NCBI RefSeq assembly: GCF_900111935.1 | Contig: NZ_FOYN01000003.1 | Coordinates: 124,001 to 188,000 of the forward strand | DNA from: Halorubrum sodomense | GTDB lineage: Archaea; Halobacteriota; Halobacteria; Halobacteriales; Haloferacaceae | DNA: 64,000 bases | Direction: 5' to 3' | Shown: piece by piece, positions 1 through 64,000 of the stretch | Layout of the letters: every line of letters starts with the position of its first letter | Position numbering within the stretch: the first letter of the stretch is position 1 | Translations under genes and position numbers: made by a program | The notes under the pieces: model-generated | Databases searched by the model: none | Told to the model about the DNA's origin: nothing | The model's input: the letters and a program-made list of their open reading frames with translations, nothing else

Positions 1-88
1 CGCGGACGACCGTGTTCGGGCCGCCGTCGCGTCGTCCTCGACGCGCTGCGATCGACAGATTCGACAGGGATCGGCCCGTAGCGCTCGT

Positions 89-367
89 ATGACCGACACG
101 GAGGCCGCGTCGGCGAACGGCATCGCGGCGCGATACGAGGAGGCCGACGGCGAGCGACTGCTCACTTTCTCGCTTGACGGCCGCGAGGCCGCCGTCGCGC
201 AGAACGTCGAGGGGTACGCCATGCTGAAGGTCCGTCCCGGCCCCGACGGCGACGAACTGGAGCGGTACTACGGGTTCGACATGGCGCTCGACCACGCCGC
301 CGAACTGCTCGGCGTCGCCGTCTCGGAGCTTCCGGTGCCGGACGCCGCCGCCGACATGGGAATGTAG
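89..367 (+). CDS. Small conserved haloarchaeal protein
   Basis: A 92-residue acidic protein of unknown function. It has no signal peptide or membrane segment. The middle of the protein (AVAQNVEGYAMLKVRP, then ELERYYGFDMALDHAAELLG) reads like a compact conserved domain, a short beta sheet followed by a helix, and ends in DMGM. It resembles a family of short hypothetical proteins found only in haloarchaea (possibly DUF7111; the family number is from memory and uncertain). The first ATG is used; no upstream in-frame start is better. It stands alone upstream of the ABC importer and gives no operon clue. Confidence 0.7.
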   Translation: MTDTEAASANGIAARYEEADGERLLTFSLDGREAAVAQNVEGYAMLKVRPGPDGDELERYYGFDMALDHAAELLGVAVSELPVPDAAADMGM

Positions 368-666
368 CCGGGCCGGCGACGCGTCCGGACCTCGCAGTCG
401 GGTGGGCTCTCACGGCAGACCGCGCGACCGCCGCAAACAACCAGCAACATGGTCCGATACCCGGAACGGAAGCCGAACGGCTTCGTCGGGGCGTGAGATG
501 GGGTCAGAAACGCATATCTGGATGTCAGCGACCCTGACGCGGCGATCGCCGCCCGTGTAAACGGTACTCATTGACGAAAATAAATAACTGATAAGCATCA
601 TAGCCGTAGCTGAATATTCTCAATAGCCATATCGGTTTATGAGTGGCACCGGTACGAGGAGTCACG
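368..666. promoter_or_regulatory. Intergenic region with the promoter of the ABC importer
   Basis: About 300 bases without a convincing gene. The last 130 bases are much more AT-rich than the surroundings, with AAATAAATA at about 579-586 and GGTTTATGAG at about 634-643. The second box sits about 25-30 bases before the ATG at 667, which fits a haloarchaeal TATA box and a nearly leaderless mRNA for the substrate-binding protein. The first box could be a second promoter or an upstream activator element. Confidence 0.5.
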
Positions 667-1644
667 ATGGAGCGAAGACAATTCCTGCGCGGTACCGGCG
701 CGGCGATCGGCGGTTCGCTGCTCGCCGGCTGCGCGGGAAGCGGCGGCGAATCCGGAACGGTGACGGTCGACTACGCGTACTACAACCCGGTCAGTCTCGT
801 GTTGCGCGAGAAGGGGTGGCTCGAAGCGGCGTTCGCGGACACCGGCACCGACGTCGAGTGGGTGTTGAGCCTCGGGAGCAACCAGGCCAACGAGTACGCG
901 CAAAGCGGCGCGGCGGACGTCTCCTCGACCGCCGGGATCGCGGCGCTGATGGCCCGCACGAACGGCGTGCCGATCACGACGCCGTACGTCTACTCGAATC
1001 CCGAGTGGACCGCGCTCGTGACCTTCCGGGAGACCGGCATCGAGTCGGCGGCCGACCTCGAGGGGAAGCGCGTCGCCGCCACCCGCGGGACCGACCCGTA
1101 CTTCTTCCTGCTTCAGGCGCTCGAGGACGCCGGACTGAGCGCGGAGGACGTGGAGATCGTCCACCTCCAGCACCCGGAGGGGCAGTCCGCGCTCATCCAG
1201 GGCGACGTCGACGCCTGGGCCGGCCTCGATCCCCACATGGCGGAACTGGAACTCGAGTACGAGGGCGCGGAGCTGTTCTTCCGCGAGCCGCGGTACAACA
1301 CGTACGGCTTCCTCAACTTCCTCGACGGGTTCCTCGCGAACCGTACGGCGGACGCCCGTCGCGTCCTCGAGGCCTACGAGCGGGGTCGCGAGTGGGCCAT
1401 CGAGAACCCCGAGGCGACAGCGGGGATCCTCGCGGACGCCTCGGGGATGTCCGAGCCGGTCGCGGAGCGCGTGTTCACCCAGCGGACCGACCTCTCCCGG
1501 CCGATCCCGGGCGAACCGCACCGCGAGCTGCTGTCGAACCTCTCGCCGATCCTCGAACGCGAGGACCTCGTGACCGACGACGCCGACCCCGCCGGCGCCG
1601 TCGACGAGCTGATCGACTCGGAGTTCGCGAGCGGGGTCGTCTGA
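667..1644 (+). CDS. ABC transporter substrate-binding lipoprotein, NitT/TauT family
   Basis: A 325-residue periplasmic-type binding protein of the NMT1/SsuA/TauA-like fold, anchored outside the membrane. It starts with a twin-arginine signal (RRQFLRG) and a lipobox LAGC with Cys22, so it should be Tat-exported and lipid-anchored. Typical family segments follow: DYAYYNPVSLVLREKGWLEA, a GxNQANE segment, and the domain-crossover region RVAATRGTDPYFFL. A GTG lies 24 bases upstream in frame, but the ATG at 667 gives the signal peptide at the very N-terminus and suits the TATA box at 634-643. It is the first gene of a three-gene importer; permease and ATPase follow without gaps. The substrate cannot be read from sequence; sulfonates, nitrate-like anions, or thiamine precursors are possible for this family. 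Confidence 0.9.
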   Translation: MERRQFLRGTGAAIGGSLLAGCAGSGGESGTVTVDYAYYNPVSLVLREKGWLEAAFADTGTDVEWVLSLGSNQANEYAQSGAADVSSTAGIAALMARTNGVPITTPYVYSNPEWTALVTFRETGIESAADLEGKRVAATRGTDPYFFLLQALEDAGLSAEDVEIVHLQHPEGQSALIQGDVDAWAGLDPHMAELELEYEGAELFFREPRYNTYGFLNFLDGFLANRTADARRVLEAYERGREWAIENPEATAGILADASGMSEPVAERVFTQRTDLSRPIPGEPHRELLSNLSPILEREDLVTDDADPAGAVDELIDSEFASGVV

Positions 1645-1645
1645 G

Positions 1646-2515
1646 ATGGCCGCCGACACCCGCCGGGAGTCGGACGTCTCCCGCGAGTCCGACGCCCGTC
1701 ACGGGTCGGACGCCGGCGGGTCGGCCCGCGCCGCGGAGCCTCGCACGCTCGGCCCGATCCCCGTCCCCTCCGCGAGCCGGTTCCGCCCCCTGCTCGGGCT
1801 GTTCGTTCCCCTCGCTCTTGTCGTCGTCTGGCACGCACTCGTCACGACCGGCGTCTTCGCCGCCTACCAGTTGCCGCCGCCGCTTCGGGTGGCGAAGACC
1901 CTCTACGGGATGGCGGCGTCCGGAGAGCTGTGGGGCCACGTCGCCATCACGCTCCAGCGCGTGGCGCTCGGCGCGGGCCTCGGAATCGTCGTCGGCACCG
2001 TCTTCGGGACTCTCACCGGCCTTTCGCGGACGGCGAGCGACCTGCTGGACCCCCTGCTCCAGAGCCTGAAGAACATCCCGTCGCTGGCGTGGGTACCGCT
2101 GTTCCTCCTCTGGTTCGGCATCGGCGAGACCGCGAAGGTGCTGCTCATCTCGGTCGGCGCCTTCTTCCCGGTGTACCTCAACCTCTCGACGGGGATCGCG
2201 GCGGTCGACGAGGAGCTCTTGGAGGTCGCCGAGGTGTACGACCTCGGGCGCGTCGAGTCGCTGCGCCGGGTCGTGTTCCCGGCCGCGCTCCCGGACCTGC
2301 TCGTCGGGATCCGCGGCGGCGTCGGGCTGGCGTGGATGTTCGTCGTCGCCGCCGAGCTCATCGCGGCGAGCCAGGGGATCGGGTTCCTGCTGAGCGACGG
2401 GCGGGCCCTCGCGCGGCCCGACATCATCGTGGGCTCGATCCTGCTTTTCGCCTTCCTCGGTAACTGCTCGGACGTCGCGGTGAAGGAGGTGAGGAACCGT
2501 GTCGTCGGACGCTGA
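1646..2515 (+). CDS. ABC transporter permease, SsuC/TauC-like
   Basis: A 289-residue integral membrane protein, the channel subunit of the importer. After about 40 acidic, low-complexity residues there are about six hydrophobic segments. The cytoplasmic EAA loop that docks on the ATPase is visible as EELLEVAEVYDLGRVESLRR followed by VVFPAALPDLLVGIR. It belongs to the binding-protein-dependent transport inner membrane family (BPD_transp_1). The start codon lies one base after the stop of the binding protein, and the 3' end overlaps the ATPase start by 17 bases, so the three genes are one operon. Confidence 0.92.
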   Translation: MAADTRRESDVSRESDARHGSDAGGSARAAEPRTLGPIPVPSASRFRPLLGLFVPLALVVVWHALVTTGVFAAYQLPPPLRVAKTLYGMAASGELWGHVAITLQRVALGAGLGIVVGTVFGTLTGLSRTASDLLDPLLQSLKNIPSLAWVPLFLLWFGIGETAKVLLISVGAFFPVYLNLSTGIAAVDEELLEVAEVYDLGRVESLRRVVFPAALPDLLVGIRGGVGLAWMFVVAAELIAASQGIGFLLSDGRALARPDIIVGSILLFAFLGNCSDVAVKEVRNRVVGR

Positions 2516-3335
2516 CGCGGACGTCACCCCGTCGTCGGCCGACGGGGTCGACGCGGCGACGCCGACCGGCGAGGCCGATCCCGACTCGTCGACCGCGGAC
2601 CCGGTCCTCGCGGTCGACGACCTCCGGAAGCGGTACGACGACACCGTCGCGCTCGACGGCGTCGACCTCGCGGTCGCGGACGAGGAGTTCGTCGCCGTCG
2701 TCGGCCCCTCGGGCTGCGGGAAGTCGACGCTGCTCCGCGTGCTCTCGGGGCTCGAAGCCGAGTTCGGCGGCCGCGTCGCGGTCGACGGGACGGACGTGCG
2801 CGACGGCGGCAGCGACGCCGTCGGCATGGTGTTTCAGGAACCGCGGCTGCTCGACTGGGCGGACGTGCGCGAGAACGTCGCGGTCGGGCTCCCGTCCGAC
2901 GTCGACCCTGCGAGCCCGCCGGCCCGCGAGCGCGTCGACGACCTGATCGAGACGGTCGGTCTCGACGGGTTCGCCGAGAGCCGTCCGGACGAGCTCTCCG
3001 GGGGGATGGCCCAGCGCGTGTCGCTCGCGCGGGGACTGGCGTACGACCCCTCCGTGCTGCTGCTCGACGAGCCGTTCTCGGCGCTCGACCGCCTGACCAA
3101 GGCGGACCAACAGGACCACCTGCTCGACGTGTGGGAGGAGCGCGGGACGACCGTCGTCCTCGTCACTCACGACGTCGAGGAGGCGGTCTACCTCGCGGAC
3201 CGCGTGGTCGTCCTCTCCGGCCAACCGGGCACGGTTGCGTCCGTCGTCGACGTCGACATCGACCGCCCCCGCGACCGGGCGGACGCCGACTTGGTCGCGC
3301 TCCGCCGCGAGGTGACGGACGCCCTCGGTCGGTAG
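2499..3335 (+). CDS. ABC transporter ATP-binding protein, SsuB/TauB-like
   Basis: A 278-residue ATPase that powers the NitT/TauT-type importer. After a 30-residue acidic tail it shows Walker A (GPSGCGKST), Q-loop (VFQEPRLLDW), signature (LSGGMAQR), Walker B (VLLLDEPFSALD) and switch His (VTHD), all intact. The start is a GTG inside the 3' end of the permease gene; no ATG occurs before the Walker A region, so the GTG with overlap is the best choice. Last gene of the importer operon. Confidence 0.92.
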   Translation: MSSDADADVTPSSADGVDAATPTGEADPDSSTADPVLAVDDLRKRYDDTVALDGVDLAVADEEFVAVVGPSGCGKSTLLRVLSGLEAEFGGRVAVDGTDVRDGGSDAVGMVFQEPRLLDWADVRENVAVGLPSDVDPASPPARERVDDLIETVGLDGFAESRPDELSGGMAQRVSLARGLAYDPSVLLLDEPFSALDRLTKADQQDHLLDVWEERGTTVVLVTHDVEEAVYLADRVVVLSGQPGTVASVVDVDIDRPRDRADADLVALRREVTDALGR

Positions 3336-3337
3336 CC

Positions 3338-3413
3338 GCGCCGACCTTGGAGGGCCCTCGGCTCGCGACGCGCGCCGACCTTGGAGGGCCCCGGTTCGCA
3401 ACGCGCGCCGACC
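3338..3413 (+). repeat. Tandem repeat, period 34, downstream of the ABC ATPase
   Basis: The segment beginning GCGCCGACCTTGGAGGGCCC at 3338 recurs at 3372, and its first nine bases recur once more at 3405. The array starts just after the ATPase stop codon. It looks like a local slippage duplication. No protein or stable hairpin is evident. Confidence 0.75.
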
Positions 3414-3666
3414 GGCTCGAACCCCTCGCCGGACCGCGTGCCGGCCGCGGTTCGAACGAAACGAACGTCGATTCTGCTTATTAACTGGCTTCCGGATCGG
3501 AATACCGGTCGGATCACCGGTGTGCGTATAACCTCCTTAAGGTGTTTGTATGTCGTCGCTGTCGTGCGGTTTGCTGTTCGCGCCGAGCGCCGATCCGAAC
3601 TGCCGGTCCGCTCCGATTTTGCGATCGTCCAAACCGTTAAGTACCCGACCGTCTTGTCGTGAACCG
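3414..3666. promoter_or_regulatory. Intergenic region with promoter of the leu/ilv cluster
   Basis: Together with the tandem repeat this gives about 330 bases before the next gene. A TATA-like stretch CTTATTAAC lies at about 3477-3485. A second, CGTTAAGTAC at about 3635-3643, is 25-30 bases before the ATG at 3667. That spacing is the normal haloarchaeal promoter layout for a leaderless gene and supports 3667 as the start of leuA/cimA. An in-frame ATG at 3550 (reading MSSLSCGLLF) could extend that frame upstream, but it lacks a well-placed promoter. Confidence 0.5.
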
Positions 3667-4888
3667 ATGACAGACATCACGGAGGCTTCGTCGGACACCC
3701 CGGCGGATCGAGTTCTTCCAGGGCACGATAGCTTCTAACGTCGATATCGGTCCTGTCAGGATCTTCGACACGACCCTGCGAGACGGAGAACAGTCACCAC
3801 GCACGTCGTTCAGCTACGATGAGAAACGCCGCATAGCGGCGACGCTGGACGACATGAACACCCACGTCATCGAGGCGGGGTTCCCGGTCAACTCGGACGC
3901 GGAGTTCGAGGCCGTCAGCGACATCGCCGCCGCGACGGACACCACCGTCTGCGGGCTGGCGCGGGTCGTCGAGGGCGACATCGACGCCGCCATCGACTCC
4001 GGCGTCGAGATGGTCCACGTGTTCGTCTCCACCAGCGACGTTCAGCTGGAGGACTCGATGCACGCGACCCGCGAGGAGGCGAAGGGGCGCGCGGTGGACG
4101 CCGTCGAGCAGGTGAAAGACGCCGGCGTCGAGTGTATGTTCTCGCCGATGGACGCCACCCGGACGGACCCGGACTACCTGACCGACATCGTCGAGGCCGT
4201 CTCCGAGGCGGGCACCGACTGGATCAACATCCCCGACACCTGCGGCGTCGGGATGCCGACCAGCTTCGGGCAGACGGTGAAGGCCGTCGTCGAGGCGACC
4301 GACGCCCGCGTCGACGTCCACACCCACGACGACTTCGGTATGGCCGCGGCCAACGCGGTCACCGGCTTCGAGAACGGCGCCGAGCAGGCGCAGGTGTCGG
4401 TCAACGGGATCGGCGAGCGCGCCGGCAACGCCGCGTACGAGGAGGTCGTCATGGCGGTCGAGTCGGTGTACGGCGTCGACACCGGCATCGACACGACTCA
4501 GATCACCAAGCTGGCCCGGATCGTCGAGGAGGCCTCTGACATCCCGGTGCCGGCGAACAAGCCGATCACCGGACGCAACGCGTTCGCCCACGAGTCCGGC
4601 ATCCACGCCGCCGGCGTCATCGAGAACAGCGACACGTTCGAGACCGGCGTGATGACCCCGGAGATGGTGGGGGCCGAACGCGAGTTCGTGCTGGGCAAAC
4701 ACACCGGTACCCACAGCGTGCGCAAGCACCTGGTGGAGGCCGGCTTCGACCCGACGGACAGCGAGGTCCGGACGATCACCAAGCGGGTCAAGGAGTACGG
4801 CGCCGGCAAGCGGCAGGTGACCGCCGGCGACGTCGAGCGGTTCGCCGAGGAGGCGGGCGTCACGCGCGACGAGGAGGTCCGGGTCTGA
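3667..4888 (+). CDS. leuA: 2-isopropylmalate/citramalate synthase, frame broken near N-terminus
   Basis: Condensing enzyme of the HMG-CoA lyase-like family that opens leucine (2-isopropylmalate) or isoleucine (citramalate) synthesis from acetyl-CoA. The long frame ending at 4888 carries the catalytic motif FDTTLRDGEQSP (3764-3799), HTHDDFGMAAANA (4321 on), the NGIGERAGNA loop and HESGIHAAGV. It has no ATG or GTG before 3854, and a start there would lose the DTTLRDGEQ metal-binding motif. The leaderless ATG at 3667 reads MTDITEASSDTPADRV in another frame and hits a stop at 3738. The two frames join naturally near 3709-3715. A 5-base loss in a CGAGTCGAGT-type repeat would explain this. The alternatives are a sequencing error or a rare ATC start at 3707. 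About 405 residues, without the C-terminal LeuA regulatory domain. First gene of the BCAA cluster. leuA versus cimA is not settled. Confidence 0.8.
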
Positions 4889-5261
4889 TGCCCGCCTCCT
4901 CGACCGGAGCGCTCCCCGAGCGACCGCGAGGGCGGTCCTGCGAGGAGCCCGACCGGGGTCTCGTCCCGGACCCCCGACAGGAATTTATACCCCGCCCGCG
5001 TTGCTCCGAGCGAGATGCGACGGCACGCCGCGGCCGCGGGGCGAACGCGCGTTCCCGGAGCCGTCGCGCCGATCATCGTAGGGGTCTGACCCCCTACATC
5101 ATCCCTTCCTCACCGACGCGACGCACCGCTGACCGCCGGCGGACTGACCGTCTCCGACGCACGGAGTCGCGCTCCGCGTCCGAAAAGAGCGATCCCGTCC
5201 GCACCGCGTTCGCAGCGACCGACACCACCCGCCAGATGCCACACCGAACACCACCACGACA
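4889..5261 (+). promoter_or_regulatory. ilvB leader region with promoter, leader peptide and hairpin
   Basis: A 373-base region between leuA/cimA and ilvB. AATTTATAC at 4982-4990 is a good TATA box. About 26 bases after its centre lies an ATG at 5015 that opens a 24-codon reading frame (separate entry). GTAGGGG (5078-5084) can pair with CCCCTAC (5091-5097), a 7-bp stem that overlaps the leader's last codons and stop. No T-run follows, only pyrimidine-rich CCCTTCCTC. The remaining ~160 bases before ilvB hold no clear gene. So ilvB appears to have its own promoter with a long leader, in addition to any readthrough from leuA. Confidence 0.5.
5015..5089 (+). CDS. Putative ilvB leader peptide (24 aa)
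   Basis: ATG at 5015 to TGA at 5087-5089. The peptide is Arg/Ala-rich at first and ends P-I-I-V-G-V-stop. Six of its 24 codons are Ile or Val, four of them in the last five. The ATG sits where a leaderless transcript from the TATA box at 4982-4990 would begin. A 7-bp hairpin overlaps the final Val-Gly-Val-stop codons. This arrangement resembles amino-acid leader peptides of bacterial ilv operons. Function is inferred from position and composition only. Confidence 0.4.
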   Translation: MRRHAAAAGRTRVPGAVAPIIVGV

Positions 5262-7073
5262 ATGAGCGACACAGCAGCACACACACGAGAAGACGAGCCG
5301 GAGGGCTCTACGGAGCCGCCGGCGGGAGCCGACGACGGGACCCCCGACGCCGACGAGACCCCCGCCGCCGGCCCGGTCTCGACCGGCGCCGAGTCGGTCG
5401 TCGCCGCCCTCGAAGCGGCGGGCGCGAAGACCGCCTTCGGGGTTCAGGGCGGCGCGATCATGCCCGTCTACGACGCGTTATACGACTCGTCGATCCGACA
5501 CGTAACGATGGCCCACGAGCAGGGCGCCGCCCACGCCGCCGACGCCTACGGCGTCGTCGCCGGGGAGCCGGGGCTCTGTATGGCCACGTCCGGCCCGGGC
5601 GCGACGAACCTCGTCACCGGTATCGCCGACGCGGACATGGACTCGGACGCGTTGTTGGCGCTGACCGGACAGGTGCCGACGGAGTTCGTCGGCAACGACG
5701 CGTTCCAGGAGACCGACACGGTCGGCGTCACTCGCCCCGTCACGAAGCACAACTACTTCGCCGGCGGCGCGGACACCGTCGGGGACACCGTCGGCGAGGC
5801 GTTCGAGCTGTCGCGCGCGGGACGCCCCGGCCCGACCCTGGTCGACCTTCCGAAGGACGTGACGCAGGACGAGACCGACCGAACGCCCGGTCCGGCGGCG
5901 CCGCCGGCGGGGACCGACCCCGACCCGAACGCCGACCCGGACGCGGTCGAGGAGGCCGCGCGCGCAATCGAGTCGGCCGACCGGCCCGTCTGCCTGTTCG
6001 GCGGGGGCGTGATCAAGGCCGACGCGAGCGACGAGGCGCGGACGTTCGCCCGGAGCTACGGGATCCCGGTGACGACGACGATGCCGGGGATCGGCTCGTT
6101 CCCCGAGGACGACGACCTCTGCCTCTCGTGGGCGGGGATGCACGGCACCGGCTACGCGAACCTGGCGATCACCCACACCGACTGCCTGATCGCGGTCGGT
6201 ACGCGGTTCGACGATCGGCTGACGGGCGGGATAGACACGTTTGCGCCCGAGGCCGAGGTGATCCACGTCGACATCGACCCCGCGGAGATAAGCAAGAACG
6301 TCCACGCCGACTACCCGCTGATCGGCGACGCCGGGCGCGTGTTGGACCAGCTGACCGCCGCGGTCCGCGAGGCGCCAGACGCCGAGGCGTGGCGCGACCG
6401 GTGCGCCGAGTGGAAGGAGACGTACCCGCTCACCTACGCGACCCCCGACGACGAGCCGCTGAAGCCGCAGTTCGTCGTCGAGGCGTTCGACGAGGCGACC
6501 GACGACGACACCATCGTGACGACCGGCGTCGGCCAACACCAGATGTGGGCCTCGCAGTTCTGGTCGTACTCGGAGCCCCGGACGTGGGTCTCCTCGCACG
6601 GGCTCGGCACGATGGGATACGGCGTTCCCGCCGCGGTCGGCGCCCGCGTCGCGGCCGACACGATGGGCGAGGCGGACCGCGACGTGGTGTGTTTCGACGG
6701 CGACGGCTCCTTCCTGATGACGATGCAGGAGCTCTCCGTGGCCGTTCGCGAGGAGCTGGACATCACCATCGCCGTGCTCAACAACGAGTACATCGGGATG
6801 GTGCGCCAGTGGCAGGACGCCTTCTACGAGGGGCGTCACATGGCCTCCGACTACACGTGGATGCCCGAGTTCGACAAGCTCGCGGAGGCGTTCGGCGCGC
6901 TGGGCCTGCGAGTCGACGACTACGACGAGGTCGCGCCCGCCGTCGAGGAGGCGCTCGACTACGAGGGGCCCGCCGTGGTCGACTTCCACGTCGACCCCGA
7001 GGAGAACGTCCTCCCGATGGTGCCGAGCGGCGGCGCGAACGGGAAGTTCGCGGCCGCGGAGGACCAGCTATGA
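5262..7073 (+). CDS. ilvB: Acetolactate synthase, large (catalytic) subunit
   Basis: ThDP-dependent enzyme that joins two pyruvates, or pyruvate and 2-oxobutyrate, in valine/leucine/isoleucine synthesis. 603 residues; the first ~40 are an acidic haloarchaeal tail. The catalytic Glu lies in [15 protein letters not shown]. The pyrophosphate-binding motif begins [13 protein letters not shown] and ends at [18 protein letters not shown]. The central FAD-binding-like domain includes [10 protein letters not shown]. All three thiamine-enzyme domains are present at normal length. The regulatory subunit ilvN starts on the ATGA overlap at the 3' end, so the two are translationally coupled. Confidence 0.96.
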
Positions 7074-7753
7074 GCGGCGACGCGTCCGAGTCGGGGGCTC
7101 CCGACGCGGACTCCCGGCCCCTCCCGGGCGAGCAGCCCGGCCCGGACGAGCGCGACCATCCCGAGGGGCGTCGGAACCTCGAGGGGATCCGGATCGACCC
7201 CGTCGTCGAGGCCGAACACGAGTCGCGGCGCGCCGTCATCTCCGCCCTCGTCGAGGACGAACCGGGCGTGCTCGCGCGCGTCTCCGGGCTCGTCTCTCGC
7301 CGCCAGTTCAACATCGAGAGCCTCACGGTCGGGCCGACGACCGTCGAGGGCCACTCGCGGATCACGATGGTCGTCGAGGAGACGGACCCCGGCATCGACC
7401 AGATCGAAAAGCAAATGGCGAAGCTGAAGCCGGTCATCTCGGTCGGCGAGGTCGCCGGCGACGCGGTCACCTCGGAGCTCGTCCTACTGAAGGTCGAGGC
7501 CGACGACCCCGCCGCGGTCCAGGCGGTCTCCGAGATGTACGACGGCCGCACGGCCGACGCCGGCCCCGAGACGATCACCGTCGAACTCACCGGCGACAAA
7601 ACCGACATCGACGGCGCGATCCGCGCCTTCGAGCGGTTCGGGATCGTCGAGATAGCGCGGACCGGACCGACCGCCCTCGCGCGCGGAGACACACCGACGG
7701 CGCCCGGAGAGAAGCCCGGAACGGCCGGCGAACCGACCACCCACGACGACTGA
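7070..7753 (+). CDS. ilvN: Acetolactate synthase, small (regulatory) subunit
   Basis: 227 residues. It binds IlvB and makes it sensitive to valine feedback. After ~50 acidic residues comes an ACT domain ([20 protein letters not shown], then [12 protein letters not shown]), then the small-subunit C-terminal domain ([19 protein letters not shown], and [20 protein letters not shown]). The ATG at 7070 overlaps the ilvB stop (ATGA). The last bases, including the stop, belong to a 19-bp direct repeat that recurs 24 bases further on. Confidence 0.95.
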
Positions 7754-7785
7754 CACGCGAATCCACACGACGACTGACACGCGAA
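7743..7785 (+). repeat. 19-bp direct repeat at the ilvN-ilvC junction
   Basis: ACGACGACTGACACGCGAA occurs at 7743-7761 and again at 7767-7785. The first copy contains the ilvN stop codon. The rest of the 92-base spacer is rich in CACA/CGAA steps. It looks like a small tandem duplication with no sign of regulation. Confidence 0.7.
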
Positions 7786-7845
7786 CCCGCGCAACCCGCG
7801 AACGCACGCGCACACACGAACACACGGCGAACACACACGATACAC

Positions 7846-8904
7846 ATGACCGAAGACGACACGCAGACGTTCGACTCGACAGTATACTACGACGACGACG
7901 CGGACGAGGAGGCGATCGCCCACAAGACGGTGGCCGTCCTCGGCTACGGCTCGCAGGGCCACGCCCACGCGCAGAACCTCGCGGACAGCGGGGTGGACGT
8001 GGTCGTCGGCCTCCGCGAGGGAAGCTCCTCGCGGGCCGCCGCCGAGAGCGACGGGCTCCGCGTGGCGACCCCCGCGGACGCGGCCGCCGAGGCCGATATC
8101 GTGAGCGTCCTCGTCCCCGACACCGTCCAGCCGGACGTGTACGAGAACGCGGTCGAACCCAACCTCGACGCGGGCGACACGCTTCAGTTCGCGCACGGGT
8201 TCAACATCCACTACAACCAGATCCAGCCGCCCGCGGACGTCGACGTGACGATGGTCGCGCCGAAGTCGCCGGGGCACCTCGTCCGCCGGAACTACGAGAG
8301 CGACCAGGGGACGCCCGGCCTGCTCGCGGTGTACCAGAACGCGACCGGCGACGCGCACGACGAGGGGCTCGCGTACGCGGCCGCCATCGGCTGTACCCGC
8401 GCCGGCGTCGTCGAGACGACGTTCCGCGAGGAGACGGAGACCGACCTGTTCGGCGAGCAGGCCGTCCTCTGTGGCGGCGTCACCTCGCTCGTGAAGCAGG
8501 GGTACGAGACGCTCGTCGACGCCGGCTACTCGCCGGAGATGGCGTACTTCGAGTGTCTCAACGAGCTCAAGCTCATCGTCGACCTGATGTACGAGGGCGG
8601 GCTCGGAGAGATGTGGGACTCCGTCTCCGACACCGCCGAGTACGGCGGGCTCACACAGGGCGACGTCGTCGTCGACGAGCACGCCCGCGAGAACATGGAG
8701 GAGGTCTTAGAGAAGGTCCAGAACGGGCAGTTCGCCCGCGAGTGGATCGCCGAGAACCAGGCCGGGCGGCCCTCCTACACCCAGCTCCGGAACGCGGAGA
8801 AGGACCACGAGATCGAGGCCGTCGGCGACGAGCTGCGCGGGCTGTTCGCGTGGGAGGAGTCGACCGACGACGAGGAAGAGGAGAGCGCCGAGGTGACCGC
8901 GTGA
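7846..8904 (+). CDS. ilvC: Ketol-acid reductoisomerase
   Basis: Isomerises and reduces acetolactate/acetohydroxybutyrate with NAD(P)H and Mg2+, the second common step to valine and isoleucine. 352 residues, class I (short) type. Rossmann motif [18 protein letters not shown] near residue 30; [13 protein letters not shown]; metal site region [14 protein letters not shown]; knotted C-terminal domain with [18 protein letters not shown]. It ends in an acidic tail typical of halophiles. The stop overlaps a 20-codon mini-ORF (TGATG) that leads into leuC. Confidence 0.96.
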
Positions 8905-8966
8905 TGGGCGTAGCGGGAACCGGACCGGCGTCCGGCGCAACCGCGGTCGGAGGTGACTCCAGATGA
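8904..8966 (+). CDS. 20-residue bridging ORF between ilvC and leuC
   Basis: ATG at 8904 overlaps the ilvC stop as TGATG, and its own stop overlaps the leuC start as ATGA (8963-8966). The peptide is Gly/Ala-rich (begins [11 protein letters not shown]) and has no recognisable domain. Its perfect double overlap suggests it carries ribosomes across the 58-base gap so leuC is translated by reinitiation. It may have no function as a peptide. Confidence 0.4.
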   Translation: MGVAGTGPASGATAVGGDSR

Positions 8967-10423
8967 GCGAGGGCACGCTGTACGACAAGGTGTGGGACCG
9001 CCACAAGGTGACGGAGCTCCCGAACGGACAGGACCAGCTGTTCGTCGGGCTCCACCTCGTCCACGAAGTGACGAGCCCGCAGGCGTTCGGCATGCTCCGC
9101 GAGCGCGACCTCGACGTCGCGTACCCCGATCGGACGTTCGCGACGACGGACCACATCGCGCCCACCGAGGCCGACAAGCGGGAGCGCCCCCTCGCCGACG
9201 ACCAGGCCGAGGAGATGCTCTCCGCGCTCGAACGCAACGTGAGCGACAGCGGGATCACGTTCTTCGGCTTCGAGTCCGGCAAGCAGGGGATCACCCACGT
9301 CGTCGCCCCGGAACTGGGGCTCTCCCAGCCCGGGATGACCGTCGCCTGCGGCGACAGCCACACCGCGACCCACGGCGCGTTCGGCTCCATCGGCGTCGGC
9401 ATCGGCACGAGCCAGATCCGCGACGTGCTCGCGACCGGCTGTATCGCGGCGGACAAACAGAAGGTCCGCCGGGTCAACGTCGAGGGCGAACTCGGCGAGG
9501 GCGTCTACGCGAAGGACGTGATCCTGAAAGTGATCCAGGACCTCGGCGTCGACGGCGGCGTCGGGCACGTGTACGAGTACGGCGGTCCCGCCATCGAGGC
9601 GCTCGACATGGAGGGCCGGCTCGCGGTGTGTAACATGTCCATCGAGGGCGGCGCCCGCGCGGGCTACATCAACCCCGACGAGACCACCTACGAGTACCTG
9701 AAGGGCCGCGAGTACGTCCCCGAAGGCGAGGCGTTCGAGGAGCGGAAAACGTACTGGGAGTCGATCAGCTCCGACGCGGACGCCGAGTACGACGACGTGG
9801 TCACCGTCGACGCCGACGGGCTCGACCCGCTCGTCACCTGGGGGATCAACCCCGGACAGGTGATCGAGATCTCGGAGCCGGTCCCGCACCCGGACGACTT
9901 CGAGGCCCGGACCGACCGCGAGGCCGCGGAACAGGCGCTCGATCACATGGAGATCGAGGCCGGCCAGTCGATGCTCGGCTACGACGTCGACGTGGCGTTC
10001 CTCGGCACCTGTACCAACGGCCGCCTCTCGGACTTCCGGGAGGCCGCGCGGATCTTGGAGAACCACGACGTCGACGAGGACGTGCGGGCGCTCGCGGTGC
10101 CCGGCTCGGAGACGGTCCGCGCGCAGTGCGAGGCGGAGGGAATCGACCAGACGTTCATCGAGGCCGGCTTCCAGTGGCGCCGCGCCGGCTGTTCGATGTG
10201 TCTCGCCATGAACGACGACGCCCTGGAGGGCGACGAGGTGTGCGCGTCCTCGTCGAACCGCAACTTCGTCGGCCGGCAGGGGTCGAAGGAGGGGCGGACG
10301 GTGCTGATGAGTCCCGCGATGGTCGCGGCCGCGGCCGTCGAGGGCGAGGTCGCGGACGCGCGCGACTACCTCGACGACGGGCCGACCGGGGGCGCCGGCG
10401 GCGTCGAGGAGGTGGCGGACTGA
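8963..10423 (+). CDS. leuC: 3-isopropylmalate dehydratase, large subunit
   Basis: [4Fe-4S] isomerase of the aconitase family that converts 2- to 3-isopropylmalate together with LeuD; possibly also citraconate hydration in a citramalate route. 486 residues. Substrate and cluster motifs are visible: CGDSHTATHGAFG, GTCTNGRLSDF (first cluster Cys) and CSMCLAMN (the other two). The bacterial-type long LeuC layout is complete. It starts on the mini-ORF stop (ATGA) and ends on the leuD start (TGATG). Confidence 0.96.
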   Translation: MSEGTLYDKVWDRHKVTELPNGQDQLFVGLHLVHEVTSPQAFGMLRERDLDVAYPDRTFATTDHIAPTEADKRERPLADDQAEEMLSALERNVSDSGITFFGFESGKQGITHVVAPELGLSQPGMTVACGDSHTATHGAFGSIGVGIGTSQIRDVLATGCIAADKQKVRRVNVEGELGEGVYAKDVILKVIQDLGVDGGVGHVYEYGGPAIEALDMEGRLAVCNMSIEGGARAGYINPDETTYEYLKGREYVPEGEAFEERKTYWESISSDADAEYDDVVTVDADGLDPLVTWGINPGQVIEISEPVPHPDDFEARTDREAAEQALDHMEIEAGQSMLGYDVDVAFLGTCTNGRLSDFREAARILENHDVDEDVRALAVPGSETVRAQCEAEGIDQTFIEAGFQWRRAGCSMCLAMNDDALEGDEVCASSSNRNFVGRQGSKEGRTVLMSPAMVAAAAVEGEVADARDYLDDGPTGGAGGVEEVAD

Positions 10424-11046
10424 TGGCCCCCGACGCGAACGCGGGCGGCGACCAGCACATCACGGAGGTGTCGGGCACCGGGGTGCCGATCCCGGGCGAC
10501 GACGTCGACACCGACCAGATCCTGCCGGCGCAGTTCATGAAGGAGGTCACGTTCGACAACATGGCGGACTACCTCTTCTACGACGCCCGGCGGGACGAGG
10601 ACGGGGAGCTCAACGACCACCCCCTCAACCGCTTCGACGGCGCGTCGATCGCGGTGGTCAACTCCAACTTCGGCTGCGGCTCCTCCCGTGAACACGCGCC
10701 GCAGGCGATGATGCGCTGGGGCGTCGACGGGATCGTCGGCGAGTCGTACGCCGAGATCTTCCGCGACAACTGCAAGTCGCTCGGCATCCCCGCGGTCACC
10801 GCGGACCACGAGACCGTGGTGGCGCTCCAGGAGTGGATCGAGGCGAACCCCGACGGCCACATCGACATCGACGTCGAGGGCGAGACCGTCACCTACGGCG
10901 ACACCGTCATCGACGTGGAGGTCGACGACGCGATGCGGGAGGCGTTGGTCGAGGGGATCTGGGACACGACGGCGCTGATGTACTCGAACCGGAGCAAGGT
11001 CGACGAGACGGTCGCCGGCCTGCCGTACGTCGAGGGGGACGACTGA
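10423..11046 (+). CDS. leuD: 3-isopropylmalate dehydratase, small subunit
   Basis: 207 residues, the swivelling domain that pairs with LeuC. It contains [14 protein letters not shown] and the hallmark loop [13 protein letters not shown], followed by [18 protein letters not shown]. The start overlaps the leuC stop (TGATG). The C-terminal extension is somewhat acidic. Next gene leuB begins five bases after the stop. Confidence 0.95.
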
Positions 11047-11051
11047 GCCGA

Positions 11052-12050
11052 ATGACGGACGAGATCGTCGTCATCGAGGGCGACGGCATCGGCCGCGAGG
11101 TCGTGCCGGCCGCCGTCGAGGTGTTGGAGTCGTTCGAGTTGGACTTCGAGTTCGTCGCCGCCGAGGCGGGCGACGCGACGAAAGCGGCCACCGGCGAGGC
11201 GCTCCCCGCGGAGACGTACGACCTGGTCGCCGACGCGGACGCGACGCTGTTCGGCGCGGCCGGCGAGACGGCCGCCGACGTCATCCTCCCGCTGCGCGAG
11301 GCGGTCGACTCGTTCGTCAACGTCCGCCCCGCGAAGGCGTACCCCGGCGTCGACGCGCTCCGCCCCGAGACGGACGTGGTGTTCCTCCGCGAGAACACCG
11401 AGGGCGTCTACGCCGGTCACGAGGACCGCCTGTCCGACGACCTCTCGACGCTGACGCGGGTCGTCACCTCGTCCGCGTCGCGGGAGCTGGCCGAGTACGC
11501 CTGCGAGTTCGTCCGCGACGGTCGCGGTCCCGCGGGCGACCCCGACGAGGGGTTCACGGTCGCGCACAAGGCGAACGTGATGCGCGAGACGGACGGCCGG
11601 TTCCGCGAGGAGGTCCTCGCGGTCGCCGACGAGCGCGGCGTCGACGCCGACGAGGAGCTGATGGACGCGTTCGCGACGAAGCTCCCGCTGGACCCGAGCC
11701 AGTACGGCGTGATCGTCTGTCCCAACCTCGCGGGCGACGTGCTCTCCGACCTGGCCGCCGGCCTCGTCGGGGGGCTCGGCCTGCTTCCGTCCGCGAACGT
11801 CGGCCACGAGAACGGGCTGTTCGAGCCGGTCCACGGCACGGCGCCGGACATCGCGGGCGAGGGGATGGCGAACCCGACGGCGGCGGTCCTCTCGGCGGCC
11901 ATGCTGCTGGAGTACCTCGGGCACGTCGAGGAGGGAGGACGGGTGCGCGACGCCGTGGAGAGCGTCCTCGCGGACGGCCCGCGCACCGGCGATCTCGGCG
12001 GGTCGGCGACCACCGACGAGGTCACCGCGGCGATCGTCGACCGGCTGTAA
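11052..12050 (+). CDS. leuB: 3-isopropylmalate dehydrogenase
   Basis: NAD-dependent oxidative decarboxylase, third leucine-specific step (or 3-methylmalate dehydrogenase in a citramalate route). 332 residues of the isocitrate/isopropylmalate dehydrogenase family: [12 protein letters not shown] at the N-terminus, [13 protein letters not shown] in the substrate loop, [10 protein letters not shown], and [15 protein letters not shown] with the nucleotide loop. The ATG at 11052 gives the usual N-terminus. Last gene of the cluster. Confidence 0.94.
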
Positions 12051-12145
12051 GGCGGCGCTCGCCCCCGATCGCGTCGGAACGGCGGGCGGATCGCGACCGC
12101 GAGCGAACCACAAGACAAGAAACCCTGCGGCCCCTCCGACCGGAT

Positions 12146-12520
12146 ATGAGCAACTACGAAGTCGCGATGGAAGCCGCCTGGTTGGTCCGTGACGTCGAGG
12201 AGACCGACGACGCCATCGGCGTCGCGGTCAGCGAGGCCGGCAAGCGACTCAACGAGACGGACAAGCAGTACGTCGAGGTCGAACCCGGCGTCACCGGCTG
12301 TCCCGCCTGCGGCGAGCCGTTCGACGCCGCGTTCCTCGCGGCGAACACGGCCTTGGTCGGACTCCTCTTAGAGATCGACATCTTCAACGCCGACAGCGAG
12401 GAGCACGCCGAGCGGATCGCGAAAAGCGAGGTCGGCGGCGCGCTCCGCGACGTCCCCCTCGAAGTCATCGACGTCTTCGAGACCGAGGCCGACGACGAGG
12501 ACGAGGGCGCTGACCGATAG
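12146..12520 (+). CDS. UPF0212 (DUF555) family protein
   Basis: 124 residues. The start MSNYEVAMEAAWLVRDVE and the pair of cysteines in GCPACGEPFDAAFLAANTAL match the archaeal UPF0212/DUF555 family, whose function is not known. The GCPACGEPF knuckle has only one CxxC, so a full zinc site would need a second chain. C-terminal acidic tail. It stands alone, 95 bases after leuB. Confidence 0.85.
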   Translation: MSNYEVAMEAAWLVRDVEETDDAIGVAVSEAGKRLNETDKQYVEVEPGVTGCPACGEPFDAAFLAANTALVGLLLEIDIFNADSEEHAERIAKSEVGGALRDVPLEVIDVFETEADDEDEGADR

Positions 12521-12601
12521 CCGCGACCGCGTCCGCGGACCCGACGCGGTCGGTCGAAGGATCCGCGGGCGACGCGAGTTCGATCGGTCCCGAAAGCTTT
12601 T

Positions 12602-12622
12602 CTAATAACCATAAGTAATTAG
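12602..12622 (+). promoter_or_regulatory. AT-rich promoter with inverted repeat before the HTH-CBS gene
   Basis: CTAAT (12602-12606) and ATTAG (12618-12622) form an inverted repeat around AACCATAAGTA, only six bases before the ATG at 12628. The stretch from 12593 to 12622 is the only AT-rich DNA here. It could be the TATA region plus an operator used for autoregulation by the downstream HTH protein; this is inference. Confidence 0.35.
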
Positions 12623-12627
12623 GCGGT

Positions 12628-13167
12628 ATGGAACTGCCGACGCCACAGGACCTCCGCGAGCGCCGGACGGCGCTCGATCTGACGCAGAGCGAACTCGCCG
12701 ACGCCGCGGATGTCTCGCAGCCGCTCATCGCTCGGATCGAGGGTGGCGACGTCGATCCCCGACTCTCGACGCTGCGCCGCATCGTCAACGCCCTCCAAGA
12801 GGCCGAAGGCGAGGTCGTGCGCGCGGCCGACCTGATGAACGAGACCGTGATCAGCGTCGCGCCGGACGACGCCGTGAGCGAGGCGGTCGAACTGATGGAG
12901 GCCGAGGCGTACTCGCAGCTCCCCGTCCTCCAGAACGGGGTGCCGGTCGGCTCGATCAGCCAGGGCGACGTCGTCCACGCCGGCGAGAACGTGGGCGACC
13001 ACCCCGTTAGCGAGGTGATGAGCGAGTCGTTCCCGACGGTCGCGCCGTCCGCGACCGTCGACGAGGTCCGGAACCTCCTCGACCACTACAAGGCCGTGAT
13101 GGTCACCGACGGCGGCGAGACCGTCGGGATCATCACGGAGGCCGACATCGCGGCGCAGCTGTCGTAG
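12628..13167 (+). CDS. HTH (XRE-type) regulator with two CBS domains
   Basis: 179 residues. Residues ~8-56 are a Cro/CI-type helix-turn-helix (LDLTQSELADAADVSQPLIA, then RIEGGDVDPRLSTLRRIVNAL). Residues ~65-178 are a CBS pair (AADLMNETVISVAPDDAVSE, and VSEVMSESFPTVAPSATVDE) that usually binds adenine nucleotides. The architecture is common in archaea and implies an energy- or nucleotide-sensing transcription regulator. Target genes are not evident. Its own promoter holds a small inverted repeat. Confidence 0.88.
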   Translation: MELPTPQDLRERRTALDLTQSELADAADVSQPLIARIEGGDVDPRLSTLRRIVNALQEAEGEVVRAADLMNETVISVAPDDAVSEAVELMEAEAYSQLPVLQNGVPVGSISQGDVVHAGENVGDHPVSEVMSESFPTVAPSATVDEVRNLLDHYKAVMVTDGGETVGIITEADIAAQLS

Positions 13168-13200
13168 CGCTCCGCGGGGCCGACCGCGCCGGACCGCGCC

Positions 13201-13374
13201 CTACTCCTCCCGGCGCTCCGAGAGCCGCTCCCAGATCTCCGTACAGCCCGCGCCGTCCTCCACGTCGTCGAGGTGGCTCGATCCGCCTCCCGCGTCGCCG
13301 TCGGCCTCGTCGTCCCGTCCGGAGCCGTCGCTGTCCCCTCCCGTCTCGTCGTCCGCCGCGGCTCCGTCGGTCAT
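13201..13374 (-). CDS. Small acidic haloarchaeal protein
   Basis: 57 residues. The first ~35 are a Gly/Asp/Ser-rich spacer. The end, HLDDVEDGAGCTEIWERLSE, looks conserved and holds one Cys. A TATA-like box (CTTATC on the minus strand, about 13390-13400) lies ~20-28 bases before the ATG at 13374, which supports that start rather than a longer one. Function unknown. Confidence 0.6.
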   Translation of the reverse strand: MTDGAAADDETGGDSDGSGRDDEADGDAGGGSSHLDDVEDGAGCTEIWERLSERREE

Positions 13375-13479
13375 CTGCCGGACGTAGGTCGACGCCGCTG
13401 ATAAGCGGCCATTCGGCGGCACGACGCGCCGCGTCTCCCCGCCGGCCGCAACGCTCTCCGGTACCCCGGACGCGCCCGC

Positions 13480-14556
13480 TTACAGCTCCAGTCCGCGGAT
13501 CGCGACGGTCGCTCTCCCCTCGTCGCCGGCCTCATCGCTCGGCTCGGCGGCCTCGACGCGCCCGATCACGCGCCCGTCGGTGGCGTCGGCCAGCGACTCG
13601 GCCGCGTCGGAGTCGAGCGCCGCGACGAACCCGGTCCCCATGTTGAACGTGCGGTGCATCTCCTCGTCGGTGACGTTCCCCTCACTCTGGACGAACTCGA
13701 AGACCGGCTGGGGGTCGAACGCGTCGTCGATCACGTAGCGGTGGCCGCCCAGGCGTTCGAGGTTCGTCCAGCCGCCGCCGGTGACGTGGGCCGCGCCGCG
13801 CACGCCGTGGGCGCGCATCGGGTCGAGCAGGTCGGTGTAGATTCGGGTCGGTTCGAGCAGCGCGTCGCCCAGCGTCTCGTAGCCGTCGAACGGACAGGGG
13901 TCGGCGTAGGCGTGCTCGCGCGTGACCGCCTCCCGCGCCAGCGTGAGCCCGTTCGAGTGGATCCCCGACGAGCGCCAGCCGACCAGGGCGTCGCCCGGCT
14001 CGGCCCGGCCGTCGAACACGCCGTCCTTCGCGGCGAGGCCGGCGCAGGTGCCGGCCAGGTCGAGCCCGCGGACCACCTCGGGCATCACCGCCGTCTCGCC
14101 GCCGACGAGCTCCATGTCGGCCAGCTCCGCGCCGCGGGCGAGCCCCTCGCCGACCTGCTCTGCGAACCGCTCGTCCGGCCCGTCGACCGCGAGGTAGTCG
14201 ACGAACGCGACGGGGCGAACGCCGGCCGCGACGAGGTCGTTGACGTTCATCGCGACGCAGTCGATGCCGACCGTGGAGTAGTCGCCGAGCGCCTCCGCGA
14301 CGAGCAGCTTCGTCCCGACGCCGTCGGTCGCGAGCGCGAGGTAGCGGTCGCCGATGTCGAGCAGCCCGGCGTACTCGCTCCCGGAGCCCTCCGCCTCGGT
14401 GTCCGCCCCGACCGCGCCGATCAGCGCCGCGGTCGCCGCCTCGCTCGCGTCGACGTCGACGCCCGCGTCCGCGTAGGTGAGTTCGTCGCCCTCGGCCGCC
14501 TCCGGTTCCCCGTCGTCGCCCGCCGATCCGCCGTCGCCGCCGTTGCCCTCGGTCAT
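13480..14556 (-). CDS. purM: Phosphoribosylformylglycinamidine cyclo-ligase (AIR synthase)
   Basis: ATP-dependent ring closure in purine synthesis, FGAM to AIR. 358 residues. After an acidic N-terminal tail it shows LTYADAGVDVDASEAA, DRYLALATDGVGTKLLVA, the GIDCVAMNVNDLVAAG motif, VGGETAVMPEVV, WRSSGIHSNGLTLAREA and HVTGGGWTNLERL, all signatures of PurM. The ATG at 14556 is preferred over one 27 bases upstream because the added residues look non-native. Single gene. Confidence 0.95.
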   Translation of the reverse strand: MTEGNGGDGGSAGDDGEPEAAEGDELTYADAGVDVDASEAATAALIGAVGADTEAEGSGSEYAGLLDIGDRYLALATDGVGTKLLVAEALGDYSTVGIDCVAMNVNDLVAAGVRPVAFVDYLAVDGPDERFAEQVGEGLARGAELADMELVGGETAVMPEVVRGLDLAGTCAGLAAKDGVFDGRAEPGDALVGWRSSGIHSNGLTLAREAVTREHAYADPCPFDGYETLGDALLEPTRIYTDLLDPMRAHGVRGAAHVTGGGWTNLERLGGHRYVIDDAFDPQPVFEFVQSEGNVTDEEMHRTFNMGTGFVAALDSDAAESLADATDGRVIGRVEAAEPSDEAGDEGRATVAIRGLEL

Positions 14557-14630
14557 GTGTGAGGGGGCACGCCCCCGGAGCAAAAGCGCACCGTTCCGGA
14601 GGGCGGGGAGCGGTCGCGGAACCAGACGGG

Positions 14631-14714
14631 CCGGCGATCAGAACGAGGCGGCGGTCGTGACGAGCCGGCGATCAGAACGAGGCGGCGGTCGTGACGAGCC
14701 GGCGATCAGAACGG
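14631..14714. repeat. Tandem repeat, period 34, at the 3' end of the M50 gene
   Basis: The segment beginning CCGGCGATCAGAACGAGGCG at 14631 repeats at 14665 and partly at 14699. The last partial copy contains the stop codon of the M50 protease gene (14706-14708, minus strand). It looks like duplications of the gene's 3' edge into the intergenic space. Confidence 0.8.
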
Positions 14715-15380
14715 CCCGCCGAACCCGAGCCCGACGACGAAGACGAGCCCGAAGGCGAGCAGCACGGACGGGACGAAGACGGCCGCCCAGACCGGCTTGC
14801 TCCAGTTCAGCACCGTCTTCCCGTCGAGCGGACCGTACGGGACGAGATTGAACGCGGCGAGGAACGCGTTGATCGCGACGCCGCGCGCCCCGAGGATCGT
14901 GACGATCTCGCTGCCGACGATTCCGCCGAGGGCGAAAAGCGGGACGAACGCGACCATCAGCCCGAGGTTCACGACCGGCCCCGCCAGCGCGATGTGGCCG
15001 TGTTCGCGGGGCGTCAGCCGTCCCCGGTGGTGGACGGCGCCCGGCGCGGCGAAGATGAAGCCCAGTAAGGAGCTCATCACCGCGAGGAACAGCATGCTGT
15101 TGTCCGCGCGGAACTCCGCGACCTGGTCGTAGTGGACCGCGACGACCTTGTGTGCGACCTCGTGGAGCAGGAAGGCGACCCCGGCGGTCGCGAGCGCGAC
15201 GAACAGCGGCGGGAGCACGCCGGCGGCGAGGATCCGACTGATCCCGCCCGAGCCGCCGACGAAGAACAGCGTGAACGCCACGCCGAGCGCGAGCCACGCG
15301 ACGAGGAGGTCGCGGATCTCCTGTCCGCTGAAGTAGAGCCCGGCGATCCGACGCCCGGCGAACGTCGAGTCGCCGCTCAT
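14706..15380 (-). CDS. M50-family (site-2) membrane metalloprotease
   Basis: 224 residues, intramembrane zinc protease. The zinc motif HEVAH is at residues 73-77 inside a hydrophobic segment (GVAFLLHEVAHKVVAV). The second active-site motif is FNLVPYGPLDG near residue 190, supplying the Asp ligand. About five to six hydrophobic segments. No PDZ or CBS domain, so it is the minimal type. The start overlaps the stop of the upstream TraB-family gene (ATGA), so the two membrane proteins are co-translated and probably work together. Substrate unknown. Confidence 0.88.
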   Translation of the reverse strand: MSGDSTFAGRRIAGLYFSGQEIRDLLVAWLALGVAFTLFFVGGSGGISRILAAGVLPPLFVALATAGVAFLLHEVAHKVVAVHYDQVAEFRADNSMLFLAVMSSLLGFIFAAPGAVHHRGRLTPREHGHIALAGPVVNLGLMVAFVPLFALGGIVGSEIVTILGARGVAINAFLAAFNLVPYGPLDGKTVLNWSKPVWAAVFVPSVLLAFGLVFVVGLGFGGPF

Positions 15381-17155
15381 GCGATCCCCTCCACGGCGCC
15401 GCGCACGAGGTTCGCGCCGTTGATCGCGCCGTCGACGAGCAGCCGCCCGACGTCCTCGACGCCGCCGACCTCGGCGCCGAACATCGCCGGGATGACGTAC
15501 GCCGCGAAGAGGAAGCTCGCGACGATGCTCCCGACGTTCGTCATCGCGACGACGACGATGAGCCGGAACAGCGGCACATCTAACATTGCGGAGACCAGCT
15601 CCGCCGCGGAGCGCGTCTCGTCGGCGAGCAGGTCGTTCAAGGCGCCGATGTCGGCGACGTTCACGGTCAGGCTTCGGAGTTCGACGTAGCCGGTGAACCA
15701 ACCGGGCGCGAGCAGCGGGTTGATCGAGGTCATCCACGCGACGGCGCCGCCCACGCCGGCCGAGAGCCAGCGCGCGCCGGCGACCTTCGCGAACGCGAAC
15801 GCGAAGACCCCGTTGATCAGGAACCACGCGCCGAACAGCCGGAGCAGGAACGCGTTCCCGGCCCCGCCCAGGGCCAGCAGGACGAAGAAGCCGACGAAGC
15901 CGACCGTGATCGCGTAGCCGATCGCCTTCTTCCACGGGAGCCCGCGACCGGACTCCTGGCCGACCAGGCTCTCCATCGGCGGGAGGGTCGTCGGGCGGGC
16001 GAGGTAGCCCTCGATCCCCGCCCGGTGGCCGGCGCCGACGACCGCGACCACGTCGTAGCCCGACTCGCGGAGCGCGACGAGCCGGTGGGCGATGAACGCG
16101 TCGCGCTCGTCGATGAGCGCCTCCGCGCCGCCCGGAGAGAACTGGCGGAACTCCTCCATCATCATCGTCACCACGTCCGTGTCGGTGAGGTCGGCCTCGT
16201 CGAGCTCCTCGATCCCGCCGGCCTCGGCGTCGACGTCGCCGCCGGCGAACGCGCCCACCGCGACCGCGAGGACGGCGCCGACGACCAGGCCGAGGCCGAT
16301 CCCGACCCCGAAGCCCCCGATCGCCGTGACGGCGAAGCCGCCGAGGTACGTCGACACGAGCCCGTCGACGACGCCCGTGACCCCGGCGGCGACGCCGAGC
16401 GCGAGCCCGGTGCCGACCGCTGCGTAGAGGCGCTGGTCCGGCGAGAGCGCGAGCGTCCCGACCTGGTCGACGACGATACCCGCGACGAGCGCGACGAGGA
16501 CGCCGGCGGCGACGCTCGTCAGCACGGCGTTCGTGATCCCGACGGCGCCGCCGAAGAGGCCGATCGCCGGTCCGGCGAGGATCCCGACGAAGAGCCCGCC
16601 GATCACGCCGGCGACCCGCGGGTCGCTGACGCCGAACGCGAGCCCGCCGACGAGACGCAGCTTCTCCGTGACCGTCATGCGCGCCCAGAAGCGCTGGATC
16701 GTGGTCTGGATGTCGCGGTCGACGAGGGCCACGTCGATGCCGAGCGACTCCGCGAGGTCGACGGCGGCCTTCATGTCCGCCCCCGGCTCGATGTCGAACC
16801 GCTCGCCCAGCTGGGTCTGGACGTACGAGAGCATCCAGTACGCGAGGAACTGGAACACGGTGTTCCCCCTGAGCAGGTCGCTCGCGTCGAGGTCCTCGGG
16901 CGTCTCGCCGTTGAGCTGCCGGTAGCGCCCCTCGTCCAGCTCGACCGCGACGACGTCGGGACGCTCCCGCTCGATCGCCGCTTCGACCTCGTCGACGGAC
17001 TGCTCCGACACGTGCGCGGTCCCGACGACCGTGACCGACCCTTCGTCGGCGGCGGGATCGCGGCGCGGCCCCGCCTCGAGGCCGCCGCCGTCGGTCCGCG
17101 CGGACCGATCGGCCGACGGGGGCGCCTCGTCGGTCCCCCGTGACGTCTCTGTCAT
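15377..17155 (-). CDS. TraB/PrgY-family membrane protein
   Basis: 592 residues. The N-terminal ~240 residues are a TraB/TIKI-like domain: VVGTAHVSEQS (GxxH-type motif), VVAVELDEGRYRQLNGETP and later VVAVVGAGHRAGIEGYL. The superfamily includes metal-dependent proteases. The rest is multi-spanning membrane, with one hydrophobic block inserted in the middle (GLAFGVSDPRVAGVIGGLF onward) and another block at the C-terminus. The ATG at 17155 is preferred over a GTG one codon earlier. It is immediately upstream of, and overlaps, an M50 protease. TraB proteins in other organisms act on peptide pheromones or in mitochondria; the role here is unknown. Confidence 0.87.
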   Translation of the reverse strand: MTETSRGTDEAPPSADRSARTDGGGLEAGPRRDPAADEGSVTVVGTAHVSEQSVDEVEAAIERERPDVVAVELDEGRYRQLNGETPEDLDASDLLRGNTVFQFLAYWMLSYVQTQLGERFDIEPGADMKAAVDLAESLGIDVALVDRDIQTTIQRFWARMTVTEKLRLVGGLAFGVSDPRVAGVIGGLFVGILAGPAIGLFGGAVGITNAVLTSVAAGVLVALVAGIVVDQVGTLALSPDQRLYAAVGTGLALGVAAGVTGVVDGLVSTYLGGFAVTAIGGFGVGIGLGLVVGAVLAVAVGAFAGGDVDAEAGGIEELDEADLTDTDVVTMMMEEFRQFSPGGAEALIDERDAFIAHRLVALRESGYDVVAVVGAGHRAGIEGYLARPTTLPPMESLVGQESGRGLPWKKAIGYAITVGFVGFFVLLALGGAGNAFLLRLFGAWFLINGVFAFAFAKVAGARWLSAGVGGAVAWMTSINPLLAPGWFTGYVELRSLTVNVADIGALNDLLADETRSAAELVSAMLDVPLFRLIVVVAMTNVGSIVASFLFAAYVIPAMFGAEVGGVEDVGRLLVDGAINGANLVRGAVEGIA

Positions 17156-17299
17156 CACCCGTCGTACTCGGTCACCGCGTTTAGGGTTTGTGAGTCGATC
17201 CCGGCGTTCGCGCGCCCGCCGCCGCGTCGCGGGCCCGCCGCCGAACCGCGTTCCCGGCGATCCAATAAACTTGTATTCTCACGCCTCTCACCTCCTCGT

Positions 17300-18004
17300 A
17301 TGTCCCGGCTGTTGCCCTCCCTGCCGGACGCGACCCCGGAGGAGCGCGAACCCCGGGTCGTCGGCGTCGACGACGACGAGGCCGACGACCTCATCGCCGC
17401 CCTCGGCTCCGAGACGGCCCGGGCGATCCTCTCGACGCTCCACGAGCGCCCGGCGACGAAGTCCGAGCTCGCCGACGAGGTCGACACGTCGCTTCAGAAC
17501 GTCCAGTACCACCTCTCTCGGCTCGACGAGGCCGACCTCGTCGACGTCGTCGACACCGCCTACTCCGAGAAGGGCCGCGAGATGGACGTGTACGCCGCCG
17601 CGGACGAGCCGCTCGTGCTGTTCGCGGGCGGCTCCGAGGAGTCGACCGGGATCAAGACCGCGCTCATGCGCCTGCTCGGCGGCTACGGGATAATCGGCCT
17701 CGCGGCGGTCGCGGCCCAGCGGCTCCTCGCGGTCGGCTCGCTCGGCGGGTACCGGGCGAGGAGCGACGCCGGGGCGGCCGGCGGCGCGGGGGGCGACGGG
17801 GGCGCGGCCGACGGTCCGACGATAGCGAGCGCCCCGAACGCGGACTCCGGGGCCGAGACCGCCGACGGCGCGATCGAACTCGTCGGCGACCCGCTCGCGG
17901 AGTACGCCGTCTCGCTCGTCGAGCCCGGACTCGTCTTCTTCGTCGCCGCCGCGCTCGTGTTCACGCTCGCGTGGGCGTACTGGTACCGCGCGTCGAACCG
18001 GTAG
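17300..18004 (+). CDS. Winged-helix (ArsR-like) regulator with membrane segments
   Basis: 234 residues. Residues ~25-100 are a winged helix: ALGSETARAILSTLHERPAT, KSELADEVDTSLQNVQYHLS, RLDEADLVDVVDTAYSEKGR. After this come one hydrophobic segment (GGYGIIGLAAVAAQRLLAVG), a Gly/Ala/Asp linker, and a strong C-terminal one (LVFFVAAALVFTLAWAYWY). This makes it a membrane-tethered DNA-binding protein, a common but little-studied haloarchaeal type. A TATA-like ATAAACTTG lies about 30 bases upstream. Confidence 0.85.
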   Translation: MSRLLPSLPDATPEEREPRVVGVDDDEADDLIAALGSETARAILSTLHERPATKSELADEVDTSLQNVQYHLSRLDEADLVDVVDTAYSEKGREMDVYAAADEPLVLFAGGSEESTGIKTALMRLLGGYGIIGLAAVAAQRLLAVGSLGGYRARSDAGAAGGAGGDGGAADGPTIASAPNADSGAETADGAIELVGDPLAEYAVSLVEPGLVFFVAAALVFTLAWAYWYRASNR

Positions 18005-18088
18005 CGCGGGCGTCGTACCGGGCGGAGCGCGTCCGCCAAACGGCGGCTCGTGGGACAGCTATTCAAAGCGCCGTCCCTACGTTCGCGT

Positions 18089-18547
18089 ATGGAACACGAG
18101 GCCGAGGTCGTCGGCGTCGGTGCGGGGTCGGCGCCGAGCGGCGACGTCCCGGCGGTGATCCTGTCCGCGCGCGGCGAGTACGTCCCGATATTCGTCAGCG
18201 CCGACCAGGCTCGATCGATCGGGATGGCGCTGGAGGGCGAACCGTTCGACCGACCGCTCACCCACGACCTCCTGGTCGACATCCTCACGGAGTTCGGCGG
18301 CGCCATCGACCGCGTCAGGGTCGACGACCTCCGCGACGGCACCTTCTACGCGAAGGTCGACGCCGAGCGCTACGAGGACGGCGAGCCGGAGCGGTTCGTC
18401 TTCGACGCCCGCCCCTCCGACGCGCTCGCGCTCGCCGTGCGCGTCGACTGTCCGATCGTCGTGACCGACGAGGTGATCGACGAGGCCGGCCGCCCGTCGG
18501 ACTCGGTCGAGTTCAGCGGCGACGGCGACCCGTCCGAAGAGCGCTGA
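18089..18547 (+). CDS. Bifunctional nuclease (BFN, DUF151) family protein
   Basis: 152 residues of the DUF151/bifunctional nuclease domain. Conserved stretches: VILSARGEYVPIFVSADQAR, MALEGEPFDRPLTHDLLVDI and the signature DARPSDALALAVR. Plant and bacterial homologues have been reported as DNase/RNase; the archaeal role is not established. The ATG at 18089 gives the standard N-terminus; an upstream in-frame GTG adds 13 unlikely residues. Confidence 0.87.
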   Translation: MEHEAEVVGVGAGSAPSGDVPAVILSARGEYVPIFVSADQARSIGMALEGEPFDRPLTHDLLVDILTEFGGAIDRVRVDDLRDGTFYAKVDAERYEDGEPERFVFDARPSDALALAVRVDCPIVVTDEVIDEAGRPSDSVEFSGDGDPSEER

Positions 18548-18614
18548 GCCGCCGGGTCCGGTGACGGCCGACGGGAAGCCCGTCGTTCAAGTCGCCGGGC
18601 GTCCCACGACGGGT

Positions 18615-19097
18615 ATGGACGAGACGGCCACGCTCGCCTCCTCGCACACCGAGATGACGGAGATGCTGCTCCCGAACGACACGAACAACCTCGGCCGCGC
18701 GCTCGGGGGCGCCGTGTTGCACTGGATGGACATCTGCGGCGCCATCGCCGGCATGCGCTTTTCGAACCGACAGGTCGTCACCGCCTCGATGGACCACGTC
18801 GACTTCATCGCGCCCATCGAGACGGGCGAGGTCGCGATCATCGAGGGGTACGTGTTCAACACCGGTCGGACGAGCGTCGACGCGAAGGTCGACGTCCGCG
18901 CCGAGGACCCGCGAACCGACGAGACGCGGCGGACGACCACCTCCTACTTCACGTTCGTCGCGCTCGACGACGAGGGACGCCCGACGCCGGTTCCCGATCT
19001 CGCGTGCCCGACCGCGGACGAGGAAGCCCTCCGCGACGACGCCCTCGAAGGCCGCGAGGAACAGCTGCGGCAGGTCGTCGACCGCTACGACATCTGA
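18615..19097 (+). CDS. Acyl-CoA thioesterase, hotdog fold
   Basis: 160 residues. Hotdog-fold thioesterase of the BFIT/acyl-CoA thioester hydrolase type: MLLPNDTNNLGRALGGAVLH (with the catalytic-region Asn/Asp), WMDICGAIAGMRFSNRQVVT and DHVDFIAPIETGEVAIIEG. It releases free fatty acid or small acyl groups from CoA in the cytoplasm. The ATG at 18615 gives the family-typical N-terminus. Its 3' end is convergent with the DUF123 gene, with 19 bases between them. Confidence 0.87.
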   Translation: MDETATLASSHTEMTEMLLPNDTNNLGRALGGAVLHWMDICGAIAGMRFSNRQVVTASMDHVDFIAPIETGEVAIIEGYVFNTGRTSVDAKVDVRAEDPRTDETRRTTTSYFTFVALDDEGRPTPVPDLACPTADEEALRDDALEGREEQLRQVVDRYDI

Positions 19098-19116
19098 ACG
19101 GGCGCCCCGCGAGCGT

Positions 19117-19620
19117 TCACTCCGCCGAGCCCGCGACGACCTCGACGGTCGCGTCCGGCGCGTCGGACGCGGCGACCGCCGCCCCGTGTGCCGCCAGCGC
19201 GCGCTCCGCGAGGGCGTCGAGCGCCTCGTCGGCGTCGCCGCCGCGCTCGTCCCGGTCGCCGCTCGCGAGGTGGCTCGGACAGCCGCAGTCGGAGGCGCCG
19301 AACCCGTCGACCGGTCCGGGCGGCAGCCGCTCGGCGACCGCGCACTCGACGTCGACGCCGATGCTCCGCACGACGCGGTCGATCCGCGCCGCCGGGTGGC
19401 CGAGCAGGTAGTCGACGTGCCAGTGGCGGACGTCGTGGTCGCCGCGCGCGGTGCGCCGGTGCCTGTCGACCCGGGAGAAGCCGCCGGCGCCGAGCGCGCT
19501 GCCCGTGTAGGCGTACGCGCCGGCCGGGAGGCGGTACTCGCCCAGCGCGCCCGCCGACAGCGTCGCGTCGCTCGCGAGGGCGACGACGAGGGTGTAGCTC
19601 CCCCCGTCGGCGCCGCTCAT
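19117..19620 (-). CDS. DUF123 (GIY-YIG-like) family protein
   Basis: 167 residues. The GIY-YIG-related core can be followed: YTLVVALASD, then YRLPAGAYAYTGSALG, VDRHRR, and HWHVDYLLGHP. A Cys pair appears in ASDCGCPSHL. DUF123 proteins are predicted nucleases (Uri superfamily) with no firm role; some are fused to endonuclease III in archaea. The C-terminal ~45 residues are a weakly conserved acidic tail. Not obviously co-transcribed with its neighbour, 37 bases away. Confidence 0.83.
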   Translation of the reverse strand: MSGADGGSYTLVVALASDATLSAGALGEYRLPAGAYAYTGSALGAGGFSRVDRHRRTARGDHDVRHWHVDYLLGHPAARIDRVVRSIGVDVECAVAERLPPGPVDGFGASDCGCPSHLASGDRDERGGDADEALDALAERALAAHGAAVAASDAPDATVEVVAGSAE

Positions 19621-19657
19621 CGGTCGATCACCGCCCGAGAGCCGCTCTCCGCGGCGC

Positions 19658-20101
19658 TCACGACAGCGCGGCCGGCGCCTCGTCGGCGGCCGACCGGAGC
19701 GATCCCACCAGATCGCTCGCGTCGCCGTCGAGCGGGTAGGCGTCGTGGAAGTCCGCCGGGTCGCGGTCGCGGCCCGACAGCGCGCCGACGACGCCGGCGA
19801 TGCGGTCGTAGTTGTCGCGGACGAGCCCCCCGACGATCCCGGGTGTCCCGGCGCGGTCGGCCAGCTCTTCGGCGGCCGACCGGCCCGCGTACACCCGGCG
19901 CTCGGCGGGGTCGACGAACACCATCGCGAAGGGGCGCGAGCCGAACTGGGCGTCGAGGAACGGCCCGACCGGGTCGGCCTCCCACGGGACCGCGACGACG
20001 CCGTCGAGCCGGCGGAGCGCGACCGCCGCGACCGAGCAGTACGGGCAGTCGCCGTCGAATATCAACACCGGAGCGTCGGCGCCGTCCGGGTCAGGAGTCA
20101 T
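19658..20101 (-). CDS. DCC (DUF393) thiol-disulfide oxidoreductase-like protein
   Basis: 147 residues with a thioredoxin-like start, VLIFDGDCPYCSVAAVALR, giving the family's CxxC at residues 19-22. It probably exchanges thiols and disulfides; the substrate is unknown. Two ATGs are possible (20122 and 20101). The minus-strand TATA-like CTTAAGCC at about 20125-20132 is too close to 20122 but 24-30 bases from 20101, so 20101 is preferred. Confidence 0.83.
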   Translation of the reverse strand: MTPDPDGADAPVLIFDGDCPYCSVAAVALRRLDGVVAVPWEADPVGPFLDAQFGSRPFAMVFVDPAERRVYAGRSAAEELADRAGTPGIVGGLVRDNYDRIAGVVGALSGRDRDPADFHDAYPLDGDASDLVGSLRSAADEAPAALS

Positions 20102-20179
20102 ATCGAATAAGAGGGTTTCCATCGGCTTAAGCGGCCGGCCGGGACGAACTTGTTCGGTCGGAGAGCGTCGCGAACCCGC

Positions 20180-20464
20180 TCAGTGCGAGTGACCGAGCGC
20201 CTCTTCGAGCGGCTGTCCGAACCGCTCCTCGAACAGCTCCGCGGCCGTCTCCTCCATCTCCGCGATGTCGTCCGGCACGTCACCCTCGCTGTGGTTGACG
20301 ATGACGTGCGCCTGCTGGGCCATCGCCTGAACGATCACGTCGGAGACGACCCGCGTCGCCGGCTCTCCCTGCTCGCTGAGCACGTCGACGAGGCCGGCGG
20401 GCAGTTCGAACGACTCTTCCTCACCGTCGGGGCCGCTGACCGTGTAGGTCTCGGTGTCTCCCAT
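20180..20464 (-). CDS. Small haloarchaeal protein, function unknown
   Basis: 94 residues, acidic, with a mixed N-terminal part (YTVSGPDGEEESFELPAGLV) and helical remainder (SDVIVQAMAQQAHVIVNHSE, then a Glu-rich helix). It ends GHSH and has no Cys. It lies just downstream of the znu-type operon on the same strand. It resembles conserved short haloarchaeal proteins, but I cannot name the family with certainty. Confidence 0.65.
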   Translation of the reverse strand: MGDTETYTVSGPDGEEESFELPAGLVDVLSEQGEPATRVVSDVIVQAMAQQAHVIVNHSEGDVPDDIAEMEETAAELFEERFGQPLEEALGHSH

Positions 20465-20560
20465 ACGCGTGGGTCGCGGCCGCGACATAAGGGTCTGTGG
20501 AAACCGGACGCGAGCCGGACGCGGTCACCGCTCGCGAGCCGGGCGCGGATTCCTCCGTCC

Positions 20561-21619
20561 TCACCCGTGCGTCGAGATGGCCCTCACGGAGAAGCCGGAG
20601 CCGACGACGCTCGCGAGGTACACGGCGATGGCCGTGACGACGATGGATCCCCCGGAGGGAAGCCCGAGGCCGATCGAGACGGCGAAGCCCCCGATCACCG
20701 ACAGCTGGCCGACGATGACCGAGAGGTACACCGTCTCGCGGAAGCTCCGGGCGACCTGCGAGGCGGCCGCGACGGGGACGACTAACATCGCGGCGACGAG
20801 GATGACGCCCAACACCTGCATCGCGCCGACGACGACGACCGCGGTCAACACCACGAGCAGGGTGTTGTAGCCGGTGACGTTCAGCCGTGCGACCCGCGCG
20901 GCCTGCTCGTCGAAGGTGATGAAGAGGAGCTGTTTGTACGTCAGCGCCACGCCCGCGACGACGATCAGCGCGAGCGCGCCCATCAGGCGCGCGCCCTCCG
21001 GCGTGACCACCGCGAGGTTCCCGAACAGGTACCCCTGAATGTTGACGCCGGTGAGGCCGTCGCCGTAGCTGATGATCAGCGTGCCGACCGCGAAGCTCCC
21101 GCTGAGCATGATCGCGATCGGCACGTCGCCGTAGGCGTCGGTGCGCTCGGTGAGCCACTGGACCGCGAGCGCGCCGGCGATACCGACCGCGAGCGCGACG
21201 AGCAGCAGCGACCCGTTCCACCCGGTCGAGGAGGTGACGAGGATGCCGACCGCCACGCCGGCGAACGCCGTGTGCGCGAGCGTCTCGCCGATCAGCGCCA
21301 TCTCTCGGTGGACGAGGAACGAGCCCACGAGCGGAGCGACCACGCCGACGAGCACGCCGACCGCCATCGACTGCCACATGATCGGGTGTCGGAACACGTT
21401 CGTGCCGAACGCGGCGTCCATCCCGCGGCCAAGCGAGCGGAACGCGACGTAGAGGTCGCTCGCCACCGGGAGGTCCCGCGCCCAGTAGAGCAGGAGGAAC
21501 CCGAGCATGCCGGCCGCGACGACGCCGGTGAGTCCGATTCCGACGAGCTCCGCGGTTCGGCGGAGGCCTCGGACGGAGCGGGCACGCGCCCGGTCGTCGG
21601 CCGCTGATTCCCCGCTCAT
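20561..21619 (-). CDS. Metal ABC transporter permease, ZnuB-like
   Basis: 352 residues, ABC-3 family permease for Zn2+/Mn2+ import. After ~30 charged residues it has about eight to nine hydrophobic segments. Family stretches: HREMALIGETLAHTAFAGVA, ISYGDGLTGVNIQGYLFGNL and VVVVGAMQVLGVILVAAMLV. The start overlaps the ATPase stop (ATGA). The N-terminus is extended by a segment containing YWARDLPVASDLYVAFRSLG. Third gene of the operon. Confidence 0.93.
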   Translation of the reverse strand: MSGESAADDRARARSVRGLRRTAELVGIGLTGVVAAGMLGFLLLYWARDLPVASDLYVAFRSLGRGMDAAFGTNVFRHPIMWQSMAVGVLVGVVAPLVGSFLVHREMALIGETLAHTAFAGVAVGILVTSSTGWNGSLLLVALAVGIAGALAVQWLTERTDAYGDVPIAIMLSGSFAVGTLIISYGDGLTGVNIQGYLFGNLAVVTPEGARLMGALALIVVAGVALTYKQLLFITFDEQAARVARLNVTGYNTLLVVLTAVVVVGAMQVLGVILVAAMLVVPVAAASQVARSFRETVYLSVIVGQLSVIGGFAVSIGLGLPSGGSIVVTAIAVYLASVVGSGFSVRAISTHG

Positions 21620-22359
21620 CAGTGGTGATGGTGGACGACCTGTCCGTCGGTGCCGTACGCAGCCGCGAGGGCGTCGCTCTCGACGAACGACTCGGTGTCC
21701 CCGTGATGGTACAGCTCGGTGTTGATACAGGCGATGCGGTTGGCGCGCTCGGTGACGACGCCGATGTCGTGCTCGATGAGGATGACCGTGATCCCCTCGT
21801 CGTTGAGGTCGTCGAGGAGGGCGTAGAAGGCGTCGCGCGACTCGGCGTCGACGCCGACCGTCGGCTCGTCGAGCGCGAGCAGGTCCGCGTCGCTCGCGAG
21901 GGCCCGCGCGATGTACGCCCGCTGTTTCTGGCCGCCCGACAGCTCCGAGACGAGCCGGTCGGCCAGCCCCTCGATACCGACCGTCTCGATGGCGTCCGCG
22001 ACGGCGGCTCGGTCGGCCGCGGAGAGTCGCCCGCGGCCGGCGCGTGCGAACCGGCCCATCGTGACGCACTCGCGGACGGTGACCGGCATCGCGCCGCCCC
22101 GGCTCGTCGCCTTCTGGGAGACGTAGCCGATCCGGCCCCCGTCGTCGAACTCGTCGATCGGACGCCCGAACAGCTCGACGGACCCCTCGTCGGGCTCGTG
22201 GAGCCCGAGCATGAGGTGGAGCAGGGTCGTCTTCCCGGAGCCGTTCGGCCCGACGAGCCCGAGGAAGTCCCCCTCCTCGACGGTCAGCGAGACGTCGCTG
22301 ACGGCGACGGTGTCGCCGTAGGCGAACGTCACGCCGTCGAGAGCCACGATTGCGGTCAC
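21619..22359 (-). CDS. Metal ABC transporter ATP-binding protein, ZnuC-like
   Basis: 246 residues. Walker A GPNGSGKTT, Q-loop YVSQKATSRGGAMPVTV, signature LSGGQKQR, Walker B DLLALDEPTVG, switch His IEHDIG. The protein ends VVHHHH, a natural four-His tail that may bind or sense the transported metal. It lies 94 bases after the binding-protein gene; that gap has a weak AT-rich stretch around 22388-22400 that might serve as an internal promoter. The stop overlaps the permease start. Confidence 0.94.
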   Translation of the reverse strand: MTAIVALDGVTFAYGDTVAVSDVSLTVEEGDFLGLVGPNGSGKTTLLHLMLGLHEPDEGSVELFGRPIDEFDDGGRIGYVSQKATSRGGAMPVTVRECVTMGRFARAGRGRLSAADRAAVADAIETVGIEGLADRLVSELSGGQKQRAYIARALASDADLLALDEPTVGVDAESRDAFYALLDDLNDEGITVILIEHDIGVVTERANRIACINTELYHHGDTESFVESDALAAAYGTDGQVVHHHH

Positions 22360-22453
22360 TGCGTGTCCCTCACGTGGGGAGCCCGTACGTTTAGCTCTTT
22401 TACTCCGTCGTCGCGTCCGCGGCGGGGAGTCCGGCGGTCGGTCACGGTCCCGC

Positions 22454-23470
22454 TCACTGCGCCCCCAACGCCCGCTCGAAGGCGGGGACGTTGATCTCGG
22501 TCATCTGTTCGAGGTAGCCGTACCCGGCCTCGTTCCACTCGCGGGTCGTTCCCCCCGCGGGCGTGACGGGGACCGCCGCCGTCGCGCCGCTGTTCGCGAC
22601 GATCGACTCGGCGAGTCTGGGCGACTGGAAGCGGTCGTACAACACGACCTCGATCCCCGCCGAGTCGACGAGTTCGATCGTGTCGGCTATCTCCGTCTGC
22701 GTCGGCTCGTTCTGCGGCGAGACGCCGACCGGCGAGTGGAGTCGGAAACCGTAGCGCGCCTCGAGGTACTGAAACGAGTTGTGGCCCGCGATCACCGCCA
22801 CGTCTCGCGCGGCGTCCTCCGCGATCGACTCGAAGGCGGCGTCGATCGCGTCGAGCTCCTCGACGTACGCGTCGGCGTTGGCGGCGTACGCCTCGGCGTT
22901 GTCCGGATCCGCCTCCCCGAGCCCCGTGGCGATCGTGTCGACCATCTCGCCCGCGAGGACCGGGTCGACCCAGACGTGCGGGTCGTACCGGGTCTCGCCG
23001 TCGTCGTCGCCCCCGCCGCCGTCGCGGGTTCCGCTCCCGTCGTCCCCGCCCGTCCCCCCGCCGTGCGAGTGGTCCCAGGCGAGCAGGTCGTCCTCCAGCC
23101 CGTCGAGCCCGTCGATCACGGCGACCGTGTCGTAGTCCCTCTCGAGGGTCGCGGCGAGGTCCTGCGCCCACGAGAACTCCGGGCTGTCGAGGTAGACGAA
23201 CGCGTCCGTCGCGGCGACGTCGGCGGCGAGGGTCCCGTCCGGGGTCCAGCCGTGACCGAGCTGCCCCACGTCGACCGGGTCCTCGAAGCTCGCGCGGTCG
23301 CCCGCGACTTCGTTCGCCCAGTCGCTGAGGGTGAAGAAGGCGGCGTACCCCGAGTCGAACCCCTCGGGGTCGGCGTTCGCGGCGCCGGAACACCCCGCCA
23401 ACGCCGCCGTCGTTCCGGCGACGGCCAACCCGGCGCCGCGCCGCAGCACGGACCGCCGTGAGTGAGTCAT
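22454..23470 (-). CDS. Metal ABC transporter substrate-binding lipoprotein, ZnuA-like
   Basis: 338 residues, cluster A-I (cluster 9) metal-binding protein. Twin-arginine signal (SRRSVLRRGAG) and lipobox LAGC with Cys27. Expected ligands: His in QLGHGWTPDG, His in YDPHVWVDPV, His in IAGHNSFQYLEARYGF, and an acidic residue near LYDRFQSPRLAESI. A low-complexity Gly/Asp/His loop (starting DHSHGGG) precedes the DPHVW motif, as in zinc-specific ZnuA. The ATG at 23470 puts the Arg pair at residues 5-6. Upstream lies a block of repeated operator-like sequence. Confidence 0.93.
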   Translation of the reverse strand: MTHSRRSVLRRGAGLAVAGTTAALAGCSGAANADPEGFDSGYAAFFTLSDWANEVAGDRASFEDPVDVGQLGHGWTPDGTLAADVAATDAFVYLDSPEFSWAQDLAATLERDYDTVAVIDGLDGLEDDLLAWDHSHGGGTGGDDGSGTRDGGGGDDDGETRYDPHVWVDPVLAGEMVDTIATGLGEADPDNAEAYAANADAYVEELDAIDAAFESIAEDAARDVAVIAGHNSFQYLEARYGFRLHSPVGVSPQNEPTQTEIADTIELVDSAGIEVVLYDRFQSPRLAESIVANSGATAAVPVTPAGGTTREWNEAGYGYLEQMTEINVPAFERALGAQ

Positions 23471-23499
23471 ACCGATCGATACCACCGATTAACAGAAAA

Positions 23500-23564
23500 G
23501 AGTTGTTATTTCACAACTCCCAGTTAATAACTCAGGTTCGAAACCCGCCCGACGTTAACAACTC
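23500..23564 (-). promoter_or_regulatory. Operator-like repeats upstream of the znu operon
   Basis: Three copies of an 11-bp motif GAGTTRTTAAC (or complement): GAGTTGTTATT at 23500, GTTAATAACTC at 23523-23533 and GTTAACAACTC at 23554-23564. In addition GAGTTGT (23500-23506) and ACAACTC (23513-23519) make a perfect 7-bp inverted repeat with a 6-base spacer. The block lies 30-95 bases before znuA and is the only AT-rich DNA here. It is probably the binding site of a metal-responsive repressor, such as a DtxR/SirR-type protein; the regulator is not in this window. Confidence 0.55.
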
Positions 23565-23590
23565 GACGGCGGGGTACCGGCGACGTCGGC

Positions 23591-24109
23591 TCAGTCGGTG
23601 AGGTCGACGACGGTCGCGTCCGCGAGTCCCGCGAGCGTCTCGGGCTCGACCACGAACACCGCGTTCGGTGTCCCCGCCGCGCCGTAGACGGTGTCGTACT
23701 CGGTGAGCGTCGGATCGAAGACGGTCGGCAGCGCGGCGTCGTGGCAGACCGGTGGAACGCCGCCGATGCTCCAGCCGACGACCTCGCGGATCCGGTCGGG
23801 GTCGCCCATCTCGGCGGCGTCGGCACCGAAGTGGTCCGCGACGGCATCGAGGTCTAGCCGGTTCGCGCCGCTCGTGATCGCCGCGACGAGGTCGTCGGGC
23901 GGAGCCCGACCGCCGGACCCCCGTCGCGCCTCGTCGTCGCCGCGGGAAAGCGAGACGATGATCGTCGACGCGATGGCGCCCGTCTCGCAGCCCAGGGCGT
24001 CGGCCGCGGCGGCCGCGGTCTCGGTGCTGGCGTCGAACTCCAGCACGTCGACGTCGGCGTCGTACCGTTCCCGGGCTCGCTCCCCGAACTCCGCCGCGCG
24101 TGGATGCAT
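23591..24109 (-). CDS. YbaK/ProX-type aminoacyl-tRNA deacylase
   Basis: 172 residues of the YbaK/prolyl-tRNA synthetase-associated editing domain. Recognisable parts are DVDVLEFDASTETAAAAADA, GAIASTIIVSL, the loop VGWSIGGVPPVCH and TEYDTVYGAAGTPNAVFVVE. Members hydrolyse mischarged tRNAs (for example Cys- or Ala-tRNA-Pro). The internal ATG at 24109 matches the usual N-terminus better than a longer upstream extension. Convergent or neighbouring genes give no operon clue. Confidence 0.86.
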   Translation of the reverse strand: MHPRAAEFGERARERYDADVDVLEFDASTETAAAAADALGCETGAIASTIIVSLSRGDDEARRGSGGRAPPDDLVAAITSGANRLDLDAVADHFGADAAEMGDPDRIREVVGWSIGGVPPVCHDAALPTVFDPTLTEYDTVYGAAGTPNAVFVVEPETLAGLADATVVDLTD

Positions 24110-24187
24110 GCGATCGGAGCCGCGCCCGGACGATATCAAGCCCTCGGACGCGGTGAAACTGCGCCAAGTCAATCGGCGTCAGCGGCG

Positions 24188-24250
24188 TCTCTGATCCCGT
24201 CAGCGGCGGTTCAGACCGCGTCAGCGCCGGTTCGGACCCCGTCAGCGGGT
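24188..24250. repeat. Short degenerate repeats before the SBDS stop
   Basis: CGTCAGCG occurs three times, after TCCCGTC, ACCGCGTC and CCCCGTC contexts, spaced about 22-24 bases, each followed by a (G/C)CGGTTC-like stretch. A small slippage-type array between the deacylase and the SBDS gene. No function seen. Confidence 0.5.
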
Positions 24251-24967
24251 CCGCAGCTCGTCTTTGTCCTTGATCACGCGGGCGTCGCCCTCGCCGGAGG
24301 TGACCTCGTTGACGAGGTCGTAGAGGTCGTTCTGGAGCCCGGCGGGGAACGTGAGCACGCCGACCCACGAGCCGTCGTTCTGCCACTCCTCGCGCTCTAA
24401 GTCACCGAACTCCCGGATCTGGGCCTGCCCGGACCCCGCGTAGTCGGCCGGGAGCTGGACCGCCATCGTCACCTCCTCGAACCGGATCGGGATCACGGGT
24501 CGGAGCGCCTCGAGCGCGTCGTCCACCTGGTTCTCCACCGGCTCCATCGGATCGATCTGGAACCCGGCCTCCTCGAGGGCGCGCTCGATACGCTCGGGGG
24601 GGTGCGGCGAGTCGTCCATCTGCGGGTTCACCGCGTTGCGCGTGATGGTGGTGACCAGCTGGTTGTGCTTGCGCTCTTGCATCTCCTCGCGCTGCTCGGC
24701 GGTGATCTGGATCTCTCCGCGCTCGACGACCTCGGGGATGATCGAGAGCGCGTCCGTGGTGCCGAAAACGGTCTCTAAGTCCTCCTCGGCGGGCCGGTCC
24801 CCGCGCGAGGCGTTCTCGAAGACGTCCTCCGCGGCGATGACGTCTTCCAACTCCCCCTCGAACTCCCCGCGTTTGATCGCGAGCGCGGCGTCGGGGTCGA
24901 TCAGGACCTCGAAGCGCTCCCCGTGCGACTCCAGTCGGGCCGTCACGGCCTCGTCGAGCGATATCAT
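24242..24967 (-). CDS. Ribosome maturation protein SBDS/Sdo1
   Basis: 241 residues, archaeal orthologue of Shwachman-Bodian-Diamond syndrome protein, which acts in late large-subunit maturation (release of aIF6). FYSH-domain features: MISLDEAVTARLESHGERFE at the N-terminus and IDPDAALAIKRGEFEGELED; VFENASRGDRPAEEDLETVF; then QITAEQREEMQERKHNQLVT and NPQMDDSPHPPERIERALEE, followed by the C-terminal domain (PIRFEEVTMAVQLPADYAGS). The ATG at 24967 is preferred to one nine codons upstream because it starts directly with the conserved segment. Confidence 0.93.
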   Translation of the reverse strand: MISLDEAVTARLESHGERFEVLIDPDAALAIKRGEFEGELEDVIAAEDVFENASRGDRPAEEDLETVFGTTDALSIIPEVVERGEIQITAEQREEMQERKHNQLVTTITRNAVNPQMDDSPHPPERIERALEEAGFQIDPMEPVENQVDDALEALRPVIPIRFEEVTMAVQLPADYAGSGQAQIREFGDLEREEWQNDGSWVGVLTFPAGLQNDLYDLVNEVTSGEGDARVIKDKDELRTR

Positions 24968-25064
24968 ACCGGAGGGTACCACCCCCGCGGGCAAAAAGCC
25001 TCCCGCCGCCGCCGGTCGTCGCGTCGAGTCGTCGGGTCCGGGCGTCGCGCCGCCGCTCCCCCGA

Positions 25065-25265
25065 CTACCCGCCCGCCGTCGGCCGCTCGTCGTCCCACTC
25101 CGCTCGGCACGCCTGCGAGCAGAAGTGCCGGTGAACGACGTCGTCGCCGTCGACCCACGTCACCGTTCGGTGCCCGGTCCCCAGCGCCGGCTCGCCGCAC
25201 GTCGCGCAACTCGGCGCGGACTCCTCGTCGACGTCCTCCTCGAGCTCCGAGGTCGGATCCACCAT
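25065..25265 (-). CDS. Small treble-clef zinc-finger protein
   Basis: 66 residues. It carries CATCGEPALGTGHRTVTW, then HRHFCSQACRAEWDDE, that is CxxC-x~25-CxxxC, a treble-clef/TRASH-like zinc site, preceded by an acidic N-terminus. Haloarchaea have many such proteins (DUF7576-like; family number uncertain), thought to bind nucleic acid or partner proteins. The ATG at 25265 removes an unlikely N-terminal Arg/Cys-rich extension. Confidence 0.7.
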   Translation of the reverse strand: MVDPTSELEEDVDEESAPSCATCGEPALGTGHRTVTWVDGDDVVHRHFCSQACRAEWDDERPTAGG

Positions 25266-25383
25266 ACCTCCCGGTACGCCCGCGGACACTTGAACCCGCG
25301 AAGGGCGGCAGTTCTGGCCACGGCTCCCCCGGTCTCGCACCGAGGGCGGGCCGATCGGGCGGGCGGCGTGGGCGCTCGCGTCG

Positions 25384-26790
25384 CTAGCGCGTCGTCCGCG
25401 CGTCGCGGTCGGTCGCCTCCTGTGACGGGTGTTTGACGGTGATCTCCCGGTCCGCGCTCGGTCCGACGACCGTCCGCTCGCGGCCGTCCGGCCACCGCAC
25501 GTCCACGCGCAGCGGCTCCGCGTCCCCGAGTCCGAAGTGCGCGACCGGCTCCGTCTGACAGAGGCAGCCGCCGCCCGCGTCGATCGCTCGCCGCTGGACC
25601 CCGTCGTCGGTCTCCAGGGTGACGACGGCGCCGCGGGCCGGCGCGCCGTGCCGCGTCGTCGGACGTACCCGGAACCATCCGGCGGCCGACGCGTCGTCGT
25701 CGCCGTACGCCGTCACCGGCTGCGCGGCGACCTCGCCGTGGACGACGAGGAGCTCCAGCGCCCCGTCGCCGTCGAGGTCGGTCGCGACCGCGCCGGTACC
25801 GAACCCGTCCGGCTCCGCGGCCGCCCCGAGCGACGCCGCCTCCCAGCGCGCCGCCTCGTCGGACCCGTCGACCCGCTCGAACAGGCGGTTCTCGGCGCCG
25901 CAGACGTTGAAGAAGAGCTCCTCGCGCCCGTCGTTATCGAAGTCCGCGGCGACCACGGTCCGGACCGCTCCGACGTCGCGGAGCGCCGGCGGGGCCACGT
26001 CGTCGTACCCGCCGCCGGGCGAACAGCGCAGGAGGCGGCTCGGGGCCGCCTCGTTGCCGACCGCGAGGGCGAACGTCCCTCCTTCGTCGACGACCGCGGC
26101 GCCGCGCGTGTCGCCGGCGGGGTCCGAGAGGTCCGGTCCGCCGTCGGTCCGGACGTAGTGGCCGTCGCGGTTGCTGAACAGGCGGTTCGGCCCGCCCTCG
26201 ACGCCCGCGAACAGGTCGCCCTCGCGGGAGCGGTACGGGACCGCGAGCAGCGACCGACACCCGCCGTCCACCTCCAGCCCGACCGCCTCGGCCATGTCGG
26301 TGATCTCGCCGTCGTCACCGAGCTCGTAGAACGCGAGCGGCGCGGCGTACCCGGAGACGGCGACCCCGTATCTCCCGGTCCCCAGCCGGTCGAGCGCCGC
26401 GACCGACCGGCCGGCGCGGACGTCGAGCCGGTCGGCGTTCACCTCGCGGGCGAACACGTCGGTCCAGCGGTACCGGTCGGCCTCCAGGCGGCTCAAGAGG
26501 AGGTCGGGGTCGCCGCCGTCGACGCCGCGCGCGCAGTTGTGGACGTACACCTCCTCGCAGCCGTCGGCGTCGAGGTCGGCCGCGCACACGCCCATCCCGT
26601 GGCGCGTCCCGTCGGCGACGATGCCGCAGGCGGTGTCCGAGAAGCGGCCGTCCTCCCGGGCGTACAGCCGGTTCGGCTCGCCGTAGCCGGCGACGAAGAC
26701 GAGCGGCCCGTCGCGGCCCGGCGTCACCGCGACGCCGTACCCGCGCATCGGGCGCCCGTCGTCGACGAGCGAGGACCGCTCCGTGAACAT
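25384..26790 (-). CDS. FG-GAP/VCBS repeat protein with ASPIC/UnbV domain
   Basis: 468 residues. The protein contains several calcium-loop-like FG-GAP/VCBS repeats, such as VCAADLDADGCEEVYVHN, VVAADFDNDGREELFFNV and VATDLDGDGALELLVVHG, consistent with a beta-propeller. The C-terminal ~85 residues match the ASPIC/UnbV (CRTAC1-like) domain: APARGAVVTLETDDGVQRR, CLCQTEPVAHFGLGDAEP, VDVRWPDGRERTVVGPS. There is no signal peptide, so it is probably cytoplasmic, unlike most relatives. Upstream is a TATA-like TTCATATTCTC. Function unknown; protein-protein interaction is likely. Confidence 0.82.
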   Translation of the reverse strand: MFTERSSLVDDGRPMRGYGVAVTPGRDGPLVFVAGYGEPNRLYAREDGRFSDTACGIVADGTRHGMGVCAADLDADGCEEVYVHNCARGVDGGDPDLLLSRLEADRYRWTDVFAREVNADRLDVRAGRSVAALDRLGTGRYGVAVSGYAAPLAFYELGDDGEITDMAEAVGLEVDGGCRSLLAVPYRSREGDLFAGVEGGPNRLFSNRDGHYVRTDGGPDLSDPAGDTRGAAVVDEGGTFALAVGNEAAPSRLLRCSPGGGYDDVAPPALRDVGAVRTVVAADFDNDGREELFFNVCGAENRLFERVDGSDEAARWEAASLGAAAEPDGFGTGAVATDLDGDGALELLVVHGEVAAQPVTAYGDDDASAAGWFRVRPTTRHGAPARGAVVTLETDDGVQRRAIDAGGGCLCQTEPVAHFGLGDAEPLRVDVRWPDGRERTVVGPSADREITVKHPSQEATDRDARTTR

Positions 26791-26871
26791 GGCCGTCCGT
26801 CACCGCTCCGAGAATATGAACGCACGGGTTGGATACGACCGCGCGGCGGCGGGAGGAAATCGACGGCCGGG

Positions 26872-27852
26872 CTAGAGGTGCCGCTCGATGTACCGGTTCA
26901 CCCGCGAGACGCGCTCCGCGTCGAACGTCCAGAGGCCGCGCCAGACGCGGGGCTCCGTCTCGACCGCGAGGAGCCCGACGCCCCCCTCGATCCCCCGCAC
27001 GAGGTCGCTTCTCGGGTCGCTCTCGGCCGGGTGCGGTCCCTCCGGAGGGCGGTACACCACGAACCAGCTGTCGGTGAAGTCCGGGTCGTCCCCGGCGTGG
27101 ACGACCGCGTCGAGGTCCGTCGGGAGCTCGTCGGGGACGCCGTAGAGGTGCGTGTCGACGCCGGTGTCGGAGACGCGCTCGTACACCTCGCGCGTGCCGA
27201 CCTCGTCGTCGATTCGCGAGAGCCGCTGGAACGACGAGCGCAGGGTGCCGTCGCCGGCGGTCCACGCCGCCCGCTCGATGAACCGCGAGATGGTGATCAG
27301 GAGCAGCTTCTGCCGGTTCGACTCGGGATACCCTCGAAGCGTGAACGTCGCGTCGTCGAGGCCGCTTATCACCGACGGGAGATCGACGTCCCCCAGCGGC
27401 CGGCTCCCGGTGACGTACAGGTCGGAGTTGACGAACAGCACGGCGTCACCGAGCTCGCCGAGCGTCGAGCCGGCGACCACCTCGTCGCCCTCCATGAGCA
27501 GCACGAGGTTCTCGATGTCGTCGGGGTCGTCCCCGTCGAACGGGACGTCGTCGTGGCGGCGGAGCACGTCGACGTCGATCGACGGGGCGGGTTCGTCGCC
27601 GTCGACGACGCCGCTCGTCGTCAGCTCCCGGGCGGTCAGTCCCCCCCGTCGCTCGGGGCCGGCGACCCCGGCGCCGTCGGTCGCGGGCCGCTCGGCGTCG
27701 CCCGTCGTCATCCGGCCGTCGACCACCCGCACTGCGTCGTCGCCGAACGTGTCCACGAGCATGTTCAAAACCGGGTCCGGGTCGGTTCGGTTGACGGTGA
27801 CCACGGACCGCTCGGGGCCGTCGAAGCGATCGAGAAACTGTTCGAGTGTCAC
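26872..27852 (-). CDS. DICT sensory domain protein
   Basis: 326 residues. The first half includes MTLEQFLDRFDGPERSVVTV, and the second matches the DICT sensory domain seen with diguanylate cyclases and two-component systems (VVAGSTLGELGDAVLFVNSD, RFIERAAWTAGDGTLRSSFQ, TGVDTHLYGVPDE). In haloarchaea many such proteins stand alone and are thought to sense light or small molecules. A TATA-like CTTATGGGG lies 25-30 bases before the ATG, so the mRNA is probably leaderless. Confidence 0.78.
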   Translation of the reverse strand: MTLEQFLDRFDGPERSVVTVNRTDPDPVLNMLVDTFGDDAVRVVDGRMTTGDAERPATDGAGVAGPERRGGLTARELTTSGVVDGDEPAPSIDVDVLRRHDDVPFDGDDPDDIENLVLLMEGDEVVAGSTLGELGDAVLFVNSDLYVTGSRPLGDVDLPSVISGLDDATFTLRGYPESNRQKLLLITISRFIERAAWTAGDGTLRSSFQRLSRIDDEVGTREVYERVSDTGVDTHLYGVPDELPTDLDAVVHAGDDPDFTDSWFVVYRPPEGPHPAESDPRSDLVRGIEGGVGLLAVETEPRVWRGLWTFDAERVSRVNRYIERHL

Positions 27853-28002
27853 GTACCCCGACTGAGCGATTTCGCCCCATAAGGATTCGCGCGCAGTTAT
27901 CGGAGTTGAGAACGAACGGTGCCGACGACGGGACTGACCACGCCCGCGGGCAGCGCCCGTAGCCGTTCGGGGCCGGCGACCCCGATCGGCGGACCGGTGC
28001 CG

Positions 28003-29583
28003 CTACGCGCCGAGCGTGTCCGCCAGCAGCTGAAGCGGGTGTTCGATCTCGTAGCCGGTGCCGTGTTCCATCTGCATCGCGCAGGTCGGGCACTCCGTCA
28101 TGCCCACGTCGCCCTCCGCGTCCTCCATGTGATCGAACATCTCCGCGCCGATCTCCATCGACTTCTCGTACTTCTCCTCCTTCCAGCCGTACGTGCCGGA
28201 GATGCCCGAACAGGAGTCGCCGACGTCCTCCATCGTCACGCCGTCGACGTCGCGGAACGTCTCGACCGCCTGCCGGGAGAGCCCCTGATTGCGGGCGTGA
28301 CACGGCGCGTGGTACGCGAACGCGCGCTCGTCGTCGAGCCCGCCGGCCGCGTCGAGTTCGCCCTCGAGGTCCTCGTGGATCCGGAGGTACTCCAGCGCCT
28401 CGAAGGTGTGCTCGGCCACGTCCTCGATCCCGTGGAGGTCGAACAGCTCGGGGTACTCCTGGCGCAGCGACATCGAACAGGAGGTACAGGACGCGATCAC
28501 GTCGGCGCCCTCCCCGATGGCCTCGACGAGGTTCTCGACGTTCGTCTCCGCGTGGCGCCGGGCGTCCTTCAGCATCCCGTTCGCGAACATCGGGGTGCCA
28601 GAGCACTTCTGGGGCGGCACCATCACCTCGTAGCCGAAGTGCTCGTACACGCGGACCATGGCCTTCCCGACCTCGGGGGTGTTGTAGTTGGAGTAGCAGC
28701 CGTGGAAGTACGCCACGCGCTTGTCGGGGTTCTCCACCTGCGCGCCGCCGCGCGCCTTCCACCACTCGCGGAACGTCTCCGTGGCGAACTCGGGGAAGTC
28801 GCGCTCCTTAGGGATCCCCATCACCTTCTCCATCGCCCACCGCGCGGGCCCGAAGTTCATCGCGAACGACGCCGTCCGCGGGAACATGCTGGCGAGGCTC
28901 GCGGACGTGCGGTAGTTGGCCAATATCCGGTTCCGGACGTACTCCACCGAGAGCTTCTCCATCTGCCGCTCGACGAACTGCCCGCGGGCCTCGTTGTGCA
29001 TCTGCGAGAGCGGCACCGAGGAGGGGCAGGCGTCGTCGCAGCGCATGCAGTTCGAACAGGAGGTGATCGACTCGTCGATGTCGTGGTCCCCCTTCCGCTT
29101 GAGCCGCCACTGCTCCGGCCCCTGGAACTTCGGCCCCGGGAACTCGTCGTCGACCTCCGCCACCGGACAGGAGGTGTCGCAGCTCGTGCACTTGTAACAG
29201 GAGTCGGCCCCCTCGCGGAGGTCGAGGTCGCCGCCGGGGAACACGTCGACGGGGTCGTACGCGTCGGGGTCGAGCTCGGTCGAGTCGGTCCCGCCCGGCG
29301 CGCTCTCCGCCCCGCCCGAGGCGCTCTCGACGCCGCCGTCGGTGGCGGCGCGGTCGCTCGCGCCGCGACCGCCGCCCGCCTCGCCCTCGGGCACCTCCCC
29401 CTCGTCGGGGACGAATATCGACGGCTGCTCGTCGCGCCCCGCCTCGGGGACGCCCGGACTCGGGCTCCCGCAGCCGCAGTCCCCGCATCCCGCGCGCTCG
29501 CGGGCCGCATCGCGCCCGCCGCTCGGTCCGTTCGTCCCGTTCGAGTCCTCAGCGTCCCCGTCGTCGTCCGTGTGTCGTGTCAT
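28003..29583 (-). CDS. glpC: Anaerobic glycerol-3-phosphate dehydrogenase, subunit C
   Basis: 526 residues. Iron-sulfur electron-transfer subunit of the GlpABC membrane complex, passing electrons from glycerol-3-phosphate to quinone. Two [4Fe-4S] motifs: CYKCTSCDTSCPVA and CSNCMRCDDACPSS. Two CCG-type domains follow (HGCYSNYNTPEVGKAMVRVY, CSGTPMFANG, CTSCSMSL; then HAPCHARNQGLS, DSCSGISGTYGWKEEKYEKS, CPTCAMQME). An N-terminal ~95-residue tail with CGDCGCGS plus acidic residues is extra relative to bacteria. The ATG overlaps the glpB stop (ATGA). Confidence 0.94.
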   Translation of the reverse strand: MTRHTDDDGDAEDSNGTNGPSGGRDAARERAGCGDCGCGSPSPGVPEAGRDEQPSIFVPDEGEVPEGEAGGGRGASDRAATDGGVESASGGAESAPGGTDSTELDPDAYDPVDVFPGGDLDLREGADSCYKCTSCDTSCPVAEVDDEFPGPKFQGPEQWRLKRKGDHDIDESITSCSNCMRCDDACPSSVPLSQMHNEARGQFVERQMEKLSVEYVRNRILANYRTSASLASMFPRTASFAMNFGPARWAMEKVMGIPKERDFPEFATETFREWWKARGGAQVENPDKRVAYFHGCYSNYNTPEVGKAMVRVYEHFGYEVMVPPQKCSGTPMFANGMLKDARRHAETNVENLVEAIGEGADVIASCTSCSMSLRQEYPELFDLHGIEDVAEHTFEALEYLRIHEDLEGELDAAGGLDDERAFAYHAPCHARNQGLSRQAVETFRDVDGVTMEDVGDSCSGISGTYGWKEEKYEKSMEIGAEMFDHMEDAEGDVGMTECPTCAMQMEHGTGYEIEHPLQLLADTLGA

Positions 29584-30959
29584 TGGCTCGCCTCCGTCGC
29601 CGCCCGCCGCCCGGCCACGAGGCCGGTCGCGAGCGACACCCCGCTCGCGGACTTCTCCCGCGCCGCGTCCGCGCCGCCGACGACGCCGCCGGCCGCGAAC
29701 ACGTTCTCGTACTGTACCTCGCCGTCGGCGTCCGTGGGCCGACACCGCCCGTCGGGCCGGACCCCGAACCGGGCGTACGGCTGATCGCCGAACGCGTCGT
29801 CGACGAACCACTCGTACCGGTCGTCGGGCTGGTCGACGTACAGGTCGAAGACCGGCTCGCGGACGCCCTCGCGGTCGGAGTCGAGCCCCTTGCCGACCAG
29901 CCCGCCGGTCGCCAGCACGAACGCGTCCGCGCCGTACGGCGCCGTCCGCCCCTTCCGGTCGACCGCGACCGATTCCACCCGGCCGTCGCTCGCGGACTCG
30001 ACGCCGACCACGGGGTTGCCGGTCTCGAACCGGACGCCCTCGGCGTCGAGCGCGTCGAACAGCCGGTCCTCTAAGCGGAGGCCCGGAAGGCTCGGCGGCC
30101 CCATCGGAATCTCGAACACGTCGGCGCCGAGCCGGTCCGCGAGCTCCGCGCGGACCTCGTCGCCCTCGTCGTCGCCGAGGAACGCCGGGAAGCCGACGCG
30201 CTCGACGCGGTCGACCCCGCCCTCCTCGTCAACGACGTCGTGGAGGTGCGGCGCGACCGCCTTCGCCAGCGCCTCGCGCGCCGGTACGCCGTCGATGGCC
30301 TCGTCGTGGTCGAGCGCCTTCGCGAGCCGGGTGATCTTCGCGTCGGCGCGGAACGCCTCCGCGAACTCGACCTCGGTCCCCGCGGCGTCGAACGGGACGC
30401 CCGCGGCCTCCAGCCGGCCCGCGAAGGCGCGCGCGTCGTACTCGGTGAGCGACCGGAACCCGACGATCAGCATCGGCCGGTCGTCGCTGGCCAGCCCGGC
30501 CTCCGCGGCCGCCGGGTACCGCGCCGTCGGCTTCACCGCGCCGCCGAACGTCGGAACGAGGGCGTTGCGCTCGGTGTGGCCCCCGCGGTACGCGTCGCCC
30601 GCGAGGTCGTCGAACAGGTCGAGCCCCTCGCGGAGCGCGTCGCTCCCCACGATCCGGTAGGGATGGCTCTCGGGGAGTCGGTCGATTCCCTCGAACGGGT
30701 CCGCGAGCGGTCCCTCCGGGTCCGGCCACTCGTCGCGGTCGAGTTCGCGCCCCGCGGTCGGCGGCCCGTCGCGGAGCGGCTTGGCGGGTTCGGTCGCCGG
30801 GACGTAGCCGAGCGCGTCGATCAGCCCGGACGCTTGCCGCAGCGTGCTCGCCTTGTGGGAGACGAGCCGCACGTCCGCGCCCTCGCGGGCGGCCGACACC
30901 GCGGCCGTGACCGCGGCGAGCCCGCCGCCGACCACGAGGACGTCGCTGTTAATCGCCAT
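29580..30959 (-). CDS. glpB: Anaerobic glycerol-3-phosphate dehydrogenase, subunit B
   Basis: 459 residues, flavoprotein subunit of GlpABC. FAD-binding Rossmann start VLVVGGGLAAVTAAVSAARE, then RLVSHKASTLRQASGLIDAL. Other stretches: GVRFETGNPVVGVESASDGR and DAFVLATGGLVGKGLDSDRE; C-terminal FAD site NVFAAGGVVGG. Start and stop both overlap neighbours (ATGA), so glpA-glpB-glpC are tightly coupled. Confidence 0.93.
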   Translation of the reverse strand: MAINSDVLVVGGGLAAVTAAVSAAREGADVRLVSHKASTLRQASGLIDALGYVPATEPAKPLRDGPPTAGRELDRDEWPDPEGPLADPFEGIDRLPESHPYRIVGSDALREGLDLFDDLAGDAYRGGHTERNALVPTFGGAVKPTARYPAAAEAGLASDDRPMLIVGFRSLTEYDARAFAGRLEAAGVPFDAAGTEVEFAEAFRADAKITRLAKALDHDEAIDGVPAREALAKAVAPHLHDVVDEEGGVDRVERVGFPAFLGDDEGDEVRAELADRLGADVFEIPMGPPSLPGLRLEDRLFDALDAEGVRFETGNPVVGVESASDGRVESVAVDRKGRTAPYGADAFVLATGGLVGKGLDSDREGVREPVFDLYVDQPDDRYEWFVDDAFGDQPYARFGVRPDGRCRPTDADGEVQYENVFAAGGVVGGADAAREKSASGVSLATGLVAGRRAATEASQ

Positions 30960-32800
30960 CAGCGACCTCCGCCGTCGGTGGTCGCGTCGCCGTTTGCGCG
31001 CCCACCGTTAGTGGTCGCGTCGCCGTTTGCGCGCCCACCGTTAGTGGTCGCGTCGCCGTTGGCGCGCCCACCGTCGGCCGCCGCGGTCCCCGTTTCTCCG
31101 CTCGAACCGTCGGCGCCGGGCGAGCCGGCGTCGGCGCCCGCGTCGAACGCGCCGAAGTCGACTTCCTCGTCCAGGCTCGCGGGGTCGCCGTCGCGGTTCA
31201 TCGTCGTCGCGTGGAGCATGTGGTTCAACATCGCCTGCGAGAGCTGCTCGCCCCACAGCGCGTGGCGCTGGCCCTTCCAGCGCTCCTGGTACAGCTCGTC
31301 CTCGGCGTCGCGGACGACGGGCTCGGGGTACTCCTCGGCGAGCTCCGCGGCGATCCGGTGGGTACAGAAGCCGCCCTGACAGTTCCCCATCGAGGCGCGG
31401 GTCCGCAGCCGGACCGCGTTGAGGTCGGAGCCGGCCTCGCCGATCGCGTCCTGGACCTCCGCGCGCGTCACGCTCTCGCAGTTGCAGACGATCGGGTTCG
31501 GGTCGTACTCGTCGAGCACGTCGTCGGCCCGGGAGCCGAGCCGCTGGCCCGAGCGCCGCGCGACCGGCGAGCGCAGCCCGAACTCGTCCATCAGCTCCGC
31601 CATGCGCGCCTCGCTCTCCGAGCCCGGCAGCGGCGCCTCCGCGGTGTCGCAGGTCGCCTCGTGGCCGAGCGTCTCGCAGACGTGGTCGGAGATGGACTCG
31701 GCCATCATCCGGTAGGTGGTGAGCTTCCCGCCGACGATGGTGGTCATTCCCGGCAGGTCGTCGCGGTCGCCGTGGTCGAGGAGGAAGTAGTCGCGCGTGA
31801 TGTCCGTCGGGTCCTCCGTGCCCGTCCCCGGGGGCTCGTAGAGGGGCCGGACGCCCCAGAACGAGCGGAGCGTCCGCGCGTCCTCGAGCGCGGGCACGAG
31901 CTCCGAGAGGGTCTCGATCATCAGGTCCACCTCCCACTCCTCTTCGGGGTAGTCCTCGGGGTCGTCGACCTCCTCGTCGGTCGTGCCGAGGATACAGGCC
32001 GTCTCGTGGGGGACGATGATGTCGGCGTCGCCCTTCGGCCGGCAGCGGTTGACCACGGTGTCGACCTGCCGGGTGTTCATCACCGTCATCACGCCCTTCG
32101 AGGGACGGACCTCCACGTCGACGCCCGCCATCTCGCCGACGTTGCCCGCCCACGCGCCGGTCGCGTTCACGACGTGGCGCGCGCGGATCTCCTCGGTCGT
32201 CCCCGGCTCGCGGTGGACCCGCTTGCCGGGGCCGGTCTCGTGTTCGACCTCGACGCCGACGACCGCGCCGTCCTCGACGAGCACGTCGGTCACCGGCGCG
32301 TGCGTCTCGATCCGCGCGCCGTGCTCGCGGGCGTCGGCGGCGTTGGAGACGCAGAGCCGGAAGGGGTCGACCGCGCCGTCGGGCAAGGCGATCGCCTTCT
32401 CGACGTCTCGCGCGAGGTACGGCTCGCGGCGCCGCGCCTCCTCGCCGTCGATCACCTCGACGGGGATGTCACACGCCTTACACCCCTCCAGCTTCTCCTG
32501 GAAGTACTCCTCGGAGTCCTCGGGTCGCTTGACGAACATTCCGCCCGTCTCCTCGACGCAGTGCGCCGCGATGTCGCGGAGGACGCGGTTCTCCTCGATG
32601 CACTCCTTCGCGCTCTTCTGATCCGAGACCGCGTAGCGGCCCCCGCTGTGGAGGAGCCCGTGCATCCGCCCGGTCGTGCCGTGCGTCAGGTTCCCCTTCT
32701 CGACGAGGACCGCGTCGAGCCCGCGCCGCGCCAGGTCCCTGACGACGCCGCACCCCGTCGACCCCCCACCGACGACGACGACGTCCACTTGTCTGTCCAT
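30959..32800 (-). CDS. glpA: Anaerobic glycerol-3-phosphate dehydrogenase, subunit A
   Basis: 613 residues, catalytic FAD subunit oxidising sn-glycerol-3-phosphate to DHAP. Rossmann motif [40 protein letters not shown]; conserved [40 protein letters not shown] and [24 protein letters not shown]-like [2Fe-2S] domain follows ([29 protein letters not shown]). The last ~40 residues hold three copies of an 11-residue Ala/Thr/Asn/Gly-rich repeat. The ATG at 32800 is preferred over an upstream start because it begins eight residues before the Rossmann fold. First gene of glpABC, divergent from glpK. Confidence 0.95.
30978..31076. repeat. Three exact-to-near 33-bp repeats in the glpA 3' end
   Basis: Units begin GTGGTCGCGTCGCCGTT at 30978, 31011 and 31044. 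They are in frame and encode an 11-residue [10 protein letters not shown]/Asp-Gly unit. The third unit has small changes. The likely cause is replication slippage; the protein tail is flexible and variable. Confidence 0.9.
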
Positions 32801-33180
32801 GGGAGGTCCTTGGACCCCGACCACTTTACTTTACCTCCCGGCGCACTTCGATCATAACTATCAGGGACGTTCAAGTAGTGTAATCGCTGCCAATGCCGGT
32901 GTGTTTATATACTACACTTTTTCACTCACGCCGATATCCGGATTTTAACAGGAAGATTATTATGGTAGTACATTATGTTCACGATTGGCGTGGTAGCTTC
33001 CGTGAAGATATGTCGGGACGGCGTCGATACGCCTCTCGGCCGCCCCGAGTCGGCTCCGGACGGGCCTGGCTCGGCGGACGCGAAATGCGGCAGCGAACGC
33101 GGCGCCGAGGTCGCGCTCGACGACGAGCGCGACCCGGTCACCGCCGCGCACGGACCAGCGCCACAGGAGGGATCCACAAC
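32801..33180. promoter_or_regulatory. Divergent glpA/glpK control region
   Basis: About 380 bases without a gene, the most AT-rich part of the window from 32840 to 33000. On the minus strand AGTTATGATC (about 32851-32860) suits the glpA start. On the plus strand GTTTATATAC (32908-32917) is a strong TATA box. The short inverted elements AGTGTA (32876-32881) and TACACT (32916-32921) flank it. ATTATTATGG lies at about 32956-32965. If transcription begins near 32940 the glpK leader is ~240 bases, unusually long for a haloarchaeon. In Haloferax, a DeoR-type GlpR controls sugar and glycerol genes; a site for it is plausible but not identifiable here. Confidence 0.5.
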
Positions 33181-34719
33181 ATGACACAGTACGTCGGTGC
33201 GATAGACCAGGGGACGACCGGGACCCGATTCATGGTGTTCGACCATGCGGGGCAGGTCGTCGCGAACGCTTACGAACAGCACGAACAGATCTACCCGAAC
33301 CCGGGCTGGGTCGAACACGACCCGATCGAGATCTGGGAGAACACCCAGCAGGTCGTCCTCGACGGCCTCGCGGACGCCGGCCTCGACGCCGACCAGCTCG
33401 AGGCGATCGGCATCACGAACCAGCGCGAGACGACGATCGTGTGGGACAAAGACTCCGGGAAGCCGGTCCACAACGCTCTCGTGTGGCAGGACCGCCGGAC
33501 GACCGACCGGGTCGAGGAGCTTCAGGAAGCGGACAGAGTCGAGGACATCCGCGAGAAGACCGGCCTCGAGGCCGACGCGTACTTCTCCGCGACCAAGACC
33601 GAGTGGATTCTCGACAACGCCGAGCCGCTCAAGATGCAGAGCTCGCGCGGCGGCGACCTCCGCGACCGCGCCCGCGAGGGCGAACTCGTGATGGGGACGA
33701 TCGACGCGTGGCTCATCTACAACCTCACGGGCAACCATATCACGGACGTCACCAACGCCTCCCGGACGATGCTGTACAACATCCGGGAGATGGAGTGGGA
33801 CGACGAGCTCTTAGCGGAGTTCGACGTACCGAAGGAGATGGTGCCCGAGGTGCGCCCCTCCTCCGACGAGGACTACTACGGCCACACCGACCCCGACGGC
33901 TTCCTCGGCGAGGAGGTCCCGGTCGCCGGCGCCTTGGGCGACCAGCAGGCCGCGCTGTTCGGGCAGACCTGCTTCGACGAGGGGGACGCGAAGAACACCT
34001 ACGGCACCGGCTCGTTCTACCTGATGAACACCGGGACCGACGCCGTCGAGTCCGACCACGGACTGCTGACGACGATCGGGTTCCAGATGTCCGGCGAGCC
34101 CGTCCAGTACGCGCTTGAGGGCTCCATCTTCATCACCGGTGCCGCCATCGAGTGGCTCGAAGACGTCGACCTCATCAACAACGCGGCACAGACCGCGGAG
34201 CTCGCGCGCTCGGTCGACTCGACCGACGGCGTCTACATGGTCCCGGCGTTCACCGGGCTCGGCGCCCCGCACTGGGACGGTCGCGCCCGCGGCACCATCG
34301 TCGGGATGACCCGCGGGACAAGCAAGGAGCACATCGTGCGGGCGACGCTCGAGTCGATCGCCTACCAGACCCGCGACATCGCCGAGGCCATGGAGGCCGA
34401 CTCCGGCGTGGAGACCACGACGCTCCGCGTCGACGGCGGCGCGGTGAAGAACAACTTCCTCTGTCAGCTCCAGTCCGACATCATCCAGACCGAGATCGCG
34501 CGACCGGAGGTCGACGAGACGACCGCGCTCGGCTCGGCGTACGCCGCCGGCCTCGCCGTCGGCTACTGGGACAACGTCGACGAGCTGCGCGACAACTGGC
34601 AGGTCGACCGCGAGTTCACGCCCGAGAAGTCGCAGGGCGAGGTCGACAAGCTGTACGGCCGCTGGGACGACGCGGTCGAGCGCTCGAAGAACTGGGCGAT
34701 CGACGAGGAGGACGAGTAA
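33181..34719 (+). CDS. glpK: Glycerol kinase
   Basis: ATP-dependent phosphorylation of glycerol, the first step of glycerol use. 512 residues, FGGY family. QYVGAIDQGTTGTRFMVFDH at the N-terminus, ITNQRETTIVWDKDSGKPVH, the NTYGTGSFYLMNTGTD loop, GLGAPHWDGRARGTIVGMTR and LRVDGGAVKNNFLCQLQSDI near the C-terminus. The ATG at 33181 gives the standard N-terminus; an open frame runs 96 codons upstream but has no similarity. The downstream glpX starts immediately after the stop codon. Confidence 0.96.
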   Translation: MTQYVGAIDQGTTGTRFMVFDHAGQVVANAYEQHEQIYPNPGWVEHDPIEIWENTQQVVLDGLADAGLDADQLEAIGITNQRETTIVWDKDSGKPVHNALVWQDRRTTDRVEELQEADRVEDIREKTGLEADAYFSATKTEWILDNAEPLKMQSSRGGDLRDRAREGELVMGTIDAWLIYNLTGNHITDVTNASRTMLYNIREMEWDDELLAEFDVPKEMVPEVRPSSDEDYYGHTDPDGFLGEEVPVAGALGDQQAALFGQTCFDEGDAKNTYGTGSFYLMNTGTDAVESDHGLLTTIGFQMSGEPVQYALEGSIFITGAAIEWLEDVDLINNAAQTAELARSVDSTDGVYMVPAFTGLGAPHWDGRARGTIVGMTRGTSKEHIVRATLESIAYQTRDIAEAMEADSGVETTTLRVDGGAVKNNFLCQLQSDIIQTEIARPEVDETTALGSAYAAGLAVGYWDNVDELRDNWQVDREFTPEKSQGEVDKLYGRWDDAVERSKNWAIDEEDE

Positions 34720-35856
34720 ATGAACGAACTGCTGCTTCAGGTCCCGGTCCTCGGGATCGAGGTCAAGCTGTTCGTCATGCTGCTCATCACCGCGCTCGCC
34801 GGCGGCGCGTTCGGGGCCGCGATCGGCGCGCTCCCGGCGTTCATTTTCACCGGGTTCGTCGTCTTCCTCGGTGAGGGTATCGGCATCCTTCAGCGACAGA
34901 TCGGCGCGGTCGAAGGCATCCCCGCGGGCGAGCTCGCCGCGGGCATCACCGGCGTCATCGGGTTCGGTGCCATAACCGGCCCACACATCGTGTTCGCGGG
35001 CGGCGTGGCCGCCTCGGCGTACGCGGGCAAAAAGTACCCCGACATGAACCCCGCGGACGGCGGGTACCACTTCGGGAAGGACATCACGTATGCGTTCGGC
35101 ACGAAGCCTGACATCCTCGCCGTGGGCGCGATATTCGGCGTCGTCGGGATGCTGTTCACGCGGGTCGCCAACGGCGTCTTCATCAACGTCTTGGGGATGA
35201 CGCCGCCGACCGACTTCATCGCGGTGTCCGTCTTCGCGACCGCGTTCCTCGCGCGGCCCGTATTCGGCTACCCGATCGTCGGGAGGCCGGCCGGCAAGGG
35301 CCTGCTCGACATGTCGCCGTTCGAGCGCGGCGACATGCACCCGCAGGCCGACGGCGGCGCCGAGGAACACGCCGGCCGGCCCGCGACCGAGCCGTGGCTC
35401 CCCCACCAGTACAAGTGGTCGGGCGTCGCCGCGATCGGTCTCGTCGGCGGGATCTTGGGCGGGTACATCTACCTCCAGACGGGGAGCATCTTCCTCGGCT
35501 ACGCGATCTCGGCGATCAGCCTGCTGTTCCTGAACCTCGGCGTCGAGAAGATTCCGGTGACGCACCACATCACGCTGCTCGGGTCCGTCGGCGCCGTGGT
35601 CGCGGTGGGCGCGTTCGGCGACACCAGCGCGGTGACGCCGCTGGCGTCGGTGGGCGCGGTCGGCGCCGTCGTCGCGCTGCTCGCCGCCGGGGCGCTCGGC
35701 GCGCTCAGCGGCCTCGTCGGCGAGGTCACCCAGCGGCTGTTCTACTCGCACTCCGGGACCCACGTGGACCCCCCGGCGATGGCGATCGCGCTCACGATGC
35801 TCGTGATCGCGGTCCTCTCGATCCTCGGCGTCCTGCCGAACGCCGGGTACCTCTGA
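34720..35856 (+). CDS. glpX: Membrane protein GlpX, putative glycerol facilitator
   Basis: 378 residues, many-spanning membrane protein (about nine hydrophobic segments) with a charged loop in the middle (SPFERGDMHPQADGGAEEH). It is unrelated to MIP-type aquaglyceroporins. The same gene order, glpK-glpX, is described in Haloferax volcanii, where glpX is proposed to be a glycerol transporter; it is not the bacterial fructose-bisphosphatase GlpX. Its ATG follows the glpK stop directly. The HPr-like ptsH2 gene that I recall downstream in Haloferax is absent here. Confidence 0.8.
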   Translation: MNELLLQVPVLGIEVKLFVMLLITALAGGAFGAAIGALPAFIFTGFVVFLGEGIGILQRQIGAVEGIPAGELAAGITGVIGFGAITGPHIVFAGGVAASAYAGKKYPDMNPADGGYHFGKDITYAFGTKPDILAVGAIFGVVGMLFTRVANGVFINVLGMTPPTDFIAVSVFATAFLARPVFGYPIVGRPAGKGLLDMSPFERGDMHPQADGGAEEHAGRPATEPWLPHQYKWSGVAAIGLVGGILGGYIYLQTGSIFLGYAISAISLLFLNLGVEKIPVTHHITLLGSVGAVVAVGAFGDTSAVTPLASVGAVGAVVALLAAGALGALSGLVGEVTQRLFYSHSGTHVDPPAMAIALTMLVIAVLSILGVLPNAGYL

Positions 35857-35951
35857 GCCCGCTCGCGGGAGCCGACGCGGCGTCGGCCTCTCGCGGCGGT
35901 CGAGAACGGCTCCGCCCGAGAAACACCTTCCGACCAAGTCGCCGGACACCA

Positions 35952-36203
35952 ATGAGACCAGACCGGACACGCGACCGCCGACGAGACCGATCCCCGAGCG
36001 ACCGCCGTCGCCGGGTCGACGCAGCCACCGCTTTCGGCCGCGACGGCGGTCGCGACGAGGACACCGCGGTCGACACCGATCGCGGCGGCGACACCGCGGC
36101 CGACACCGATCGCGACGGCGGCGCCGGTCGTCGCCGCGACCGGCTTCGTATCGCCGCCGCTTCGTGCCTGTTTTGTTCGGGAACCCCGGAGGGACGCCCG
36201 TGA
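35952..36203 (+). CDS. Doubtful small Arg/Asp-rich ORF coupled to the Cdc6-like gene
   Basis: 83 codons, starting MRPDRTRDRRRD and dominated by Arg, Asp and Ala, with a late LFCSGT. Its TGA overlaps the GTG start of the Cdc6-like gene (GTGA at 36200-36203), the usual coupling overlap. A 30-bp tandem repeat lies inside it. Composition is low-complexity and could come from GC-rich non-coding DNA, so this is a weak call. Confidence 0.2.
   Translation: MRPDRTRDRRRDRSPSDRRRRVDAATAFGRDGGRDEDTAVDTDRGGDTAADTDRDGGAGRRRDRLRIAAASCLFCSGTPEGRP
36061..36120 (+). repeat. 30-bp tandem repeat upstream of the Cdc6-like gene
   Basis: Two near-identical 30-base units, 36061-36090 and 36091-36120, beginning ACACCGCGGTCGACACCG and ACACCGCGGCCGACACCG. 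GC-rich, so not a DNA-unwinding element, and unlike the ORB boxes of haloarchaeal origins. Confidence 0.8.
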
Positions 36204-37372
36204 ACATCGACGACCGGATCGAGCGACGGCTCGGCTACGACACCGGCATGAGCGTTCTCGCCGACTTCGAGGCCGTCTCACCGGTCAGGCACGTCGACTC
36301 ACCGATCGGTCGCGGTCCGGCGATAGAGCGACTGCTCGACGTGTTCGCGCCCGCATTCAACGGATCGCTCCCCCCGAGCGTCTACGTGTACGGTCCGAAG
36401 GGGAGCGGGAAGTCGGCGGTCGTCTCCGCGCTGTTCGACCGACTCGCGAGCCACAGCGGGCCGCGGCGGGCGATCCAGACGACGACGCGGGCGGTCGAGC
36501 CGACGATCCCCGGGTTCGTCTACGTCGACGCCCGACAGGCGTCGACCCGCTTCCGGCTGTACCACGCGATGCTGAACGCGATGAGCGACGACCCCGTTCC
36601 GGACCACGGGATCGGGACCGAGGAGCTGGCCGACTCGCTGCGCGACGCGATGCGCACCGGCCCCGAACTCGTCGTCGCCGTCGACCACGCGAACGAGTCC
36701 GAGACGCCGACGGCGACGACGCTGATCGACTGGCTCACCGAGGTCGGCGAGCGACTGACGCCGGCGTGTCTCGGCCGCGACCCGCCGGACGCGATCGAAT
36801 GGGAACCCGAGACGACCGTCGAGTTCGCGAAGTACCGGCGGCACGTGCTCGTCGAACTGCTGACCAGTCGCTGTTCGACCGGGCTCGGCCGCGACGCGCT
36901 CAGCCACGACCAGATCCGCGAGATCGTCGAGTGGGCCGCGGGCGACGCCCACGACGCGCTCGCCGCCGTGATGGGCGCCGCGGTCAACGCGGAGCGGGCG
37001 GGCGCGTCGACGATCCGATCCGGAGATATCGACGCCGGTATCGACGGGGTCCCGCGCCCCTGCGTCTCGCTGGGTCGCGTCCTGGCGCTCCCCGAGAGCC
37101 GGGAGCGACTCCTCTACGAACTCACCGGGCTCTCGGACGCGGAGCGGTCAACCGTCGGTGAGGCGACGGCGGCCATCGCGGCGCGCCCGGGCGTCGACCT
37201 CTCGGCGTCGACGGTGCGGCGCGCGCTCTACGAACTGGCCGACGCCGGCCTGCTCGAACGCGTCACCGTCCACCGGAGCGACGGGAAGGGGCGGCCGCCG
37301 AGCCGGCTCGTCCCGCTTTTCCCGACGGTCGTGTTCCGCGAACTGTTCGACCGGCGCGCCCGGACGGGGTAG
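36200..37372 (+). CDS. Orc1/Cdc6-like AAA protein with degenerate active site
   Basis: 390 residues. Layout is that of archaeal Orc1/Cdc6: RVEHVD-type linker (PVRHVDSPIGRGPAIERLLD), intact Walker A (VYGPKGSGKSAVVSALF), and a C-terminal winged helix (STVGEATAAIAARPGVDLSA, STVRRALYELADAGLLERVT). The expected Walker B Asp-Glu is instead AVDHANE, and the sensor-2 motif usually GDAR reads GDAHDAL. No sensor-1 Ser-Asn is seen. It is probably a paralogue that binds but hardly hydrolyses ATP, not the main initiator. GTG at 36200 is chosen for the SD-like GGAGGG seven bases upstream; an ATG at 36164 is possible. Confidence 0.75.
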   Translation: MNIDDRIERRLGYDTGMSVLADFEAVSPVRHVDSPIGRGPAIERLLDVFAPAFNGSLPPSVYVYGPKGSGKSAVVSALFDRLASHSGPRRAIQTTTRAVEPTIPGFVYVDARQASTRFRLYHAMLNAMSDDPVPDHGIGTEELADSLRDAMRTGPELVVAVDHANESETPTATTLIDWLTEVGERLTPACLGRDPPDAIEWEPETTVEFAKYRRHVLVELLTSRCSTGLGRDALSHDQIREIVEWAAGDAHDALAAVMGAAVNAERAGASTIRSGDIDAGIDGVPRPCVSLGRVLALPESRERLLYELTGLSDAERSTVGEATAAIAARPGVDLSASTVRRALYELADAGLLERVTVHRSDGKGRPPSRLVPLFPTVVFRELFDRRARTG

Positions 37373-37460
37373 CCTCGCAGGGCCGGCAGCGGCCCGCTCC
37401 GCCGCCGACCCCCGCCGATCGAACGGAAGACAGTTGACCCCGAGTCACCGACTGGCGGGT

Positions 37461-38141
37461 ATGGTCCCGCCGCTCGCGCTCGATATCGACGGCACGCTGA
37501 CGACGCCGACCGGTCGGATCGACCCGCGGGCCTTCGAACTGCTGCCCGCGTGGGACGCGCCGATAGTGTTCGCCACCGGGAAGGCGTTCCCGTACCCGGT
37601 CGCGCTCGCGCACTTCCTCGGGCGCGAGGAGACCGTCATCGCCGAGAACGGCGGCGTCGCCCACGTCGAGGGCGAGACGGCGATCGTCGGCGACCCGGAC
37701 GCGGCGCGAGCGGTCGTCGAGGCGTTCCGCGAGCGCGGCGGCGAGGTGGGCTGGGGCGACGGCGACACCGTGAACCGGTGGCGCGAGACGGAGGTCGCGC
37801 TCTCGCCCGACGCCGACGCGGATCTCCTGCGGGAGGTCGCCGCGGCCGTCGACGACGTGGAGGTCGTCGACACCGGCTACGCCTACCACGTCAAGTCGAC
37901 GGCCGTGAGCAAGGGGCGGGCGCTCGGCGTGGTCGCCGACGCGCTCGGGGTCGGCCCCGCCTCGTTCGTCGCGGTCGGCGACAGCGAGAACGACGTCTCC
38001 ACGTTCGAGGTCGCCGGCGAGTCCTACGCGGTCGCCAACGCGGACGACGCGGCCCGCGGGGCCGCCGACGCGGTCCTCGACGAGGGGTTCATGGACGGGA
38101 CGGTCTCGGTGCTCGACGGGCTGCGCGAGCGCGCCGAGTAG
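37461..38141 (+). CDS. Phosphoglycolate phosphatase-like HAD hydrolase
   Basis: 226 residues, HAD phosphatase of the archaeal phosphoglycolate/sucrose-phosphatase-like group. Motif I DIDGTLTTP, motif II FATGKAFPYP, motif III Lys in VKSTAVSKGRALGVVADALG, motif IV GDSENDVSTFEVAGESYAVA. It removes phosphate from 2-phosphoglycolate or a related small sugar phosphate. The ATG at 37461 gives a start three residues before the motif and matches the family. Confidence 0.9.
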   Translation: MVPPLALDIDGTLTTPTGRIDPRAFELLPAWDAPIVFATGKAFPYPVALAHFLGREETVIAENGGVAHVEGETAIVGDPDAARAVVEAFRERGGEVGWGDGDTVNRWRETEVALSPDADADLLREVAAAVDDVEVVDTGYAYHVKSTAVSKGRALGVVADALGVGPASFVAVGDSENDVSTFEVAGESYAVANADDAARGAADAVLDEGFMDGTVSVLDGLRERAE

Positions 38142-38180
38142 TCGCACGCGGTCGCTGGCGCGGTCCCGCCGCCGACCCGG

Positions 38181-38465
38181 TCACTCCCCGCCGTAGGGGT
38201 ACCGCGCCGTCGCGCCGCACTCGGTACACCGGACGACCACGCGCCCGGGCCGCGTCCGGACGCGGCTCGTCTTCCCGGGCCGGAGGTAGACGGCACAGTC
38301 GTCGCAGGCGCGCCTGGAGAGCTCGGAGGGAACGCCGCAGCGGTTCCGCTCGGCGATCCGGCGACCGCGGGCGACGTACTCGCGGGCGCGGTCGTACTCG
38401 TCGTCGACGACCGCCTCGCGGGCGAGGGCGAACAGCCGCTCGATCCGCTCCGCCGGGATGCCCAT
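38181..38465 (-). CDS. rnp4: Ribonuclease P protein component 4
   Basis: 94 residues, homologue of eukaryotic Rpp21/Rpr2, a zinc protein of archaeal RNase P that matures tRNA 5' ends. N-terminal helices (PAERIERLFALAREAVVDDE; YDRAREYVARGRRIAERNR) are followed by the zinc-binding part: CGVPSELSRRACDDCAVYL and VVVRCTECGATARYPY. Length and layout are normal. Confidence 0.9.
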   Translation of the reverse strand: MGIPAERIERLFALAREAVVDDEYDRAREYVARGRRIAERNRCGVPSELSRRACDDCAVYLRPGKTSRVRTRPGRVVVRCTECGATARYPYGGE

Positions 38466-38580
38466 GTCACCGATGCCGGGGCGCGTCGCAAAAGGGGTTG
38501 TTATCCGTGGGAGTCAGTTCGGATCTGGGAGCCGAAGGCGCGGTCCGCGTCCCGCTGACCGGCGGGACCGCGGGGTGCCG

Positions 38581-38898
38581 TCAGGACTCGCGCCACTTGT
38601 GGCCGCACTCGACGCAGGTGAATAGACGGACCTCGTAGGAGCCCCCCGGCTTCGGCAGCATCTCGTAGCGGGCCCGGTCGCCGTCGCAGTCGTCCGCCGG
38701 ACAGGGCTCTCGCATCGTGTCGGCGGAGCCCTCGGTCGCGTCGGCCACGGCGGGCGCCCCGTCGTCGCGCTGCGCGTCCCGCGTCGCCATCGCCGCCTCG
38801 TCCCCCGAGTCCCGGGGCTCCTCGGCGTCGCAGGAGTGGCACACCCACGCGTCGCCCTCGGCGTACATCGTCGACCCGCATTCGTCGCAGAACCGCAT
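38581..38898 (-). CDS. Transcription factor S-like protein without the acidic hairpin
   Basis: 105 residues. N-terminal zinc ribbon (Cys4, 7, 20, 23: FCDECG...VCHSC), an acidic linker with an extra ~30 residues, and a C-terminal TFIIS-type ribbon (Cys66, 71, 95, 98; CVECGHKWRES). In active TFS/TFIIS the hairpin carries the Asp-Glu pair (RSADE) that reaches into the RNA polymerase and drives transcript cleavage. Here that stretch reads EMLPKPGGSYEVR, with no Asp-Glu. This is probably a paralogue that cannot stimulate cleavage, perhaps like the inhibitory TFS4 of Sulfolobus. A TATA-like TATTTATC lies upstream. Confidence 0.75.
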   Translation of the reverse strand: MRFCDECGSTMYAEGDAWVCHSCDAEEPRDSGDEAAMATRDAQRDDGAPAVADATEGSADTMREPCPADDCDGDRARYEMLPKPGGSYEVRLFTCVECGHKWRES

Positions 38899-39002
38899 AC
38901 GGAATCGACGTACGCCCACGGCTGATAAATACGTTAAGTTCCGAGCCGCCACGGCGGGGCCGACCCGCACGCTTTTTTATCGGTCCGATCCAATCGAGCG
39001 GT

Positions 39003-39197
39003 ATGAAGGAATCCCTGATGGACGTGATCTGCTGTCCGCTCGATAAAGCGACTCTGGAACTCGAAGTCGACGAGGCGGACGACGAGGAGGTCCTCGCCGG
39101 GACGCTCACCTGTACGGAGTGCGGCGAGACGTACCCCATCGAGGACGGGATCCCGAATCTCCTCCCCCCGGACATGCGCGAAGAGGCGGCGGCGTAG
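39003..39197 (+). CDS. Trm112-like zinc protein
   Basis: 64 residues. MKESLMDVICCPLDKATLEL and LTCTECGETYPIEDGIPNLL give the CCP...CxxC zinc fold and the Trm112/UPF0434 core. Trm112 proteins activate several RNA and protein methyltransferases by binding them. A TATA-like TTTTTTATCG about 25-30 bases before the ATG supports a leaderless start. Confidence 0.88.
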   Translation: MKESLMDVICCPLDKATLELEVDEADDEEVLAGTLTCTECGETYPIEDGIPNLLPPDMREEAAA

Positions 39198-39297
39198 GGC
39201 ACCCCGACGCAGACGGACCGCGACGACGGCGGCGACACTCCCTCCGAAACCCTTGGCCGTGTGAATCTTTTTTTAGTACGGGGTCGTGGTCTCACCC

Positions 39298-39879
39298 GTG
39301 TCGACACTCGACGTCGAACTGAACGGGGAAGCGGTCCACGACATCGACGCCCCGGACTCGTTCGTCACCGACGGGCCGTTTCCGGTCGTGCTCGACAACA
39401 GCGGGCGCTCGACGCACGTCCACCTTCACTTCGACGACGACCTCGATCGGGTGGCCAGGGTCGAGGAGGGCAACCACTTCGTCGCCGACGAGGCCACCCG
39501 TCGCGTCCACGTCTCGACGGCCGACGTCGACGAACCGGTCCGGGGCAAACTGAAGGTCGTCACCGGCTACGGGTCGAACACGCGCTACGTCGACGTGCGG
39601 ATCGACCCGTCGCCGGAGTCCTCGAACGAGTCGGTGGCCGTCGACGAGACCCTCTCCGCGCCCCCGGAGCGCGCTCCGGAGGCCCCGCGCGGCCAGCGCG
39701 CGGTGAACGCGCTCGACCGACTCGTCCAACGCGGCGGGACCGCGGGCGCGGCCCTGGGGTTGGTCGCGATCGCCGCGGGCGTCGCGCTCGCGCTCGTCGT
39801 CGACAGCCTCCTCGTCTCGGTCGCGGTGGGACTCGCCCTGATGATCGCGCTCGGCGCGGTCCTGCTCGCGGTGACGTGA
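39298..39879 (+). CDS. Haloarchaeal protein with two C-terminal membrane segments
   Basis: 193 residues. The N-terminal ~105 residues look like a beta-sandwich (DSFVTDGPFPVVLDNSGRST, HVHLHFDDDLDRVARVEEGN, GKLKVVTGYGSNTRYVDVRI). After a linker come two hydrophobic segments (LGLVAIAAGVALALVVDSLL, SVAVGLALMIALGAVLLAV). It probably resembles the DUF7524 group (family number uncertain). GTG at 39298 is preferred because the TATA-like TTTTTTTAGTA at 39267-39277 sits 25 bases upstream; a GTG at 39286 is the alternative. Confidence 0.72.
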   Translation: MSTLDVELNGEAVHDIDAPDSFVTDGPFPVVLDNSGRSTHVHLHFDDDLDRVARVEEGNHFVADEATRRVHVSTADVDEPVRGKLKVVTGYGSNTRYVDVRIDPSPESSNESVAVDETLSAPPERAPEAPRGQRAVNALDRLVQRGGTAGAALGLVAIAAGVALALVVDSLLVSVAVGLALMIALGAVLLAVT

Positions 39880-39957
39880 GGCCCCGTCGCGGTCCGGTTC
39901 GCCTTCGGCTCGCTCCGGATCCGCGCGCTTTTAACCGTCCCGGCGGAACGAGAGGCC

Positions 39958-40146
39958 ATGAGCTTCGAGAAGGAAGACGAGGTCGTGCTCCACGACAAAC
40001 ACAGCGAGTACGACGGCGAGTCGGGCACGATCACGCAGGTGATGGAGACGATGTTCGGCGACGCGACGTACACGGTCAGCTTCGAGGACGGCCAGGAGAC
40101 GGGCGTCCCCGAGGACGCGCTCGACGCCGTCGAGAGCGAGGAGTAA
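39958..40146 (+). CDS. Small SH3-like haloarchaeal protein
   Basis: 62 residues. The pattern EKEDEVVLHDKHSEYDGESG, TITQVMETMFGDATYTVSFE, DGQETGVPEDAL suggests a small SH3/KOW-like barrel, as in short chaperone or electron-transport accessory proteins. Function unknown. AT-rich GCTTTTAACC lies ~25 bases upstream. Confidence 0.65.
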   Translation: MSFEKEDEVVLHDKHSEYDGESGTITQVMETMFGDATYTVSFEDGQETGVPEDALDAVESEE

Positions 40147-40167
40147 CGCCGCCCCCACTCGTACCGC

Positions 40168-40614
40168 ATGCCGAAAGTCCCCTTCCACTACGTCGATCTC
40201 CGGGCGTTCTCGTACGCCACGGAAGACGAAAAACGGGTCGAGCAGGCGCTGTACAACCTCCTGCCCGAGGACGTCGAGCTCGACCGCGTCGAGAACGTGG
40301 GCCACCACGGGGACCGGATCGTCGTGCTGTCGGCGCGCGTCGAGCGAGCCGACGAGATGCGACACGTGCTGGACCGGCTGTCCGAACTGAACGACCTCGA
40401 CCGCGTCCTCGACGAACTCGACGAGCGGGTCAACGACAACTGCGCGCTCTTCTTACGCCTCGACAAGCAGGCGGCGTTCCGCGGCGACGTCAGGCTCGGT
40501 CCCGGGCTCACCGTTCGGACGAAGGTCGAGGCGTACCCGGCGAAGAAGGAAACGGCGGTCGAGAACGCCCGCGAGACGCTCTCCCGGTTGGCGGACGCCG
40601 ACGCCGACGACTGA
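40168..40614 (+). CDS. Predicted RNA-binding protein (COG1325-like)
   Basis: 148 residues. It begins KVPFHYVDLRAFSYATEDEK and contains ALYNLLPEDVELDRVENVGH, DNCALFLRLDKQAAFRGDVR and LTVRTKVEAYPAKKETAVEN. This layout matches the archaeal family predicted to be RNA-binding and sometimes assigned to the exosome neighbourhood. No biochemical role is certain. It lies 21 bases after the SH3-like gene and may be co-transcribed with it. Confidence 0.83.
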   Translation: MPKVPFHYVDLRAFSYATEDEKRVEQALYNLLPEDVELDRVENVGHHGDRIVVLSARVERADEMRHVLDRLSELNDLDRVLDELDERVNDNCALFLRLDKQAAFRGDVRLGPGLTVRTKVEAYPAKKETAVENARETLSRLADADADD

Positions 40615-40696
40615 GCGCCGATCACGGGAGTCGGCTTTCGAGCCGCGCCGACGGTCGCGCCGGACCCGCCGGTCGCGTGTCCGGGTCGCACCCGCG

Positions 40697-40713
40697 GCGT
40701 GACTTTTTCACGC
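40697..40713 (+). promoter_or_regulatory. Perfect inverted repeat in the CoADR-like promoter
   Basis: GCGTGA (40697-40702), CTTTT, TCACGC (40708-40713): a perfect 6-bp inverted repeat with the T-rich, TATA-like centre, 20-36 bases before the ATG at 40733. A protein bound here would block the promoter. It could instead be a chance hairpin. Confidence 0.35.
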
Positions 40714-40732
40714 GGCCCGCCGATGCTCTGTC

Positions 40733-42172
40733 ATGAGCGATCCGTTCGTGGTCGTCGGCGCCGACGCGGCGGGGTTGAGCGCGGCCAGTAAGTTCCGACG
40801 CGAGGCGCCCGACCGCGAGGTCGTCGTCTTCGAGAAGGGCCGGTGGATCTCGTACGCCTACTGCGGGATGCCGTACTTCGTCGCCGGCTACGTCGACCGG
40901 ATGTCGGACCTCCTGTCGCTGTCCCCGAGCGAGGTGGACGAGCGGGGGATCGACCTCCGGCGCGACCGCGAGGTCGTCGCCGTCGAGCCCGACGCGAAGC
41001 GCGTCACCGTCGAGACGGCCGACGGCGACCGGTTCGAGCAGGCGTACGACGACCTGCTCGTCGCCACCGGCGCGCGCGCGACCACCGGCCCGTTCGACGT
41101 GCGCGGCGTCGACGGCGCGTTCACGCTCCACGACATGGACGCGGCGGCCGCCATCGACGCGTACGTCGCCGAGCCGGACGCCTACGACCCGGACCGCGCG
41201 GACGTGAGCGCGGTCGACCGCGAGCGAGTCGACCGCAACGCGGCGATGCGGGCGCCCGAGACGGCCGCCGTCGTCGGCGGCGGGTACGTCGGCGTCGAGG
41301 TCGCGGAGGCGCTCGCGGAGCGCGGTCTCGATGTCCACGTGTTCCACCGCTCCGGTCACCTCCTGTCGCCGTTCGGCGAGACCGTCGGGAACCGCGTCGA
41401 GGAGGCGCTCGAGGCCGAGGGCGTGAGCGTCCACACCGACGCGCCGGTCGACGCGCTTGTCGGAGACGACCGGATCGGGGCGGTCGAGATCGGGGACGAA
41501 GGCGACCCCGAGACGGTCCCGGTCGACATGGCGGTCGTCGGCGTCGGGATCCGGCCGAACACCGACCTCCTCGACGGCACCGGCGTCGATCTCGGCGCGG
41601 GTGGCGCGATCCGCGTCGACGACCGCGGCCGCACCAGCCTCCCGGACGTGTACGCCGCGGGCGACTGCGCGACCGCGCGCCACGCGGTGACGGGCGAGCC
41701 CGACTGGACCCCGCTCGGGCTCACCGCGAACCGCGCCGGCCGGGCCATCGGCGCGACGGTTGCCGGCGACCCGACGCCAGTCGGTGACATCGCGGGCACC
41801 GCGGCGGTGAAGGCGTTTGACACGGAGGCCGCCCGCGTCGGGGTTCTCGACCGGGGGAAGGCGGAAGAAGCCGGTTTCGATCCGGTCAGCGAGACGGTGA
41901 CCGCGGGCTCCCGCTCGGGCTACTACCCCGGCGCGGCCGAGACGGACGTGACGCTCGTCGCCGACCGCGACACGGGGCGACTCCTCGGCGGGAGCATCGT
42001 CGGCACCGACCGCGCGGCGATCCGGATCGACACGCTCGCGACCGCGATCGAGTCGGAGATGACCGTCCCCGAGATCGAGCGACTGGACCTCGCGTACGCC
42101 CCGCCGTTCAGCCCCGTCTGGGACCCGATACTCGTCGCCGCGAAGGTGCTGAACGGAACCCTCGACGGCTGA
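40733..42172 (+). CDS. CoA-disulfide reductase-like FAD/NAD(P) oxidoreductase
   Basis: 479 residues, pyridine nucleotide-disulfide oxidoreductase of the CoADR/NADH oxidase (Nox) group. FAD Rossmann start VVGADAAGLSAASKFRREAP, the single redox Cys in SYAYCGMPYFVAG, NAD domain AVVGGGYVGVEVAEALAERG, FAD motif VYAAGDCATARHAVTG, and dimerisation domain to the end. It reduces CoA disulfide, polysulfide or O2 with NAD(P)H; which one is not decided by sequence. Lies just downstream of an inverted repeat in the promoter. Confidence 0.9.
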   Translation: MSDPFVVVGADAAGLSAASKFRREAPDREVVVFEKGRWISYAYCGMPYFVAGYVDRMSDLLSLSPSEVDERGIDLRRDREVVAVEPDAKRVTVETADGDRFEQAYDDLLVATGARATTGPFDVRGVDGAFTLHDMDAAAAIDAYVAEPDAYDPDRADVSAVDRERVDRNAAMRAPETAAVVGGGYVGVEVAEALAERGLDVHVFHRSGHLLSPFGETVGNRVEEALEAEGVSVHTDAPVDALVGDDRIGAVEIGDEGDPETVPVDMAVVGVGIRPNTDLLDGTGVDLGAGGAIRVDDRGRTSLPDVYAAGDCATARHAVTGEPDWTPLGLTANRAGRAIGATVAGDPTPVGDIAGTAAVKAFDTEAARVGVLDRGKAEEAGFDPVSETVTAGSRSGYYPGAAETDVTLVADRDTGRLLGGSIVGTDRAAIRIDTLATAIESEMTVPEIERLDLAYAPPFSPVWDPILVAAKVLNGTLDG

Positions 42173-42199
42173 CGAGCCGAGCCGACCCGCGGCGCGACG

Positions 42200-42706
42200 C
42201 TACCGCGATGCCGCGATCCGGTCGAGGAGGGAGCCGACGACCGCCGAGGCGGCGCCGACCGCGACCGCGACCGCGCCGGCGAGCGCGAGCGGGGCGGTGA
42301 ACGCGGCGGCGGCCGGGCCGCCGGCGGCGAAGGGCAGCACGTACGGTTCGGGCCCCAGTCCGCGAAGCAGCGTCCCGGCGAACGGACCGTACGCGAGCAG
42401 CATCGCCGGGAGCGCGCCGCCGCCCGCCGCGGCGAAGGCGACCGCCCCGACCGCCGTTACCGCGGCGAGGGCCCCGGTGGTCCCCGCGTCGCCGACGCCG
42501 ACCGCCGCCGTCGCGTCGAACGCGACGTACGACAGCGCGAACCCGACCCCACACCAGACCGCGGCCCGCTCGAAGCCCGACTCGCCGAGGAGCGTCCGCC
42601 GCAGCGTCGCGCGTCGGGAGGCGGCCGCGTCCCCCTCGGTCCTCCCCTCGCCCGTCGTTCCGGTCGCGTCGTCGCCCGTCGTTCCGGTCGCGTCGCCGCC
42701 CGTCAT
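42200..42706 (-). CDS. Small multi-spanning membrane protein
   Basis: 168 residues. The N-terminus is a Thr/Gly/Asp-rich repeat (DATGTTGDDATGTTG) from slippage. Then four hydrophobic segments: RAAVWCGVGFALSYVAFDAT, LAAVTAVGAVAFAAAGGGAL, the segment near YVLPFAAGGPAAAAFTAPLA, and AGAVAVAVGAASAVVGSLL. Its start overlaps the stop of coaD (ATGA), so it is co-translated with it. Function unknown. Confidence 0.6.
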   Translation of the reverse strand: MTGGDATGTTGDDATGTTGEGRTEGDAAASRRATLRRTLLGESGFERAAVWCGVGFALSYVAFDATAAVGVGDAGTTGALAAVTAVGAVAFAAAGGGALPAMLLAYGPFAGTLLRGLGPEPYVLPFAAGGPAAAAFTAPLALAGAVAVAVGAASAVVGSLLDRIAASR

Positions 42707-43197
42707 TCCGGTCGCGTCGCGCCCCGCCCCTCGCGGTCGGGGGTGAGGTTGCCGTGTTCGTCGATCTCGCCCGCGACGATCCGCGTCGAGGAGATGCGCT
42801 CGCCGTCCTCGGCCGTGACGTGGTCGACGACCACCAGGTCGAGCGGGTCGCGGCCGCGCTCGGCGCGGATCTCGTTGATCCGCTCGCCGCCCGCCTTCGT
42901 CTCGGGCGAGACGATCAGCGCGTCGAACTCCGGCTCGACCGCGATGCCGGTCGGCTCGGTCAGCTCTCGGATCTCGTACTCGCGCCCGTGCGCCTCGGCC
43001 CGCGGGGCCAACTCCGCCGCCAGGTCGCGCTCGCGCCGGTCGTAGGGACGGACGTACCGCTCGACGTGCCGGGTCTCCGGCGCCAGTTCGTCGGCGGTGA
43101 GCCCGACGGTGACGTCACCCAGCTCGAACGCCCGTTCGAACAGCTTGCGGTGACCGTCGTGAACGGGGTCGAACGTACCTCCCAGCGCGACGTTCAT
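42703..43197 (-). CDS. coaD: Phosphopantetheine adenylyltransferase, archaeal type
   Basis: 164 residues, nucleotidyltransferase making dephospho-CoA from 4'-phosphopantetheine. VALGGTFDPVHDGHRKLFER carries the TxGH-type motif, and the C-terminal motif ISSTRIVAGEID is the ISSTxI signature. The tail is acidic/basic mixed (ATRPE). The gene overlaps a membrane-protein gene downstream. Confidence 0.92.
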   Translation of the reverse strand: MNVALGGTFDPVHDGHRKLFERAFELGDVTVGLTADELAPETRHVERYVRPYDRRERDLAAELAPRAEAHGREYEIRELTEPTGIAVEPEFDALIVSPETKAGGERINEIRAERGRDPLDLVVVDHVTAEDGERISSTRIVAGEIDEHGNLTPDREGRGATRPE

Positions 43198-43272
43198 GCC
43201 TCTCCGTTGCGCGGGTCGAACTTAAAACGTCCCGAACCGCGGTCGGCGCGGAATCGGGTCGGCCGGGACCGC

Positions 43273-43893
43273 TCAGTTCGCGGACTCGCTCCCGTCCGCG
43301 TCGGCCTCCTCGCCGTCACCCTCGTCGGAGTCGTCGTCCTCGACCGCGTCTGGGTCGTCATCCTCGGTCGCGTCGGGGTCGTCGCCCTCCCCGCCGACGG
43401 ATATCTGGACGGGTTCGGCGTCGCCGTCGGGCGACTCGCCGCCGAGGCGCCGGTCGAGGTTGAAAACGGCGTTCAGCTCCGCCTGAACGTCGCCGACGAC
43501 GCCGCGGACGAGGTCACTGGGCGCGATCGCCTCGTACTCGTAGGGGTTGTTGCCCGCGCCCTCCGCCTTCCGCTTGTCTCGCTCGACGGTGCCCTCGTCG
43601 TGGAGTTCCGCGAGCGCCTCGCGGACGGTGCTGGGGTAGAGGCCGGTGCCGTCGGCGACCTCGTCGCTCGTGCTCCGCGGGTTGTCCCGGAGGTAGACGT
43701 AGATGCGCGCGCGGGTCTCCGTGTCGAGGACCCACGCGAGGAGGTCGACGACGTTGTCGTCGAACCCCTTTACGGCTCTGTCGGCGCCCTCGCCCAGCCG
43801 TTCCTTCGTCTTCCGAAGCTCCTCGCGGGTTCGCTCCGTCGGTGACTCCTCCGGGTCGTCTACCGGCTCCGAAGGCGAATCGTCCGTGGTCAT
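43273..43893 (-). CDS. Winged-helix transcriptional regulator
   Basis: 206 residues. Residues ~45-115 form a winged helix: VDLLAWVLDTETRARIYVYL, RDNPRSTSDEVADGTGLYPS, TVREALAELHDEGTVERDKR. The C-terminal third is a very acidic, Asp/Glu-rich tail. The N-terminus is charged and helical. It resembles TrmB/MarR-like single-copy haloarchaeal regulators. Targets are not evident. Confidence 0.82.
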   Translation of the reverse strand: MTTDDSPSEPVDDPEESPTERTREELRKTKERLGEGADRAVKGFDDNVVDLLAWVLDTETRARIYVYLRDNPRSTSDEVADGTGLYPSTVREALAELHDEGTVERDKRKAEGAGNNPYEYEAIAPSDLVRGVVGDVQAELNAVFNLDRRLGGESPDGDAEPVQISVGGEGDDPDATEDDDPDAVEDDDSDEGDGEEADADGSESAN

Positions 43894-43991
43894 GGCGAAA
43901 AGTGGGAGCTACGCGGGCAAAAGGGTTTCTCGTTGCTTTCGTTCCGACGAAACACGCGGACGCGGTCCGCGTCGCGTTTCCGCTCCCGGCG

Positions 43992-45071
43992 TCAGGCCCG
44001 CACGAGGAGGTCGGAACGCAGCGCGTCGGCGCCCGACTCCCCCCGGATCCGGCGCTGGCGCGCCGCCCCGCTCTCCGCCTCGTACACCTCGCGGATGCCG
44101 TCGATGCCCAGGCGATCGCACTCCGCCTCGACGATCTCGCCCAGCGGCGTCGTCCCCTCGCCGTCGCGGTCGACGAACGCGGCGTCGTGACCGTGCCGGA
44201 TCGCGCGCCACTTGTTCTCGTCCAACAGTTCGCGGCGCAGCGTCGGCGGGGACTCGCCGTCCTCGTACCGCGCCGCGTAGTCGACGACCAGCGCGCGGAC
44301 GTACTCGACCAGGGCGAGCGTGACCTCGGGGTCGCGCTGCGCGTCGGGCGCGCGCACCTCCACGGTGCCGTGGCCCGTGTGGGGGCGCACGTCGAACCAC
44401 AGCTCGCCGCGGTCCGCGATGGAGTCCGTCTCGACCATCCGGCGCTCGTACCGCCGGAAGGCGTCGAAGTCGTCGAACGCCGACGGGATACCCGTGTTCG
44501 GGAGGTTCTCGAACACCTTCGCGCGGGCCGAGGCGAGCCCGGTGTCGAACCCGTTCCAGAACGGGGAGTTGGCCGACAGGGCGAGCAGCACCGGGCAGTG
44601 CCACCGCAGGCGGTTCGCGATCCAGACGGCCTTGTCCGCGTCGTCGACGCCGACGTGGACGTGGAGTCCCGCCGTCGTGTTCCGGTGTTGCGGGTACCGG
44701 ATGCGGTCCAGCTGCGCCTGGTACCGCGGCTTCTCGACGTGATCGAGTTCGCGCCACTTCGCCGTCGGGTGGAGGCCCGCCGCCGCGATCCGGTAGCCGT
44801 CCGCGGCGGCGTGGTCGACGAGCGCCTCCCGGACCGTCGCGAGCGCCTCGCGCGCCGCCGCCGGGTCTTCGATCGTCTCGGTCTGGGCCTCTATCGTGCA
44901 CTCGAACAGCTCGTGGTCGAACCCCTCCGGCACCGCCGCCGGCGGGTCGCGGCCGTACACGAGGTCGTCCGTCCCGGACGTGGGGTGGCCGTCGGCATCG
45001 ACGATGTAGAACTCCTCTTCGATGCCGAGCGTCCCCATCCGGGAGAACGCGTCCCGCGAACCGAGTTCCAT
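43992..45071 (-). CDS. gshA: Glutamate-cysteine ligase
   Basis: 359 residues, GCS2-type carboxylate-amine ligase. [60 protein letters not shown] and [20 protein letters not shown] are all family motifs. Haloarchaea use gamma-glutamylcysteine, not glutathione, as their main thiol, and this enzyme makes it. There is no glutathione synthetase here. A TATA-like GATATAAGAC at 45094-45103 lies 25-30 bases upstream, giving a leaderless start. Confidence 0.93.
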
Positions 45072-45330
45072 TACGCCCCCGTTCCGCCCCCGCGGTCTTA
45101 TATCGATTGGAACCCGAAACGGAGCGCCGGTGTCGACAGCGGGCGGGTCAGCGGACGGTTCGCACCGAGAGACGGTGCCGTCGACGCGTCGGGCCGTCCA
45201 CTACGGGAACTGAGCCGTCCGCCGTCGAGGTTGTCGCCTCTCTGGGTTGAATTTATTATCCTAGAGGCACGTTAGCAGTCATCATGGTGAGAGCGCGTAC
45301 CAGGGGACGGATCCGTCCGACGACCGAGCC
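45072..45330. promoter_or_regulatory. Divergent promoter region between gshA and the epoxidase operon
   Basis: 260 bases. On the minus strand GATATAAGAC (45094-45103) serves gshA. On the plus strand AATTTATTATCC (45250-45261) is a strong TATA box; transcription should begin near 45280. An ATG at 45284 opens a 16-codon upstream ORF that overlaps the monooxygenase start. Between 45105 and 45245 nothing is recognisable. Confidence 0.55.
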
Positions 45331-45334
45331 ATGA
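45284..45334 (+). CDS. 16-residue upstream ORF of the monooxygenase
   Basis: ATG at 45284, stop TGA at 45332-45334. The stop overlaps the ATG of the monooxygenase (ATGA). The peptide is basic (begins MVRARTRGRIRP) and unlike the acidic proteome. As its ATG lies within a few bases of the expected transcript start, it probably captures leaderless ribosomes and passes them on to the real gene. Confidence 0.4.
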   Translation: MVRARTRGRIRPTTEP

Positions 45335-46674
45335 CGCTGGGTGAGACCCGGAGATACGACGGAGAGCGAGCGTCGAGCAAGGGCGAACGGGCAGTAGTCC
45401 TGGGAGCGAGCATGGCCGGGTTGCTGGCCGCCCGCGTTCTCGACGACGCCTACGAGCGAGTCACGGTCGTCGAACGCGACTCCCTGCCGACGGCTCCCGA
45501 GACCAGAGACGGCGTCCCCCAGGGAAAACACGTTCACGTGCTTCTGGAGGCCGGCCGTTCGAGCATCAGTGACCTCTTTCCGGGATACGGGGAGGACCTC
45601 GTCGACGCCGGGGCGCTGATCATCGACGTGGGCCAGGAGCTGCGCCACTACGACGAAGGCGGCTATCTGGCTCCGCCGGCGAGGAGGATGGAAATGTACT
45701 GCGCGAGCAGGCCCCTCCTGGAGACGGTCGTCCGCCGGCACCTCGCCGAACTGGACGGCGTGACGATCCGTGACAACACGCAGTTCGTCGCTTACCGGAC
45801 CGACGCCGACGCCGACCGGATCGACGGTGTCCGCGTCAGGGGCGACGACGGGCTCGAGACGCTGGAGGCGGCGGTCGTCGTCGACGCGACGGGTCGGGCC
45901 AGTCGAACGCCGGCCTGGCTGGCCGAGAACGGCTACGGCGAGCCGCCGGTCGAGGAGGTCGAGATCGACATGGTCTACAGCACCCTTCGGGTCAACCGTC
46001 CGGAGGGCGACCGCCGGATGCCGTTCGTCCCTCAGTCGGCACCCAGGACCCGCGGGGGCGCTGCCTTCCCCGTTGAAGGCGGCGAGTGGGTTGTGACCCT
46101 CGGCGGGATGCACGAGACGGACCCGCCCGCCACCGTCGAGGGGTTCCTCCCGTACGCCCGGGAGCTCCCCGTCGAGGACATCGAAACGATTCTCGCCTCG
46201 CACGAGGTGGTGTCCGACGGCGTCGAACGGTACCCGTTCCCGTCGAACCGGCGAGTTCGCTACGAGAGTCTGGACCGATTCCCCGGCGGCCTCGTCGTCT
46301 TGGGCGACGCGATCGCGAGCTTCAACCCGATCTACGGTCAGGGTATGTCGGTCGCCGCCCTGGAGGCCTTGGCGCTCCACGAAACGCTCGCCTCGAGCGG
46401 CGACGGCCCCCTCGGCAAACGGTTCGCCGAGCGGGCGACCGACGTCGTCGACATCGCGTGGCAGATGGCCGTCGGGTCCGACGCGGCCTTCGAAGCGACC
46501 GACGGACCGACGCCGCCGGGCGCGTCGATGTTCGATACCTACCTCTCGCGGCTGGTCCGTCAGGCCCACACCGACCCGCGTCTCTCCGAGGCCTTCTACC
46601 GCGTCGTCGGGATGGAAGTCGCACCCACCGACCTGCTTCGGCCGGGTACCGTCTGGCGGACGGTGACGCCATGA
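45331..46674 (+). CDS. FAD-dependent monooxygenase, epoxidase-like
   Basis: 447 residues. FAD motif VVLGASMAGLLAARVLDD, DG-type segment VVVDATGRASRTPAWLAENG, and the C-terminal FAD loop VVLGDAIASFNPIYGQGMSV, which is typical for the epoxidase LasC/halogenase-related and geranylgeranyl-reductase-related branch of flavoprotein monooxygenases. It likely adds oxygen across a C=C bond or hydroxylates; substrate unknown. It forms an operon by ATGA overlap with an epoxide hydrolase, which fits epoxide formation then opening. Closest relatives appear bacterial in character, and a transposon remnant follows the operon, suggesting transfer. Confidence 0.8.
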   Translation: MTLGETRRYDGERASSKGERAVVLGASMAGLLAARVLDDAYERVTVVERDSLPTAPETRDGVPQGKHVHVLLEAGRSSISDLFPGYGEDLVDAGALIIDVGQELRHYDEGGYLAPPARRMEMYCASRPLLETVVRRHLAELDGVTIRDNTQFVAYRTDADADRIDGVRVRGDDGLETLEAAVVVDATGRASRTPAWLAENGYGEPPVEEVEIDMVYSTLRVNRPEGDRRMPFVPQSAPRTRGGAAFPVEGGEWVVTLGGMHETDPPATVEGFLPYARELPVEDIETILASHEVVSDGVERYPFPSNRRVRYESLDRFPGGLVVLGDAIASFNPIYGQGMSVAALEALALHETLASSGDGPLGKRFAERATDVVDIAWQMAVGSDAAFEATDGPTPPGASMFDTYLSRLVRQAHTDPRLSEAFYRVVGMEVAPTDLLRPGTVWRTVTP

Positions 46675-47579
46675 GCGACTCGGAACGGGCGTCGGCGCCG
46701 CTCCCCGACGTTCCCGGCATCGAACGGGGGTACCGGGAGGTCAACGGCGTCGAACTCCACACCGTCACCGCCGGCGACCCCGGCGGTCAGCCGGTCGTCC
46801 TGCTACACGGGTTCCCCGAGTTCTGGTACGAGTGGCGCGAGTACCTGGACCCGCTGGCTGAGGCCGGCTACCGCGTCGTCGTCCCGGACCAGCGCGGCTA
46901 CAACCTGAGCGGGAAACCCACCGGGCTCGACGCCTATAGCATCGACACGCTCGCTGCCGATATCGTCGATCTCATCGAGACGACGGGCCGCGAGAGCGCG
47001 CACGTCGTGGGGCACGACTGGGGAGCGGCCGTGGCCTGGGACCTGGCGCTGCGCCATCCCGAGTCCGTCGACCGGCTCGGCATCGTCAACGTCCCGCATC
47101 CGACCGTCTTCCAACGGACGCTCACCGCCGATCTCACTCAGCTGCGAAACAGTTGGTACATGTTCTTCTTCCAGCTTCCGCTGCTCCCCGAGTGGACGAG
47201 CAGTCGGAACCGGTTCGCCTTCTTCGTGAACACGATGGAGGGCGGCTCGCGGCCGGGGACGTTCGACGAACCGGACTTCGAACGCTACCGACGGGCCTGG
47301 AGCCGTGCGGACGCCGTCGGCTCGATGATCAACTGGTACCGCGCCCTGTTTCGACGGCGGAGAGATCCGCCCCGAGAACGGGTCGACGCTCCCACGCTCG
47401 TGGTCTGGGGCGAGAACGACCAGGCCCTGGTTCCGCGGATGGCCGAGGAAAGCGTCCAGTTCTGCTCGGACGGGCGCCTGGAGCGGTTCCCGGACGCGAC
47501 TCACTGGGTGCCGCACGAACGTCGCGACCGGGTCGCTGCACTCCTCCTGGAACATCTCGACGGGAGTGCCCCCGCCTGA
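46671..47579 (+). CDS. Epoxide hydrolase, alpha/beta fold
   Basis: 302 residues. HGFPEFWYEWREYLDPLAEA holds the HGxP oxyanion motif (residues 46-49); the nucleophile is Asp116 in VVGHDWGAAVAWDLAL, which is the epoxide-hydrolase signature (haloalkane dehalogenases also have Asp). The cap domain contains NWYRALFR, where a Tyr acts as acid catalyst, and the catalytic His is in DATHWVPHERRD. A general acid Asp is in VVWGENDQALVP. It hydrolyses an epoxide to a diol, possibly the product of the upstream monooxygenase. Coupled to it by an ATGA overlap. Confidence 0.85.
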   Translation: MSDSERASAPLPDVPGIERGYREVNGVELHTVTAGDPGGQPVVLLHGFPEFWYEWREYLDPLAEAGYRVVVPDQRGYNLSGKPTGLDAYSIDTLAADIVDLIETTGRESAHVVGHDWGAAVAWDLALRHPESVDRLGIVNVPHPTVFQRTLTADLTQLRNSWYMFFFQLPLLPEWTSSRNRFAFFVNTMEGGSRPGTFDEPDFERYRRAWSRADAVGSMINWYRALFRRRRDPPRERVDAPTLVVWGENDQALVPRMAEESVQFCSDGRLERFPDATHWVPHERRDRVAALLLEHLDGSAPA

Positions 47580-47839
47580 ACGGCGACGCTCTCGCGGCTC
47601 TCGGCCGACGCGAGTCCCTCCGTACGGGTGGACGTTTCGCCGCGAGGACACGGGCTACGACGCGCAGTCGGTCCGGTCCCTTACAACGCGCCGCGGGCGC
47701 CATCGGACCCGCCTCGCTGTCCGCAGACCGTCGCTCGGCGATGAAACGGACCGCGGAACCGGCAGAAAACGAGTCGGCGGCGCGCGTTCACGCGCCCGAT
47801 CTCCTCACCCCGATTCTCCGAGTCCGACACCGTCTCCCT
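47580..47839. other. Intergenic stretch before the TnpB remnant
   Basis: About 260 bases. No credible gene. GCGCGCGTTCACGCGC around 47792-47807 is a small inverted repeat. A frame open on the plus strand reads straight into the TnpB remnant without a start of its own. It may be what is left of the IS left part or unrelated spacer. Confidence 0.4.
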
Positions 47840-48453
47840 TCAGCACAATTCAAGGTGACGACTACGACCATTGGTGCCGCGAGTTCGAGAAGCGCCGTGA
47901 GGAGATGCAACAGCGTGGGACGCAAGCTGTACACAACGCCCTGCTTCGCCTCGGAAAGCGGGAAGAAGCGTGGCGGAAGCAGTACATCCACACGGTAGCC
48001 AATGAGATCGTTTCGGAAGCCGTCGAACACGACTGCGACGTGATCGCGTTCGAGGACTTGAGCGACATTCGAGAGCGGCTTCCACACGCGAAGTGGCACC
48101 ACATGTGGGCGTTTCGACGCCTGTACGAGTACGTCGAGTACAAAGCGCCAGAACAAGGCGTCTCCGTGGAGCAAGTTGAGCCGAACCACACGTCCCAACG
48201 TTGTTCTCGGACGGACTGTGGGTTCACGCATGAAGACAACCGCCACGGTGAACACTTTGAGTGCCAGAAGTGCGGGTACGAGGTCAACGCGGACTACAAT
48301 GCGGCGAAGAATATCGGGGTTCGATACGCCCGGAAACAGAGACACAGCCTCCGTTCCTCGCCCAAGTCGGGGAGCGGAGACGCACAAGTAGACGTGCGTG
48401 TGAATGGTGGGACGGTGAACGGCGAGAGTTACCAGCCTATTGCTGGCGACTGA
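47840..48453 (+). pseudogene. tnpB: IS200/IS605 family TnpB, C-terminal remnant
   Basis: Only the last ~200 residues of the RNA-guided nuclease TnpB remain. RuvC-II Glu is in CDVIAFEDLSDIRERLPHAK, followed by HMWAFRRLYEYVEYKAPEQG, the zinc finger (TSQRCSRTDCGFTHEDNR; HFECQKCGYEV) and RuvC-III Asp in VNADYNAAKNIGVRYARK. The N-terminal half with the RuvC-I Asp and WED/REC parts is missing, so it cannot cut DNA. Homology starts near 47846 without a start codon. Just downstream is the element's right-end stem-loop. No TnpA is present. Confidence 0.85.
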
Positions 48454-48535
48454 TTTCCGGGAGTCCACATCAAAGCCCCACCCTCAACGAGCGAACCCCG
48501 TATGGGGTGAGCGAAGTAGGGTGGGGTAGTTTACC
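48454..48535 (+). mobile_element. IS200/IS605 right end with stem-loop
   Basis: CCCCACCC (48476-48483) pairs perfectly with GGGTGGGG (48519-48526). Inside, ACCCC (48495-48499) pairs with GGGGT (48504-48508) around a GTAT loop. GAGCGA flanks both sides of the inner stem. This is the right-end hairpin and scaffold region of the TnpB-associated RNA (omega/re RNA or sense-overlapping transcript). The end is TTTAC, whose TTA (48531-48533) is also the stop codon of the DoxX gene on the other strand. A related copy is at 61.8 kb. Confidence 0.75.
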
Positions 48536-49085
48536 CGAGGACGTAGCGGAGCTTCGGGAACCGCTCGACGAGCGTCTGCCCGCCGACCTCCAGTTGCTCG
48601 ATGAAGGCGTCGAGGCCGAGGACGCGGCCCGCGCCGAACGCGGCGACCGTGAGGAACACGACCGCGTAGACGAGCGTCGAGTCGAACAGCGCCAGGAGGT
48701 CGCCGCTCCACCCGCCGAGGTAGAACAGCGTCATCTGGAGCGTGCCCCCGAGCGCCGCCAGCCGGACGAACGCGCCGGTGATGAGCGCCGCGCCGACGAG
48801 CAGCTGCGTCGCCGGAACGAACACGTTGACGAACTCCATCAGCGCCGCGTTCGACGCCATCGCGGCGTAGATCCCGCTGACCGGGCTCGCGGGGTCGACG
48901 TTCGCGAGGTACCCCGCGGCGTCGAACGGCCACTCCGAGACCTTCCCGAGGCCCGCGAACAGGATCATCCCGCCGATGGTCGCCCGGAGCAGGACGATGA
49001 ACAGCGCCGACAGCGAGTGCGCCTTCCCCAGCAGCGTGATCCCGCCGAACTCCCCGCCGAACTCGTTTGTGTTTTTCGTGGACAT
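48531..49085 (-). CDS. DoxX-family membrane protein
   Basis: 184 residues with four hydrophobic segments: LFIVLLRATIGGMILFAGLG, the FVNVFVPATQLLVGAALITG block, a third around LGGTLQMTLFYLGG, and LVYAVVFLTVAAFGAGRVLG. DoxX/TQO small subunit-like proteins belong to quinone-linked or oxidoreductase membrane complexes; the precise role is unknown. The ATG at 49085 has a TATA-like TTTATACG at 49118-49125. Its stop codon TAA coincides with the end of the IS200/IS605 right end, so the C-terminus (RYVLG) may have been fixed by the insertion. Confidence 0.8.
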   Translation of the reverse strand: MSTKNTNEFGGEFGGITLLGKAHSLSALFIVLLRATIGGMILFAGLGKVSEWPFDAAGYLANVDPASPVSGIYAAMASNAALMEFVNVFVPATQLLVGAALITGAFVRLAALGGTLQMTLFYLGGWSGDLLALFDSTLVYAVVFLTVAAFGAGRVLGLDAFIEQLEVGGQTLVERFPKLRYVLG

Positions 49086-49228
49086 AGTGTCTCTCCTCAC
49101 TTACGAGTACGCCGAACACCCGTATAAATCGGAAAGCGAGTTCCCCCTCGGCGGGACGAATTCGGCCGGGCCCCCTCGTCCGAGGGGATTTTAAATACCA
49201 CGACCCGAACGCTATCGGCTCCCCTCGT

Positions 49229-49912
49229 TTACCACGCCTCGCCGCTCGCGAGGTCGACGTCGGCGTCGCCCTTCTCGGAGGGGCAGACGTCCGCGAGCGC
49301 GCAGTCGGCGCAGTCGGGGTTGATCGCGGTGCACGTCGCGCGGCCGTGGTCGATCATGAGGTGCGTGAACTGCTGCCAGTCGCGCTCGGGGACGACCTCC
49401 AGCAGGTCCTGCTCTATCGACTCGGGGCGTTCCTCCTCCGTGATCCCGAGCCGCCGCGTGATCCGCTGGACGTGGGTGTCGACGACGATCCCTTCGACCA
49501 CGTCGTGGCCGTGCTGGAGGACGACGTTCGCGGTCTTGCGACCGACGCCTGCGAGGTCCGTCAGCTCCGACATCGTGTCCGGCACCTCACCGCCGTGCTT
49601 CTCCGCGATGTCCGAACACGCCGAGCGGATGTACTTCGCCTTGTTGTTGTAGTAGGTGATGGAGTGTATCGCCTCCGCGAGCTCCTCTTGGGGCGCGTTC
49701 GCGTACTCCTCGGGGGTCTCGTAGGTCTCGAACAGGTCGGCGCACACCCCGTTCACGCGCTCGTCGGTACACTGTGCCGAGAGGATCACGGCGATGAGCA
49801 GCTCCAGGCGGTTCGAGTAGTTGAGCGAGATGGTCGAGTCGGGGTACTCCTCGTACAGTCGGTCGACGACCTCGTCGACCTGTTCCTCTCGCGAGTCGAG
49901 TGGGGTTCCCAT
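49229..49912 (-). CDS. nth: Endonuclease III
   Basis: 227 residues, base-excision DNA glycosylase/AP lyase for oxidised pyrimidines. The helix-hairpin-helix LTDLAGVGRKTANVVLQHGH supplies the catalytic Lys, and VVDTHVQRITRRLG the catalytic Asp. The [4Fe-4S] cluster motif C-x6-C-x2-C-x5-C is complete (CTAINPDCADCALADVC). The ATG at 49912 gives a normal N-terminus. Single gene. Confidence 0.95.
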   Translation of the reverse strand: MGTPLDSREEQVDEVVDRLYEEYPDSTISLNYSNRLELLIAVILSAQCTDERVNGVCADLFETYETPEEYANAPQEELAEAIHSITYYNNKAKYIRSACSDIAEKHGGEVPDTMSELTDLAGVGRKTANVVLQHGHDVVEGIVVDTHVQRITRRLGITEEERPESIEQDLLEVVPERDWQQFTHLMIDHGRATCTAINPDCADCALADVCPSEKGDADVDLASGEAW

Positions 49913-50056
49913 ACGACTCCCTCCGTCCGGGCGACATTGAACGATCCGACTGGGCGTTCCCCGTTCCGGGTACTCCGACCGTCGCCCGGTCGAGCGGTCC
50001 GACGAGCGACTCGACCGAGTAGTAAGACAGTTACCACGCGCCGCGTTTGAGGGCGT

Positions 50057-51340
50057 ATGGACGTACTCGACGTCGCGGCGCGCGCGGCAGCGACCGGGCC
50101 GGTGTGCGACGCCTGCCTCGGCCGGCTCGTCGCCGACCGGAGCTTCGGGCTGTCGAACGCCGACCGCGGCTCGGCGCTCCGGGTGTCGCTCGCGCTGCGC
50201 GACGACGAGGATCACGAACCCGTCGACACCGCGGACTGCTGGGTGTGCGAGGGGCGCTGCGCCGAGTTCGACGCCTGGGCCGAGCGCGCCGCCGAGGCGG
50301 TCGAGGGGATCGAGTTCGCCACGTACAACGTCGGCACCCGACCGCCGCCGCTGATCGAGGAGAACGAGGCGCTGTTGCGCGCGGACGTCGGCCTGGACGA
50401 GGACGCGGGCGAGCCGTTCAAATCGGAGTTCAACCGCGAGGTCGGGAAGCGCTTCGGGCGACTCACCGACACCGAGGTCTCCTTCGACCGCCCCGACGTT
50501 CAGTTCACGATCGACCTGGCGGAAGAGGAGGTCGACGCGAAGATCAACTCTACCTTCGTCTACGGCCGGTACCGCAAACTGGAGCGCGACATCCCCCAGA
50601 CCGAGTGGCCCTGCCGCGAGTGTAAGGGCTCCGGGCGGCGGGGCGCCGACCCCTGCGACCACTGCGGCGGCTCCGGCTACCTCTACGACGACAGCGTCGA
50701 GGAGTACACCGCACCGGTCGTCGAGGACGTGATGGACGGGACGGAGGCGACGTTCCACGGCGCCGGCCGCGAGGATGTCGATGCCCTGATGCTCGGCACC
50801 GGCCGCCCGTTCGTGATCGAGGTCGAGGAGCCCCGCCGGCGTCGGGTCGACACCGACCGCCTCCAGTCCGACATCAACGCGTTCGCGGACGGCGCCGTCG
50901 AGGTCGAGGGACTGCGGCTCGCGACCTACGACACGGTCGAGCGCGTGAAGGAACACGACGCCGCCAAGCGCTACCGGGCGCGGGTGACCTTCGACGCCGA
51001 CGTCGACGCCGACGCCCTCACAGAGGCGGTCGGGGAGCTGGAGGGCGCCACCGTCGAGCAGTACACGCCGAACCGCGTCGACCACCGCCGCGCGAGCATC
51101 ACCCGCGAGCGCGACGTGTACGAGGCGACCGCCGAACTCGACGACCCGCGCCACGCGACCGTCGAGATCCGCGGCGAGGGGGGACTCTACGTCAAGGAGC
51201 TGATATCGAGCGACGAGGGACGCACCGAACCGAGCCTCGCCGGCCTGCTCGGCGTCGGCGCCGAGGTGACCGCCCTCGACGTCCTCGCGGTCGAGGGCGA
51301 AGACGAGCCGTTCGAACGCGACGATTTCTTCCGCGAGTGA
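50057..51340 (+). CDS. pus10: tRNA pseudouridine synthase Pus10
   Basis: 427 residues. Makes pseudouridine 54/55 in archaeal tRNA. N-terminal zinc-binding THUMP-like part (CDACLGRL; CWVCEGRC), then RPDVQFTIDLAEEEVDAKIN and the catalytic Asp in HGAGREDVDALMLGTGRPFV. The C-terminal thumb ends GEGGLYVKELISSDEGRTEP. Between YRKLERDIPQTEWP and the catalytic domain there are two CxxCxGxG motifs (CRECKGSG; CDHCGGSG), a DnaJ-like zinc finger also present, as I recall, in other haloarchaeal Pus10. Confidence 0.93.
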   Translation: MDVLDVAARAAATGPVCDACLGRLVADRSFGLSNADRGSALRVSLALRDDEDHEPVDTADCWVCEGRCAEFDAWAERAAEAVEGIEFATYNVGTRPPPLIEENEALLRADVGLDEDAGEPFKSEFNREVGKRFGRLTDTEVSFDRPDVQFTIDLAEEEVDAKINSTFVYGRYRKLERDIPQTEWPCRECKGSGRRGADPCDHCGGSGYLYDDSVEEYTAPVVEDVMDGTEATFHGAGREDVDALMLGTGRPFVIEVEEPRRRRVDTDRLQSDINAFADGAVEVEGLRLATYDTVERVKEHDAAKRYRARVTFDADVDADALTEAVGELEGATVEQYTPNRVDHRRASITRERDVYEATAELDDPRHATVEIRGEGGLYVKELISSDEGRTEPSLAGLLGVGAEVTALDVLAVEGEDEPFERDDFFRE

Positions 51341-51426
51341 CGGGTCGCAAGCCGCTGACACGGCGTCTCACGGCGGCGCGGCGTCTCACGGCGCAGACGT
51401 ACATCTGAACGCGCCGGGAACCAGCG

Positions 51427-51449
51427 GGATTTATCTGACGAGCGTCAGA
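51427..51449 (+). promoter_or_regulatory. TATA box and perfect inverted repeat before the stress protein
   Basis: GGATTTATC (51427-51435) is the TATA box. Overlapping it, TCTGACG (51434-51440), AG, CGTCAGA (51443-51449) form a perfect 7-bp inverted repeat, 10 bases before the ATG at 51459. Its position between TATA and start implies a repressor or heat/stress-type regulator binding here. Confidence 0.55.
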
Positions 51450-51458
51450 CGTTCGCGT

Positions 51459-52148
51459 ATGAACGGGAGCGACGCCGACGGTGGGAGCACCCGAAACGGC
51501 GGCGCCCGCGGCGGATCGAGCGACTCGACCGCGAGCGGCGATTCCGCCGCCCCGGCCGACCCGCCCGGGGTCGGTGACACCGTGATCCGGCCCGCGGTCG
51601 ACGACGCCGGCGACGTCTCGGCCGCCGCCGACGTGTCGCTGAAGGGCGCCGACCGCGCGGACCGCCCCGACCGGGTCTCTTCGGTCCTCGTCGCCGTCGG
51701 CCCCGGGCCGCACTCGGGGGCGACCGTCGACGTCGCGCGGGAGGTCGCGGCGGCGACCGACGCGTGGCTCGAACTGTTTCACGTCGTCCCCTCCGACGCG
51801 GCCCTCGCCGACGCCGACTCCGCGGAGGACGCCGCCGGAACCGTCGCCGCCGTCGGTGACGCGGACGACACCGATTACGCCGCGGCCGGCAGGCGACTCC
51901 TCGACGCGGCCGAGGACCGACTCGGCGGGTTCGACCGCGCCGACCGGTGGCTCGTCGAGGACCGCACCGCGGCTGGCGCCATCGTCGAGCAGTCGGCGTA
52001 CTACGACCTGGTCGTCGTGGGCGCGCCGACGACGGGAACGGTCGGGCGGTTCGTCTTCGGCTCCACCACGGATACGGTCGTCGGCGACGCCGAGGTCCCC
52101 GTCGTCGTCGTCGAGGCCGACGGGTCGACAGCGCTCGACGCGGCGTAG
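51459..52148 (+). CDS. Universal stress protein (UspA family)
   Basis: 229 residues. After a ~75-residue acidic, Gly/Ser-rich tail comes the Usp fold: RVSSVLVAVGPGPHSGATVD, WLELFHVVPSDAALAD, and the ATP-binding segment DLVVVGAPTTGTVGRFVFGS followed by TTDTVVGDAEVPVVVVEAD (a G-x2-G-x9-G-S/T type loop). Its long acidic N-terminus is unusual for the family; a start further in cannot be excluded, but the promoter at 51427-51449 sits right before this ATG. Role: stress survival. Confidence 0.85.
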   Translation: MNGSDADGGSTRNGGARGGSSDSTASGDSAAPADPPGVGDTVIRPAVDDAGDVSAAADVSLKGADRADRPDRVSSVLVAVGPGPHSGATVDVAREVAAATDAWLELFHVVPSDAALADADSAEDAAGTVAAVGDADDTDYAAAGRRLLDAAEDRLGGFDRADRWLVEDRTAAGAIVEQSAYYDLVVVGAPTTGTVGRFVFGSTTDTVVGDAEVPVVVVEADGSTALDAA

Positions 52149-52210
52149 GGCCGCGGCAGACGCGCACCCGTCCGGCGCGCGTGCCAGCAGCTCCCATGCT
52201 GGCGACAGCG

Positions 52211-52235
52211 TTAAATTAGTGTACATACTTGTACA
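52211..52235 (+). promoter_or_regulatory. trp promoter with TGTACA-N4-TGTACA operator
   Basis: TTAAATTA (52211-52218) is the TATA box. Next to it are TGTACA (52220-52225), TACT, TGTACA (52230-52235). TGTACA is self-complementary, and the TrpY repressor of the methanogen Methanothermobacter binds TRP boxes with this same consensus upstream of its trp genes (established work). The repeat lies between TATA and the expected start point, where a bound protein would block transcription. The start codon of trpD is at 52268. Confidence 0.65.
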
Positions 52236-52267
52236 TCACAACGCGGAATACTACATCGGTGGACACA

Positions 52268-53302
52268 ATGAATCTCAACGACACGGTCGAGCGCGTGACG
52301 GACGGGGACGATCTGACCGTAGGGGAGGCGCGCGAGGCCGCGCGACTGGTCTTCGAGGAGGCGACGGAGGCCCAGATCGGTGCGCTGCTGGCCGCGCTCC
52401 GCACGAAGGGTGAAACGGAGGCGGAGATCGCGGGCTTCGCGCAGGGGATGCGCGACGCGGCGCGCACGATCGAGCCCGACCGCGAGCCGCTCGTCGACAC
52501 CTGCGGCACCGGCGGCGACGACTACGACACGATCAACGTCTCGACGACCGCGGCCATCGTCGCCGCGGGCGCCGGGGTGCCGATCGCCAAGCACGGCAAC
52601 TACTCGGTCTCCTCCTCGTCGGGCAGCGCGGACGTGCTGGAGGTCGCGGGCGCCGACGTCGAGGCCGAACCCCCGGCCGTCGAGGCGGCGATCGAGGAGG
52701 ACGGGATCGGTTTCATGCTCGCGCCCGTCTTCCACCCGGCGATGAAGGCCGTCATCGGCCCGCGAAAGGAACTCGGAATCCGGACGATATTCAACGTCCT
52801 CGGGCCGCTCACCAACCCCGCGGGCGCCGACGCGCAGGTGCTCGGCGTGTACGACCCCGACCTCGTCCCCGTCATCGCGCGGTCGCTCGCGCACATGCCC
52901 GTCGAGCGCGCCCTCGTCGTCCACGGGGCCGGGATGGACGAGATCGGGATCCACTCGGAGACGGTCGCCGCCGAGGTCGACGGCGATGACGTGACGGAGT
53001 TCACGATCGCGCCCGAGGACCTGGGACTCGACCGCGCGCCCGTCGAGGCGGTCGCGGGCGGGACGCCGGAGGAGAACGCCGCCGACCTGCGCGGGATCGT
53101 CGACGGGTCCGTCACCGGGCCGAAGCGCGACCTGATCCTGGCGAACGCGGGCGCCGCGATCTACGTCGCCGGCGAGGCCGACTCGCTCGCGGCGGGCGTC
53201 GAGCGGGCGGCCGAGGCGGTCGACTCCGGCGCGGCCGCGGAGAAGTTCGCGGCGCTGTGCGGGGGATCGGCCGCGGAAGTCCCCCCGGAGGACGACGACT
53301 GA
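52268..53302 (+). CDS. trpD: Anthranilate phosphoribosyltransferase
   Basis: 344 residues; adds phosphoribose to anthranilate, the second step of tryptophan synthesis. LVDTCGTGGDDYDTINVSTT (PRPP loop), VPIAKHGNYSVSSSSGSADV, GFMLAPVFHPAMKAVIGPRK, RTIFNVLGPLTNPAGADAQV all match the TrpD family. The ATG at 52268 is preferred to a TTG 39 bases upstream that lies in the operator. First gene of trpDFEG. Stop overlaps the trpF start (TGATG). Confidence 0.95.
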   Translation: MNLNDTVERVTDGDDLTVGEAREAARLVFEEATEAQIGALLAALRTKGETEAEIAGFAQGMRDAARTIEPDREPLVDTCGTGGDDYDTINVSTTAAIVAAGAGVPIAKHGNYSVSSSSGSADVLEVAGADVEAEPPAVEAAIEEDGIGFMLAPVFHPAMKAVIGPRKELGIRTIFNVLGPLTNPAGADAQVLGVYDPDLVPVIARSLAHMPVERALVVHGAGMDEIGIHSETVAAEVDGDDVTEFTIAPEDLGLDRAPVEAVAGGTPEENAADLRGIVDGSVTGPKRDLILANAGAAIYVAGEADSLAAGVERAAEAVDSGAAAEKFAALCGGSAAEVPPEDDD

Positions 53303-53946
53303 TGGCGCGGGTGAAGATCTGCGGGATCACCCGCGGGGCCGACCTCCGCGCCGCGGTCGAGGCGGGCGCCGACGGCGTCGGCGTCATCACCGAGGTGCCG
53401 GTCGACTCGCCGCGCGAGGTCGACCCGGCGACGGCCGCCGAGCTGCTCGCGGACGTCCCCCCGTTCGTCACCGCGACGCTCGTGACGATGCCCGACTCCG
53501 CCGAGCGCGCGGTCGAGCTCGTCCGGACGGTCGCCCCCGACGCGATCCAGCTTCACGGCGAGTGGACCGTCGACGAACTGCGGTACGTCCGCGCGGAGAC
53601 GGAGCGCAAGGTGCTGCTCACGGTCGACGCCGACGATCCGGCCCGGGCCGAGGAGTTCGACGGCGCGGTCGACGCCCTGGTCGTCGACTCCACCGACGAC
53701 GCGGGCGCGGGCGGCACCGGCGAGACGCACGACTGGCGCGCGACCGGCGAACTCGCCGCCCGGCTCACCACGCCAGTCGTGCTGGCCGGCGGGCTCACGG
53801 CCGACACGGTCGCGGAAGCGGTCCGCGTCGCGGACCCCTTCGCGGTCGACGTCGCCTCCGGCGTCGAGATCGAGGGCGGGCGGAAGGACCACAACGCGGT
53901 GGCCCGCTTCGTCGCGAACGCGGGGCGGGAGATGGAGCTGGTATGA
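53302..53946 (+). CDS. trpF: Phosphoribosylanthranilate isomerase
   Basis: 214 residues, TIM barrel catalysing the Amadori rearrangement of PRA to CdRP. VKICGITRGADLRAAVEAGA (catalytic Cys), VTATLVTMPDSAERAVELVR, IQLHGEWTVDELRYVR, TTPVVLAGGLTADTVAEAVR and AVDVASGVEIEGGRKDH are diagnostic. Start and stop overlap neighbours (TGATG, ATGA), so translation is coupled. Confidence 0.94.
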   Translation: MARVKICGITRGADLRAAVEAGADGVGVITEVPVDSPREVDPATAAELLADVPPFVTATLVTMPDSAERAVELVRTVAPDAIQLHGEWTVDELRYVRAETERKVLLTVDADDPARAEEFDGAVDALVVDSTDDAGAGGTGETHDWRATGELAARLTTPVVLAGGLTADTVAEAVRVADPFAVDVASGVEIEGGRKDHNAVARFVANAGREMELV

Positions 53947-55643
53947 CCGACGCGGGCCCCTCTCTCGACCGCTCGAAAGCGGCGTTCGTCGACCTCGCGG
54001 CCGACGCGGAGAAGCCGGTCGTGGTCCGGGCGTCGGCCTCGATCGACGCCGACGTGTCCCCGCTCGCGGCGTACGCGACCCTGGTCGGTGAGGGCCCGTA
54101 CGGGTTCCTCTTGGAGTCCGGCGAGAAGGTCGCCTCCAGCGACCCAGACGGCGCGTTCACGGCCGGCTCGAAGGCCGACAGGCACGCCCGCTACTCGTTC
54201 GTCGGCTACGACCCCGAGGCGATCGTCTCGGTCCACCCGGACCGCACCGAGGTGACCGAACTCGGGCCCGCGGCCGAGTTCGTCGGCGGGGACGCGGGCG
54301 GGGACGCGACCGCCGGGGACCTCGGCCCCGACGCGGGCGACGCGGTCGACCGCATACGGGCGGCGTTCCCCGACGTGCGCCTGCGCGGGTTCCCCGACAC
54401 CGACCGCCAGATCCTCTCGGGGGGCTTCGTCGGCTTCCTCGCGTACGAGGCCGTCTACGACCTCTGGCTGGAGGAGGTCGGCGTCGACCGCCCGGAGACC
54501 GAGTTCCCGGACGCCGAGTTCGCGCTCACGACCCGGACCGTCGTCTTCGACGAGAAGGAGGACAGCGTCGAACTCGTCTTTACCCCGGTTATCGGCGTCG
54601 ACGACGACCCGGGAGCGGTGTACGACGACCTGCTCGCGGAGGCCGAGCGCGTCGCGACCGAACTGCGGGAGGCCGGACCGCCGGACCCGGGCGGGATCCA
54701 GGTAACCGAGGAATCCGCGGACCCGCGCGAGGAGTACGAGGAGGCGGTTCGAACGGCCAAGCGCCACGTTCTCGACGGCGACATCTATCAGGGCGTGGTC
54801 TCGCGCAGCCGCGAGCTCCGCGGCGAGGTCGACTCGCTCGGCCTCTACGCGGCGCTCCGGGACGTGAACCCCTCGCCGTACATGTACGTGCTGCGTCACG
54901 ACGAGCGGAGCGTCGTCGGCGCCAGCCCCGAGACGCTCGTGTCGGTGAAAGGCGACCGGGTCGTCTCGAACCCGATCGCGGGCACCTGTCCGCGCGGGAC
55001 CAGCCCGGTCGAGGACCGTCGGCTCGCGGGCGAGATGCTGGCGGACGGGAAGGAGCGCGCCGAGCACACGATGCTCGTCGACCTCGCGCGCAACGACGTG
55101 CGGCGCGTCTCGGAGCCCGGCTCCGTCCGCGTCGAGGAGTTCATGAACGTGCTGAAGTACAGCCACGTCCAGCACATCGAGTCGACGGTGACGGGGACGC
55201 TCGCCGCGGACGCGGACGCGTTCGACGCGACCCGCGCGACGTTCCCCGCCGGGACGCTCACCGGCGCGCCGAAGGTGCGCGCGATGGAGATCATCGACGA
55301 CCTCGAGACGACCCCGCGAGAGGCGTACGGCGGCGGCGTCGGCTACTACGCGTGGACCGGCGACGCCGACTTCGCGATCGTGATCCGGACCGCGACGCTC
55401 GACGAGTCGAACGACGAGTCGGTCGTGGGCGTGCGCGCCGGCGCCGGCCTCGTCGCGGACTCCGACCCGGCGGCCGAGTACGAGGAGACCGAACAGAAGA
55501 TGGACGGCGTGTTGACTGCGATCGACGAGATCCGCGAGGGGAACGCGGTGGAAGAGAGGGAAGGCGACGCGGTCGACGGACTCCGGACCGACGGCGAGAC
55601 CGACGCGGAACCACTCGCCACCGGCTCGGAGGCGGACCGATGA
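53943..55643 (+). CDS. trpE: Anthranilate synthase component I
   Basis: 566 residues; makes anthranilate from chorismate with ammonia from TrpG. The N-terminal Trp-binding region carries GPYGFLLESGEK (LLES feedback motif). The chorismate domain shows DGDIYQGVVSRSRELRGEVD, GASPETLVSVKGDRVVSNPI, GTCPRGTSP, VDLARNDVRRVSEPGSVRVE, TFPAGTLTGAPKVRAMEIID and YYAWTGDADFAIVIRTATL. The C-terminal ~35 residues are an acidic tail. Starts on the trpF stop (ATGA) and ends on the trpG start. Confidence 0.95.
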   Translation: MTDAGPSLDRSKAAFVDLAADAEKPVVVRASASIDADVSPLAAYATLVGEGPYGFLLESGEKVASSDPDGAFTAGSKADRHARYSFVGYDPEAIVSVHPDRTEVTELGPAAEFVGGDAGGDATAGDLGPDAGDAVDRIRAAFPDVRLRGFPDTDRQILSGGFVGFLAYEAVYDLWLEEVGVDRPETEFPDAEFALTTRTVVFDEKEDSVELVFTPVIGVDDDPGAVYDDLLAEAERVATELREAGPPDPGGIQVTEESADPREEYEEAVRTAKRHVLDGDIYQGVVSRSRELRGEVDSLGLYAALRDVNPSPYMYVLRHDERSVVGASPETLVSVKGDRVVSNPIAGTCPRGTSPVEDRRLAGEMLADGKERAEHTMLVDLARNDVRRVSEPGSVRVEEFMNVLKYSHVQHIESTVTGTLAADADAFDATRATFPAGTLTGAPKVRAMEIIDDLETTPREAYGGGVGYYAWTGDADFAIVIRTATLDESNDESVVGVRAGAGLVADSDPAAEYEETEQKMDGVLTAIDEIREGNAVEEREGDAVDGLRTDGETDAEPLATGSEADR

Positions 55644-56233
55644 AGGTCGCCGTCGTCGACAACTTCGACTCGTTCACCTACAACCTCGTCGAGTACGTCT
55701 CCGACCAGTCGATCGGCGGCGAGCCGGTCGGCGTCGAGGTGTTCAAAAACACCGCGTCGCTCGCGGAAATCGAGGGAGCGGAACCGGACGCGGTGATCAT
55801 CAGTCCGGGCCCGGGCCACCCGAAAAACGACCGCGACGTGGGCGTGACGACCTCGGTGCTGCGCGACCTCTCTCCGACGGTGCCGACGCTCGGGGTCTGT
55901 CTCGGGCTGGAGGCGGCGGTGTACGAGTACGGCGGGACGGTCGGCCACGCCCCCGAGCCGATCCACGGCAAGGCGTTCCCCGTCGACCACGACGGGGAGG
56001 GCGTGTTTCGCGGGCTCGACCAGGGGTTCCGGGCCGGCCGCTACCACTCGCTCGCGGCCACCGAGGTGCCGGACGCGTTCGCAGTGACGGCCACCACCGA
56101 CCACGACGGCGACTCGATCGTGATGGGGATCCGGCACCGAGATCACCCGATCGAGGCGGTCCAGTTCCATCCGGAGAGCGTGTTGACCGCGTCGGGCCAC
56201 GACCTCATCCGGAACTTCCTCACCGGCGTCTGA
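55640..56233 (+). CDS. trpG: Anthranilate synthase component II (glutamine amidotransferase)
   Basis: 197 residues, class I amidotransferase partner of Trp[16 protein letters not shown] at the start, [14 protein letters not shown] (oxyanion strand), nucleophile Cys in [16 protein letters not shown], and [11 protein letters not shown] with the catalytic His and Glu. The usual GVCLGHQ is GVCLGLEA here; the Cys is kept. Starts on an ATGA overlap with trpE. Last gene of the operon. Confidence 0.94.
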
Positions 56234-56245
56234 GGCGCGCCCGCG

Positions 56246-56992
56246 TCAGGCGTCGTCGCTCTCGGACGGCTCCTCGCCCGATTTCGGGTCGGCTTCCGCT
56301 CCACCCTCGGGTTCAGTCTCCCCTCCGGACCCCGTTTCCTCGTCGGGTTCCGCTTTCTCGCCCTTCTCGTCGACTCCCCGCCCGGCGAGTCCGACGAGGT
56401 GGCCGACCTCGGGGAGGATCACCTCGTCGACCCCGAGCCGGACCGCGTTCTCCGAGCCGGGGAGACAGAAGACCGGAGTCGCGGAGACGACGCCGGCGGT
56501 CGCGCGCGAGCCGATGGTCCGCGTGCCGATCTCCTCGTGGGAGAGCCGGCGGAACAGCTCGCCGAACCCCGGGAGCCGCTTCGCGAACAGCCCGCGTACC
56601 GCCTCCGGCGTGACGTCGTCCGGCGTGACGCCCGTGCCGCCGGCCGTCACCACCGCGTCGGTGTCTTTCCGGCGAGCGAGTCTGTCGACGGTCCCCTGAA
56701 CGCTGTCGTAGTCGTCCGGGATCAGCTCGCGGACGACGACCTCGTGCCCCGCGTCCTCGAAGGCGGCCGCGACGTAGTCGCCGGCCGGGTCCTCGTCCGC
56801 GCTGCGCGACGTGGAGACGGTGACGACCGCGACCCCGACCGAGTCGACGTCGTGGTCGTGATGGTCCCCGTGGTCGTGGTCGTGACGGTCCCCGTGGCCG
56901 TGGTCGTGACGGTCCCCGTGGTCGTGGCCGTGACGGTCCCCGTGGTCGTGGCCGTGACGGTCCTCGTCGCTGGCGTCGTCGCGGTCGGTCAT
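56246..56992 (-). CDS. moaB: Molybdenum cofactor protein MoaB/MogA with His-rich N-terminus
   Basis: 248 residues. The core (residues ~52-200) is a MoaB/MogA molybdopterin-adenylylating domain: [60 protein letters not shown] and [20 protein letters not shown]. The N-terminal 50 residues have five 8-residue Asp/His/Gly-rich units (DRHGHDHG type), a metal-binding tail rarely attached to this family. The C-terminus is Glu/Gly-rich. The tail could store or sense Zn/Ni, or deliver molybdate or copper during cofactor assembly; that is speculation. Confidence 0.87.
56843..56962. repeat. 24-bp tandem repeats encoding the His-rich tail
   Basis: Five 24-bp units, in frame, each encoding an 8-residue D-R/H-H-x-H-x-H/V-x block. 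They share GTGGTCGTGACGGTCCCCGTG-like sequence with scattered changes, so they arose by tandem duplication and have since diverged slightly. Confidence 0.85.
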
Positions 56993-57059
56993 GACTCCGC
57001 GTTCGGTCGCCCCGTCAAAACACCTCCCGGTCGAGGGAGCCGAGATCGCGGCCGCCGAG

Positions 57060-57476
57060 TTAGGGCCAGTCGTCGCGGGACTGCTCCTCGGCCGGTTCGG
57101 CCGCCGCCTCGCCGGTCGCGAGCGTCCACCCCGCGGCCTCCGCGGCGTCTTCGACGTGGAGGAACTCCCAGCCGGTCGCGTCCGCGACCGCCTCGTCCTC
57201 CTCGTCGACGCCCACGAAGACGTGTCGGTCCGTGTCGAACTGTTGGCTGATGTTCTCCAAGCTCTCCTCGACGCCTCGCGGGCCAGAGAAGAAGTCCTGA
57301 CGCACGCGGTGTTTCCGCGTGAAGTTCGTGACGACGTACGTCGGCTTCTCGCTGACGACGCCGACGTACTCGGTCCACTGCCGGGCGTTGTTGAACACCG
57401 CGTTGGGGTCCGCGAGCGCTTTCAGCGCGTCCAACTCGAACGCCAGCGTCATGTCGGTGGATCCGCCGCTGTCCAT
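57060..57476 (-). CDS. Haloarchaeal conserved protein
   Basis: 138 residues. MTLAFELDALKALADPNAVF, NNARQWTEYVGVVSEKPTYV and VVTNFTRKHRVRQDFFSG form the recognisable part, followed by SLENISQQFDTDRHVFVGVD. It probably belongs to a haloarchaea-only family (DUF7124-like; uncertain). No signal or membrane segment. Function unknown. Confidence 0.7.
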   Translation of the reverse strand: MDSGGSTDMTLAFELDALKALADPNAVFNNARQWTEYVGVVSEKPTYVVTNFTRKHRVRQDFFSGPRGVEESLENISQQFDTDRHVFVGVDEEDEAVADATGWEFLHVEDAAEAAGWTLATGEAAAEPAEEQSRDDWP

Positions 57477-57577
57477 GCGCCCGCTTGCCCCCGACCGGCG
57501 AAAACAACTTCGCTTCCGCGGGGGCGACGCCTCAACCGCTCACTGAGATCCGAGCGCCGTCACCACGTCCGACCCCC

Positions 57578-57793
57578 TCAGCGCGACCGGATCAGGTAGT
57601 AGTCGGTGAACTTCACCACGTCGCCGTCGTCGAGCTCACCGATCTCCGGCGCCGTCCACGGCTCGCCCGCCAACTCCCGCACGACGCCCTGCTCGTCGTC
57701 GCTCAGCTCGTCGTAGTGACGGACCCCCGCGTCGGACGGGATCCGACCGGTGCGGCGGAGCCGTACCCGTCGCCCGGTGTCTCTAAGTGACAT
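57578..57793 (-). CDS. Small haloarchaeal protein with palindromic promoter
   Basis: 71 residues, SLRDTGRRVRLRRTGRIPSD, ARHYDEL-like helix, AGEPWTAPEIGELDDGDVVK, FTDYYLIRSR. Function unknown. The ATG at 57793 is preferred because the minus-strand TATA-like GTTTATGATC (57816-57825) is 25-30 bases upstream; an ATG at 57820 falls inside that box. Two perfect inverted repeats (TGGTA/TACCA at 57795-57809, ATGAT/ATCAT at 57809-57820) sit between TATA and ATG. Confidence 0.65.
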   Translation of the reverse strand: MSLRDTGRRVRLRRTGRIPSDAGVRHYDELSDDEQGVVRELAGEPWTAPEIGELDDGDVVKFTDYYLIRSR

Positions 57794-57794
57794 G

Positions 57795-57825
57795 TGGTAC
57801 CATATACCATGATTGATCATAAACG
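57795..57825 (-). promoter_or_regulatory. Promoter with two palindromes before the small protein
   Basis: Going upstream on the minus strand from the ATG at 57793: TGGTA-CCATA-TACCA (57795-57809), then ATGAT-TG-ATCAT (57809-57820), then TATA-like GTTTATGATC (57816-57825). Both palindromes are perfect. Such close palindromes at a start site suggest a dimeric repressor, possibly autoregulation. Confidence 0.4.
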
Positions 57826-57883
57826 TTTCGCGACGAGCGTCGGCCGAGTGCCCTCCCCGGTCCGCGAGCGCCCCGCCCGCGGC

Positions 57884-60079
57884 TCAGTCGTCGGCCTTGG
57901 GGAGAGTGAGCGAGACCACGGTACCGCGGGGCTCCGCGTCCGCGACCGCGGCGTCGCCACCGGACTGCTGGACGACCCAGTAGACGAGCCACAGGCCGAG
58001 CCCGCTGCCGTGGTATAGCGCGTCGACCGCCGTGCCGTCGACGAGCACGTCTCGGTTCATCTGGTTCAGTCCCGGTCCGTCGTCCGCGATCCGTATCTCG
58101 ACCGACTCGGGTCGCGGTTCGACGGACACCGTCACCGTCGGCTGCTCTCGGTCGTGATGAATGACCGCGTTCCGGATCAGCTCGTCTACCGCCCGCGAGA
58201 GCCACGTCGTCGCCGACGCCGTCGCGACCCCGTCATCCGGCGCCGACCCCTCGATCGTCGCGTCCGGGAATTCCTCGGCCCGCGCGGCGACTACCTCTCG
58301 GACCACACGTCCGACGTCGACCGGCTCCGTCTCCGGCGCGTCGCTCAGTATCTCGGTGATGTGGTGGGCCTTCTCGCTCGTTTCCAAGAGGTCGTCCGCC
58401 CGCGAGACGACGTACTCGGCCGCTGCCGCGGGGTCTGCGGTCCCGGCGGCGATCTGCTCCGCTCGCCCGCGGACGACCGTCAGCGCGTTCCGGAGGTTGT
58501 GCTGGAGGACCCGGTCGACGACCCGAAGCTGTCGCGCGCGGTTCTCGCTGTCCGTCACGTCCCGAAGCACGCCGACGACCCCGGCGGGCTCGCCGTCGTC
58601 GGGGCCTCCGAGCGGGTAGTACCGAACGTCGAACGTCCGCCTGCCGCGGGTCGGGTGCGTCCGCGTCGTCCGGTACTCCACCGACTCGCCCCGGAGCGCG
58701 CGCTCCACCTGTCGCTCGACGTCCTCGTAGCCGTCGGCCGGGACCACGTCGGCGAGCGTCAGGTCCGTCACGTCGCGGTCCTCGAGCCCGTGGTACTCGC
58801 GGTACTGCGGGTTCGCGAACAGGAGCCGCCCGTCGCGGTCGACCGCCGCGATGAGGTCCGTCGCGCCGTTGATCGCGCGCTCGTACCGCTCCAACTCCCG
58901 TTCGCGCTCCTTGCGGTCGGTGACGTTCCGACAGATGGCGAAGGTGCCGGCGAGGTCGCCGTCGGCGTCGTAGTAGGGGTACCGCTGCGTGCTGAACGTC
59001 GCCTCCCGATCGGTCTCCGGAAACGTCGGTGAGACCTCGTACTCGGCCATCTCCTCGGCGTCGAGCACGCTCTGGCGGCGCTCGTCGACCTCGCCCGCCG
59101 TCTCCGCGTCCATGAACGCGAACTCGTCGGTCCCGTACAGCGCCTCGCGGTCGACGCCAGCGAACTCGCTTACGGCCTCGTTCAACAGCTCGAACTCCCC
59201 GTCGCGGTTCTGGAGGAGGACGGGGTCGTCGAGCCGCTCGACGATGTCCCGGTACTGTTTCAGCTGGCCCATCGCCGCCTTCCGCGCCGTGACGTCCGTC
59301 TGGATCGCGACGAACCGGGACACCTCGCCGTCGTCGCCGACCACGGGCGCGATCGTCTGGTGGGCGCGGTACGGCTCGCCGTCTCGCCGTCGGTCGATTA
59401 TCTCCTCCTCCCACACCTCGCCGTCCAGCAGGGTTGACCACAGCGCGTCGAAGTACTCGTCCGGCATCTCGCCGGAGTTGAGTATCGCCGGGGTCTCGCC
59501 GAGGACCTCCTCGGACTCGTAGCCAGTATGATCGGTGAACGCCGGGTTGACGTACTCGATCGTCCCGTCGACGTCGGTGATGTAGATGGCGTGGCCGGCG
59601 TGTTCGACGAGGTTGCGGAACGTCTCCAGCGTCTCTCCGCCGGCTTCGTCGACGCCGTCGCGAAATATCCCCGTGTAGACGGCGTCGCGGTCGCCGGTCG
59701 CCCCGTCGGGGACGCCGCCGCTTCCGTCGCCTCCGCGCTCGTCTCCCGTCGCGTGTTCGTGGAATCGGACGGAGAAGGTCACGGTGTGCCCGGCCGCGTG
59801 TCGGACCGGAACGGAGAAGCTCCCGCGGTCGTCGAGCCCCTCGACCCGCGCGAACCGCTCGCGGACCGATCGGGCGCGTCCGTCCGCGGCCTCCGAGGCC
59901 ACGAGGGAGGCGAGGTCGCGGCCGCGAAGGCCGGCCGGATCGTACCCGAGAACCGCCTCGGTGGCGGGGTTCGCGTAGACGACCGTCCCCTCCCGGTCGA
60001 CGGAGACGACCGGATCGGAACACCCCTCGACGAAGGAGGCGAAGAAGCCGGCCGGAGGCCCTTGCGATCCGGGTGACAT
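57884..60079 (-). CDS. Multi-PAS sensor histidine kinase
   Basis: 731 residues, soluble, no transmembrane segment. Four PAS/PAC units: residues ~10-130 (VVSVDREGTVVYANPATEAV), ~155-280 (AIYITDVDGTIEYVNPAFTD; PAC EVSRFVAIQTDVTARK), ~285-400 (PVLLQNRDGEFELLNEAVSE) and ~405-520 (LIAAVDRDGRLLFANPQYRE). The kinase core follows: H-box VLQHNLRNALTVVRGRAEQI, N-box ELIRNAVIHH, G-boxes RIADDGPGLNQMN and GSGLGLWLVYWVVQ. It senses a cytoplasmic signal (redox, light or a small molecule) and probably passes phosphate to a response regulator elsewhere. The start could also be 60121; a TATA-like GTTTATATG directly abuts the 60079 ATG. Confidence 0.9.
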   Translation of the reverse strand: MSPGSQGPPAGFFASFVEGCSDPVVSVDREGTVVYANPATEAVLGYDPAGLRGRDLASLVASEAADGRARSVRERFARVEGLDDRGSFSVPVRHAAGHTVTFSVRFHEHATGDERGGDGSGGVPDGATGDRDAVYTGIFRDGVDEAGGETLETFRNLVEHAGHAIYITDVDGTIEYVNPAFTDHTGYESEEVLGETPAILNSGEMPDEYFDALWSTLLDGEVWEEEIIDRRRDGEPYRAHQTIAPVVGDDGEVSRFVAIQTDVTARKAAMGQLKQYRDIVERLDDPVLLQNRDGEFELLNEAVSEFAGVDREALYGTDEFAFMDAETAGEVDERRQSVLDAEEMAEYEVSPTFPETDREATFSTQRYPYYDADGDLAGTFAICRNVTDRKERERELERYERAINGATDLIAAVDRDGRLLFANPQYREYHGLEDRDVTDLTLADVVPADGYEDVERQVERALRGESVEYRTTRTHPTRGRRTFDVRYYPLGGPDDGEPAGVVGVLRDVTDSENRARQLRVVDRVLQHNLRNALTVVRGRAEQIAAGTADPAAAAEYVVSRADDLLETSEKAHHITEILSDAPETEPVDVGRVVREVVAARAEEFPDATIEGSAPDDGVATASATTWLSRAVDELIRNAVIHHDREQPTVTVSVEPRPESVEIRIADDGPGLNQMNRDVLVDGTAVDALYHGSGLGLWLVYWVVQQSGGDAAVADAEPRGTVVSLTLPKADD

Positions 60080-60184
60080 ATAAACGAGATAGCGCGTCGA
60101 CGGTGAAAAGCACCGTGGCACGTCGCTGGCCGCGAATCCGTCGCCGCGATCGGTGTTCGTCGAGACGGGGCGGGGGTCGGTTGG

Positions 60185-61423
60185 CTACTGCTCGGTCGGG
60201 GCCGCCAGATCGTCTACCGAGAACCCGGGCTCCATGAGGGCGTCCGTCTGGTCGCTGACGTCGCGACCCTCGCGCATCAGCTGTTTGAACGCCGACTGCG
60301 GCGAGAGGTCGCCGATGAGCACGCCGCCGACGACCTTGCCGTCCTTCAGCGCGACGCGGCGCCACTCGCCGTCGGCGGTGGTCGCCTCCACCGAGTCCTC
60401 GCCGAGCGTCGGATGGCCGAACGAGAGGAAGGGGAAGTCGAAGTGGGTGATCGAGTACGAGGAGACCCACTCGAACGCCTCGCTGCCGTATTCGACCATG
60501 TTGCGGGCGGCGATCGTTCCCTGCTCTTTGGCCGAGCCCCACGAGCCGTTCTTCGCCCGCTCGCCCAGGATGAGGTCGTTGAACGTGGTGATGTCGCCCG
60601 CGGCGAACACGTTGTCGATGTCGGTGCGCATGAACTCGTCGACGACGATGCCGTCGTCGAGCGCCAGCGGCGTGTCCTCGACGAGCTCGGTGTTGAAGTT
60701 CAGCCCGATGGCGACGCCCGCGAAGTCGCACTCGTGGCGCTCGCCGTTCGGGTCGACCGCGGCCTCGACGCGGCCGTCGTCGTCGACCTCGAAGTGGTCC
60801 ACGCCGGATCCGAAGACGGGCTCGACGCCGCGCTCGCGCATCGCCTCGTGCATGATCTCCGCGCCCTCCTCGGAGAGCGCGTAGCGCCACCAGTTGTCGC
60901 CGCGCATCAGATACTTCGCCTCGACGTCCTGCGCGCCGCAGATGGCCGCGAAGTCGATCCCGAGCAGGCCGGCGCCGACGATGACGCCCGTCTCCGCGCC
61001 CTCCACGCTCTCCTTGATGTTACGGGCGTCCTGGAACGTCCAGAAGTGGTGGATCCCGTCGGCGTCGGCGTTCTCGACCGGGAGCTGCTGAGGCGTGCCC
61101 CCGATCGCGAGCAGGAGGGAGTCGTACTCGAACGTCTCCCCGTCGTGGGTGTGAACCGCGTCGTTCTCGACGTCGATGTCGACGACGACCGTGTTGAGGC
61201 GGAGGTCCACGTCGTGGTCGTCGTACCAGTCTTCCTGATGGATCGAGATCGGGGCCTCGGGGAGCTTCCCCTTCGCGTACTCCTTGATCAGAATCCGGTT
61301 GTAGAGGGACTCACCCTCGTCAGTGAGAACCGTGATCTCGGCGTCGGGCGCTTCCTCGCGGAGCGTTTCGGCCGCGGACGCGCCCGCGATACCGTCACCG
61401 ATGATCACGTACGAATCGCTCAT
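60185..61423 (-). CDS. FAD/NAD-dependent oxidoreductase, NirB/rubredoxin reductase-like
   Basis: 412 residues. FAD motif YVIIGDGIAGASAAETLREE, ESLYNRILIKEYAKGKLP, NAD motif GVIVGAGLLGIDFAAICGAQ, FAD C-terminal motif VFAAGDITTFNDLILGERAK, and a NirB-like C-terminal domain. Nothing suggests siroheme or Fe-S binding, so it is the reductase half only: NAD(P)H to rubredoxin, ferredoxin, quinone or a nitrite-reductase-like partner. The ATG at 61423 lies 20-28 bases after a TATA-like CATTAACC on the minus strand. It stands head-to-tail behind the PAS kinase with 105 bases between. Confidence 0.87.
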   Translation of the reverse strand: MSDSYVIIGDGIAGASAAETLREEAPDAEITVLTDEGESLYNRILIKEYAKGKLPEAPISIHQEDWYDDHDVDLRLNTVVVDIDVENDAVHTHDGETFEYDSLLLAIGGTPQQLPVENADADGIHHFWTFQDARNIKESVEGAETGVIVGAGLLGIDFAAICGAQDVEAKYLMRGDNWWRYALSEEGAEIMHEAMRERGVEPVFGSGVDHFEVDDDGRVEAAVDPNGERHECDFAGVAIGLNFNTELVEDTPLALDDGIVVDEFMRTDIDNVFAAGDITTFNDLILGERAKNGSWGSAKEQGTIAARNMVEYGSEAFEWVSSYSITHFDFPFLSFGHPTLGEDSVEATTADGEWRRVALKDGKVVGGVLIGDLSPQSAFKQLMREGRDVSDQTDALMEPGFSVDDLAAPTEQ

Positions 61424-61867
61424 AGCCGGCCGTTCGGATTCATGGTTAATGTGGGTTGTCATCCGCGTCCGGGGGCGTGAGAACGGGCGACACGACCCGC
61501 GAAAACGCGAACGAAGGCGCCGTTCGCGGTGGTACCGCGATCCGTTTCAGCATACTTCGAGGTGGAGCCTCCGGCCTCAAGGAGCGACCGAAGGGAGCGA
61601 GTAGACCGGAGAGAAAACCGACATGCTACTGAGCAACCGTTAAGTTACACTCCATCGTACTGCCAATCAGTGCTGTGCTGGCACAAGTCCCGCGCAGTAC
61701 GGGCCGTAGTAGCCCGGCCCAAGATGGTGAGTTCGCCGACCCCGAAGGGCGTTCGGTAGGCGGGGCGCATAAAACGCCCCGTCGCGCCAACTGACGGCGA
61801 GGACCGCATCAAAGTCCCACCCTCAACGAGCGAACCCCTCGGGGCGAGCGAAGTAGGGTGAGGTCGG
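61424..61867. mobile_element. Relic of an IS200/IS605-type element with two hairpins
   Basis: A ~440-base stretch without a functional gene. At 61569-61611, CTCCGG and CCGGAG enclose GGAGCGACC and GGGAGCGAGTAG, a right-end-like hairpin. At 61818-61860, CACCC and GGGTG enclose AACGAGCGAACCCC and GGGGCGAGCGAAGTAG, closely matching the right end at 48.5 kb, with CATCAAAG directly upstream as there. Between them lie GGGGCG/CGCCCC (61768-61786) and a decayed frame ending at 61759 with no clear TnpB motif. The element ends GGTTAC, and its TTA is the stop of the DUF1684 gene. No TnpA or TnpB is left. Confidence 0.6.
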
Positions 61868-62446
61868 TTACTGGTCCGCGCCCGCCGGTTCCGCGGGGAA
61901 ATCCTTCTCGCCCGCCTCGATCGCGACGTCGAGCCAGTTCTCCGTCGGGACGAGCGGGCACTCGTACGCGTGGTTGTACGCGCACGTCGGATTGTACGCG
62001 AGGTTGAAGTCCACCACCCACTCGCCGTCGACGCGGTCGCGGTCGGGCTCCAGATCGAGGTACCGCCCCGCGCCGTACGTGGCCTCGCCGCTGGTCGCGT
62101 CGCGGAACGGCACCCAGAAGCGGTCGGCGCCGTCGGCCGGCCGATACGCCTGAAGGGTCACCGACTCCCCGCCGACCTCGAAGCGGAACTCGCCCCAGCG
62201 GCGGTACGTCTGCTCGCCGTCGGCGGTCGTCTCGACGGTCACGGTCTCCTTTTCGTCGTGCTCGTGAAGCGGGAGGCGGAACCGGTACGCCGGGTCCGGG
62301 TCGAAGTAGGCCAGCCCCGGGAACGCGTCGCCCCGCATCGAGACCGGCAGCGGCGACCGCGCCGACTCGCGGAACCGTTTCGTCTTCGCCTCCCGCTGTG
62401 CCTCCACCTGCGCCGCCCAGTCCTCGTCGCCCTCGTCAGACTCCAT
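61868..62446 (-). CDS. DUF1684 family protein
   Basis: 192 residues. FRESARSPLPVSMRGDAFPG (near the N-terminus), DGEQTYRRWGEFRFEVGGES, TLQAYRPADGADRFWVPFRD and the hallmark FNLAYNPTCAYNHAYECPLV are the DUF1684 signature. The conserved Cys/His pattern (NPxCAY...CPLxP) suggests metal or substrate binding, but no function is established. The ATG at 62446 is preferred because the upstream extension is unrelated. Its stop is shared with the end of the IS relic. Confidence 0.85.
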   Translation of the reverse strand: MESDEGDEDWAAQVEAQREAKTKRFRESARSPLPVSMRGDAFPGLAYFDPDPAYRFRLPLHEHDEKETVTVETTADGEQTYRRWGEFRFEVGGESVTLQAYRPADGADRFWVPFRDATSGEATYGAGRYLDLEPDRDRVDGEWVVDFNLAYNPTCAYNHAYECPLVPTENWLDVAIEAGEKDFPAEPAGADQ

Positions 62447-62598
62447 GTCTACCGCAATCTTGTCCCCTGGGCGCAATAACAGTTCCGCGGCGGGACCGGG
62501 CGCACACACGGCCGCGCGCCCAGTCGCTGACGGGAGTGTGGACGGGCGCCGCGGTCGCGACGCCACAGATTCAAGAGCGTCCCGGCCCAACCGGACGT

Positions 62599-63195
62599 AT
62601 GAAAATCCGGCAGAACATCCGCCACTGGGCCGCCAAGAAGGCGTTGACCACGCCGGTCGTCGGCGACGTCGCCAACGACAAGCTCGTCGACCTCCACACG
62701 AGCATCTTCCTCAACAAGGCCGACGAAGACCGGCGGGAAGAGCGCCGCGACCACCTCGACAGCTTCTTCGACGCGACGATGGACGCGTACGTCGCCGCCT
62801 TGGAGGCCGGGTTCCCGGAGGCCGAGGCCCGCGAGATCACCCACGTCCAGGCGAACTTCGACTTCTTCAACCACGGCTGGACGGAGATGATGGAGATCCC
62901 GGGCGACGAGTTAGAGGCCCACTACCGCCGGTACGAGTCGTTCTTCTCGGAGTACGGGATCACCATCGACGACCCGCTGGGCGAGTTCCGGCCGCCCGGC
63001 GGCGTCGTCGAGGCGCCGGCGACCCCGGCGAGGCTCGACGAGCCCGAGTACGAGAACGCGCTGGCCGGCTTCGCGGACGACGTGTACGTCGAGACCGACG
63101 ACGGGGAGACGGTCGTCGGGGGCGACACGGAGGAGCCGGACGAGGTCGACGCCGCGACCGCGCCCGGTCTCGACGAGGACGAGGCGAGCGCCTGA
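62599..63195 (+). CDS. Conserved haloarchaeal protein (DUF6149-like)
   Basis: 198 residues. The front part is basic and helical (MKIRQNIRHWAAKKALTTPV) and contains DKLVDLHTSIFLNKADEDRR and FDATMDAYVAALEAGFPEAE; ITHVQANFDFFNHGWTEMME is the best conserved stretch. The C-terminus is acidic. It resembles a conserved haloarchaeal family (DUF6149; number uncertain). The ATG at 62599 starts just before the basic helix. Function unknown. Confidence 0.7.
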   Translation: MKIRQNIRHWAAKKALTTPVVGDVANDKLVDLHTSIFLNKADEDRREERRDHLDSFFDATMDAYVAALEAGFPEAEAREITHVQANFDFFNHGWTEMMEIPGDELEAHYRRYESFFSEYGITIDDPLGEFRPPGGVVEAPATPARLDEPEYENALAGFADDVYVETDDGETVVGGDTEEPDEVDAATAPGLDEDEASA

Positions 63196-63246
63196 GCGCG
63201 GTCGCCCTCCGGGCACGTTTATATCGTGTCGGAGACACGGTGGTCC

Positions 63247-64000
63247 ATGAACCGCGGGCAATCGTTCCTGCTCCTCCTCATGGGGTCGGTCGCGCTGTTG
63301 ACCCTCTTCGTCATCCTCCCGTTCGTCGAGTACGTGATCGCCTCGGCGATCCTCGCGTTCGTCCTCTACCCGTTCCACCGGCGGCTCACCCGCTGGCTCC
63401 GGACGCGGGTCTCGGAGCGGTTCGGAGAGATGCTGTCGGCGCTGACCCTCATCCTCTCCGCCATCGTCGCCGTAATCTTACCGCTCGCGTACATCTCGTG
63501 GGTGTTCGTCCGGGACCTCACCGCCATCGCCGCGGGGGAGACCGCGATAGACGTCGCGGCGATCGAGGCGGAGATCGCCGCGCTCACCGGGCAGGACCCG
63601 GAGATCGGTGAGCTCCTTCAGACCGTCGGCGAACTGCTCGTCCAGACGCTGTTCGGCGGGTTCAGCGGGGTGTTGAACACGGCGATCCGCGCGTCCGTGG
63701 GGCTGTCGCTCGCGCTGTTCCTGGTGTACTACACCCTTATCGACGGCCCGGCGTTCGTCAAGTGGATCCGTGACTCGAGCCCGCTGCCGCCCGACGTCAC
63801 CGCCGACCTCGTCGACCGCACCCACGTGATGACCCGGGGCGTCGTCATCGGCCACATCTCGGTGGCGCTCCTCCAGGCGTTGGTCGCCGGGCTCGGCCTC
63901 TGGGCGGCGGGCATCCCGAACGTGGTGTTCTGGACGTTCGTGATGGCGGTGCTGGCGCTGTTGCCCCTCATCGGCGCCTTCTTCGTGTGGGGGCCGGCGG
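63247..64000 (+). CDS. AI-2E family transporter, partial
   Basis: The gene runs past the end of the window; 251 codons are seen. MNRGQSFLLLLMGSVALLTL and FVEYVIASAILAFVLYPFHR, then a long amphipathic section and LSLALFLVYYTLIDGPAFVK, HISVALLQALVAGLGLWAAG, and LALLPLIGAFFVWGPA at the end. This matches the AI-2E/TqsA/PerM family of membrane exporters; in haloarchaea a role as Na+/H+ antiporter-like or small-molecule exporter is likely but unproven. A TATA-like GTTTATATC at 63218-63226 is 25 bases before the ATG. Confidence 0.85.
   Translation, partial: MNRGQSFLLLLMGSVALLTLFVILPFVEYVIASAILAFVLYPFHRRLTRWLRTRVSERFGEMLSALTLILSAIVAVILPLAYISWVFVRDLTAIAAGETAIDVAAIEAEIAALTGQDPEIGELLQTVGELLVQTLFGGFSGVLNTAIRASVGLSLALFLVYYTLIDGPAFVKWIRDSSPLPPDVTADLVDRTHVMTRGVVIGHISVALLQALVAGLGLWAAGIPNVVFWTFVMAVLALLPLIGAFFVWGPA

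Follow-up and report, generated by a model that had tools for sequence, protein, structure and literature searches.

A conserved leader upstream of ilvB in haloarchaea as a candidate ribosome-mediated attenuator

In bacteria, attenuation by leader peptides is a textbook mechanism and depends on the coupling of transcription to translation. In the enterobacterial ilv, trp and pheST attenuators, a short leader carrying cognate codons adjoins hairpins. The haloarchaeal ilvB leader described here has the short leader, the cognate codons and the adjacent hairpins in common with them, but neither an intrinsic terminator nor an antiterminator pairing was found in it. A published bacterial ilvB uORF, judging from excerpts of its description, is rich in branched-chain codons, lies in structured RNA and has been proposed to act by transcription attenuation, all of which it shares with the haloarchaeal leader. 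The latter differs in being archaeal and predicted leaderless, in lacking a terminator, in its fold and in having no Rfam match.

For archaea, our searches of the open-licence PubMed Central literature gave no description of leader-peptide attenuation among the matches listed. The uORFs with mapped starts in long 5' UTRs of Haloferax volcanii include one of 26 aa before pheS (pI 5.9, 2772 Da) and one of 23 aa before a trpS (pI 5.4, 2743 Da) (PMC4983044); attenuation goes unmentioned in the excerpts of that text. In the same excerpts ilvB is absent from the uORF table, which counts against an attenuator, although the ilvB leaders of other Haloferax (244-250 nt) lie at the edge of the 150-250 nt range that the table covers (PMC4983044).

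Organization of the ilvB leader in Halorubrum sodomense

The window analysed here is a stretch of 64,000 nucleotides of the H. sodomense genome, and all leader features lie on its forward strand, between leuA and ilvB. The presumed target, ilvB (5262..7073, ATG at 5262), encodes the acetolactate synthase large subunit; we take its name from similarity to a named Haloferax ilvB1 context and from general knowledge. Its nearest relative among the named loci fetched is from Halorubrum (97% to H. trapanicum).

The leader transcript has a TATA box, TTTATA (4984..4989), whose first base lies 31 nt upstream of the leader ATG at 5015, with the same spacing in related loci. A TATA box about 30 nt 5' of an ATG is the arrangement of a leaderless transcript, and from this spacing we infer a start at the ATG itself. 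The predicted leaderless leader peptide, uORF1 (MRRHAAAAGRTRVPGAVAPIIVGV, 24 codons, 5015..5089), ends in ATC ATC GTA GGG GTC TGA, with the stop at 5087-5089 and the putative control codons ATC ATC GTA (Ile-Ile-Val) at 5072..5080. Stem I is formed by a 5' arm at 5017..5024 (GCGACGGC) and a 3' arm at 5060..5067 (GCCGTCGC), directly 5' of the control codons, as supported by the pairing test and clade folds given below. Hairpin II (5078..5097) pairs GTAGGGG (5078-5084) with CCCCTAC (5091-5097) over 7 bp and holds the stop codon in its loop. The preliminary description of this DNA had already recognised the 24-codon ORF at ATG 5015 behind a TATA box, its I-I-V-G-V-stop ending and the 7-bp stem over the final codons, and our analysis confirms each of them. 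It had also remarked that no T-run follows the hairpin; indeed, neither a T-run nor any other terminator-like site was found in 4800-5300.

A C-rich, G-poor stretch follows the leader stop (5095..5129) and is the site where we would place the regulatory output; over 106 loci, positions +5 to +40 from the stop are 44.5% C and 14.4% G. Further downstream, a second small ORF (5236..5265) overlaps the ilvB ATG with its TGA (ATGA). Similar ORFs occur in Haloferax and Natrialbaceae, and they are absent in some Halorubrum; its ATG is lost in one locus (L040) and in Halorubrum group C, so we rejected it as a universal part of the arrangement.

Over its full length, the leader RNA shows no excess stability compared with shuffled versions (z +1.15). 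A search of 4500-5600 against Rfam returned no covariance-model match over the gathering score, only two hits on the opposite strand at the level of chance, and a riboswitch of a known Rfam family was therefore discarded. The pattern GTAGGGGN{3,12}CCCC occurs in the window at this site only, once per strand of one palindrome, against 0.17 expected. In the whole genome, the same GTAGGGG-type pattern has 10 matches and its reversed control 25, so rarity cannot be claimed for the short motif by itself; by eye, the eight matches elsewhere in the genome have no comparable leader. Our argument against chance is built on conservation and not on the rarity of the motif.

Conservation, reading frame and RNA folds

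We examined 81 ilvB loci, consisting of that of H. sodomense and 80 found by protein similarity, two of which (L051, L086) start at a contig end. All 79 loci with upstream DNA carry the uORF and GTAGGGG upstream of ilvB. The leader was also found in 27 of 30 further genomes, which came from nine of ten family labels and include all seven genomes without a match in the class-wide pattern count given below; it is present in eight of the nine families sampled. The remaining three (G058, G161 and G066, the last being the one genome of its family, f5) have ilvB without the element, which counts against the attenuator. Class-wide, ATYGTAGGGGN{3,9}CCCC is present in 138 of 145 evenly drawn genomes and 54 of 58 genera, a count in which the distance to ilvB plays no part. 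It mostly occurs once per genome, its reversed control mostly not at all, and the tenth family label (f4) has it too. Four of the seven misses are variants with a leader (L122, L123, L145, L151). The 106-locus set used below contains many close relatives and 105 distinct sequences, L076 being identical to L123 over 120 nt; loci L003-L031 served for a first look only and stand outside the later counts. One genome (G111) has two ilvB copies, one with a leader that has Phe before Val (PVFVGAA, L137), the other close to the usual ATTGTAGGGG element.

As a control for the reading frame, each of the three frames of the 106 loci was scanned for an ATG that is preceded by an A/T-rich hexamer at promoter spacing and whose open frame runs into GTAGGGG. 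Such an ATG exists in 104, 0 and 1 loci, respectively, and in 72, 0 and 1 of the 74 loci outside the Halorubrum clade. With the promoter condition removed, an open ATG is present in 106, 5 and 47 of the 106 loci. Within the conserved frame, the spacing from ATG to GTA takes 22 different codon values. The control thus rules out a chance ORF (104 versus 0 and 1 of 106). In the Halorubrum clade the uORF has 24 codons in 31 of 32 loci and 23 in the other (L053); elsewhere it spans 16-66 codons, still in frame with the hairpin. Because a script selected, among the in-frame ATGs, the one whose upstream hexamer is richest in A/T, the long ORFs are unsure. Outside its end, the leader peptide is not conserved between genera.

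What is kept at that end is the kind of residue. The position before Val is I in 101, V in 3, L in 1 and F in 1 of the 106 loci, encoded by five codons (ATT 70, ATC 31, GTA 3, CTC 1, TTC 1), although the resulting count of [IVLF]VG is partly forced by GTAGGGG itself. I/V/L make up about 0.1 of the residues at positions -12 to -10, then 0.56 at -2 and 0.99 at -1. Moreover, the codons used are rare ones. Among the Val codons of seven window genes, GTA accounts for 4 of 271, yet it is used in 106 of 106 leaders; ATT, with 0 of 88 Ile codons in these genes, is used in 70 of 106. On the other hand, two observations count against an attenuator: GTAGGGG is invariant at the DNA level in all 106 loci, even where GTA is unpaired, and each leader has merely one to a few control codons. 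The preliminary description had suggested comparing related haloarchaea for a small ORF with a hairpin, and both are found there (79 of 79 loci, 27 of 30 further genomes). Of its two marks of a conserved peptide, Ile/Val content was borne out by the residue counts above, and length held within the Halorubrum clade but not elsewhere.

At the closing position of hairpin II, the 57 unique hairpins have C-G in 40, T-A in 6, T-G in 3 and C-A in 1, a covariation with a Fisher p of 3.5e-5 that is uncorrected for kinship. Counted over 105 loci, the base after GGGG and the base before CCCC are C-G in 65, T-A in 22, T-T in 10, T-G in 4, C-T in 2, G-G in 1 and C-A in 1. In stem I, pairing between the ORF's initial 30 nt and the 36 nt preceding GTA is better than in shuffles (mean z -1.24, 106 loci), with 38% of loci at or below 0.05 (41% in another run), and the stem is built from different sequences in different clades. 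Five other leader pairings gave mean z from -0.35 to +0.42 over the 106 loci, hence no class-wide alternative pairing, and a classic alternative-pairing switch was ruled out for the class by this test; in the Halorubrum clade alone, two of the five reach -0.68 and -0.90.

RNAalifold, run on chosen loci of four clades (alignments A3-A6), recovers stem I together with hairpin II in each of them. The seven Haloferax sequences have two-sided changes at five pairs, counted over the whole fold (covariation term -1.24); the nine of Natrialbaceae have seven two-sided changes, all in the inner first stem (+0.01); the six of a third group have four (+0.25); and the 19 of the Halorubrum clade (A6, 19 of its 32 loci) have none (+0.22). 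Given these covariation terms, the support within clades is one of conservation more than of covariation, and their near-zero or positive values in three of the four clades count against the attenuator. Also counting against it, the window sequence folded by itself has the 3' arm of stem I paired with downstream bases. In both placement and pairing, the two hairpins lie where a stalled ribosome would change them.

Cognate leaders at pheS and trpS, and the leuA neighbour

Leaders bearing FF near their end (..GFGFFF..) precede pheS in 20 of 28 loci from 29 genomes, a partly circular count given that FF was searched for; without the FF filter, an F-rich leader is found in 18 of 28. Besides the 20 loci with FF, one more (L175) has an F-rich leader, and in seven of the 28, including that of H. 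sodomense (L173), no leader was found; two fragments (L180, L181) were dropped. In genus g6, which we take for Haloferax from its ilvB hairpin, the Phe-rich leader is present in all five genomes. A stem reaching up to the Phe run has two-sided changes among 17 aligned leaders (A2, which leaves out L157, L162 and L178 of the 20). Two leaders from genomes taken for Haloferax (26 aa, pI 5.94, 2822 and 2850 Da) resemble the H. volcanii pheS uORF in length, mass and pI, going by the excerpted data of PMC4983044. In addition, the pheS loci L153-L178 and L248-L252 show a second covarying stem after the leader, with conserved UGGAC / GAAACC surroundings. A CGGAACCG(C/T)TAAC-like block, perhaps a second promoter, lies about 30-40 nt before pheS, also in loci with no leader.

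For tryptophan, a leader with a WRW cluster is present in eight of nine loci of an auxiliary trpS. The other type of trpS has it in 0 of 21 loci, one of which (L232) has unrelated Trp-containing ORFs. Among the 26 plasmid records with a trpS match, seven were examined: three have a 23-aa WRW leader (L241, L242, L245), another two (L243, L244) have an ORF that begins with GTG and has Trp close to the stop, and in two no leader was found (L246, L247). Pairing of the stem that surrounds the Trp codons is intact in all 13 aligned leaders (A1, the eight trpS loci plus five of the seven plasmid loci), with two-sided changes at four of eight pairs. These loci (L211-L218, L241-L245) are often borne on megaplasmids and have a pyrimidine-rich block 3' of the covarying stem. 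Compared with the H. volcanii uORF before trpS, as excerpted from PMC4983044, the leaders of H. larsenii and H. mediterranei have the same length (23 aa) and similar masses (2728 and 2703 versus 2743 Da), but their pI values do not fit (8.0 and 6.7 versus 5.4). Trp is present in 11 of 11 trpS leaders, 0 of 25 pheS leaders and 1 of 106 ilvB leaders. No leader with a Trp cluster was found before trpC or trpD (0 of 29 loci each, a second trpD match, L282, having been dropped); Trp-containing ORFs without the WRW cluster occur in three loci of that set (L184, L274, L276).

The neighbouring gene leuA has an unusual start. In the window, a short frame (3667-3738) meets the enzyme frame at the overlap CGAGTTCTTC (3709-3718). 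All 77 loci examined have a promoter-spaced ATG whose reading frame, not that of the enzyme, extends to CGA GTT CTT C. From this invariant overlap the enzyme continues in the +1 frame; the CTT within the overlap specifies Leu, in a gene of leucine synthesis. From the preceding stop to the conserved FDTTLRDGEQ, the enzyme frame has no ATG, GTG or TTG in 53 of 77 loci, and no CTG either in 36, including all 31 Halorubrum-clade loci examined. The start problem had been flagged earlier for H. volcanii leuA2 (HVO_1510), with an in-frame CTG or slippage proposed together with leucine dependence, according to the excerpts of PMC8305020; our counts over the 77 loci favour slippage. That excerpted proposal resembles the ilvB case in invoking leucine-dependent translation of a branched-chain gene, but it places a frameshift or unusual start inside the enzyme gene, where ilvB has a leader peptide (PMC8305020).

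A model for the ilvB leader and its alternatives

Judging from sequence, we consider that the ilvB leader is a ribosome-mediated attenuator on a leaderless transcript, with a probability of roughly three in four. It is a short upstream ORF with codons for the pathway product, and the proposal in the preliminary description that it resembles an attenuation leader gains support from its conservation in all 79 loci, from the frame control and from the cognate leaders of pheS and trpS. Because of these cognate leaders before pheS and the auxiliary trpS, attenuation by amino acids is much likelier than it would be from one locus. That a ribosome reading the leader peptide senses Ile/Val is the part in which we would have most trust, and it very probably holds. 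In the model, transcription would start at the leader ATG and a ribosome would load directly at the bare end of the RNA. With charged Ile- or Val-tRNA in short supply, it would wait at AUY-GUA, where it would prevent stem I from closing and mask the 5' arm of hairpin II; ilvB would then be expressed. When the amino acids are plentiful, the ribosome would reach the stop and leave, both stems would form and ilvB expression would drop.

Neither a hairpin followed by a T-run at the ilvB leader nor, over the 106 loci, a mutually exclusive antiterminator pairing of the kind known from classic bacterial attenuators was found. The classic switch is thus missing, which counts against the attenuator. 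If the sensor is as proposed, we lean slightly towards a transcriptional output, most plausibly premature termination in the C-rich stretch 3' of the leader. This might be carried out by FttA/aCPSF1, the archaeal termination nuclease, which we take as a candidate terminator at this site. We place such factor-dependent termination ahead of translational control because the RNA is C-rich and G-poor and because coupling of transcription and translation has been reported for H. volcanii, as excerpts of PMC8576121 indicate.

The strongest competitor keeps the same sensor and differs in the output, with the position of the ribosome on uORF1 controlling access to ilvB or re-initiation on a full-length mRNA; in some species the second small ORF would mediate this. 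The lack of a terminator in 4800-5300 and the overlap of the second ORF with the ilvB ATG in the window and some relatives speak for it. However, this ORF is not universal, being without its ATG in L040 and Halorubrum group C, and no pairing that hides the ilvB start appeared among the segments tested, which did not include the ilvB start itself; we regard translational output as possible, and as the less likely of the two. Alternatively, the IVG(A/V) end of the nascent peptide could itself stall the ribosome when a free metabolite is sensed, which would explain why I-V-G-[A/V] is found close to the end at nearly every locus. That motif is partly forced by GTAGGGG, though, it stands zero to five residues from the stop, and the pheS and trpS leaders carry their own amino acid without sharing it, which makes arrest of this type unlikely.

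A structured RNA or protein-binding hairpin with an incidental ORF would fit the invariance of GTAGGGG in the DNA of 106 loci and the covarying closing pair; it is improbable in view of the frame control (104 versus 0 and 1 of 106), the retention of I/V/L before Val through different codons and the absence of an Rfam family. The site is also a palindrome, as an operator bound by a regulator of branched-chain synthesis might be, but the spacing of its half-sites varies, the left half alone is fixed, it lies within the transcribed part, and frame and codons are kept. An operator-only reading was rejected on the own-genome pattern counts, the lack of leaders at the other matches and the frame control, and a DNA operator now seems very improbable. 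Least probable of all is a small protein acting in trans. The reading frame is kept in nearly all haloarchaea, as such a protein would require, but the peptide is not conserved between genera outside its end, and its script-picked length ranges from 16 to 66 residues.

Returning to the attenuator, a broader proposal is that haloarchaea sense several amino acids by stalling ribosomes on leaderless leaders, namely Ile/Val at ilvB, Phe at pheS and Trp at the auxiliary trpS, without intrinsic terminators, and that a like signal, Leu-codon decoding, governs a programmed +1 frameshift into the leuA enzyme; for this whole, we see the chances as evenly balanced. If true, archaea too would regulate by attenuation, with a class-wide sensor acting on leaderless transcripts for three amino acids, and these leaders would offer ready reporters for archaeal transcription-translation coupling and factor-dependent termination.
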